Shown here in pieces: positions 1 through 34,834 of a stretch of DNA of 34,834 nt. The notes below the pieces were generated by a model. It ran no database searches, was not told the DNA's origin, and worked only from the letters and a program-made list of their open reading frames with translations. The stretch spans positions 1 to 34,834 of the forward strand of contig JABILI010000083.1 of NCBI GenBank assembly GCA_018654575.1, read 5' to 3'. The first letter of the stretch is position 1, and every line of letters starts with the position of its first letter. This DNA comes from Porticoccaceae bacterium (lineage in GTDB: Bacteria > Pseudomonadota > Gammaproteobacteria > Pseudomonadales > Porticoccaceae). The translations under genes were made by a program, and so were the position numbers.

Positions 1-1004
1 GTTTGAGTAGCGGTGTAGTCCCAATTGTCGCCAGGGGTTGTCTGAAAATGCCACTTGTAGGCACCAGTAGCCGCATCGACAGCAACAATGGAGGATAAGA
101 ATAAATTATCGCCTTTACCGGCATCCCGAGCATCGCGATTCCAGGGCGAACCGTTGCCCACTCCAAAAATAATGCTATCATTTACATCATCGTAAACGAT
201 TGAATCCCAAACAGTGCCGCCACCGCCGTCGGTTGTCCAGGCACCTTCATCGCCCCAAGTCAGATTACCAATGTCTTTGAGTGCGCTGTCAGAAATAGCA
301 CCGTCAGGTTGCTTGTTTGGGTTTGGCACGGTGTAAAAGCGCCACACCAGATCGCCAGTTGCGGCAGAGTAGGCAGACACGTAGCCTCGCACACCCAGTT
401 CTGCACCACTATTTCCAATCAGTACATTACCCTTAACAACGCGCGGGGCGCCAGTTATTGTGTAAGGCTTGGACTGATCAACGGTAATCGTGCTCCAGGC
501 TAGTTCGCCAGTAGCCGCATCTAAGGCTTCGAGCCGCCCATCAATAACGCCAACGTACACTTTCCCTTTCCAAACGGCTACACCACGGTTAACCACATCA
601 CAGCAAGCTTTTGCACCAACAGCTCTGTCGACATCTGGATTGTAAACCCATAGTTCACTACCGGTTTTTGCGTCAAGCGCATAAACTACAGACCACGCAG
701 AGGTCACATACATAACGCCGTCCACTACAATAGGTGTGGACTCAACACCACGCTCTGTCGCCAAATCATAGGTCCAAGCAACGCCCAACTGGGCTACATT
801 CTCGGTGTCAATTTGTTTCAGGCCAGAGTGACGTTGTTCATCATAAGTACCGCCATAAGTGAGCCACTCTTCAGGGGTTGTGACTGCATTAAGTAGTCGC
901 TGAGAATCCACGTCAGCAAACTTCTCTGGGTTACTATCACAAGACGTAAGCATCAGGGCGGACATTAGATAGGCCGACAAAGTGAATAATTTTATGAAAC
1001 GCAT
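1..1004 (-). CDS. PQQ-dependent alcohol dehydrogenase (quinoprotein), 5' part, predicted lipoprotein
   Basis: Partial gene; the first 334 codons are in the window and the 3' end lies beyond base 1. It begins MRFIKLFTLSAYLMSALMLT and has a lipobox LTSC (residues 19-22), so it is predicted to be a lipidated periplasmic protein. Eight-bladed propeller quinoprotein features are visible: repeated W-type motifs (ALDAKTGSELW, ALDAATGELAW, AYSAATGDLVW), the adjacent Cys134-Cys135 pair in GAKACCDVVNRG that forms the disulfide over PQQ, GNSGAELGVRGY with the Ca-binding Glu, GVGNGSPWN with the Ca-binding Asn, and GDNWDYTATQ with the catalytic Asp. The family oxidises primary alcohols or polyols and passes electrons to cytochrome c. 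The C-terminal half, which would show whether a fused haem c domain exists, is missing. It follows the amidohydrolase gene at 72 bp on the same strand. The family call is secure; the substrate is unknown. Confidence 0.93.
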   Translation of the reverse strand, partial: MRFIKLFTLSAYLMSALMLTSCDSNPEKFADVDSQRLLNAVTTPEEWLTYGGTYDEQRHSGLKQIDTENVAQLGVAWTYDLATERGVESTPIVVDGVMYVTSAWSVVYALDAKTGSELWVYNPDVDRAVGAKACCDVVNRGVAVWKGKVYVGVIDGRLEALDAATGELAWSTITVDQSKPYTITGAPRVVKGNVLIGNSGAELGVRGYVSAYSAATGDLVWRFYTVPNPNKQPDGAISDSALKDIGNLTWGDEGAWTTDGGGGTVWDSIVYDDVNDSIIFGVGNGSPWNRDARDAGKGDNLFLSSIVAVDAATGAYKWHFQTTPGDNWDYTATQ

Positions 1005-1076
1005 GCTCGATACCCTTTTAATTTCTTATTTGTTTTATCAAAGTATACTACGGAAATAAACCGCAAAATGAGAAGG

Positions 1077-2738
1077 TCAGTGCTCAACCTTCATAGGTAT
1101 CTTCGGATCCATCCCGAGCGCTTCTTTGTCGGCTTTTACCATAGCGCGCACGTCTGACAATAAGGCCTGGGCGTCATACACAATACCGTCTTTAATCGTC
1201 CAACGAACACCCCCAACCCGCTCAACTTTTTGGGTTTGGTTATTTAACTTTGGAACGCCAGTGCCGTACAAAGATTTGAGATTATGCAGCGGGTTTTCAT
1301 CAACAATAATCATATCCGCCTTTTTGCCGACCTGAATTGTTCCAATATCTTGGTCTTTACCCAGCACTTGAGCGCCAATTTTAGTGGCGGCTCGAATGCC
1401 TTCCAGCGGATGAAAGCCCGCCTCTTGCAGGAGCTCTAACTCTTGTATGTAGCCGAACCCATAAAGACTATAAATATAGCCCGTATCACTACCGACAACG
1501 ACCTTGCCTCCGCGATTTTTATACTCATTGACGAACTGCATCCACAATCTGTAATTATGCTTCCATTCGATTTCATCTTCGGTAGTCCAGTTGAAAAAGA
1601 AAGAGCCGTGCTTTTCTCGGCTGGCACGATAGAAGCCCCATAAATTAGGCGAAGTATATTCATAATGCCACTCAGCAGTATAGGCGCGCATTAGATCTCG
1701 ACTGGCTAAGTAAATAGTGAACGTAGGGCTCAAACAAAAATCCCTTTCAAGCAACGTTTCCATAACCTGATCCCAGCGTGCTGATCCTGGGCCTGCGGCC
1801 TGTTTCCAAAGTCGTCCCGCTTGCCCAAAGCGATCTTGCTCGTTGCTGTAAATATAATCTGATGGATAATTTTGTATAACCTTGTCGGTAAATAAAGCCT
1901 CCGGCAGACCATACCAGTGCTCCATACAGTCCAGGCCATGACTTGACGTATCCAAGACATTCGCATGAGCAACATCTAATTGCGCATGATGCATCGTTGT
2001 GTCCATCCCGACTTTTTCGGCTTCGTCTAAGGCGGCCCACAAAATTTCTTCGGGAGCACCCATAAACTTAATACCATCTGCCCCGATGCTTTTTAGATGA
2101 CGGACGCGAGCTCGCGCATCCTTAGGAGAATTAATAGGGGGTAACGCTTTATTCAATTCTGGCATGCCAAAATAAGGAAATGAGGTAATCCGAGGAGCCG
2201 TGATGGCATTTCTATCACTAAGTTCTTTAAGCGCTATAACGCGACTTTCACCGTCCGAGGAAAAAACCTCTCGTACACTAGTTACTCCGTGACCTAACCA
2301 AAGTTTAAAAATGTAGTCGGCGGATACTTTCTGCCTCATATCTGGGGCGTGAATATGTGTATGTGAGTCAACAAACCCCGGTAATAAATATTTCCCAAGA
2401 GCATCAATTTCCCGAACTTTTTTATCTGTCCACGTGTTTGTCAGCGGCCGATGTTGAGGGTTAATAGGGATGCCTGGAGCACCGACTAGCCGCACTGCAG
2501 TGATACGATCTTGCTCCACCACGACATCTACAGGCCCTGTTGCAGGAGCTCCAGTACCATCAATTAAGTAGGCACCGCGGATGATGAGCTGGTCATACTG
2601 CCCTTCTCCGTGCTGACGTGCCGGAATATCATCTTTGAGGCTGGCCATTAAAGTCTCTGTAGTCGCCGCCATGCTCGGTAGCGACGCTGCCCACACGAGT
2701 AATACCGCCATCAGTGTTTTCAAATAATTTTTAATCAT
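1077..2738 (-). CDS. exported metal-dependent amidohydrolase
   Basis: Encodes about 553 residues. I chose the ATG at 2738 rather than the upstream GTG at 2774 because it gives a clean signal peptide (MIKNYLKTLMAVLLVWAASL, cleavage near SMA-A) and has GGGGA upstream. Amidohydrolase-superfamily features are in order: a beta-sandwich N-terminus ending in LLPGFVDSHTHIH (metal ligands His126 and His128), DGIKFMG with Lys224 where the carboxylated lysine of prolidase or imidazolonepropionase-like members lies, HHAQ (about 250), HGLDCMEHW (His268 and His274 region), and VVVGSDTGY with the conserved Asp. The C-terminal GTIQVGKKADMIIVDENPL is the typical strand return. The protein would act in the periplasm on a cyclic or linear amide. 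It lies between a class II aldolase-like gene and a quinoprotein dehydrogenase on the same strand, so it may belong to one small-molecule catabolic unit. The substrate cannot be named from sequence. Confidence 0.88.
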   Translation of the reverse strand: MIKNYLKTLMAVLLVWAASLPSMAATTETLMASLKDDIPARQHGEGQYDQLIIRGAYLIDGTGAPATGPVDVVVEQDRITAVRLVGAPGIPINPQHRPLTNTWTDKKVREIDALGKYLLPGFVDSHTHIHAPDMRQKVSADYIFKLWLGHGVTSVREVFSSDGESRVIALKELSDRNAITAPRITSFPYFGMPELNKALPPINSPKDARARVRHLKSIGADGIKFMGAPEEILWAALDEAEKVGMDTTMHHAQLDVAHANVLDTSSHGLDCMEHWYGLPEALFTDKVIQNYPSDYIYSNEQDRFGQAGRLWKQAAGPGSARWDQVMETLLERDFCLSPTFTIYLASRDLMRAYTAEWHYEYTSPNLWGFYRASREKHGSFFFNWTTEDEIEWKHNYRLWMQFVNEYKNRGGKVVVGSDTGYIYSLYGFGYIQELELLQEAGFHPLEGIRAATKIGAQVLGKDQDIGTIQVGKKADMIIVDENPLHNLKSLYGTGVPKLNNQTQKVERVGGVRWTIKDGIVYDAQALLSDVRAMVKADKEALGMDPKIPMKVEH

Positions 2739-2906
2739 TAAAATTTCCCCGCTAAACCCCCCGCTCACGCGCACGGTTACTAAAAAACCAATGCCTAAGG
2801 CTAGAATATAGTTAAGTGAAGGGCAGATGTATAGGTTCGAACGGCATACAACAAAGAAATCGAAGAGTGCTACTTGATGGTTACCATGGCGCAGAAGCTG
2901 GAGGCG

Positions 2907-3641
2907 CTAGAGTTTGTAATCAGCGTCCTCTTTATCAAGAATTGATTTCAGTTCATTAAAGTGTGCGTCAGCAGAGCCTTTGAAGCCTTCCCATTGTTGC
3001 GCCGTCTTTTCAGCCACCTCATTCGATAAAAAATTAAGCTCCATCCCCGTCTGTAATGCGCGAATATAAGTCTCAGCTGAGCGCTCAAAATAAAACAAAC
3101 GGTTAAAGGCATCAGCTACACTTGACCCTAAAACCATGACTCCATGATTACCCATGAGCATAACGTTTTTACTCGGATCACTGAGCATAGCGGCACAACG
3201 CTCCCCTTCCTCAATAAATGCCATACCATCGAACCCAGTATCAAGAACAACTCTATTGTGAAACTGAGCTGTGTTTTGATCGATCGCCGGCAATCTTGGA
3301 TCTTTAAGACAGGCTAACACCGTCGAAAAAATCGAATGTGCATGCAACACACAGCGCGCATGAGGGCAGTGCCTATGTACCGCGCCATGCAGGCCCCACG
3401 CAGTTGGGTCAGGCGCATTGGTCTGTGACATAGTGTCCTGATTACAGGCATCTAAAAGTATTAAATCGCTGGCCTTGATAGTAGAGAAATGTCGTTGGTT
3501 TGGATTAATCAAAAACTGACTGCCACTATTATTGATCGCTACCGAAAAATGATTAGCCACACCTTCATGATAGTTTAAACGCACGGCCCATCTGAAAGCG
3601 GCGGCAAGATCTGCTCGGTGTTCTTGCAAAGAATCTGACAT
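2907..3641 (-). CDS. class II aldolase/adducin family protein
   Basis: Encodes 244 residues with TGGAG upstream of the ATG. The fold signature is NHFSVAI near residue 30, then LINPNQRHFSTIKASDLILLD, then the zinc-binding HAH at 100-102 (CVLHAHSIFSTVLACL) and a later GNHGVMVLGSSVADAFN with the third histidine. Length matches the usual 220-270. Members are either true aldolases and epimerases (fuculose-phosphate aldolase, ribulose-phosphate 4-epimerase) or uncharacterised class II aldolase-like enzymes of catabolic clusters. The active-site loop resembles the second, uncharacterised type, so no substrate is assigned. It is divergent from the BCCT transporter gene (180 bp apart) and 168 bp upstream of the co-oriented amidohydrolase. 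Confidence 0.9.
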   Translation of the reverse strand: MSDSLQEHRADLAAAFRWAVRLNYHEGVANHFSVAINNSGSQFLINPNQRHFSTIKASDLILLDACNQDTMSQTNAPDPTAWGLHGAVHRHCPHARCVLHAHSIFSTVLACLKDPRLPAIDQNTAQFHNRVVLDTGFDGMAFIEEGERCAAMLSDPSKNVMLMGNHGVMVLGSSVADAFNRLFYFERSAETYIRALQTGMELNFLSNEVAEKTAQQWEGFKGSADAHFNELKSILDKEDADYKL

Positions 3642-3821
3642 TAAAATACTCCAATATGTTCAGTCATGATACGTTACGGCAAATAGTGCATCGACCTATT
3701 CTGCAGTGAATTTTCTATTGCGAAACATTATACATTTACGATAACCACGCCGCGTCTTTATGCGTTCATCACAGCTTTGTGCTACCCTTGAACGACAAAA
3801 ATAACAGCAAAATAATATCCT

Positions 3822-5405
3822 ATGAGCGATCACCTTAGCATTAAAACTACAGAGCCCGAAGTCGACTGGGCTGTCTTTATTCCGGCAGTAATCGTTATTT
3901 TAGCGTGCGCAATTCCACTCATGGTTTTCCCTGAAGTTTCTACGAAGTTAATGCTTGAGAGCAAAAATATAATTTTGAATAATTTTTTATGGCTTTATCT
4001 TATTGCAGCCTTGGGTGCCTTCCTTTTTTGCATGTGGTTGGCCTTTGGTCGATTTGCTCACGTGAAATTAGGTGCGCCAGATGAGCCGCCGGAATACTCA
4101 GATACTCATTGGGTAGCTATGATGTTCACCACTGCGATTGGCGCTAGCGTTATTGCCTGGGGTTTTGCAGAACCTATCTTTTATCTTCAAACACCGCCCA
4201 TGGGTATTGAGGTAGGATCATCAAAATCTTTCGAATGGGCGCATATGTATCCACTGTTTCATTGGGGAATAATCCCCTGGGCTCTTTACGCGCTGCCCGC
4301 CGTACCCATTGCCTATATGCTTTATGTTAAACGCTATCTAATTCTTCGAGTTAGTAGCGCTTGTGACGGCGCACTGCCCCAAACCGGCCGCCCCCAAATT
4401 AAAACGTTGATCGACATTATGATCGTTCTGGGTATTGTTGGCGGCGTTGCGACATCTCTTGGCTTAGGAGTACCTTTGCTATCAGCGATGCTCTCTACTT
4501 TGTTCGACGTCCCCGATAGCATGCTGATCAAAATGACTGTACTGACTCTTTGGACGCTAATATTTGGCGCTAGTGTTTATCGAGGCTTAAAAGCAGGCAT
4601 AAAAGTTCTTGCCGATATCAATATAGTTTTGGCCGCCATTACTATCATCTTTGTCTTAGTCGCAGGCCCGGGTATTTTTATCATGGACCTGACTGTAAAC
4701 AGTATTGGTTTAATGTTTAACAACTTCATTAGTGCGTCAACTTGGACCGACCCCATTGAGAACGGCGGTTTCCCAGAAGCGTGGACTGGTTTTTACTGGG
4801 CGTGGTGGTTGGCTTACACGGGGATGGTCGGTTTATTTTTTGGTCGCATTTCTCGAGGCCGTACCATTCGTCAGCTAGTTTTAGGCGTCATTGGCTGGGG
4901 CACCTTAGGAACCTGGTTATTTATGGCAGTTATGGGCGGGTACTCACTTTATTTAGAGCTCAATGGAACCCTAGCGGTTAAAGAAATTCTAAGTGCGCAA
5001 GGCATGTCATTTGTGAATGCTCTGGTGATCCAGAGCCTTCCGTTTGGAAAATTCACGCTGACTATTTTCACACTGTTATCGATAATATTTTATGCCACTA
5101 CCATTGACTCATCAGCTTATGTTCTTTCAAGTATCTGTGCGAAAAATTTACGGAACGATGCCGAACCAAAACGTTGGAACCGTGTGGCCTGGGCTATATT
5201 ACTTGCGCTTATTACCGCAGGGATACTCCAAGCAGGGGCCTTGGATGCTATCAAGGCTATCACCGTTCTTAGCTCAGTACCCATGATACCGATCATAGTT
5301 CTACTGTGTATTTCTTTGGTTCGTTGGCTGAATAAAGATTTTGGTCATCTAGTCAGACACAAAGAACTGGCATTATCGGCTGAAGATCTAAATTCTAATA
5401 ACTAA
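3822..5405 (+). CDS. BCCT-family transporter (betaine/carnitine/choline type)
   Basis: Encodes 527 residues with about 12 hydrophobic segments. It begins with a short cytoplasmic N-terminus followed by DWAVFIPAVIVILACAIPL. The family core is visible: FAEPIFYLQTPP, FHWGIIPWALYALPAVPIAY, and WAWWLAYTGMVGLFFGRISR followed by GRTIRQLVLGVIGWG, which matches the BCCT signature. The family imports trimethylammonium compounds with Na+ or H+ or by exchange. Three aromatic residues occur around the WAWW box as expected for a quaternary-ammonium site, but specificity cannot be read. The ribosome-binding site before the ATG is weak. It is divergent from the class II aldolase gene and convergent with an acyl-CoA synthetase gene only 29 bp away. 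Confidence 0.93.
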   Translation: MSDHLSIKTTEPEVDWAVFIPAVIVILACAIPLMVFPEVSTKLMLESKNIILNNFLWLYLIAALGAFLFCMWLAFGRFAHVKLGAPDEPPEYSDTHWVAMMFTTAIGASVIAWGFAEPIFYLQTPPMGIEVGSSKSFEWAHMYPLFHWGIIPWALYALPAVPIAYMLYVKRYLILRVSSACDGALPQTGRPQIKTLIDIMIVLGIVGGVATSLGLGVPLLSAMLSTLFDVPDSMLIKMTVLTLWTLIFGASVYRGLKAGIKVLADINIVLAAITIIFVLVAGPGIFIMDLTVNSIGLMFNNFISASTWTDPIENGGFPEAWTGFYWAWWLAYTGMVGLFFGRISRGRTIRQLVLGVIGWGTLGTWLFMAVMGGYSLYLELNGTLAVKEILSAQGMSFVNALVIQSLPFGKFTLTIFTLLSIIFYATTIDSSAYVLSSICAKNLRNDAEPKRWNRVAWAILLALITAGILQAGALDAIKAITVLSSVPMIPIIVLLCISLVRWLNKDFGHLVRHKELALSAEDLNSNN

Positions 5406-5411
5406 AAAATC

Positions 5412-5451
5412 AGCGGCCTGTTATCTTAATTGCTTTAGTTAACCTGCCGCT
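5412..5451. terminator. candidate bidirectional terminator between convergent genes
   Basis: AGCGGC at 5412-5417 pairs with GCCGCT at 5446-5451; after a 2-nt mismatch, GTTA also pairs with TAAC inside. The hairpin covers the 29-bp gap between the convergent BCCT and acyl-CoA synthetase genes and runs into the end of the latter. An A-run lies before it and no strong T-run follows, so the call is tentative. Confidence 0.4.
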
Positions 5452-6988
5452 CGCGCCCTTCCCAATGAGGCTTGCGTAGTTCAGTTTTCAATACCTTACC
5501 TGCTCCCGAGAGTGGCATCGGTTGATCGCGAAACTCCACTGTTTTTGGACACTTATAACCCGCTATAGCACTGCGACAATGATCAATTAATTCCTGCTCG
5601 GTCGCTTTAGCTCCAGCCGCCAAAATTACGATCCCGTGAACCGCCTCGCCCCATTCTTCATGAGGTACACCTATGACCGCCACATCTTGCACCGAAGAAT
5701 GGCTAATCAGGGCATTTTCAACTTCAGTGGTAAACACATTTTCACCGCCAGTCACGACCATATCTTTTACCCGATCGACAATATACAGATAACCTTCCTT
5801 ATCAAATATACCGGCATCTCCAGTAAACACCCACCCATCTTGTAATGCGCTGGCGGTCTCTTCCGGTTTATTCCAATAACCAATCATGGCGTGTGGGCCT
5901 CGCACCACCACCTCTCCCTGTTTACCCACCTCCACCTCGTTACCCTCATCATTAAGCAACTTTATTTCACTGACCGATAATGGTTTACCTGCTGATTTTA
6001 AAATCTCACCGCCACGGCGGTGATCCTCCGTTGACAACATAGTCACTAAGGGTGCCAATTCAGTCTGACCATAGGCTTGAATAAAGCCCACTGTGGGCCA
6101 TAAATCCATGGCCTGAGTAAGTACCGCGGCCGGCATCGGAGATGCGCCATATAAGATCCTCTGCAAACTACTGAGATCTGCCGTCGCAGCATTTTCGTGC
6201 GCAAGGACCATCTTTATCATCGCCGGTACCAACAACACATGGGATATTTTCTCCTCGGCAATAACGTTAAGTACCAAAGAAGGCTCAAAACCTGCCACAA
6301 AAATATGACTTGCCCCGGCCAGAACCGTCATCATTGAACAGGCGAAATCAGCCATATGGAACATTGGCGCCGCATGCAAGTATGAGCCATTAGACGCTAT
6401 TTCCATGCCGCCCATACCACCAATAGCACTAGCCCAGATAGCTTGGTGGGATTGCATTACGCCTTTAGGAAATCCAGTCGTACCACCCGTATAAAAAATA
6501 CCGGCCATGTCGGCGCCGTTTCGAGTCGACGGCGCAATAGCTTGATTGTCAGCAATGAGAGATTCATAGGACTCGGCCCAGTTGGGCGTCTCACCGTCAC
6601 CCATATAAATAACGTGCTCTAGAGATGCGACCTCATTCTTTAATTGCTCTGCCTGTGCACTAAAAGCATCGTCAAATAACAACACTCGGGTGCCAGAGTC
6701 AGTTAAAGCGTAATTGTTCTCCGCAACGGCCCAGCGAGTATTGAGTGGCACCATACAATAGCCGGCCCAAGGCACAGCAAATATAGCCTCAAAATAGTTG
6801 TCACTATTGAGGCTGAGAATGGCAACCCGCTCAGCCTCTCCCAGCTGAAGTCGCTCTAACGCCCCAGCAAACCTAGCTACCCGACCTAAAACTTGCGGCC
6901 AGCCACGTGAGCGTTCGTTATACCGAGTCGCTACTGCGTCGGGGTTAAGACGAGCACTGCGTTGAAGTAGTCCAGGCATTGAAATCAT
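5435..6988 (-). CDS. class I adenylate-forming acyl-CoA synthetase (fatty/aromatic acid-CoA ligase)
   Basis: Encodes 517 residues from the ATG at 6988, preferred over the ATG at 7018 because it has GGA eight bases upstream and gives the family-typical start MISMPGLLQRSARLNPDAVA. ANL-superfamily motifs are complete: the A3 phosphate loop YTGGTTGFPKGVMQSH (about residues 166-181), A5 YGQTELAP, A7 TGDAGIFDKEGYLYIVDRVKD, hinge MVVTGGENVFTTEVE, and A10 AGKVLKTEL with the catalytic lysine. The enzyme activates a carboxylic acid to its CoA thioester through an acyl-adenylate. It resembles medium/long-chain or steroid-side-chain ligases, but the acid substrate is not readable. Its 5' end faces the carboxymuconolactone decarboxylase-like gene. 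Confidence 0.92.
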   Translation of the reverse strand: MISMPGLLQRSARLNPDAVATRYNERSRGWPQVLGRVARFAGALERLQLGEAERVAILSLNSDNYFEAIFAVPWAGYCMVPLNTRWAVAENNYALTDSGTRVLLFDDAFSAQAEQLKNEVASLEHVIYMGDGETPNWAESYESLIADNQAIAPSTRNGADMAGIFYTGGTTGFPKGVMQSHQAIWASAIGGMGGMEIASNGSYLHAAPMFHMADFACSMMTVLAGASHIFVAGFEPSLVLNVIAEEKISHVLLVPAMIKMVLAHENAATADLSSLQRILYGASPMPAAVLTQAMDLWPTVGFIQAYGQTELAPLVTMLSTEDHRRGGEILKSAGKPLSVSEIKLLNDEGNEVEVGKQGEVVVRGPHAMIGYWNKPEETASALQDGWVFTGDAGIFDKEGYLYIVDRVKDMVVTGGENVFTTEVENALISHSSVQDVAVIGVPHEEWGEAVHGIVILAAGAKATEQELIDHCRSAIAGYKCPKTVEFRDQPMPLSGAGKVLKTELRKPHWEGRERQVN

Positions 6989-7098
6989 ATAAATATTCCA
7001 TGATGTTTTTTTTATCATAAAGGATGTGTCAGAATATGACTAGAGGTCCACCGAGAAGCATGCTTTTTATAAAGACCGATAACAATGGATAAAAAGAT

Positions 7099-7716
7099 AT
7101 GTCCGAAAAACCGTTGAAGACCCAACCCCTTCCATCTGAGCACTGGGACAAAACGCTGGAGCCAATTATTGCAGGCACCAATGGTGGGCCGATTAATGTC
7201 CATAAGCTAATGGCTAATAATCCAGCGCTCTTAAAAGCATGGTGGGATTTTAGAAATCATAGTGTGGAGGGTGGCACGCTCGGTAAGCGCTCAGGAGAGC
7301 TGGTTATTCTCCGGGTTGCTGTTCACATGCAGGCTTGGTATGAGTGGGGATCCCATGTTGACCGAGGGTTGATTTGTGGCCTCTCGATAGATGAGATAAA
7401 CCGTGTCCTAAACTACTCCACTGCAGAAGACTGGGAGTCAGGTGATTCCGTCCTATTGCGTGCAGTTGATGAGCTTGTTGCACACCACTGCTTATCAGAT
7501 AAAATCCAAATCGAACTAGCGGATCATTTCAGTACTGCCCAAGTGATGGATATTATTGCCATCCAAGGCATGTATGTCATTCTCGCCTGCATGATCAACA
7601 GTTGGGGTCTGACATTGGACCACGAAGTCCAAGAGCGCATAGCAGCACAAGCCAGTGAACGTGACTTTATTGCCTCCGCTGCTCGCTTCAAGGCCACCAT
7701 AGATAACATAAACTAG
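7099..7716 (+). CDS. carboxymuconolactone decarboxylase-like (AhpD-fold) protein
   Basis: Encodes 205 residues; the ATG is preceded by GGATAAAAAGAT. The CMD-domain core is SGELVILRVAVHMQAWYEWG followed by SHVDRGLICGLSIDEINRVL at about residues 68-107. The C-terminal helix pair follows (VMDIIAIQGMYVILACMINS). The CxxC peroxidase pair of AhpD proteins is absent, so this belongs to the CMD-like branch seen in catabolic clusters rather than the peroxidase branch. The exact reaction is unknown; relatives act as decarboxylases or hydrolases on ring-derived lactones, or are of unknown role. It is divergent from the acyl-CoA synthetase gene, which hints at shared control. Confidence 0.85.
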   Translation: MSEKPLKTQPLPSEHWDKTLEPIIAGTNGGPINVHKLMANNPALLKAWWDFRNHSVEGGTLGKRSGELVILRVAVHMQAWYEWGSHVDRGLICGLSIDEINRVLNYSTAEDWESGDSVLLRAVDELVAHHCLSDKIQIELADHFSTAQVMDIIAIQGMYVILACMINSWGLTLDHEVQERIAAQASERDFIASAARFKATIDNIN

Positions 7717-8080
7717 AATCTTTGTGCGTGCGGCCTCTGGTGATAGCCTAAAACGCTAGATTAGGCAGTGTTAGGGCAACAAAATCTTCCGACTTTAGCC
7801 CCAAATAGATTCAGCTTATATCCAAAATCCGATGATATAGCCTAAGAATATTGAGTATCTCTTGATATTCAGACCATTTCATATAAATATAGCTATCTTC
7901 TGAGTATTAGTGGTCTCGATTCATTGATGTTCCGCTAAGAAATTACTCAAATGGCGCTCGTTGTCCTGGAGTGATTTTTCGCACCTGAATGCCGTTTTGC
8001 TGGCTTTCCAATGTGACGAATGTCGTCCGAGCCACTTAAACATGATAAGTAATAATAAATTTACCATAGGTAATTTAAAC
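7717..8080. other. intergenic region upstream of the PEP carboxykinase gene
   Basis: About 364 bp without a convincing gene. Near its left end GCCTAA (7746-7751) and TTAGGC (7761-7766) form a six-bp hairpin that may end transcription of the CMD-like gene, though no T-run follows. TTGATA at 7862-7867 followed by AT-rich sequence around 7882-7893 could be part of a promoter for pckG, but the -10 match is poor. An open frame enters pckG from 7961, but it lacks family similarity and is treated as non-coding. Confidence 0.5.
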
Positions 8081-9934
8081 ATGGATACAAGGAAAGAAGC
8101 CAACACGGTGGCTCCGCTATGCAATTATCCGCTGAACAGTGCCGCTCCAACATCTAATAAAGATATTCTGCGCTGGATTGAGCGTATGGAAGCTTTGCTG
8201 CAACCCGATCGTGTGCATTGGGTAGATGGCTCTGAAGAAGAGTCTGCCGCCATGATGGAAATGATGGTCAGCCGCGGTGACTGTGTAAAGCTCAATGAAG
8301 AGTTACGACCTAATAGCCACCTATTTCGTTCTGACCCACGCGATGTTGCTCGCGTTGAAAGCCGCACCTATATTTGTTCTGTTGCCGAGGCCGATGCTGG
8401 GCCAACCAATAACTGGATGGCCCCTGAGCAAATGAAGGTGAAGATGAATGGTCTGTCCGAAGGCGCAATGCGTGGTCGCACCATGTATATCATTCCTTTT
8501 AGCATGGGCCCCATTGGGTCTCCCATAGGTAAAACGGGTATTCAAATTACCGACTCAGCTTATGCCGTAGTCAACATGCGAATTATGGCTCGGGTATCGC
8601 CGAAGGTGTTGGATATATTAGGTGACAGTAATGACTATGTTCGCTGTGTGCACACGGTCGGACAACCTATACTATCCAAAAAAGATGACGTCAGCTGGCC
8701 TTGTAATCCAGATGATACCTATATTGCTCATTTCCCTGAAGAAAAGACGATTCTTAGCTTTGGCTCAGGTTATGGCGGTAATGCTCTGCTGGGTAAAAAA
8801 TGTTTTGCCTTGCGCATTGCTAGCACCATTGCCCGTGATGAAGGTTGGTTAGCGGAACACATGCTAGTGCTGGGTGTTAAAGATCCTTCTGGTAAGAAAA
8901 CCTATGTGACTGCAGCCTTTCCAAGCGCCTGCGGTAAAACCAACTTTGCTATGTTGATTCCACCCCCGGAGCTACAAAAGCAGGGCTGGGAAATCTCATG
9001 TATTGGCGATGATATTGCGTGGATCAAACCAGATGCTAACGGTAAATTGCGGGCTATTAATCCTGAAGCCGGTTTCTTTGGAGTTGCTCCAGGAACAAGC
9101 ATGGATACAAACCCTATGGCAATGGAGTCATGCGCCTGTGACACTATTTTCACCAATGTTGCCCTGACCGACGAAGGCGATATTTGGTGGGAAGGTATGA
9201 CAGATGAAGCGCCAGCGCATCTGATTGACTGGAAGGGCAATGACTGGGCACCCGATAGCGAGACACCTTCTTCACATCCTAATGCAAGATTTACGGCTCC
9301 TGCTCGAAACTGCCCCGTTATTGATCCTGATTGGGAAAATCCAGAAGGCGTAGAAGTTGGGGCAATGATCTTCGGTGGCCGCCGCATGACTACTATTCCT
9401 CTGGTCTACCAGAGTTTTAATTGGCAGCATGGTGTGTATATGGGTGCCACCGTTGGCTCTGAACAAACGGCTGCCGCTGAGGGAAAAATTGGCAGTATGC
9501 GCCAGGATCCATTTGCTATGCTGCCGTTCTGTGGCTATCACATGGGCGATTACTTTCGCCACTGGCTCAAGATGGGCAAAGTCATTAACGAACCGCCTCG
9601 TATATTTCACGTTAACTGGTTTAGAAAAAATGCTCAGGGTAAGTTTATGTGGCCTGGTTTTGGAGAAAATGCACGAGTGCTGAAATGGATCGTTGAACGC
9701 GTTAATGGTTTAGCTCAGGCCAAAGAAACCCCTTTGGGTTGGATGCCTAGCTATGATGATTTAGATTGGGATGGCTTAGATTTCACTAAAGACGACTGGG
9801 ATGAATTAATGAAAGTCGATGGCGAAGCCTTAAAATCTCAAGCGCTAAGTCATGAAGAATTGTTCCTCAAGCTATGGGATCACATGCCGAAAGAATTGCT
9901 ATGGCAACGCGACTTGTTGCTAAGCCGTTATTAA
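8081..9934 (+). CDS. pckG: phosphoenolpyruvate carboxykinase (GTP)
   Basis: Encodes 617 residues from the ATG at 8081, with AGG ten bases upstream; the family length is about 600-620. GTP-PEPCK hallmarks: the P-loop [15 protein letters not shown] with the reactive Cys284 and Lys286-Thr287, GDDIAWIK (metal-binding Asp), [36 protein letters not shown], and HVNWFRKN near the C-terminus. It converts oxaloacetate and GTP to PEP, CO2 and GDP in the cytosol and starts gluconeogenesis from TCA intermediates. That fits an organism growing on acids and aromatic breakdown products that enter as acetyl- or succinyl-CoA. The frame stays open upstream to 7961, but those 40 residues have no family match and a poorer start. 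Confidence 0.96.
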
Positions 9935-10172
9935 ATTTTAACGAAATTCATGCTTTAGGCATATTAAGTAACAAGGGGTTGAGAAACCCTTTGACGCTAT
10001 TCAGCTTTTACGTAAGGGCAATAGGCGCTAAAGATCTAACCACGCTATGTCTCACTATGAATTTCGCCCTTCTAGCTGACTTATTAAACCTTGAGTTTTT
10101 ATCTCATTAGATTTGCCATAGGTACAGGTGCTTCTTACAATGCACACCTATAGAAATTTCCAGGAAATAATC

Positions 10173-11279
10173 ATGGCAGAAACTTATAAAGTGGCAGTGT
10201 TAGCGGGTGACGGAATTGGCCCTGAGATTACGCAACAAGCACTGCGCGTATTACGACTGATTGAGCAAAAGCGTGACGTTGTGTTCGCCTGCGACGAAGT
10301 TGAGTTTGGTGCCGCTGCTTATTTTTCGACAGGTAAAGCTTTTCCCGACGCGACTAAGAAAGCGTGCGACGAAGCTGACGCGATATTAAAGGGCCCGATT
10401 GGTCTAAGTCATGAAGAATCTGAGAAGATACCAGTGGAAGAGCGTCCAGAGCGCGGCGCACTATTGCCCATGCGCCGTCGATTGAATACCTACGCCAACT
10501 TCCGTCCGATCTCACTACCAAAAGGTATGGCGCATTTCTCTCCACTCAAGCCTGAGATTGTGAGTGAAGGTATCGACATTATGCTGATACGTGAGTTGAT
10601 TGGTGGATTGTATTTTGGCAGCAAGGAGCGCGGTGAAACCGAAGAAGGGTTACGCTACGTCAAGGAGAGCCTAGATTATGACGAGCAGCAGATTCGCCAG
10701 ATTCTTGTCGTCGCCTTTAAAGAGTCCATGAAACGTAAAAAAATATTGCACAATATTCACAAGAGTAATGTGTTGATCTCGTCCGTATTGTGGAACGAAG
10801 TATTAGAAGAGGTCGCTCTGGATTATCCGGAAGTGCGCGTTATCCATATGTTAGTAGATGCCGCGGCCACGCATCTTTGTTTAAATCCTTGCCAGTTTGA
10901 CGTGATGGTCATGGAAAATATGTTTGGTGATATTTTAAGTGATCAGGCCGGTGGAATTTTGGGCTCGCTGGGCTTAATGCCTTCTGCTTGTATAGGTCCG
11001 GACAAAGCGTATTACGAGCCATCGCACGGGTCTGCTCCTGATATTGCCGGTAAAAATCTTGCCAACCCCTATTCGATGATTGGTTCCGTTGCATTGATGC
11101 TCGACATGAGTTTCGGTATGACCGAAGAAGCAAAAGCCGTTTGGCAGGCGATGCAAAGCGTCTTTCAAGCAGGGTTTTCGACGGGAGATTTATCTAGCGC
11201 TAGTTCAGGTAACACCTTATTGAGTACATCTGAATTCGGTGACAAAGTACTCGAATCGCTGGAAGGCTTAATAGTTTAA
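10173..11279 (+). CDS. leuB: isopropylmalate/isocitrate dehydrogenase family protein (LeuB-like)
   Basis: Encodes 368 residues from the ATG at 10173, which has AGGAA at good spacing; the ATG at 10140 inside the open frame has no such site. It begins MAETYKVAVLAGDGIGPEIT. Family landmarks: RGALLPMRRRLNTYANFRP (substrate-binding arginines), IRELIGGLYFG (close to the LeuB VRELTGGIYFG), NIHKSNVL with the catalytic Lys, MVMENMFGDILSDQAG (metal-binding Asps), and YEPSHGSAPDIAGKNLANP for NAD binding. LeuB oxidatively decarboxylates 3-isopropylmalate in leucine synthesis. There is no leuA, leuC or leuD beside it, and the usual GAVGGP loop reads LKGPIGLSHEES, so a related beta-hydroxyacid dehydrogenase acting in catabolism is possible. 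Confidence 0.82.
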   Translation: MAETYKVAVLAGDGIGPEITQQALRVLRLIEQKRDVVFACDEVEFGAAAYFSTGKAFPDATKKACDEADAILKGPIGLSHEESEKIPVEERPERGALLPMRRRLNTYANFRPISLPKGMAHFSPLKPEIVSEGIDIMLIRELIGGLYFGSKERGETEEGLRYVKESLDYDEQQIRQILVVAFKESMKRKKILHNIHKSNVLISSVLWNEVLEEVALDYPEVRVIHMLVDAAATHLCLNPCQFDVMVMENMFGDILSDQAGGILGSLGLMPSACIGPDKAYYEPSHGSAPDIAGKNLANPYSMIGSVALMLDMSFGMTEEAKAVWQAMQSVFQAGFSTGDLSSASSGNTLLSTSEFGDKVLESLEGLIV

Positions 11280-11314
11280 CCTTATTAATTAATATAAAAT
11301 TACAACTTGTTAAA

Positions 11315-11320
11315 TATAAT
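11315..11320 (+). promoter_or_regulatory. possible -10 element upstream of the CoA-transferase genes
   Basis: A perfect TATAAT lies 57 bases before the GTG start of the CoA-transferase A gene in a strongly AT-rich gap. No good -35 hexamer is found 16-18 bases upstream, so this is a weak call. Confidence 0.3.
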
Positions 11321-11377
11321 CTTTTCTAGCATTCTGAGTAATCCTTACCTAAAAAATATAAATAGTAGGAGTGTACT

Positions 11378-12079
11378 GTGTCCGGATTTGACAAGGTGGT
11401 AACCAGCTACGAAGAGGCCTTAGCTGGCCTTGAAGACGATATGACCATCATCGCCGGAGGATTCGGTCTGTGTGGAATACCAGAGAACCTCATTAAAGAA
11501 ATAAAGCGCAAAGGCACAAAAGGTCTGACCATTGCCTCTAACAATGCGGGTGTTGATGGCTTCGGTCTTGGCATACTCCTAGAAGATAAACAGATCAAGA
11601 AAATGATCGCCTCCTATGTTGGCGAGAACGCCTTATTTGAAGCGCAGATGATGAGCGGTGAATTAGAAGTAGAGCTTACACCACAGGGTACGCTGGCTGA
11701 GAAAATGCGCGCCGGAGGTGCCGGCATCCCTGCCTTTTATACCGCTACTGGCTACGGCACACCCGTTGGTGAAGGCAAAGAAATGAGAGAGTTTGATGGT
11801 CGCCACTACATCCTAGAAGAGGCACTCAGCGGTGACTTTTCCATTGCCAAAGCATGGAAAGCGGACCGTCACGGCAATCTAATGTTTCGCAAGACCGCTC
11901 GCAACTTTAACCCAATGGCAATTACCGCCGGTAAAATTTCGGTTGTAGAAGTGGAAGAAATTGTTGAGGTAGGTCAACTCGACCCTGATGAGATCCATCT
12001 GCCGGGTATCTATGTTAATCGCCTGATCAAGGGCACATTCGAAAAAACCATTGAACAGCGCACAGTGCGTACCGCATAA
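11378..12079 (+). CDS. scoA: 3-oxoacid CoA-transferase subunit A
   Basis: Encodes 233 residues from a GTG start with AGGAG upstream. The glycine-rich CoA-binding stretch [13 protein letters not shown] (residues 27-39) and [36 protein letters not shown] and [14 protein letters not shown] are characteristic of the A subunit of succinyl-CoA:3-ketoacid CoA-transferase. With subunit B, 11 bp downstream, it moves CoA from succinyl-CoA to a 3-oxoacid such as acetoacetate, allowing ketone bodies or a 3-oxoacid from aromatic breakdown to enter central metabolism. A 3-oxoadipate CoA-transferase (PcaI) is the main alternative; the ScoA-like C-terminus favours acetoacetate. Confidence 0.93.
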
Positions 12080-12090
12080 GGAAACTTGAC

Positions 12091-12747
12091 ATGGCTTTGA
12101 CCCGCGAACAACTGGCTCAACGCGTCGCCCAAGAGTTTCAGGACGGCTACTACGTCAACCTTGGGATAGGGATTCCTACCTTGGCGGCCAATTACATCCC
12201 CAATGATATGCAGGTGGTGCTGCAATCAGAAAATGGATTACTCGGCATGGGCCCATTTCCGCTAGAAGAAGAGATTGATGCAGATCTTATTAATGCTGGC
12301 AAGCAAACGGTCACCATGGTTGAGGGTGCTGCTATATTTTCATCTGCCGAGTCTTTCGGCATGATTCGCGGAGGTCATGTTGACCTTACCGTATTGGGCG
12401 CCTTTGAGGTGGACTGCCAAGGTAATATAGCGTCCTGGATGATTCCCGGTAAACTGATTAAAGGCATGGGTGGCGCAATGGATTTGGTTGCAGGTGCTGA
12501 CAATATTATTGTCACCATGACCCACGCATCAAAATCTGGGCAGTCTAAACTGTTGTCTGAATGCACCCTGCCACTCACAGGTAAAGGCTGTATAAGACGC
12601 GTACTAACCGACCTCGCTCTGATGGACATCGAAGATGGTAAGTTTATTTTACGTGAACGGGCCCCCGGGGTAAGTGTTGACGAGATTATCAACCTTACCG
12701 ATGGAGAGCTTGTCGTGCCGGATCATGTCCCTGAGATGACGTTTTAA
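12091..12747 (+). CDS. scoB: 3-oxoacid CoA-transferase subunit B
   Basis: Encodes 218 residues; AAGGAAAC precedes the ATG and the gap to subunit A is 11 bp, so the two are co-translated. The catalytic glutamate that forms the glutamyl-CoA thioester is Glu47 in LQSENGLLGMG. NLGIGIPTLAANYIP, GGHVDLTVLGAFEVDCQGNI and KGMGGAMDLVAGADNIIVTM are typical of the B subunit. The C-terminus VPDHVPEMTF is family-like. A strong hairpin follows 37 bp after the stop, marking the end of the operon. Substrate choice (acetoacetate or 3-oxoadipate) is inferred from the A subunit. Confidence 0.94.
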   Translation: MALTREQLAQRVAQEFQDGYYVNLGIGIPTLAANYIPNDMQVVLQSENGLLGMGPFPLEEEIDADLINAGKQTVTMVEGAAIFSSAESFGMIRGGHVDLTVLGAFEVDCQGNIASWMIPGKLIKGMGGAMDLVAGADNIIVTMTHASKSGQSKLLSECTLPLTGKGCIRRVLTDLALMDIEDGKFILRERAPGVSVDEIINLTDGELVVPDHVPEMTF

Positions 12748-12783
12748 AGTAATACTGGTTTCGTCCTTCAGATCCTAATAGTC

Positions 12784-12812
12784 GGCACTTAAAGTAGCGC
12801 CCTTTAAGTGCC
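12784..12812 (+). terminator. hairpin terminator after the CoA-transferase operon
   Basis: GGCACTTAAAG (12784-12794) is perfectly complementary to CTTTAAGTGCC (12802-12812), giving an 11-bp stem with a seven-base loop 37 bp past the scoB stop. The following bases are pyrimidine-rich but not a clean T-run, so it is a likely but not textbook intrinsic terminator. Confidence 0.6.
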
Positions 12813-12858
12813 TACCTTTGCCCTCTTATCGTTAGCTCTTTTTACCGTTACATCTCTA

Positions 12859-12902
12859 GTCTAATATAGACATTAGAAATAAAATGGCATATATTGTGCC
12901 AT
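12859..12902. promoter_or_regulatory. two inverted repeats upstream of the nitroreductase gene
   Basis: GTCTA-ATA-TAGAC occupies 12859-12871, and ATGGCA-N7-TGCCAT occupies 12884-12902, ending 39 bp before the nitroreductase ATG. Both have the size of regulator half-sites on one helix face. The regulator is not identified. Confidence 0.35.
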
Positions 12903-12941
12903 ATTATTTTAAGCAAGTTCGTCTAAATTTTAGGGAGTGTT

Positions 12942-13613
12942 ATGGACTTTACAGCGTTTGCACAGTCACGAAAGAGTACCCGTGGTTTTCAAAAAAAAGC
13001 AGTCCCAAAAGATGTCATTGAAGACATTATCAATACAGCAAAATGGGCCCCATCTTCCTACAATACCCAAACCTGGTATGTTCATGCTGTAGCAGGTGAG
13101 GTGCTCGATAAGATTCGTGAGGGCAATACCAAAAACACCATGGCTGGAAAACCTCATGTGCGTGATTTCCCTTATAAAGAAGACTATGAGGGTGAACATC
13201 GCCGGCGGCAAATCGATGTTGCCATTCAGCTGTTTGAGGTTATGGGTATCGAGCGCGACGATAAGGAAAAACGCATGGACTGGATGCTAAGAGGCTTTCG
13301 GCAATTTGATGCCCCAGTATCCCTAGTCCTGACCTATGACAAAAGTCTTGAGCCCGCAGCCATTAGTCATTTTGGGCTAGGGTCTCTTGCCTATGGTATT
13401 GTTCTTGCAGCATGGGAGCGAGGTATCGGGTGCGTTATTAACGGCCAGGGCATTATGCAGTCTGATGTTGTTCGGGAACATGCCAAGATCCCTGATGACC
13501 AAAGTATTATGATCTGCATCGCTATGGGCTATCCCGATGACAGTTTTGCTGCAAACCAGGTACGCTCTGTGCGGGCTGACAATGCCGATTTTGTAAGTTA
13601 TCAAGGCTTTTAA
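12942..13613 (+). CDS. nitroreductase family flavoprotein
   Basis: Encodes 223 residues with AGGGAG upstream. The N-terminal SRKSTRGFQKKAVPKDVIED and AKWAPSSYNTQTWYVHAV are the FMN-binding nitroreductase signature (R-x-S-x-R-x-F and P-S-x-x-N-x-Q). The central LGLGSLAYGIVLAAWERGIG is closest to FGLGSLAYGIVLAAWERGIG in this protein, and a C-terminal IAMGYPDD completes the fold. The enzyme would reduce nitro groups, quinones or enones with NAD(P)H in the cytosol; some homologues are dehydrogenases or dehalogenases. It appears to be its own transcription unit, preceded by a terminator and two inverted repeats, and is followed 70 bp later by a membrane protein gene. Confidence 0.9.
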   Translation: MDFTAFAQSRKSTRGFQKKAVPKDVIEDIINTAKWAPSSYNTQTWYVHAVAGEVLDKIREGNTKNTMAGKPHVRDFPYKEDYEGEHRRRQIDVAIQLFEVMGIERDDKEKRMDWMLRGFRQFDAPVSLVLTYDKSLEPAAISHFGLGSLAYGIVLAAWERGIGCVINGQGIMQSDVVREHAKIPDDQSIMICIAMGYPDDSFAANQVRSVRADNADFVSYQGF

Positions 13614-13683
13614 TTATCAGGATCCTGCTACCAATGTAAAAGTCCCGGGAAGTAACTATGAGCGATAAAAGAAGGCATCACAG

Positions 13684-14373
13684 ATGATAAAACGAGTATT
13701 CCTGGGGTTGGTCGCCGTGCCTTTAGTCTTAGCGCTGGCCCTTTTTTGGCTCGGTTATTTCTCTAATCGACCGCCACTGACCATTGACCCAGTAACATTA
13801 GCGGGCGATGGAAGTACCATAAATTATTGTAACCTGCCTGAACTAAACAGTAGCGCCAAAATGGCCGCGGAGATCCCTAAAGGAAATACCCCTGGCTGTG
13901 GATACACTCATTTCCCACTGCCAGTATTAGCACAATGTACCGAACCTCTTCCCGAACAAGCGGATGATATTCGTGGTCTATGGCTTGGCGTAGGGGGTGG
14001 TCATACCGGCCATATTGAGCGTGTAGAGCAGTGTGGGAACCGCACTGTCGTGACATCCAACGGCCTTATTCATGATTATGGGCCAAACAGCACCGCCGGA
14101 CTAAACACCAATGATACTGAAGGCTCTGTGTTGTTTGTCGCTGGTGACAAAGAATACTGCATGCGCACGTCTGCCAGCATGATCTGGAACAATGGCGTGT
14201 TGGACTTCCATGCCTTTGGGTGGGGCCCAGTGGTGGTTAATCGATATAGAAAAGGCGAACAATTAGTCTGGGAATATGCCGATGGCAGCACCACCTATAT
14301 GAACAGAATTTGTACGTTGCCTTCAGAACACAAAGTGCCTTTGCCGCGAGGCAAACGTTATCGACTATTCTAG
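13684..14373 (+). CDS. membrane-anchored extracytoplasmic protein of unknown function
   Basis: Not recognised. It encodes 229 residues: a Lys/Arg start, one hydrophobic helix (about residues 5-26), then an extracytoplasmic domain with several cysteines (CNLP, GCGYTHF, AQCTEP, EQCGNR, EYCMR, RICTL) that could form disulfides. Gly-rich and Trp-rich segments such as IRGLWLGVGGGHTGHIERVE, FHAFGWGPVVVNRYRKGEQL and WEYADGSTTYMNR suggest a beta-barrel or lipocalin-like fold; this is a guess. AAGG lies eight bases before the ATG. A nine-codon open frame at 13658-13687 with GGGAAG upstream overlaps the start by ATGA and might couple translation. Neighbours are a nitroreductase and a Ser/Thr kinase gene. 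Confidence 0.75.
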   Translation: MIKRVFLGLVAVPLVLALALFWLGYFSNRPPLTIDPVTLAGDGSTINYCNLPELNSSAKMAAEIPKGNTPGCGYTHFPLPVLAQCTEPLPEQADDIRGLWLGVGGGHTGHIERVEQCGNRTVVTSNGLIHDYGPNSTAGLNTNDTEGSVLFVAGDKEYCMRTSASMIWNNGVLDFHAFGWGPVVVNRYRKGEQLVWEYADGSTTYMNRICTLPSEHKVPLPRGKRYRLF

Positions 14374-14464
14374 GGACGCTTTAATCAGCATCTCAGGTTT
14401 GACCCGCCGAACGCTTAACGATACCCTCTAAGAATACCCGTCTAACCCCTTACTAATTGAGTTA

Positions 14465-15409
14465 ATGATGAGTGAGTTTCCAAAGTTTAGGCAAGCTGAC
14501 TACCCGACATTGTATTTAGAGCAAACTGACAAAGATTTGGTGAAAACCTTAGATCCAAATTTGCGTTACGCTTATTTCAAAACCATAGCTAAGGGTGGCA
14601 AGTCATTAATTCGATCTTGTAAGGATATGCATTTGGGTCGTGTGGTTTGCTATAAATCATTATTGCCCGCCTTTGCAGACGATCCTATTGAACAAAAAAG
14701 ACTTCTACGCGAAGCCCGTGTATCGGCTATGTTGCAGCATCCGAACACGATGCCAACCTATGAGCTGGGTCGCGATCGTCAAGGACATTGTTACTTCACG
14801 ATGAAACTAGTCCATGGTTATACTTTTCGTGAAATTATTAACTATCGTGAACGTTACGACATCACCCAATTACTTGATATTGTGATTCAGGTAGCTCATG
14901 CCTTAGAGTACGCGCATACCCATGGAGTGGTGCATCGAGATATTAAACCCGAGAATATTTTAATAGGGCCATTTGGCGAAGTTCTTCTGTTGGATTGGGG
15001 GTTAGCCAAAGTTAGAAGTGAAGAGGGACATGAGTCAGAGATTGATGACATTGACCCTCAATCTGCAGCAAAGGCACAAAGCATGACTGGCTTTCAGAAG
15101 CTACAAGGGACCATCTCTTACATGTCACCAGAGCAAATAAAAAAAGCACCAGATATTGATGGTAGAACTGATATCTACAGTCTCGGCGTTCTGTTGTACG
15201 AAGCCATCACCGGTAACACGCCGGCCTCGGGTGACACCATGGACAAGCTAATAGCCAGCACGCTAAATGACGAACCACAGCTGCCATCTGAACTAGCCTC
15301 TATGCCTATCTCCAACGTTCTAGAGAAAACGGTCATGCAATGCTTGCAAAAAGACCGAGACAACCGTGTGCTAACCAGCGGTGAGTTGATTCGCCTGTTG
15401 AAACAATAA
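14465..15409 (+). CDS. Hanks-type serine/threonine protein kinase
   Basis: Encodes 314 residues, or 313 from the second ATG. The catalytic domain fills almost the whole chain: a degenerate glycine loop (IAKGGKSLIR), Lys64 in VCYKSLLP, Glu83 in LLREARV, the catalytic loop HRDIKPEN (157-164), DWG (177-179) in place of DFG, and GTISYMSPEQI in the activation segment. DWG is common in bacterial members. There is no transmembrane helix or sensor domain, so the enzyme is cytosolic. The next gene, convergent and 20 bp away, encodes a PP2C phosphatase, the usual antagonist. The substrates are unknown; the adjacent membrane protein or glycoside hydrolase are not obvious targets. Confidence 0.93.
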   Translation: MMSEFPKFRQADYPTLYLEQTDKDLVKTLDPNLRYAYFKTIAKGGKSLIRSCKDMHLGRVVCYKSLLPAFADDPIEQKRLLREARVSAMLQHPNTMPTYELGRDRQGHCYFTMKLVHGYTFREIINYRERYDITQLLDIVIQVAHALEYAHTHGVVHRDIKPENILIGPFGEVLLLDWGLAKVRSEEGHESEIDDIDPQSAAKAQSMTGFQKLQGTISYMSPEQIKKAPDIDGRTDIYSLGVLLYEAITGNTPASGDTMDKLIASTLNDEPQLPSELASMPISNVLEKTVMQCLQKDRDNRVLTSGELIRLLKQ

Positions 15410-15429
15410 TGGTGGGTGTTTTATCCCTG

Positions 15430-16179
15430 TTAGGGTTTGACCTGCGCCAAGATAAAAGACACATTGTCTTGGCCGCCACAATCCAAAACTCGATCGAGCA
15501 ATAGGTTGGCGTAGGACTCTAGGTTATCGCCGAACTTGGCGGCATACTCCAGCATTAGCTCGCTTTTAACGTGGTCAGATAAGCCGTCAGTGCAGGCAAG
15601 CACAATATCGTCATTTTCCAGCTCAACACTGCCTGTGTCAGGTTTAAGTAACAATATGCTGCCAACTTTTTGAGTCAAAATGCTGGGAGCACGTCTGTAT
15701 AAATCAGGCGCCAAAGCCGCATCAATTTTATCTCGATCAAGCGTATGGTCTTTGGTCAACATGGTGATTTTATTAGCTGATGGTCGAATGAGATAAATTC
15801 TAGAATCACCCACCCATGAAAAGTGCAGCTGTTTACCAGTAATCCAAAAACAACTGAGCGTTGACCCCATGTTGCGGTATTTTTTTTCGTTGCGCTGGAT
15901 AGCAATAATGGCTTCATTGGCATACTTTATAGCGTTGCCAAGTTCCTGTGCCGGCTTTTGATCCAGCGTGTCGATATTAGCGTTAGATAAATATTCTACG
16001 CTGGCGTCAACAGCAATTTGGCTAGCAACCTCACCAAAGTCATCGCCACCTATGCCATCGGCGATTGCGGCGATTAGTCGATCTTGGTGAATCTGCAGAA
16101 AATCTTCATTGTTACGCCTAACTTTACCGACATGGCTGCGTGAACAAAATATGATATTGGCTTTTTCGGGCATATGCAT
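15430..16179 (-). CDS. PP2C-family serine/threonine phosphatase
   Basis: Encodes 249 residues, with AGGT seven bases before the ATG. PPM/PP2C motifs are all visible: RRNNEDF (residues 21-27), ADGIGG with the metal-binding Asp41 and Gly42, GSTLSCFWI, HFSWVGDSRIYLIR, LTKDHTL, LACTDGLSDHV and GGQDNVSFILA. The protein is soluble and of minimal length for the family. It would remove phosphate from Ser/Thr residues using two Mn or Mg ions. It is convergent with the Hanks-type kinase and divergent from the glycoside hydrolase gene, so the pair probably forms one signalling module. Confidence 0.93.
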   Translation of the reverse strand: MHMPEKANIIFCSRSHVGKVRRNNEDFLQIHQDRLIAAIADGIGGDDFGEVASQIAVDASVEYLSNANIDTLDQKPAQELGNAIKYANEAIIAIQRNEKKYRNMGSTLSCFWITGKQLHFSWVGDSRIYLIRPSANKITMLTKDHTLDRDKIDAALAPDLYRRAPSILTQKVGSILLLKPDTGSVELENDDIVLACTDGLSDHVKSELMLEYAAKFGDNLESYANLLLDRVLDCGGQDNVSFILAQVKP

Positions 16180-16272
16180 TAGTTTACCTGATGTTAACTA
16201 ACGAGCGAAGATTTACCTGCCTAAGCACCAGACAGGCACAATTTAGTGACTAAGATAGGTTAAAGTAGACCG

Positions 16273-17529
16273 ATGGATAGAGTCATAAACTCAAAATTCT
16301 TAAGGCCACTGACTGTTAATTATTCACGAGGTCTTTGGGGTATGTGCAGAGCATCGACTTTGCCGCTTATTGGGCTGTTGCTCTGGACTTCAGTGCAGAC
16401 TCAGGCGTTGTCATCAGTTGAGGAACAACAATGGACACCAGCACAGGCGGCTGAATGGTCAGCCCAATTTCCCTGGATCGTTGGCTTTAATTATGCGCCC
16501 CGCTCTGCCATTAATCAGCTTGAAATGTGGCAAGAAGACACCTTCGATCCGGTGGTCATCGATCAAGAGCTTGGTTGGGCGGCAGACATCGGGTTCACTA
16601 TGGCGCGTGTCTTCTTGCACCACTTACTCTGGCAGGAGGACGCCGAAACCTTTACTAAACGTATCGATAAGTTCCTGGCCATTGCTGACGCAAATAACAT
16701 AGACGTAATGTTTGTGCTTTTTGATGATGTGTGGAACCCACTGCCACAATTAGGTCCGCAGCCTCTGCCAAGGCCAGGCGTGCACAACTCAGGATGGGTT
16801 CAGTCACCTGGCGCAGCCATCTTGAGGGATCTTAATCGGCACGACGAGCTAGAGTTTTATGTGAGAGGCATTTTATCCCGATACGGGCAAGATAATCGTA
16901 TTGCCATCTGGGACCTTTACAATGAACCTGGAAACCTCAATGCTATTGCTTATGGCAGTGTAGAAGTGAATGAAAAGCCCAAGTATTCTCTAAATTTGCT
17001 AGCAAAGGCGTTTGCTTGGGCGAGAGACGAGAACCCGACCCAGCCTCTGACGTCGGGCGTCTGGCGATTGAAAAACGGACGCTGGAGGGGAGCCGATAAA
17101 GGTGATGATGGCGCCGCTCTGTTTGACTTTATGCTGCAAAACTCTGACATCATTAGCTTTCATTCCTACGAAAATGCCGCGAACACTGACAAAGCCATCC
17201 AAGCGCTAGAGGTGTTTGAGAGACCTATGATATGCACCGAGTATCTCGCTCGAGGTCGTGATAGTACGTTTGAGAGTCTTATGCCGCTGTTTGCCTCAAA
17301 AAATATTGGTGCAATGCACTGGGGCTTTGTGTCGGGAAAAACACAAACTATTTATCCTTGGCGATCGTGGGTGTCTGTTATCCGTTTTTGGGATGGACTT
17401 TTCTCAGACGAACCAGACCCTTGGCACCATGATCTTCTTGAGGCAGACGGTAGTCCCTATCGATTATCCGAGGTAGAATTTATACGCACACAGATAACCA
17501 GCGCCGGCGATCCTATTGATGTCAACTAA
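16273..17529 (+). CDS. exported clan GH-A-like glycoside hydrolase (cellulase/GH5-like)
   Basis: Encodes 418 residues from this ATG. The ATG at 16342 (residue 24) may be the true start because MCRASTLPLIGLLLWTSVQT is a compact signal peptide and GAGG lies upstream. The TIM-barrel features are IVGFNYAPRSAINQLEMW, MARVFLHHLLW, IDVMFVLFDDVWNP, the general acid Glu218 in IWDLYNEPGN, ISFHSYEN, and the nucleophile Glu323 in MICTEYLARG. The WDLYNEP and TEY pair is typical of clan A. The spacing resembles uncharacterised cellulase-like proteins that are sometimes annotated as 1,4-beta-xylanase. It lies 168 bp upstream of the SSS symporter, which may import the product. The glycan substrate is unknown. 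Confidence 0.85.
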   Translation: MDRVINSKFLRPLTVNYSRGLWGMCRASTLPLIGLLLWTSVQTQALSSVEEQQWTPAQAAEWSAQFPWIVGFNYAPRSAINQLEMWQEDTFDPVVIDQELGWAADIGFTMARVFLHHLLWQEDAETFTKRIDKFLAIADANNIDVMFVLFDDVWNPLPQLGPQPLPRPGVHNSGWVQSPGAAILRDLNRHDELEFYVRGILSRYGQDNRIAIWDLYNEPGNLNAIAYGSVEVNEKPKYSLNLLAKAFAWARDENPTQPLTSGVWRLKNGRWRGADKGDDGAALFDFMLQNSDIISFHSYENAANTDKAIQALEVFERPMICTEYLARGRDSTFESLMPLFASKNIGAMHWGFVSGKTQTIYPWRSWVSVIRFWDGLFSDEPDPWHHDLLEADGSPYRLSEVEFIRTQITSAGDPIDVN

Positions 17530-17582
17530 AGAGTATCAGTCGCGTTTTTCCAATTAACATCTTTAACCTTGGAACCAATAGC

Positions 17583-17633
17583 AACACTAGTGAAGCTGTT
17601 GACAGTCAACTGGGTTCTTGCAAAACTAGTGTT
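17583..17633. promoter_or_regulatory. nested inverted repeats upstream of the symporter gene
   Basis: AACACTAGT (17583-17591) is inverted as ACTAGTGTT (17625-17633), and between them GTTGAC-A-GTCAAC (17598-17610) forms a second palindrome. The arrangement lies between the glycoside hydrolase stop and the TTG start of the symporter gene. It could be a hairpin that ends or attenuates transcription, or a pair of operators. Confidence 0.5.
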
Positions 17634-17697
17634 AATAGTACCGCCAATAAGCGTTGGCACGATTAGCGCGTACTAACATCACTACGGAGTAGCTATC

Positions 17698-19437
17698 TTG
17701 GATATTTATACCCTTACGATAGCGATCAGCGTGGTTATCTTTATCGGCGTTGGCATATATGCTGGGCGCAGCGTTAGAAAGCTAGATGATTACTTTGTCG
17801 CCGGACGGCGGGCACCCACATTACTGATTGTTGGCACACTGGTCGCTAGTGTTTTCAGTACCTCGATTTTTCTCGGCGAAGCTGGATTTACCTATGACGG
17901 TCAATTAGGTCCCTACATATTAATGCCGGGGATCGCTGTGATTGGTTACGTTTATGGCGCGCTATTTTTTGGCACTTTTTTGCGGCGCAGTCGCGCAACA
18001 ACCGTGGCCGACTTCTTTGGTCAGCGTTTTAACAGTCACCGGGTTCAACAGGCGGCAGGCATGACGATCATTGTTGGTCTGGGCGGTTACTTGCTTGTGG
18101 TCACCCAGGGTGCAGCGATCTTATTGTCTGAACTAACCGGCCTGGGTTATTTCGAAGGCATAGTGCTAGCTTGGCTCAGTTATACCCTATTCACCATGTA
18201 CGCCGGTTCTAAGGGCGTGATCATTACCGACACCTTAATGTTTCTGTTGTTTTGCTTCGCCACTGTGTTTTTTGTCTTTTATGTTGTCGATGGAATGGGA
18301 GGCGTTGCGCAAGCCGTTGAAGACTTAACACTGGTCAAGAGCAAACCTGATATTACTGCCTGGCACGGCACCGTTGGCGCCGGCACTGAGTGGCCAACCC
18401 CAAGGGATTATCTCATTTGGACTTTAATCGTAGATATGTCCTGGGGCTTCGTTTATGCCGTGGGTCCTTGGCAATCGAGCCGGCACTTGATGGCGCGAGA
18501 CGAGCATGTCGTTATCCGCGCAGCGGTCTATGCTTGTATCGCTGTGGCACTAATGCAGATACTTATTTACGGTGTCGGCGGATTTATCAACCTAGCTAAC
18601 CCGAATATTTCGCCATCTGAAACCGTTATGATTTGGGCCGCCAAGAACCTGGTACCAACTTTTCTAGGGGCACTTTTGCTGGCTGGCATTATGGCTGCCG
18701 CACTGTCTTCTGCATCAACTTTTTTGTCTCTGATCGGCTTTAGTGTCAGCAATGACATTGTGGTGCGTAAGCAAGCATTGACACTGAGAGCCTCTCGTAT
18801 TGCCATGTTTACCACCGGCGCGGCTGTGCTGGTGCTGTGTTTTATTTTTCCGCCTAATGTGTTTTGGCTCATGATGTTCATCGGTACCGTTTTCGCATCG
18901 TCCTGGGGCCCGGTTGGCTTCATGAGTATCTGGAGTAAATCCATTACAGCTGATGCTGCTTTTTGGGGAATTTTGAGCGGATTTTTTGGCAACGTGATAC
19001 CCGCGTCACTCGAATACATGGGGCTAATAAGCCTGCCCAGCTATTTTAATCCGGCCCTGATTGGCGCAAGCATTAGCCTCTTAACGATTATCTTTATATC
19101 TAGAAGAGGCAATGTCACCACGCAAGAGGCAGAGTACCGCGAGCACCTCCACCGCACACCAGATGTCGATTATGATCTACAAAAAACCAAAACAACCCTG
19201 TGGGCACCGGCATTTTTAGTTATCTATGGCTGTGTGATGCCACTGTTGTTGATTAAGTATTATGTCATCCCCTATCAAACAGCCCTTGGTCAACTCCTGC
19301 CCGACGGCACCGTGGATTTATCGACTGGGGAATCTGTCTTGGCCATGCTAACCGCACCGGTCTACATTATTCTTGCCCTTATCGTCACCAAGGTGGTCTG
19401 GACTAGATATAGCCCACGCCCGCAAACAATCACCTAA
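17698..19437 (+). CDS. sodium:solute symporter (SSS family)
   Basis: Encodes 579 residues with a TTG start; CGGAG lies nine bases upstream and the frame begins MDIYTLTIAISVVIF. About 13 hydrophobic segments are seen. Family features: RKLDDYFVAGRRAPTLLIVG, the Na-site helix SVFSTSIFLGEAGF, FGQRFNSHRVQQAAG, and the helix LLLAGIMAAALSSASTFLSL, which carries the conserved Ser residues of the Na2 site. It couples uptake of a solute (sugar, acid or nucleoside) to Na+. The gene is complete, and its last 16 codons plus stop also occur at 28102-28150 as part of a 116-bp repeat. The upstream glycoside hydrolase suggests a sugar, but this is inference. Confidence 0.93.
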   Translation: MDIYTLTIAISVVIFIGVGIYAGRSVRKLDDYFVAGRRAPTLLIVGTLVASVFSTSIFLGEAGFTYDGQLGPYILMPGIAVIGYVYGALFFGTFLRRSRATTVADFFGQRFNSHRVQQAAGMTIIVGLGGYLLVVTQGAAILLSELTGLGYFEGIVLAWLSYTLFTMYAGSKGVIITDTLMFLLFCFATVFFVFYVVDGMGGVAQAVEDLTLVKSKPDITAWHGTVGAGTEWPTPRDYLIWTLIVDMSWGFVYAVGPWQSSRHLMARDEHVVIRAAVYACIAVALMQILIYGVGGFINLANPNISPSETVMIWAAKNLVPTFLGALLLAGIMAAALSSASTFLSLIGFSVSNDIVVRKQALTLRASRIAMFTTGAAVLVLCFIFPPNVFWLMMFIGTVFASSWGPVGFMSIWSKSITADAAFWGILSGFFGNVIPASLEYMGLISLPSYFNPALIGASISLLTIIFISRRGNVTTQEAEYREHLHRTPDVDYDLQKTKTTLWAPAFLVIYGCVMPLLLIKYYVIPYQTALGQLLPDGTVDLSTGESVLAMLTAPVYIILALIVTKVVWTRYSPRPQTIT

Positions 19438-19501
19438 ACCCACTGACTTCTCAACCTCAGGGTGAAGGGGGCGTCACCATGCCAACGCAGAACAGACTTA
19501 T
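19386..19501. repeat. 116-bp direct repeat, copy 1 (symporter 3' end and flank)
   Basis: Identical over 116 bp to 28099-28214, same orientation, offset 8713. It starts in the third base of a symporter codon, includes the last 16 codons and stop, and continues 64 bp downstream through a weak hairpin GGTGA (19461-19465) / TCACC (19474-19478). The flanking bases differ on both sides. See the finding on the bracketed cassette. Confidence 0.97.
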
Positions 19502-19790
19502 TTTTCCGTAAAACTTACCTTTAATAATCATGATATATTCTCCTTTTCCCTAGAGTGTATTCGCTAAAATTCCCTGCTTATTCTATTAGAGCTTAGTGTT
19601 TAGTTTGGTTTAGTTGAGTTAATTAACCGTCTAAATTACATAAGCCATACAATAAAGTATGCGGCCAGAATAAAAGCTATTTAAACAAGTTTAAATCATC
19701 TAATTCGATGAAAAGAATATAGAACACTTGGTAATACCACCAATGAGTTTTACCAGTTGCATCTATATCCTATCCACTTAATGGGGTTTT
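19502..19790. other. AT-rich non-coding stretch between repeat copy 1 and the catabolic operon
   Basis: About 290 bp without a supportable gene. It is visibly richer in A and T than the flanking genes. TGGTAA at 19729-19734 and TTACCA at 19750-19755 could form a hairpin for transcripts leaving the minus-strand operon. No transposase, tRNA or attachment-site signature was recognised. Confidence 0.5.
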
Positions 19791-20648
19791 CTAACCGCTG
19801 TGCTCATTGAGAAAGGCAATAGCCAGTGGATTGTAAAGTTCGGGGCGCTCGTGCTGCGGCCAGTGTCCACATTCTTCAAAAAGCTCTAGGCGCGAACCGG
19901 CAATATCTTTGTGCATTTTGTGTGCTTCGGGAACATCACCAAAGGGGTTTTCTCTTCCCCAAATAACCAAAGTAGGCGCGGTTATTTTCGCCAGATCTTC
20001 TGGTCTTAAAAGGTTGCGCTGGCGTATTGGCATTTCTTGCATACAGAGTAGGTTATGAATGTTTTTCACAAAATTGGGCTGGTGATAAATAGCGTGTCGA
20101 ACCTGCACTAACTCTTCGCTAACATTCTTTTCCCCATCGAACATCAGCAGATGTAAGCGCTTGCGCGTTAGTCCAATATCGTCTGATTTGACCGCTTTTG
20201 TGGTGCTTTCCTTGATGCGCTGCATAATTTCCGGATTGGCCTTGGTGCCGCCGGCTGCAATTAGCTGTAGGGATTTCACGCGCCTGGGATGATGAATTGC
20301 CAGCCAACCCGCGATCCAACCACCTAGGGATTCACCGGCGAAATGTGCCTTTTTAATACCCTGAGCATCCATATAGTCGAGCACATGCTTGCCGTACTTG
20401 GGGATCTCATAATTGGAATCTGGTTTATCTGTGTAGCCATGGCCAAGGGCATCAATAGCGTGGCATTTAAATCCCGCTTTGACGTGCGGCACAATATTGC
20501 GACAAAACGCCTCCAGATGACCACTGGTGCCGTGCATAAAGATGACGTCTTCGCCCTCACCGGCAATCAACGCTCGGGTTTTTACGCCACCGGCATTGAT
20601 CCAGTCGAGACGAAAGTCAATATCTGTTAAATCGGTCCAAATAGACAT
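19791..20648 (-). CDS. alpha/beta hydrolase (meta-cleavage product hydrolase-like)
   Basis: Encodes 285 residues and is the last gene of the minus-strand catabolic operon, 25 bp after the dioxygenase. Alpha/beta-hydrolase elements: oxyanion region FMHGTSGHLEAFCRN (residues 37-51), nucleophile elbow GESLGG with Ser107, the acid region WGRENPFGDVPEA with Asp238, and His262 in CGHWPQHERPE. The WGRxNPFGDVPEA and GHWPQ.E.P.YN segments are typical of MhpC/BphD-like C-C bond hydrolases found beside extradiol dioxygenases. The likely role is to split the 2-hydroxy-6-oxo-dienoate formed by ring cleavage. It could instead hydrolyse an ester or lactone, since the cassette holds a second member of the same fold. 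Confidence 0.88.
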   Translation of the reverse strand: MSIWTDLTDIDFRLDWINAGGVKTRALIAGEGEDVIFMHGTSGHLEAFCRNIVPHVKAGFKCHAIDALGHGYTDKPDSNYEIPKYGKHVLDYMDAQGIKKAHFAGESLGGWIAGWLAIHHPRRVKSLQLIAAGGTKANPEIMQRIKESTTKAVKSDDIGLTRKRLHLLMFDGEKNVSEELVQVRHAIYHQPNFVKNIHNLLCMQEMPIRQRNLLRPEDLAKITAPTLVIWGRENPFGDVPEAHKMHKDIAGSRLELFEECGHWPQHERPELYNPLAIAFLNEHSG

Positions 20649-20673
20649 ATCTTATACTCCTTCATTAATTGAT

Positions 20674-21612
20674 TTATTCAGGCGGGGAAATTACCGCTAC
20701 AGCCATGCCTGTTAACCATTCTGGCATGGCGGAGTAGCAGAGTTTTTCTCCGGATTGGTGTCCGAGTGCAGCCGACATCATCAGCCATGCTCGGACTTCA
20801 TTGGCGCCGTTACCCGCCAGAGAAACGAGTTGGTCGTTACTAATTTGATTGGCAAATTGCCCCAGTGTTCCAGCTTCTATTTGTTCGAGAACGCGCAAAT
20901 CGAATGCCTCGTTAAGTTGCGGCGGCGCGTTGACAATAATCTGCCTGCGGCGCACTTCGTATTCGCTCCAGTTGTCGCGACCTTCTTTCCATGAATCGAC
21001 TAAAAATTCGTCGTTGGCAGATTCGGGCTTGCGCCAATCTGGAAAGGGCAGCTGATGAGATAGTCCGCCTGTGGCAATAACCGCCACGCGCATCCCATCT
21101 GGAAGAGTTTCGATGGCCTGAGCCAAGGATTCGCCAAATTGCAGGCATCTTTTTAGGCTTGGCAATGGCGGCGCAAAGCAATTGACCACCACAGGTATCA
21201 CTGGCAGTTTATCTTCGCCGACTATCCACTGTATGGCATGACTAATACCGTGATCCACCGATAGCTTGGTGGAGAAGGCTATATCGAAATCATCGGCTAT
21301 TATCTGATTGCAAATAGCCAGTGCCGCTTTTTTATCGACTTTTTGTGATCCGAACGGCGTGCCGTGTTCCCCAGCACAGTGCAATTCACCAACGCCAATG
21401 GAAAATGCGGGCATCATATCCAGCCAATAACCGCGAAAGTGATTGGAACCAATAATGACAACTGCATCGGGTTTCGCCGCATCTAGAATCGCGGCACTTT
21501 CGATCAATGCATCTCTGAACTGGTGAGCGCGCTGTAGGTGATCGACCTTGTCCCACTGGGTGTTCATCAATGTGGTATGAGAGGCACCAATACCCAAAAC
21601 AATCTTAGCCAT
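20674..21612 (-). CDS. LigB-type (class III) extradiol ring-cleavage dioxygenase
   Basis: Encodes 312 residues. Its start overlaps the stop of the M20-like gene by 8 bp, which indicates translational coupling. LigB-superfamily features: GIGASHTTLMN with iron ligand His12, VVIIGSNHF with His58, the central DHGISHAIQWI, PVIPVVVNCFAPPLPSLKRC, and GGLSHQLPFPDW. The C-terminal NGANEVRAWLMMSAAL corresponds to the helix found in MhpB and LigB relatives. The enzyme opens a catechol next to the diol with Fe(II) and O2. Its ring substrate would come from the flavin monooxygenase upstream. Protocatechuate/gallate-type and dihydroxyphenylpropanoate-type members cannot be told apart here. Confidence 0.9.
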   Translation of the reverse strand: MAKIVLGIGASHTTLMNTQWDKVDHLQRAHQFRDALIESAAILDAAKPDAVVIIGSNHFRGYWLDMMPAFSIGVGELHCAGEHGTPFGSQKVDKKAALAICNQIIADDFDIAFSTKLSVDHGISHAIQWIVGEDKLPVIPVVVNCFAPPLPSLKRCLQFGESLAQAIETLPDGMRVAVIATGGLSHQLPFPDWRKPESANDEFLVDSWKEGRDNWSEYEVRRRQIIVNAPPQLNEAFDLRVLEQIEAGTLGQFANQISNDQLVSLAGNGANEVRAWLMMSAALGHQSGEKLCYSAMPEWLTGMAVAVISPPE

Positions 21613-22963
21613 CTAAAACCTCCTGCTGCGAAATACCACAAACACTCAGAGCAATATGGATAAGCAGCTGGGTAAATTGATAGAGGTCATCCAGAGATAC
21701 GGCATTCATACCGAGTTGAAAATCCATATTCGCTAGATTGGCCTTGGGCAGACCTACTCTGGCAGTGGGCAGGCCATGGGCGCGCAATATATTGGCATCA
21801 GTGGCTCCGGAGGTAGACGTTATCGGCTGGTGTTGTTTATTGGTCACCGCCTCCCAAGATTGAATACTGGTTTGAATAATGGCTTGCTGGGCGTCTGTTG
21901 TGGTGCCAGGAATGGCAATCAAACGTTTGTAGTGAGCCGTTATACCCAATTCTTCACTAATCAATTTTAGTGCCGCGGCAAATTGCTGTTCGGCTTCATC
22001 AGGGGTGGTTTTCGGGCTGAGACGCAGGTCGACACGGAAGCGACAGAGTGCCGGAGTAAAAGCCGGCATACGCTGCCAACCGGATTCAATAAAGGCAATA
22101 ACGCCCTGAGGGGCGACTAACCCAGATCGATGTTTTTCAGGCCATGCTTGGAGCCAGATATCCAGTTTTTGCATTAACGCGGCGGCGTCCAGAATTGGAT
22201 TTTTATAGGGCATCAGGTGGCGTGAGCCCACATAGTTGTGAGCACCCTCAACGCTGACCTCAAACCAGATTAGACCCACTTCTTGCCACGACACAGCCCA
22301 CCCAGATTTGGCAATTAGGGCAGAGTCCGGCTGAAAACCCTGTTTTGAACCAAGTTCCAGCATACGTTGACAGCCGATACCGTGACCGGCACTCAAACCA
22401 GTCGCCCTTGCATTGGTTGGCATACCGCCGGCACCAAAACCCAGTAGTAAATCTGAATTCAGAGCGATACCCGCTGCGCGCAGGGTTCTCGCCGCTTCAA
22501 TAATGCAGGCGGCGTGTCCCTTTGGGTTGGACGCTCCTAGACCAAATAGGTGCTTGCCGTCAAAACGGCTTTTGGCCCGCGCTGCTGCGGGTAGTTCCGC
22601 TGCCAGCCAGGGCAAGTCTTCTTCAGCACTTGAGGAGGTCACGGTATCGATGGGCGCGTACAGCAGTAGGTTATTGCCTGAATCCGAGTGCTTACCGGCA
22701 ATTTTGCCGATTGCATTGGATTGTTTGCCGTCGATCTTTTGCTCTAAGCCGCACAAATCAAAATCGTTGAGCATAGCGGTAATATCACGCGCGAGCTCGG
22801 CCTCCTCTCCCGTGGGGGAAGCTACATCGACGAGTTTTTGCAAAATTGAGACCAGACTATCGCGACTAATTAGTGCCGATGCCCGATCAAAATGGCAATT
22901 AAAATCAAGATTCTGAGTCAATGGTTTCAGTCTCAACTGCAGTATCGTCACTACAGGAACCAA
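21605..22963 (-). CDS. M20-peptidase-like protein lacking the metal-binding site
   Basis: Encodes 452 residues from a TTG with GGA upstream; the true start is uncertain because no ATG lies near the N-terminus and similarity begins around residue 37. The M20/ArgE-DapE scaffold is intact: LVDVASPTGEE, LLYAPIDTV, HLFGLGASNPKGHAACIIEA, LLLGFGAGGMPTN, a dimerisation-type domain, and SGATDANILRAHGLPTARVG near the end. Ligand positions have changed: GHxD reads APID (His to Pro104), GASD reads GASN146, the catalytic DEE reads AGG (178-180), GEP-type Glu reads Lys219, and the last His is not evident. It is therefore probably not a zinc peptidase. It sits between a hydrolase and the dioxygenase in the operon and may bind or isomerise a ring-cleavage intermediate. 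Confidence 0.85.
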   Translation of the reverse strand: MVPVVTILQLRLKPLTQNLDFNCHFDRASALISRDSLVSILQKLVDVASPTGEEAELARDITAMLNDFDLCGLEQKIDGKQSNAIGKIAGKHSDSGNNLLLYAPIDTVTSSSAEEDLPWLAAELPAAARAKSRFDGKHLFGLGASNPKGHAACIIEAARTLRAAGIALNSDLLLGFGAGGMPTNARATGLSAGHGIGCQRMLELGSKQGFQPDSALIAKSGWAVSWQEVGLIWFEVSVEGAHNYVGSRHLMPYKNPILDAAALMQKLDIWLQAWPEKHRSGLVAPQGVIAFIESGWQRMPAFTPALCRFRVDLRLSPKTTPDEAEQQFAAALKLISEELGITAHYKRLIAIPGTTTDAQQAIIQTSIQSWEAVTNKQHQPITSTSGATDANILRAHGLPTARVGLPKANLANMDFQLGMNAVSLDDLYQFTQLLIHIALSVCGISQQEVLDG

Positions 22964-23016
22964 TCCAGGTTCCGGTCGAACAAATTAAAAAATCTCGAAA
23001 TAGGTCACCTAAATAA

Positions 23017-23904
23017 CTAAATGGATTCATGGATTATGTCCTCGGGTTCGGGTTGATCGAGAAAGGATCGCACAATATGGAAGTAGTGCTCTGGACGCTC
23101 TTCCTGCAAATGATGGGAGCTGGCATCGAGCACGTGCAATTGACCACGCTGTACCATGCGCGTGAGCATTAGCGGGTAATCGGGGGTAAGGAAGTCGTCT
23201 TGCAAGCCCCAGCAGAATAGCGTTGGGCACTGTACCTTGCCGAGCTCCTCAGTTAAGTCTTGCCAGTCGCCGCGCGGGCTATCGGAGCTGGCTGCCAGGC
23301 GCATTTCTTCGGCATCCAAACTCTGCAGATAGCGCATTGCGACCGTTTCATCTGGCAATAGGCCTGGGTTATACCATTCCAAACGGGCAATAAGTGCGCG
23401 CATTTTCTCCTTGCTGGGACCTTGACCACCGTAGTAGAGATCGCGGGCATTGCGACCGCGGCGCCCACCTTCGGGCAGCGGCGCCAAGGGGCCGTAAAAA
23501 ACTGGCATAGAGCCGGTCACAGTGAGCGAACGAGCTCGCTGTGGGTAGGTGGCCACAAAGCAGAGTGCAATGGTGCCGCCCCAGGAGTTGCAGACAAAAT
23601 CGGCGCGTTCAATCTCCAGCGCATCCATCAGTTCAGCCATGGAGCGCGCGTGGTGATCCCACATGGGACCTTCAATTCGGGATTTGTCGGATTTGCCGTA
23701 CTGCAATAAATCGGGCATAAGACAGCGACGATTTTCGGCAAACATAGGCGCTACCAAACCAAAATCCGACCAAGATGTACAGCCGGGGCCACCGCCGTGA
23801 AGCAAGAAAACCGGATCTCCCGCTCCCATTTCAATTAGGTAGTAACTGTTACTGCCCGCCTGCACATAGCGACCCTCGGGGGCTGGGTTCGGTATTAGGT
23901 TCAT
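23017..23904 (-). CDS. alpha/beta hydrolase (BphD/MhpC-like)
   Basis: Encodes 295 residues. The BphD/MhpC-type oxyanion loop LLHGGGPGCTSWSDFG (residues 34-49), nucleophile Ser107 in VCNSWGGT, acid Asp237 in CWGLQDDFLTP, and His264 in ASSHHLQEERPEHY form a complete triad. GGGPG with S-x-W-S is the strongest sign of a meta-cleavage product hydrolase in the cassette. It is transcribed after the Rieske gene with a 70-bp gap that contains a 20-bp perfect palindrome, and before the M20-like gene. Because a second hydrolase ends the operon, one of the two may handle a side chain or ester rather than the ring-fission product. Confidence 0.9.
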   Translation of the reverse strand: MNLIPNPAPEGRYVQAGSNSYYLIEMGAGDPVFLLHGGGPGCTSWSDFGLVAPMFAENRRCLMPDLLQYGKSDKSRIEGPMWDHHARSMAELMDALEIERADFVCNSWGGTIALCFVATYPQRARSLTVTGSMPVFYGPLAPLPEGGRRGRNARDLYYGGQGPSKEKMRALIARLEWYNPGLLPDETVAMRYLQSLDAEEMRLAASSDSPRGDWQDLTEELGKVQCPTLFCWGLQDDFLTPDYPLMLTRMVQRGQLHVLDASSHHLQEERPEHYFHIVRSFLDQPEPEDIIHESI

Positions 23905-23940
23905 CTTGCTTGTCCTCCATTAACTTCAGCAATAGGCTTT

Positions 23941-23960
23941 AAACCAGTTGCAACTGGTTT
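23941..23960. repeat. 20-bp perfect palindrome between the Rieske and hydrolase genes
   Basis: AAACCAGTTGCAACTGGTTT is a perfect palindrome. It lies in the 70-bp gap inside the operon, 14 bp past the Rieske stop and 36 bp before the hydrolase start. In RNA it folds as an eight-bp stem with a TGCA loop. It may act as a processing or stability hairpin, partial terminator, or regulator site. Confidence 0.85.
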
Positions 23961-23974
23961 CGGTGTCGGGCCAA

Positions 23975-25261
23975 TCATGGTTTTTCGCCTCCGCTCAGAA
24001 CGCGAACCGGCTGCTCTGGATTATCGTCGTCCAGCTCATCACCGCGAATAGGGTGTGGCTGGGAGAACAGCTTGCGCCATTCCATCAAGGAAACATCTGG
24101 GCGATAGAGCCGCTCTGGGGGGGCATTGGTTTCCGCCACCATCCAGTGATCTTGACCGGAGAAGTTGCCATGGAACATCCAACGGATTCCGCCGAGATAC
24201 CAGAGATAGAACAACCATTTGGATAAGCCTCCTTTAAACTGGAACATCAGGCCCACATACTTGGTGTGGTTGGCATCAATGGGCACATAAAATTCATAGT
24301 GAATGAAGCTTGGATAGACAATACGCAATACGCCGGGCATCGACAGGGAGGCAAAACCGGGAAAATTGCGCGATTCAATATAGGGGTTATTGCGTTTGGC
24401 GCCGCCAGTATTGCCCAGAAATTTTCCTTGTTTGTGCTTGGGCATAATTTTCCACCAACGCTTGTTGGTCCATTTGCCGACACCGGGGAATTCGGCCTCC
24501 CAGTAGCGTTCATCCTCAACCCTGTACAGCCAACGCCCCTGCTTTTTGATGTGAATTTTGTTCCAGGTTGGCATCACCTTAAAAATACGCCAGATGGAGG
24601 TGCGGTGCAAGTATTTTGCGTGCCCCTCATCGAAGCCATTTTCAGCGTAAAAACGCCAATTACCACTGCGATCTTCAATTCGGCCGCCCAGAGCATACTT
24701 GGGTGGATTAATCAGCTCTTCGGGCAGTTGATCTTCGAGTGCATGGGGTTTGCCCAGCCCCATATAAATCCAGATTAAACCGTGGCGTTCGCGCGCGGGA
24801 TAGGTTTGCACAGCAGCATTGCCACATATACGGCTGTCGGGGCCGTCGGTGATTACCGCCGCAACGTCACCGGTTTTTAGATCAAATGTCCAGCCGTGAT
24901 AGGGGCAACTGATGGTACCCGGCCACCATTGTTTACCCAAGGATATTTTTACCCCTCGATGGGGGCAGCGATCGTGTAGGGCTCGAATATTGCCGTCTTG
25001 ATCACGCATAACAAATAGATTTTTGCCACAGAGTCTGACCGCAACCGGTTTTTTCTTGACTTTGCGACCCCAGAGAACCGGGTACCAGTAGTCATGCAGT
25101 CCGGCTTCGGCCGCTTCGTAGTCCGGCCAGGCGTCCCAGTTTCGACCCAAGGCCATCTTTCTTCTGGAAAGCTTTTCTTTATCAGCATCACGCGCCGCAT
25201 TCTCAGTCATTTTTTTCACCATTTTGATAGATTGCAATCTGTCCTTGGGGCTTATTAGCAT
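23975..25261 (-). CDS. Rieske non-haem iron oxygenase, catalytic subunit
   Basis: Encodes 428 residues. The start overlaps the stop of the flavin reductase gene by 7 bp; MTENAARD at residue 18 is an alternative start. The Rieske 2Fe-2S site is Cys99-x-His101 and Cys119-xx-His122 (RCPHRG, SCPYHGWTFD). The catalytic iron site is the 2-His-1-carboxylate DEGHAKYLH, with Asp211, His214 and His219. The type resembles single-component-oxygenase families such as carbazole or ketosteroid hydroxylases, not the alpha-beta ring dioxygenases, and no beta subunit is present. The hydrophobic C-terminal WLFYLWYLGGIRWMFH is unusual and may touch a membrane. No ferredoxin or reductase gene occurs nearby, so electrons must come from elsewhere. 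Likely role: hydroxylation or demethylation of the substrate. Confidence 0.92.
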   Translation of the reverse strand: MLISPKDRLQSIKMVKKMTENAARDADKEKLSRRKMALGRNWDAWPDYEAAEAGLHDYWYPVLWGRKVKKKPVAVRLCGKNLFVMRDQDGNIRALHDRCPHRGVKISLGKQWWPGTISCPYHGWTFDLKTGDVAAVITDGPDSRICGNAAVQTYPARERHGLIWIYMGLGKPHALEDQLPEELINPPKYALGGRIEDRSGNWRFYAENGFDEGHAKYLHRTSIWRIFKVMPTWNKIHIKKQGRWLYRVEDERYWEAEFPGVGKWTNKRWWKIMPKHKQGKFLGNTGGAKRNNPYIESRNFPGFASLSMPGVLRIVYPSFIHYEFYVPIDANHTKYVGLMFQFKGGLSKWLFYLWYLGGIRWMFHGNFSGQDHWMVAETNAPPERLYRPDVSLMEWRKLFSQPHPIRGDELDDDNPEQPVRVLSGGEKP

Positions 25262-26208
25262 CCAAAGCCGGAAACCATGGCCTTTAAACTGGAACCCAGC
25301 ATTTGCCGCTGCTCCTTATCGAGGCTATTCAGCACGGTTTGTTCATGGTTTTTCGCAAATACAAACAGGCGCTCGGCAATATCGGAGCTAGACCGATTGA
25401 TGCGAATCACTTCATCGGATTCAATAACAAGGTAGTCGCGCTCGGCGAGTCGCTGCAGGCTGTAGCGACAGTCTTCTTCAGGCTGCATTACCAGAGCGGC
25501 CAGCTGACTGATGCCGATCGAGTCGACATCCGAGAGCGCCGTCAGTACTCGCCACTCTTCCGGAGAGATTCCAAATTCATTTCTAAGCAGCGGATAGAGC
25601 TCGCCCGAGTAACAGCTGTATGCACGATACAGTTGGTAGAGCAGATAATTGGGCAGAAAACCGTCTTCGGGAAGTTGCGCTGTCGCTTCTTTGGTGATCA
25701 CAGACTGCGGCGGCGATACCGCGTAGCTTCCACGGGCAAATACCAGCGGCATAACCGAGTCGCTGTAGCTGTATTCAATCACTTCGCCAACCACAATAAT
25801 GTGATCGCCGCCGTCATACAGATTCCAGGTTTTACAGCCAAAATAGGCGGCCGCTCCGGATAAAACCGGGCATTGACCAATGCCCGCTCGGTAATCGATT
25901 GCAGAGAATTTATCTTCTCCCTGTCTCGCGCAGGCATTTGAGATTGCAACCTGTTGCTTGCCAAGCACATTGACGACAAAGTTGTCGGCCTGTTCAAATA
26001 CGGTCGCACTGTAGGCCGTTTTGGCAACACTCCAGAGAATCAATGGCGGGTCTATGGACACAGAGTTGAAACTGCTCGCAGTAACACCGACGGGGTTACC
26101 ATTGGCATCCAGAGTCGTTATTACCGTGACGCCTGTCGGGAACTGACCCAATGCTCTGCGAAAACCTCTTAGGTCATCAGTTGGGTTTTTCACTATTTCC
26201 ACATCCAT
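25255..26208 (-). CDS. flavin reductase fused to a MarR-like winged-helix domain
   Basis: Encodes 317 residues from the ATG at 26208 (GGAG nine bases upstream), preferred over a TTG at 26223. The N-terminal half (about 1-165) is a flavin reductase of the HpaC/HsaB type: LGQFPTGVTVITTLDANGNP, VGVTASSFNSVSIDPPLI, NVLGKQQVAIS, and the NADH-binding GDHIIVVGEVIEYSYS. From about residue 180 to the end it has a MarR-like domain: YQLYRAYSCYSGELYPLLRN, ISPEEWRVLTALSDVDSIGI, SQLAALVMQPEEDCRYSLQR. This architecture is known in the C1 reductase of Acinetobacter 4-hydroxyphenylacetate hydroxylase, where the extra domain senses the aromatic substrate. It supplies reduced flavin to the neighbouring oxygenase. 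Overlaps the Rieske gene. Confidence 0.92.
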   Translation of the reverse strand: MDVEIVKNPTDDLRGFRRALGQFPTGVTVITTLDANGNPVGVTASSFNSVSIDPPLILWSVAKTAYSATVFEQADNFVVNVLGKQQVAISNACARQGEDKFSAIDYRAGIGQCPVLSGAAAYFGCKTWNLYDGGDHIIVVGEVIEYSYSDSVMPLVFARGSYAVSPPQSVITKEATAQLPEDGFLPNYLLYQLYRAYSCYSGELYPLLRNEFGISPEEWRVLTALSDVDSIGISQLAALVMQPEEDCRYSLQRLAERDYLVIESDEVIRINRSSSDIAERLFVFAKNHEQTVLNSLDKEQRQMLGSSLKAMVSGFGC

Positions 26209-26249
26209 TTGTAGGCTCTCCAATAGTTAGTTTTTATCCAAAACTTGTC

Positions 26250-27398
26250 TTACAGATATCCGGGCAGAGGGTCGTTTCCAAACATCATGGCGCCGGCATT
26301 CTGGTAGGTTATCTCACCCATAAATGCGTGCTGGGTGGGCATATGCGCATCTCGAAAGCAGCGCGATAGGCTATTTTCATGGTAGGCCGCTTCCATACCT
26401 GAAAGCTGATAGATGGTTTTTACCGCTGCGGCGCATTCACGCGTCAAATTTGTGGCGGACAGGCGCATCATGCTGATGGTCTGAGGATCTAATTTGTCCC
26501 CGCGGATGAGTATTTCCCAAGCATTTTCGATGGAGTCATAGAAAAACAGTCGCGAGGATTGAATGCGGGCTTCTGCCCTGGCAACTTCTATCTGCACATA
26601 GGAGCGATCGCCAATTCCGGGTGCACCTGTAGGCGACTTACGCGTTGCCGCGCTGTCCAGCAAAATATTCATTGCCGCACGGGCAACACCCAGTGTTGTA
26701 ACTGCCAATACCTGAGTCGCGATGCTTATAGTGGGATAGTTGAAGAAGGGGCCTTCCGGGGTGAGCTTGCCACCGCGTATAAAGCAGTGGTCAAAGGCAA
26801 CCTCAACATCTTTGACGATCAAGTCGAAACTGCCGCTGCCCGCCATGCCGTGCACATCCCAGGATTGCATATCAATCTCAGCATCTTTGCGATCGATAAC
26901 CGCCATCAATGGTAGTGAACCCTCCTTTTCCGGCTTGATTCCAACACCAACCCTATCCGCACCCATACAACCACTGCCCCACTTCCAACGGCCATTTAGC
27001 ATATAACCTTTGCCTGTGACTGGTGCAGAGTGAAGAGGAAACATGGCGCCGGCAAACACGTCGTCTGGGGTTTTCCAAATATCTTCCAGAACAGTCATGG
27101 GTAGACCGGCCAAATAGGAGTGCGTACAGCCGAAACTGGCAACCCAGCCAGCTGAGCCGTCAGCTTGAGAGATAGCTTCAATAGCTAACAGGAAATCAAC
27201 GGGCGATTTTTCATCGCCGCCGTAGGCGCGCGGAACAAATGCTCGATAAATACCCATCTGCTTGAATTGCTGAACAATATCTTCTGAAACATAGTGCTGA
27301 CGGCCAAATTCATCTGCTCTAACGCGGATCTCAGCTAGCAATTTGTCAAAAAAATCGGCTCCGCCCCAGTCCTTTTTATCTAATTCATAGCGTCCCAT
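26250..27398 (-). CDS. flavin-dependent monooxygenase, oxygenase component (acyl-CoA-dehydrogenase fold)
   Basis: Encodes 382 residues with GAGGAT upstream of the ATG; first gene of the operon. Acyl-CoA-dehydrogenase-like segments are visible: AFVPRAYGGDEKSPVDFLLA, ADGSAGWVASFGCTHSYLAG, GRWKWGSGCMGADRVGVG, SWDVHGMAGSGSFDLIVKDV, and the C-terminal IYQLSGMEAAYHENSLSRCF followed by RDAHMPTQHAFM. The catalytic Glu of true acyl-CoA dehydrogenases is not evident. This pattern matches group D monooxygenases such as HsaA and the C2 component of 4-hydroxyphenylacetate hydroxylase. These use reduced FMN or FAD from a reductase to add oxygen ortho to a phenol. The reductase is the next gene, 41 bp away. 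The likely product is a catechol for the LigB-type dioxygenase. Confidence 0.9.
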   Translation of the reverse strand: MGRYELDKKDWGGADFFDKLLAEIRVRADEFGRQHYVSEDIVQQFKQMGIYRAFVPRAYGGDEKSPVDFLLAIEAISQADGSAGWVASFGCTHSYLAGLPMTVLEDIWKTPDDVFAGAMFPLHSAPVTGKGYMLNGRWKWGSGCMGADRVGVGIKPEKEGSLPLMAVIDRKDAEIDMQSWDVHGMAGSGSFDLIVKDVEVAFDHCFIRGGKLTPEGPFFNYPTISIATQVLAVTTLGVARAAMNILLDSAATRKSPTGAPGIGDRSYVQIEVARAEARIQSSRLFFYDSIENAWEILIRGDKLDPQTISMMRLSATNLTRECAAAVKTIYQLSGMEAAYHENSLSRCFRDAHMPTQHAFMGEITYQNAGAMMFGNDPLPGYL

Positions 27399-27463
27399 CT
27401 TGAATCCTCATCTACCAAATTTATTGGTGTCCATTTATCGATCAGGGTGTTACCATTTCACTA

Positions 27464-27473
27464 TTCACGTGAA
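27464..27473. promoter_or_regulatory. palindromic operator candidate in the marR-monooxygenase divergent region
   Basis: TTCACGTGAA is a perfect 10-bp palindrome. It is part of a wider TTTCAC-N7-GTGAAA inverted repeat at 27456-27474. The site lies 66 bp before the monooxygenase start and about 135 bp before the MarR-gene start, a suitable place for the MarR regulator to control the operon. Confidence 0.5.
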
Positions 27474-27607
27474 AAGTAAAGTAAATTTATTTTAAGCAAT
27501 GTTGCATATTCTAAAAATACAGCTATTTACCGGCCGTGCTGTTGCGACAGAACCGCTATCATTTGCAATTTAAATAGTACTTGCGGCTAACAAAAAGGCA
27601 TAAAAAA

Positions 27608-28087
27608 ATGAGTGACTCAAAGGCACAGATTGATAACTACAAACCCACACATCCGGATTTTGATTTCCGCAAGTACCCCTTCTATTGGATTGCCTTAATT
27701 GACAATATTTACGCCCAGCGTATGGAGAAAACTTTAAAACCTCTGGGTTTGACTATCATAGGATGGCGCGTAGGTATGCTACTCCGCGATCACAATTCAT
27801 TAAGCGTTTCAGAGATATCCAAACATTCTGCTGTGAAACTTTCGACAGTGACGAAAACTGTTTACAGTATGCAAGAAAAAGGGCTGTTGAAGGTGCAACA
27901 AAGCAAGCAGGATGCCCGTGTCACTGAGGTGTCAATAACAGCTAATGGTCTGGCATTGCTTGAGAAAGTTTTGTTGGAAACAGCGGATATTTTTGACCGC
28001 GCCCTGAATGGCATCGGTGAGCAGGAGATACTCGAGATTAACGCGCTACTTGAACGGCTGTTTAATAATCTTTCAGATACCTATTAG
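27608..28087 (+). CDS. MarR-family transcriptional regulator
   Basis: Encodes 159 residues from the ATG at 27608 (MSDSKAQIDNYKPTHPDFDF); an upstream TTG at 27581 is less likely. The winged-helix core is LTIIGWRVGMLLRDHNSLSV, SEISKHSAVKLSTVTKTVYS with the recognition helix, then MQEKGLLKVQQSKQDARVTE and VSITANGLALLEKV, the standard MarR wing (D-x-R). Dimer helices flank this. It is divergent from the seven-gene catabolic operon and probably represses it until an aromatic ligand binds. It ends 11 bp before repeat copy 2, at the edge of the cassette. The MarR-like half of the flavin reductase is a separate sensor for the same pathway. Confidence 0.93.
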   Translation: MSDSKAQIDNYKPTHPDFDFRKYPFYWIALIDNIYAQRMEKTLKPLGLTIIGWRVGMLLRDHNSLSVSEISKHSAVKLSTVTKTVYSMQEKGLLKVQQSKQDARVTEVSITANGLALLEKVLLETADIFDRALNGIGEQEILEINALLERLFNNLSDTY

Positions 28088-28098
28088 TTGGCACTGAG

Positions 28099-28150
28099 CA
28101 CCAAGGTGGTCTGGACTAGATATAGCCCACGCCCGCAAACAATCACCTAA
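28099..28150 (+). pseudogene. 3' fragment of the SSS symporter gene
   Basis: The last 16 codons and the stop of the symporter gene (intact copy at 17698-19437), reading TKVVWTRYSPRPQTIT before the stop. It has no start, no ribosome-binding site and no upstream symporter sequence; it is a product of the 116-bp duplication. Confidence 0.9.
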
Positions 28151-28214
28151 ACCCACTGACTTCTCAACCTCAGGGTGAAGGGGGCGTCACCATGCCAACG
28201 CAGAACAGACTTAT
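28099..28214. repeat. 116-bp direct repeat, copy 2
   Basis: Identical to 19386-19501, same orientation. It carries a copy of the symporter 3' end without the rest of the gene. The remnant gene on the minus strand ends with its stop codon at 28211-28213, inside the last bases of the repeat. Confidence 0.97.
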
Positions 28215-28372
28215 AAACCGTTTTCGTGAAGCTCTTGATACAGAGTCTCGCGCCTTAACGCAATAAACTGTTTTATAGAGATCTCACTGGCATCACATAA
28301 AGCCGCACCGGCATCCGCATTAATAGCGGTTGCCACTAAGGCATCTCTTGCAGCAAGTTTAGGGCCTACCGG
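28211..28372 (-). pseudogene. truncated C-terminal gene remnant
   Basis: An open frame of 53 codons before its stop. It is protein-like, with regular codons and residues LAARDALVATAINADAGAAL followed by CDASEISIKQFIALRRETLY and an end in HENGL. There is no start codon and a TAA in the same frame precedes it at 28373-28375. It looks like the C-terminus of a longer protein whose 5' part was lost. I do not recognise the family. Its stop lies inside repeat copy 2, so before the rearrangement it was probably the convergent neighbour of the symporter gene. The remaining 85 bp up to the TetR gene hold nothing clear. Confidence 0.5.
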
Positions 28373-28457
28373 TTATTAGCATTACAATATAATCTGCCAA
28401 GAAGTCGTCTTATACTCATTTATCGCGCTTCTCAATTTCTGTTGAAAAGACGCGCTC

Positions 28458-29174
28458 TTAACTGGCTTCGCATCCCGATACAAGTACCTTGCCGGACGGC
28501 TCAGCTTCGGGAAAAAATGCTTGGTCACCTAAAGCAATCCTGAAGGCAAGCGCTTCGGCAGATTTAAGAAGCGAGCGAGTCCTAGGAGAGCTCCTATCCT
28601 GCTCGCCGCCCACGATCATCAAGCCTTCAATGACAGCGGCCAGCAGGGTTGCCCGGCGGTTTACTTCTTCCTGGCTCTCGTCCGGAACCAGGGCACTGAT
28701 ATGGAAACTCAATTGAGCAATATCGATAGCATAAAGTTGGCCAAACTTTGCGCCGGAAAAATCGTCCAATGATCCGATAACAGCCCAGAGTTGGACGAAA
28801 AATCGACGAGTTTTACTGGATGTAATCTCGTTGAAATTGAAATTCAGTACTGCTTTGAAACGTTCAGTCGGAGAAGTCCCAACTGTAAGGAGATGATGAT
28901 CGTAGGCTTGTTGATAGATCTTCTCGATCTCAACGAATAAGGCTTCGATAAGATCTCCGCGGGTTTTGTAGTAGTACTGGACGTTGGCCAGACTAATTTC
29001 AGCCCGTTCCGCTACATTTCGCATCGTAAATCTGGAAACATCCTCCTGTTCTAGTACTTCCTTGGCGGCGACTATGATCTTGGCGGCTGTTACTTTACCA
29101 GCCCGCCGGGTGGCCGTACCTTGGCGTACACCTTTAGTTTTTTCAGTAATTGTTCTGCTGGTGGTATTTTTCAT
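28458..29174 (-). CDS. TetR-family transcriptional regulator
   Basis: Encodes 238 residues. A basic, Thr-rich N-terminal tail of about 25 residues precedes the helix-turn-helix domain: AAKIIVAAKEVLEQEDVSRF, TMRNVAERAEISLANVQYYY, KTRGDLIEALFVEIEKIY. The ligand-binding C-terminal domain (NEITSSKTRRFFVQLWAVIG and onwards) resembles the TetR_C domain of the AcrR/BetI-like group. It is divergent from the TonB receptor - Rieske - MFS operon and 152 bp away. Two large palindromes between them are the obvious targets. The likely role is repression of the operon until its substrate, or a product of the Rieske enzyme, binds. Confidence 0.93.
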   Translation of the reverse strand: MKNTTSRTITEKTKGVRQGTATRRAGKVTAAKIIVAAKEVLEQEDVSRFTMRNVAERAEISLANVQYYYKTRGDLIEALFVEIEKIYQQAYDHHLLTVGTSPTERFKAVLNFNFNEITSSKTRRFFVQLWAVIGSLDDFSGAKFGQLYAIDIAQLSFHISALVPDESQEEVNRRATLLAAVIEGLMIVGGEQDRSSPRTRSLLKSAEALAFRIALGDQAFFPEAEPSGKVLVSGCEAS

Positions 29175-29230
29175 TCTGACTCTTGGGTTTCCATGTGATT
29201 AAAAGAAATATATGACAATTTCTTAGATTT

Positions 29231-29259
29231 GTCACTTGACTTAATTAGGATTAAGTGAC
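29231..29259. promoter_or_regulatory. operator candidate 1 in the tetR-tonB receptor region
   Basis: Ends GTCACTT (29231-29237) and AAGTGAC (29253-29259) are inverted, and an overlapping ACTTAAT-TAGG-ATTAAGT (29239-29256) is a second inverted repeat. It shares TAATTAGG with operator 2. TTGACT at 29236-29241, a good -35 hexamer for the receptor operon, overlaps it. Confidence 0.7.
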
Positions 29260-29265
29260 TAAATG
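29236..29265 (+). promoter_or_regulatory. candidate promoter for the TonB receptor - Rieske - MFS operon
   Basis: TTGACT (29236-29241) is a five-of-six -35 match. It is followed after 18 bases by TAAATG (29260-29265), a weak -10. The -35 lies in operator 1 and the -10 sits between the two operators, so a bound regulator would block RNA polymerase. The start codon is 61 bp further on. Confidence 0.4.
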
Positions 29266-29268
29266 TAG

Positions 29269-29296
29269 GTCATCCGACCTAATTAGGTCGAATGAC
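29269..29296. promoter_or_regulatory. operator candidate 2, near-perfect 28-bp palindrome
   Basis: The core CGACCTAATTAGGTCG (29275-29290) is a perfect 16-bp palindrome, extended by inverted GTCAT (29269-29273) and ATGAC (29292-29296) with one mismatched pair. Its centre is about 37 bp from the centre of operator 1. This is the expected size for a TetR dimer or pair of dimers. Confidence 0.75.
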
Positions 29297-29326
29297 TCAA
29301 TTCGAAAGAGATAAAAGGAGAACAAA

Positions 29327-31540
29327 GTGAATCATCAAATCAAACTTGTTGTTGTTGCTGGGTTAGTCATGTTGTTGAACGTTGCTAACGCCGCTGTACT
29401 TGACGAGGTTATCGTCACCGCGACCAAGCGTGGGCAGAGTGCGCAGGACGTCGGTATATCTGTGACTGCGCTCAGTGGGGAACAGACCGAAGCTCTTGGT
29501 TTGCACACCACTCAGGAAATCATTCAACAGATTCCTGGCTTGCAGGTTCAGTCGTTCACACCGGGGTTTACTACCTTTAACTTACGCGGTATTTCTCAAA
29601 ACAATTTCCAGGACAATCTGGAAGCGCCTGTGGCGGTGTATGTGGATGATATCTACTTTGGTAGTATGAACGCCGTCAACATGCAGATGTTCGACATGGC
29701 CGCTACCGAAGTATTGCGCGGCCCCCAGGGTACACTTTTTGGCCGCAACGCTACTGGCGGCTTGATTCATTTTCGTACCCGTAAGGCAGACGAAGATGAG
29801 TTCAATGGTTATGCCAAAGCCTCCTTTGGCGAACGAAACAATAACGTGGTGGAAGGTGCCGTAGGCGGAGCGCTTAGTGACAGTGTCCGTGGCAGAATCG
29901 CTGGCCGTTGGGAACAAGCTGATGGTTATGTAGAAGCAGGGAGGGTTGCTGCAGGTGTGCTCGGCCCCACAGGATTTACCGCCGCCGGTAGCGATGCAAT
30001 CGGCGCTGATGGTTTTGTTTTACGCGGCAATTTGCAAATCGATATTTCGGATAGAACCTCCTTGGATCTTTCTGCAACGCGTACCGAGGATGATGATGTC
30101 GCCTCAGGACATTATGTAGTTAGATTTACGGGTGCAGACCCGGACACACTTTTTGGCCTGGAAAATGGACCTGTGATTACCGGAGATGTGCATAGACACG
30201 CCTCGGATGTCACTGATACAGGTTTAGATCGCGATAGCACTGTCCTGAGTTTTCATCTTCGTCACGAGTTTGACAGCGGCATGCAGTTGGATTACATCGG
30301 AGCCTTTCAGGATGTGTACAAGTTTAATAAGGAAGACGCTGGGGGTGGATTAGTGTTTTTCCCTTATTCCACCGAAGCGGATTACGAACAGCAATCCCAT
30401 GAGTTTCGTTTGTCAGGGGAAACCGAGAGCTTGCGCTGGCAGTCTGGCCTCTATCTGCTTGATATCGATTATGTTGGTCAGGCACGCACTGGTGGACCGG
30501 CTATTATCGGTGATCCTACCGGTGTCGTCATTCAGGATACTGACCTGAGTTCCGAAAACTGGTCAATTTTTAGTGAAGTAGAGTATGATTTATCTGATAG
30601 TTTAACCGTAATAGCAGGTGCTCGTTGGTCTCAGGATGATAAGGAAATCAAATTTATTAACACTGCCAGCAATTTCAGCGCGGCTGCAGGACTACCTGAT
30701 GGTACCGTCTTGTTTGATCTGCAAAGTGCCATTGGCGCAAGTGCAAACCCCGCGCACGCCAAAGTCGATGAGATTGATTACGGTGATGTGGCTACGCGCC
30801 TGCAGTTGAACTACCAAGTAGAAGATACCTTGATTTATGCCTCGATTAACCGCGGTATCAAGGGCGGTAACTGGTCACCCTCCTCTGCGGTTACATTGGA
30901 TGACCTTCGGCATGATGAAGAAGATCTAATGGCCTACGAATTGGGTTACAAAACCACCGTACTGAATGGGACTGGTCGATTGAACGCCTCCATTTTCTAT
31001 TATGATTATTCCGACTACCAAGCGTTCTCGCTGTATGGGGGTACGCCTCAAGTAACCAATGAGGATGCCAGTGCTTCGGGTGGCGAAGTAGAATTTGCCT
31101 ATATGCCCAATGACCACTGGGACTTTAATTTCGGTTTGGCCTATATGGACTCGGAAGTTGACTTCATTCCAGGTGTGGTCCCTGGCAGTGGTAACACAGA
31201 TGTGGAACTCCCGCAGGCTCCAAGTTTGAGTGCAAATCTGCTGGTAAGGTACAACACGGATGTGGCTGGCGGTAATTTGGCTTTGCAGCTAGATGGGAAT
31301 TGGAACGATGATCACTATATGGAAGGTTCTAATTCAATCGCATCAGTGCAGGAAGCATATACCGTGCTTAACTTCAGGACTTCTTATACGATGGATAACT
31401 GGGAAGTATCAGCGTGGGTCAGGAATTTGACCGATGAGGAATATCTTCTGTACAACCTGGATCTGGGTTTTATCGGGTTTGTAGAACAGGTTTATTCAGC
31501 GCCTCGACAAGCAGGTCTTACCCTGAGTATGGATTTCTAA
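29327..31540 (+). CDS. TonB-dependent outer-membrane receptor
   Basis: Encodes 737 residues from a GTG start with AAGGAG upstream. There is a signal peptide (cleavage after NVANA, residue 22), a TonB-box-like DEVIVTATKR at 26-35, the plug domain with LRGISQNNFQDNLEAPVAVY and VLRGPQGTLFGRNATGG, and a 22-strand-type barrel ending in the aromatic residue of GLTLSMDF. Family and barrel match iron-unrelated TonB receptors of catabolic loci in marine proteobacteria. It would carry a hydrophobic or bulky substrate across the outer membrane, and its place upstream of a Rieske oxygenase and an MFS transporter supports a compound other than iron. It is controlled by the adjacent TetR protein. Confidence 0.95.
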   Translation: MNHQIKLVVVAGLVMLLNVANAAVLDEVIVTATKRGQSAQDVGISVTALSGEQTEALGLHTTQEIIQQIPGLQVQSFTPGFTTFNLRGISQNNFQDNLEAPVAVYVDDIYFGSMNAVNMQMFDMAATEVLRGPQGTLFGRNATGGLIHFRTRKADEDEFNGYAKASFGERNNNVVEGAVGGALSDSVRGRIAGRWEQADGYVEAGRVAAGVLGPTGFTAAGSDAIGADGFVLRGNLQIDISDRTSLDLSATRTEDDDVASGHYVVRFTGADPDTLFGLENGPVITGDVHRHASDVTDTGLDRDSTVLSFHLRHEFDSGMQLDYIGAFQDVYKFNKEDAGGGLVFFPYSTEADYEQQSHEFRLSGETESLRWQSGLYLLDIDYVGQARTGGPAIIGDPTGVVIQDTDLSSENWSIFSEVEYDLSDSLTVIAGARWSQDDKEIKFINTASNFSAAAGLPDGTVLFDLQSAIGASANPAHAKVDEIDYGDVATRLQLNYQVEDTLIYASINRGIKGGNWSPSSAVTLDDLRHDEEDLMAYELGYKTTVLNGTGRLNASIFYYDYSDYQAFSLYGGTPQVTNEDASASGGEVEFAYMPNDHWDFNFGLAYMDSEVDFIPGVVPGSGNTDVELPQAPSLSANLLVRYNTDVAGGNLALQLDGNWNDDHYMEGSNSIASVQEAYTVLNFRTSYTMDNWEVSAWVRNLTDEEYLLYNLDLGFIGFVEQVYSAPRQAGLTLSMDF

Positions 31541-31557
31541 TGGACTTGGGTTAAGAC

Positions 31558-32826
31558 ATGGTCGCAAGTCAGGTTCCGAACCTTGAGCTGGAAAAATTGA
31601 TCAAAGTTGCTCGTCAGGAACCTGGCAGGGCATTGGAGCAAGAATTCTACTCAGCACGTGAATTTCACACTGCTGATATGCAAGCTGTGTATAGAAAGCA
31701 GTGGTTATTGGCAGGACACGTATCCAGTATTCCTGAGAGAGGACAGTATTTCCTTTTTGAAATAGACAAAGAGTCGATCATCATCGTCAGGGAAAACGAA
31801 GCCAGCGTAAATGCATTTTACAATGTTTGCCGTCATCGTGGTTCCCGGATCTGTCTTGAAAGGGAAGGTCGGCGCAAACTATTGACCTGCCCGTATCACG
31901 CCTGGACTTACAGCCTGGACGGAACGCTAAAAGTCGCGAGGTTAATGCCGGAAGACTTCAAGAAGGAGGAATACGGTCTCCGTGCGTGCCATATAAGACT
32001 GTTCGAGGGGCTAATATTCATCAACTTGTCTAATGGTACCCCCCCTGATTTTGATGAAGCCTATCGAAGCATGTTGCCACTTGCCCAGCAGCAGGGATTG
32101 GCGACCGCCAAAATTGCCGTCAAGCAGCGTTATCCCACCAGGGCTAACTGGAAACTGGTCGCGGAGAATTTCATGGAGTGTTATCACTGCCAGTCTGCTC
32201 ACCCGGAATACTGCGCGGTACATCCACAGGATCAGCTTTTGGCCGTTGGTGCTGGACCAGGTTCGGGCTCGGGCGAAGACGCCGCTGCATACCAGCCCAT
32301 TCTTGATTTGTGGGAAGCGGAGTCTGCAGCCATGGGATACCTGAATGACATGATAGATGCAGGAGTATTGAGTCTGGGCATGCAGCAAGCGGCTCGCTAT
32401 CCCATCAATTCAGATAAAGGTTTCTTATCCGAAACGATAGACGGCAGACCTGCTTGCAAAAAGTTGATGGGTGATTTCAAGCAGGCAGATGGTGGAGAAA
32501 CTGCCCTGGCGTTCAACCCATTCAGTTACGTTCTGGCCAGTAATGATTTTGCAGTCATGTTTCGTTGGACTCCTCAAGATGAAATGAATACCGATGTAGA
32601 AGTCACCTGGCTGGTACATGAAGATGCCGAGGAGAATGTCGACTATGACCCGCGTAATGTCGCTTACGTATGGGACACGACACTCAAGCAGGATAAGAAA
32701 ATTACCGAAGATAATCAATCGGGAGTGTGCTCAGAAAGTTATCAACCAGGTCCCTATTCGACACAGGAAGCACGTAACGTTGTCTTTAAGCAGTGGTATT
32801 TGGATCAATTAGAATCGTCGCTTTAG
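31558..32826 (+). CDS. Rieske oxygenase alpha subunit with Glu at the bridging position
   Basis: Encodes 422 residues, 17 bp after the receptor gene. The Rieske site is Cys91-x-His93 and Cys111-xx-His114 (NVCRHRGSRI, LTCPYHAWTYSL). The iron site reads ENFMECYHCQSAHPEY, with His210 and His215, and with Glu207 where most Rieske oxygenases have the bridging Asp. This is also the case in carnitine oxygenase CntA. The overall type is the GbcA/CntA/stachydrine-demethylase group that acts on N-methyl or related compounds. It may remove a methyl group as formaldehyde. The reductase is not present in the window. Shared regulation with the receptor and the MFS gene is likely. The substrate is unknown. 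Confidence 0.92.
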   Translation: MVASQVPNLELEKLIKVARQEPGRALEQEFYSAREFHTADMQAVYRKQWLLAGHVSSIPERGQYFLFEIDKESIIIVRENEASVNAFYNVCRHRGSRICLEREGRRKLLTCPYHAWTYSLDGTLKVARLMPEDFKKEEYGLRACHIRLFEGLIFINLSNGTPPDFDEAYRSMLPLAQQQGLATAKIAVKQRYPTRANWKLVAENFMECYHCQSAHPEYCAVHPQDQLLAVGAGPGSGSGEDAAAYQPILDLWEAESAAMGYLNDMIDAGVLSLGMQQAARYPINSDKGFLSETIDGRPACKKLMGDFKQADGGETALAFNPFSYVLASNDFAVMFRWTPQDEMNTDVEVTWLVHEDAEENVDYDPRNVAYVWDTTLKQDKKITEDNQSGVCSESYQPGPYSTQEARNVVFKQWYLDQLESSL

Positions 32827-32930
32827 TAAATTCATCGCGCTTGGAAGATGCTAAGTGCAGTAAATCGAAGTCGGTACTAAATGAATGGCATCAATACCAG
32901 CCTTTTCCATCCCAACAGGTAGTGACATAA

Positions 32931-34070
32931 ATGATTAAACCTCATCGCTTAGTTCCTCTCTATTTGGGTGGAATAATGATGCTGGGGCTTATGGGCACCT
33001 ATACCATTCCCTTTGTAATTGGGGCGTTCATTGATGGCTTGGGCATGAACGCCCAGTCTGCGGGTGCCTTGGGTACCGTGGAGATTTTCAGTATCGCAGT
33101 GTCTGCGCTAACACTATCACGGGTACTGACACCCTCGAATTTGAGAAGGATAAGCGCTGTGGCGATTGTCCTTTGTATTGTAGCTCAAGCCCTCTCATCG
33201 GTGACCACCAGTTATCACGGGCTGGTGATACTCCGCTTATTGGCTGGCGTCGCGAGTGGAGCCTTATTGGCTGTTGTGAATATGGTGATCGCAACGTCAA
33301 GATCACCGGCATCACTATACGGCTGGGTGTTCGCCATAGCTTCATTAGGATTCGCAATAATGCTCACGTTTCTACCCTACAGTCTTGCGTTTAACGGACA
33401 ACAAGGACTATTTATAGCTATTACGTTCATCTGTCTGCTTATTTCCCCGCTGACTTGGATGCTACCAAAACCATCTTTTGCAGATACAGGTCAGGCAGAA
33501 AGGCAGAGTAGTCAAGACAGTTCGGCTTTCCTTATTGGCCTATTTTTCCTCGCCTTGACGATTGTTTATCTGATGATGGGCGGAGTCTGGTCTTTTAGTG
33601 AACGAGTGGCCAATAATTTGCTTATTGAACAAGATGCGATTGGTTTGTTGCTGGGACTGTCGACATTGACAGGTGTCATCGGTGCCATTTCAGCGGGTTT
33701 CCTGGCTAAGGCCGAAAGATTAACGACTCCAGTAGCCCTGGGATTTGTGGTAAGCGGAATCTCTGCGGTTGTAATAGCGCAGTCGGGTGATCTCGCCGTT
33801 TATTCCATCGGTATTCTTCTCTATGGCTACTGCTATATGTTTACCGTCACTTTTGTGTTGGGTATTGCCGCGGCCCTGGATTCAGCTGGCAGAGTAGCTA
33901 TAGCCACCAATGCTTACTTAATGATTCCTTATTCACTTGGCCCGGTAGTATTTGGTATCGCCGGCCTGGGTAACATATCAATACTTGGCTGGATATCCCT
34001 GGCAGGTTGCGTTCTGGCGGTATTAATTATTTTTCCTGTTAGCAGAAGAGCTGAACGTCACAGCCCATGA
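32931..34070 (+). CDS. major facilitator superfamily transporter
   Basis: Encodes 379 residues with about 12 hydrophobic segments in two groups of six and a polar central loop near residues 180-200 (PKPSFADTGQAERQSSQDSS). It is a compact MFS protein. A conserved pair of Gly-rich stretches (LRLLAGVASGALLAVVNMVI; YGYCYMFTVTFVLGIAAALD) lies in helices 4 and 10. It follows the Rieske gene by about 100 bp on the same strand and probably takes the substrate across the inner membrane, complementing the TonB receptor. No specific subfamily is recognised. A following stretch of about 230 bp up to 34301 holds only weak hairpins and no gene. Confidence 0.88.
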   Translation: MIKPHRLVPLYLGGIMMLGLMGTYTIPFVIGAFIDGLGMNAQSAGALGTVEIFSIAVSALTLSRVLTPSNLRRISAVAIVLCIVAQALSSVTTSYHGLVILRLLAGVASGALLAVVNMVIATSRSPASLYGWVFAIASLGFAIMLTFLPYSLAFNGQQGLFIAITFICLLISPLTWMLPKPSFADTGQAERQSSQDSSAFLIGLFFLALTIVYLMMGGVWSFSERVANNLLIEQDAIGLLLGLSTLTGVIGAISAGFLAKAERLTTPVALGFVVSGISAVVIAQSGDLAVYSIGILLYGYCYMFTVTFVLGIAAALDSAGRVAIATNAYLMIPYSLGPVVFGIAGLGNISILGWISLAGCVLAVLIIFPVSRRAERHSP

Positions 34071-34301
34071 TGGGTAATTGATCACATAATTCATCACTAA
34101 AGATCCAGTAAGTAACGGGCGAGTAACTGGGTTACCTGATTAGGAGGATACTGGTAACGAAGTACTATCCTGTAAAAAGGTAATGCGCACTATTAAGACG
34201 CATAGCAAGTTCAGAATGGAGTCCACCCAATACGCATTGCTTCCTACCCTGCTCATTGCCCGACCACTCCCCTTATATAAAGTTGGCCTTTACCGTGAAC
34301 G

Positions 34302-34616
34302 GTGAGTGGCTTGCCTTATTTCGTAATTGCAAAACGTGGGTTCGCTGGTGTGGAAGGTAATTCGTGGGCAAAAAATAAAGAAGATGAAATAGATGCACTG
34401 ATTGAATTAACTTCTTATCGAAATGGTTACTGGGTTCTAAGTATCGGGGTATGGTTTCTATTGATACAACTTTTGTATGTTGGAAGTGGTGGTTGGTATG
34501 ATATTTTAGAAAATTCGTCCCCTTCCTTTATATCCCATTTGTTACTACTATTTTTTGTTCTGGCAGAAGTGACTAATTTTATTACCCAACTCTACCATTA
34601 CCGTAAAGGTATTTAA
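34302..34616 (+). CDS. small membrane protein of unknown function, possibly truncated
   Basis: Encodes 104 residues from a GTG; no ribosome-binding site is evident and a TGA lies six bases upstream in frame, so the start is uncertain. The N-terminal 30 residues are polar, with NKEDEIDALIELTSYRNG, and are followed by two hydrophobic segments (about 42-62 and 74-93). A 'DE-x-D-x-x-I-x-x-x-x-x-x-x-R/Y' stretch before helices occurs in small integral membrane proteins of the DUF2178 type. In those a further helix pair comes first, so this may be a shortened remnant. It is not linked to the genes around it. Confidence 0.5.
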   Translation: MSGLPYFVIAKRGFAGVEGNSWAKNKEDEIDALIELTSYRNGYWVLSIGVWFLLIQLLYVGSGGWYDILENSSPSFISHLLLLFFVLAEVTNFITQLYHYRKGI

Positions 34617-34746
34617 GTTGTCTAAGAGTTTAAGTAACAATATTAGAAGACTGAGATTTGAGGCAGACGAAATGTCGGTAGCGTAACTGCCTACCACCGA
34701 AACTCTGGTTAGACCCAATTTCCTCTACGCTAGCGTCTGGCACCAT

Positions 34747-34834
34747 TTAAAACTCCACCACTGATCGAATACTTTTCCCTTCATGCATCAAGTCAAAAGC
34801 TTTGTTTATGTCTTCTAACGGCATTTTGTGAGTA
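34747..34834 (-). CDS. frmA: class III alcohol dehydrogenase (S-(hydroxymethyl)glutathione dehydrogenase), C-terminal end
   Basis: Partial gene; the last 28 codons are in the window and the rest lies past the right edge. The frame reads THKMPLEDINKAFDLMHEGK followed by SIRSVVEF and a stop. This is the characteristic C-terminus of zinc-dependent class III alcohol dehydrogenases, which oxidise S-hydroxymethylglutathione (formaldehyde) with NAD. It is on the opposite strand to the receptor - Rieske - MFS operon. Formaldehyde from a demethylating Rieske enzyme would be a suitable substrate, though co-function is only inferred. Confidence 0.85.
   Translation of the reverse strand, partial: THKMPLEDINKAFDLMHEGKSIRSVVEF

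Follow-up and report, generated by a model that had tools for sequence, protein, structure and literature searches.

A widespread M20-fold clade with an erased metal site and a possible role in nitrogen removal from hydroxylated N-heteroaromatics

The window analyzed here, a stretch of 34,834 nucleotides from a Porticoccaceae bacterium (contig JABILI010000083.1), encodes a protein that has the fold of M20 metallohydrolases and non-ligand residues at all five metal-ligand positions. Judging from alignments and a predicted model, this protein sits on a long branch within a distinct and widespread M20-fold clade with fixed non-ligands. By sequence, it and 80 relatives appear to be M20 proteins in fold only, lacking the hallmarks of an M20 metallohydrolase enzyme. 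The clade's examined genes mostly lie with orthologs of 2-oxo-1,2-dihydroquinoline 8-monooxygenase (OMO), a reductase, and an amidase whose catalytic triad is intact. As our best explanation, which we rate at somewhat below an even chance, we propose that the family performs a nitrogen-loss step together with the amidase in the relatives and a like step on a related N-aromatic compound in the window. On this proposal the family removes the nitrogen of hydroxylated N-heteroaromatics before the ring is cleaved, possibly with no metal.

The gene for the M20-like protein belongs to a seven-gene operon that runs from 27398 to 19791 on the minus strand (Table 1). On the plus strand, frame 1 is full of stops across 21605-22963, and another frame also holds a 167-codon ORF at 22413-22916. 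No clear ribosome site could be seen by eye upstream of the TTG, and residues 1-13 of the predicted model have pLDDT values below 50, so the start codon is unsure. At its other end, the gene overlaps the start of the gene for the extradiol dioxygenase (LigB) by the predicted 8 bases (21605-21612), and an AGGAGG shortly precedes the ATG of LigB. A pseudogene or sequencing artifact was ruled out by the open 452-codon frame, the confident fold, and the replacements fixed in 81 of 81 aligned rows (the 80 related loci plus the window).

Table 1. Features of the window discussed in the text, with positions in the whole stretch.
Feature	Position	Strand	Remarks
SSF-family symporter	17698..19437	plus	convergent with the operon; Pfam, NCBIfam
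alpha/beta hydrolase, BphD/HsaD-like	19791..20648	minus	Pfam, NCBIfam
LigB-type (class III) extradiol dioxygenase, MhpB-like	20674..21612	minus	best PDB match 8k04 (MhpB), E 9.5e-37
M20-fold protein with erased metal site	21605..22963	minus	452 aa, TTG start at 22963
alpha/beta hydrolase, HsaD-like	23017..23904	minus	Pfam, NCBIfam
Rieske oxygenase, carbazole-dioxygenase/2-oxoquinoline-monooxygenase type	23975..25261	minus	PDB matches CarAa E 1.8e-38, OMO E 5.2e-27
flavin reductase, p-hydroxyphenylacetate 3-hydroxylase reductase-like	25255..26223	minus	weak C-terminal MarR-like match
acyl-CoA-dehydrogenase-fold flavin monooxygenase (HsaA / HPA hydroxylase oxygenase-like)	26250..27398	minus	Pfam, NCBIfam
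divergent MarR-type regulator	27581..28087	plus	

The window protein scores 28.8 bits with the Pfam Peptidase_M20 model (cut-off 24.6) and 64.5 bits with the NCBIfam DapE-ArgE model, below the cut-off of 217.6. Its predicted model has an M20-type fold with a catalytic and a lid domain (mean pLDDT 87). The original prediction had assigned this scaffold to the ArgE/DapE family. The M20 fold is indeed kept, but the nearest kin is the aromatic aminohydrolase NaaA, whose solved structures (PDB 5k8m-5k8p) are the closest to the window protein by sequence, profile, and structure. ArgE/DapE (M20A) deacylases are more distant, and all five of their ligand positions plus the catalytic Glu are replaced in the erased clade.

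Where M20 enzymes carry the five ligands H, D, E, E/D, and H, the window protein has P104, N146, G180, K219, and L417. The motifs read APID (P104, D106), GASN146, A178-G179-G180, and K219, just as predicted, and P104, N146, G180, and K219 are identical in all 81 rows. The final His, described beforehand as not evident, aligns with L417; this position, whose state depends on the alignment, is G in 80 rows and L in the window, and in pairwise comparisons with relatives found by whole-protein search it is A, F, or L, never His. The catalytic Glu before the second ligand has become G179 in 81/81 rows and is G in NaaA too. Also fixed throughout are Y102, D106, T107, P147, K148, E156, M181, P182, D213, Y244, T388, D389, R402, and M419. 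The change of D to N at 146 and of the first E to G occurs as well in the metal-bearing relatives NaaA, L010, L011, L109, and L110; the changes special to the clade are therefore those at 104, 180, 219, and 417. Conservation of the replacements across many genera points to selection, not decay, in agreement with the original prediction.

Used singly as a query against genome contigs, the window protein recovered no relative. Relatives at about 33% identity were found when 390 genomes from the order were searched. These were aligned with a protein from a Cupriavidus plasmid, and the alignment served as the query for a scan of the genomes of 84,980 species. This yielded 254 candidate stretches, 159 of them encoding relatives, and the best 80 of these 159 were kept, a choice that favors similar sequences. 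Because the scan used the peptide patterns LYAPID or GLG[SA]SNPK, P104 and N146 were partly selected for; G179, G180, K219, and position 417 lie outside the patterns. The kept loci include Neptuniibacter, Aromatoleum, Zoogloea, Cupriavidus, Paraburkholderia, Pseudomonas, Stutzerimonas, Thauera, and sphingomonads, along with metagenome-assembled genomes (MAGs) labeled Myxococcota and Binatota, although public records of MAG contigs can carry mistaken titles. A loss special to one genome was ruled out, since 80 relatives share the erased site.

Whole-protein searches, which do not depend on the patterns, covered the order. An M20 match at E 0.001 is present in 15 of the 390 genomes, seven of which belong to the erased clade by their residues. 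Besides the window, these are G065, G192, G214, and G304 (all P, N, G, G, K), G079 (two contig-end fragments with A at 104 and N, G, G), and G167 (a contig-end fragment in which only P104 is readable). Among the other eight, L010, L011, L012, L015, and L016 have H at 104 and L018 has D at 146; in L014 and L017 the informative positions are uncovered. The M20-like gene is rare: none of the 49 genomes of the same genus in the relatives sample carries it. The family profile, run at E 1e-40 over 369 genomes sampled class-wide, found only the window and two relatives bearing the metal ligands. Searches of viral contigs and phage records found nothing. Pfam at E 0.001 calls only 16 of 58 family members M20, so the family is easily overlooked. 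The window protein is 27-33% identical to the clade and sits on a very long branch of a tree that leaves out L010; the tree program flagged its join with G079 as possibly false.

The comparison with NaaA suggests what may have changed in the active site. According to excerpts of PMC4539516, NaaA hydrolyzes an aromatic amine to a phenol in aromatic catabolism. It shares with the window protein an N at the bridging-Asp position and a G in place of the leading E of the EE pair, but is only about 20% identical and has His, Glu, and Glu where the clade has Pro, Gly, and Lys (P104, G180, and K219 in the window). Its PDB titles describe Mn and Zn complexes and an R289A mutant with a tetrahedral intermediate bound. 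Arg289 of NaaA aligns with Phe302 or Ala301 of the window protein, which suggests that more than the metal is gone in the clade. NaaA works with a metal, whereas the erased clade should be without one, a difference that counts against our best explanation. Excerpts of PMC11903332 group the NaaA chemistry with mechanisms that use a metal hydroxide or a covalent aryl ester, the two means used by the natural SNAr-type hydrolases named there; a metal-free relative of NaaA would therefore be of mechanistic interest. In the open-licence literature we found nothing on metal-independent M20 proteins.

The original prediction had named homologs that keep the normal ligands in such an operon as evidence that would speak against it. 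None of the 80 loci holds a second M20-like ORF, and these loci could not show a metal-bearing stand-in since they were fetched by patterns favoring the erased motif. The metal-bearing relatives L109 and L110, found without the patterns, lie elsewhere, adjoining a fumarylacetoacetate-hydrolase-like gene. We know of no activity for any member of the erased clade.

To characterize the gene neighborhoods, we clustered and mapped the ORFs of the 80 loci and named cluster representatives by Pfam and NCBIfam. Contig ends cut 37 loci short; 43 are longer than 21 kb. Three layouts recur: Rieske oxygenase, reductase, M20-like gene, and amidase in Paraburkholderia and Cupriavidus, where a zinc-dehydrogenase-type gene is also common; hydrolase, Rieske, reductase, BphC, amidase, and M20-like gene in sphingomonads and some gammaproteobacteria; and, in Pseudomonas and others, AraC, Rieske, amidase, reductase, M20-like gene, a racemase-type gene, a second amidase, SDR, BphC, and hydrolase. 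Neptuniibacter and Zoogloea have the amidase plus the M20-like gene. Counted by BLAST at E 1e-8 over half of the query, with members down to about 24-30% identity included, an amidase is found in 42 of the 43 longer loci (73 of all 80), a reductase in 36 (63), a Rieske protein of the cluster in 35 (54), and a BphC-type gene in 21 (37). The amidase often adjoins the M20-like gene, and in the amidases of the loci the K, S, and S of the Ser-Ser-Lys triad are aligned and intact, with the motif GGSSxG. The steadiness of Rieske, reductase, and amidase as partners suggests that the M20-like step comes before ring cleavage and involves nitrogen.

The Rieske proteins suggest a link between many of these loci and quinoline degradation. 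That of locus L052 matches OMO (PDB 1z01) at E 2.5e-255 and that of P. alkylphenolica does so over its full length at E 2.7e-286; a Rieske protein at least 68% identical to the L052 one is found in 49/80 loci. The remaining 31 are without a close OMO, some of them through contig ends, which counts against our best explanation. Among the 390 genomes of the order, five have an OMO that is at least 64% identical and all five carry the M20-like gene, a co-occurrence that is not independent because four of the five are of one genus. G079 combines two Rieske matches at 44% identity with an M20-like gene, and in G261 and G329 the OMO query found Rieske matches at 43-45% and there was no M20-like match. 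Only a few of the 80 loci have quinoline-2-oxidoreductase-like genes nearby.

The original prediction had also suggested that the protein might be a partner of the LigB dioxygenase. Homologs with the same erased motifs were indeed recovered in the 80 kept loci, but the window LigB, used as a query, matched in only three of them (L079, L060, and L090), a count to be read with 37 of the 80 cut by a contig end; a LigB partnership was thus rejected as the role of the family. In L079 and L060 the LigB-type genes pass the cut-off (467) of one MhpB equivalog model; that of L090 scores 364.6, under 467, and passes another MhpB model (356.4 against a cut-off of 291). L060 also has a hydratase, an aldolase, and an acetaldehyde dehydrogenase.

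In excerpts of PMC9029321, quinoline is converted through 2-hydroxyquinoline and 2,8-dihydroxyquinoline to 8-hydroxycoumarin with release of NH4+, and then through 2,3-dihydroxyphenylpropionate to meta-cleavage; a lactone-opening step is also needed. XenA reduces 8-hydroxycoumarin (excerpts of PMC5519977), and HcdE, a medium-chain dehydrogenase of another strain, reduces 7-hydroxycoumarin (excerpts of PMC7913881). Within the excerpts available from open-licence literature, no hydrolytic enzyme or gene is named for the ammonium-releasing step of the 8-hydroxycoumarin route. Excerpts of PMC11945285 credit a dioxygenase gene, 'hdo', with cleaving the pyridine ring of 2,8-dihydroxyquinoline, an account that counts against our best explanation. 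The OMO, reductase, amidase, and 2,3-dihydroxyphenylpropionate dioxygenase of the relatives are landmarks of the 8-hydroxycoumarin route. Their operons resemble that route as it occurs in the Pseudomonas putida 86 type (OMO, XenA, 2,3-dihydroxyphenylpropionate cleavage) in holding OMO and lower-pathway genes, with MhpB above a curated cut-off in two loci. A 2004 Gene paper on the quinoline cluster of P. putida 86 could already mention these genes.

The window differs from that route in its other Rieske oxygenase, its two-component flavin monooxygenase, and its lack of an amidase. Neither an amidase nor a Fer2-type reductase was found among the seven operon proteins. The Rieske protein is closer to CarAa than to OMO and is not an OMO ortholog, and the window genome (G000) has no OMO match at E 1e-60. 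That genome, 97.6% complete, encodes a single Amidase-family protein on a contig (C23) other than that of the operon; it is only 35% identical over part of an operon-type amidase and may be a housekeeping GatA. Since the operon, and apparently the genome, is without a partner amidase and the protein is an outlier at 27-33% identity, its own substrate is uncertain. These gaps count against our best explanation, as do the Rieske protein that is not an OMO ortholog, the very long branch, and the loss of residues nearly invariant in the clade.

In the 8-hydroxycoumarin route, the nitrogen of 2,8-dihydroxyquinoline (8-hydroxy-2-oxoquinoline) leaves as ammonium and 8-hydroxycoumarin is formed; in the mechanism that we propose, a family member and the amidase would do this step. 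Apart from alpha/beta hydrolases, which would fit ring-fission products, the hydrolase-type genes recurring in the clusters are those for the amidase and the M20-like protein; because of this, and because NaaA hydrolyzes an aromatic amine, the M20-like protein, like NaaA, most likely would hydrolyze the aryl carbon-nitrogen bond. Cleavage may come while the lactam is still closed, so that the amidase receives a primary amide, or the amidase may open the lactam first, the M20-like protein then acting on the resulting amine. As guesses from conservation, Lys219, at the place of the former glutamate ligand, could supply a positive charge instead of the metal, and Asp106 could serve as acid/base. 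In the window, the Rieske and flavin monooxygenases would hydroxylate a related N-aromatic and the M20-like protein would do a like step, after which LigB would cleave the catechol and the alpha/beta hydrolases would cut the product. That the window protein is a diverged relative carrying out a like step on another N-aromatic is the weakest link. The full scenario, in which NaaA-like ancestors gave rise to a metal-independent M20-fold clade in which a lysine replaces the metal and which cleaves the aryl C-N bond hydrolytically during quinoline degradation, the window version being rewired to another N-heteroaromatic with a class III ring-cleaving enzyme, we consider doubtful as a whole. If right, it would supply a gene for the release of ammonium in the quinoline (8-hydroxycoumarin) pathway and would mean that a metallohydrolase fold gave rise to a metal-less family that is fixed and widespread, not a decayed pseudoenzyme.

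Alternatively, the M20-like protein could be a non-catalytic or co-catalytic partner that shapes the substrate or the amidase, the amidase alone being the hydrolase. We judge this rather unlikely. It would account for the near-constant presence of an often adjoining amidase that keeps its triad beside an M20-like site without metal ligands, but the window operon has kept the gene with no amidase in it and the only Amidase-family protein of the genome elsewhere. Moreover, polar residues such as Y102, D106, N146, K148, K219, Y244, and D389, several of which adjoin the old ligands in sequence, are invariant in 81/81 rows, which is more than a scaffold would seem to need.

A metal enzyme after all, with a new site built from other residues, seems quite improbable. 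Most of the clade has His residues at places where the aligned NaaA has none, notably H48 (78/81) and H108, right after APIDT (77/81), but no His or Cys is common to all 81 rows. The window protein is without the near-fixed clade residues H48, H108, W221, and Q387; with A48, V108, R200, and W226 at His-rich clade positions, it at least could not use the clade His.

We give equally little credence to an isomerase, lyase, or binding protein for the ring-fission product that works with the LigB dioxygenase: the translational overlap of the two genes in the window speaks for it, but LigB-type genes are confined to three of the 80 loci and BphC-type genes to 37, and Rieske, reductase, and amidase are steadier neighbors than either. 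Least probable is a lactam- or lactone-opening hydrolase acting at C2-N of the oxoquinoline or on dihydrocoumarin and not on the aryl C-N bond, since, although M20 enzymes in general hydrolyze amides and the pathway needs a lactone opened, the neighboring amidase would be expected to hydrolyze the amide and the nearest kin, NaaA, is an aryl C-N hydrolase.

Some further observations concern the window. The window ORF at 13684-14373 gave no family on the scan, and a promoter and terminator scan of the operon returned fewer matches than shuffles. The best NCBIfam models for the window LigB are of MhpB types (170.5 bits, below every cut-off), and none of its matches in 94 relatives exceeds 34% identity. 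The G+C content is slightly higher in 21001-27500 (0.50-0.53) than elsewhere in the window (0.45-0.49), a remainder that takes in the last two operon genes. The higher G+C and the LigB without a closer match suggest that part of the operon may be acquired.

The window possibly holds a separate cassette for uptake and hydroxylation; the top PDB match of its Rieske oxygenase, the second in the window, was a ring-hydroxylating dioxygenase (E 3.5e-79).

Among the amidases adjoining M20-like genes, all members of cluster 3 (38/38) carry GASSSG where GGSSxG is usual, and the triad is kept in all 38. Of the 80 loci examined, the best 80 of 159 relatives, only four (L028, L029, L032, and L090) have molybdenum-hydroxylase genes lying no more than about 10 kb from the M20-like gene, and the matches in these four loci were large-subunit-like.

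Outside the erased-site clade, a distant relative annotated as peptidase M20 on an Acinetobacter baumannii plasmid (L003) retains AHLD and GE motifs, and the genes around it look like a heterocycle-breakdown cassette. Two NaaA-like relatives (L109 and L110) carry the motifs GHLD, GSFN, GE, and GEP, each adjoined by a fumarylacetoacetate-hydrolase-like frame; the M20 protein of L011 is similar to those of these two loci.

Coordinates of cassettes and example amidases
Sequence	Positions	Content
Window	29327-34070	TonB receptor, second Rieske oxygenase, MFS transporter
L003	9328-13822	Peptidase M20 with MFS transporter, LLM flavin oxidoreductase, isochorismatase-type hydrolase, flavin reductase
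L052	11334-12731	Amidase, cluster 3
L099	6641-8041	Amidase, cluster 3

The public record of locus L051 is titled as a Klebsiella pneumoniae MAG. This species label is probably wrong: L051 looks identical to a contig of G065, a genome placed in the window's own order, and the two contigs share a length of 95,835 bases and the same M20-like protein.
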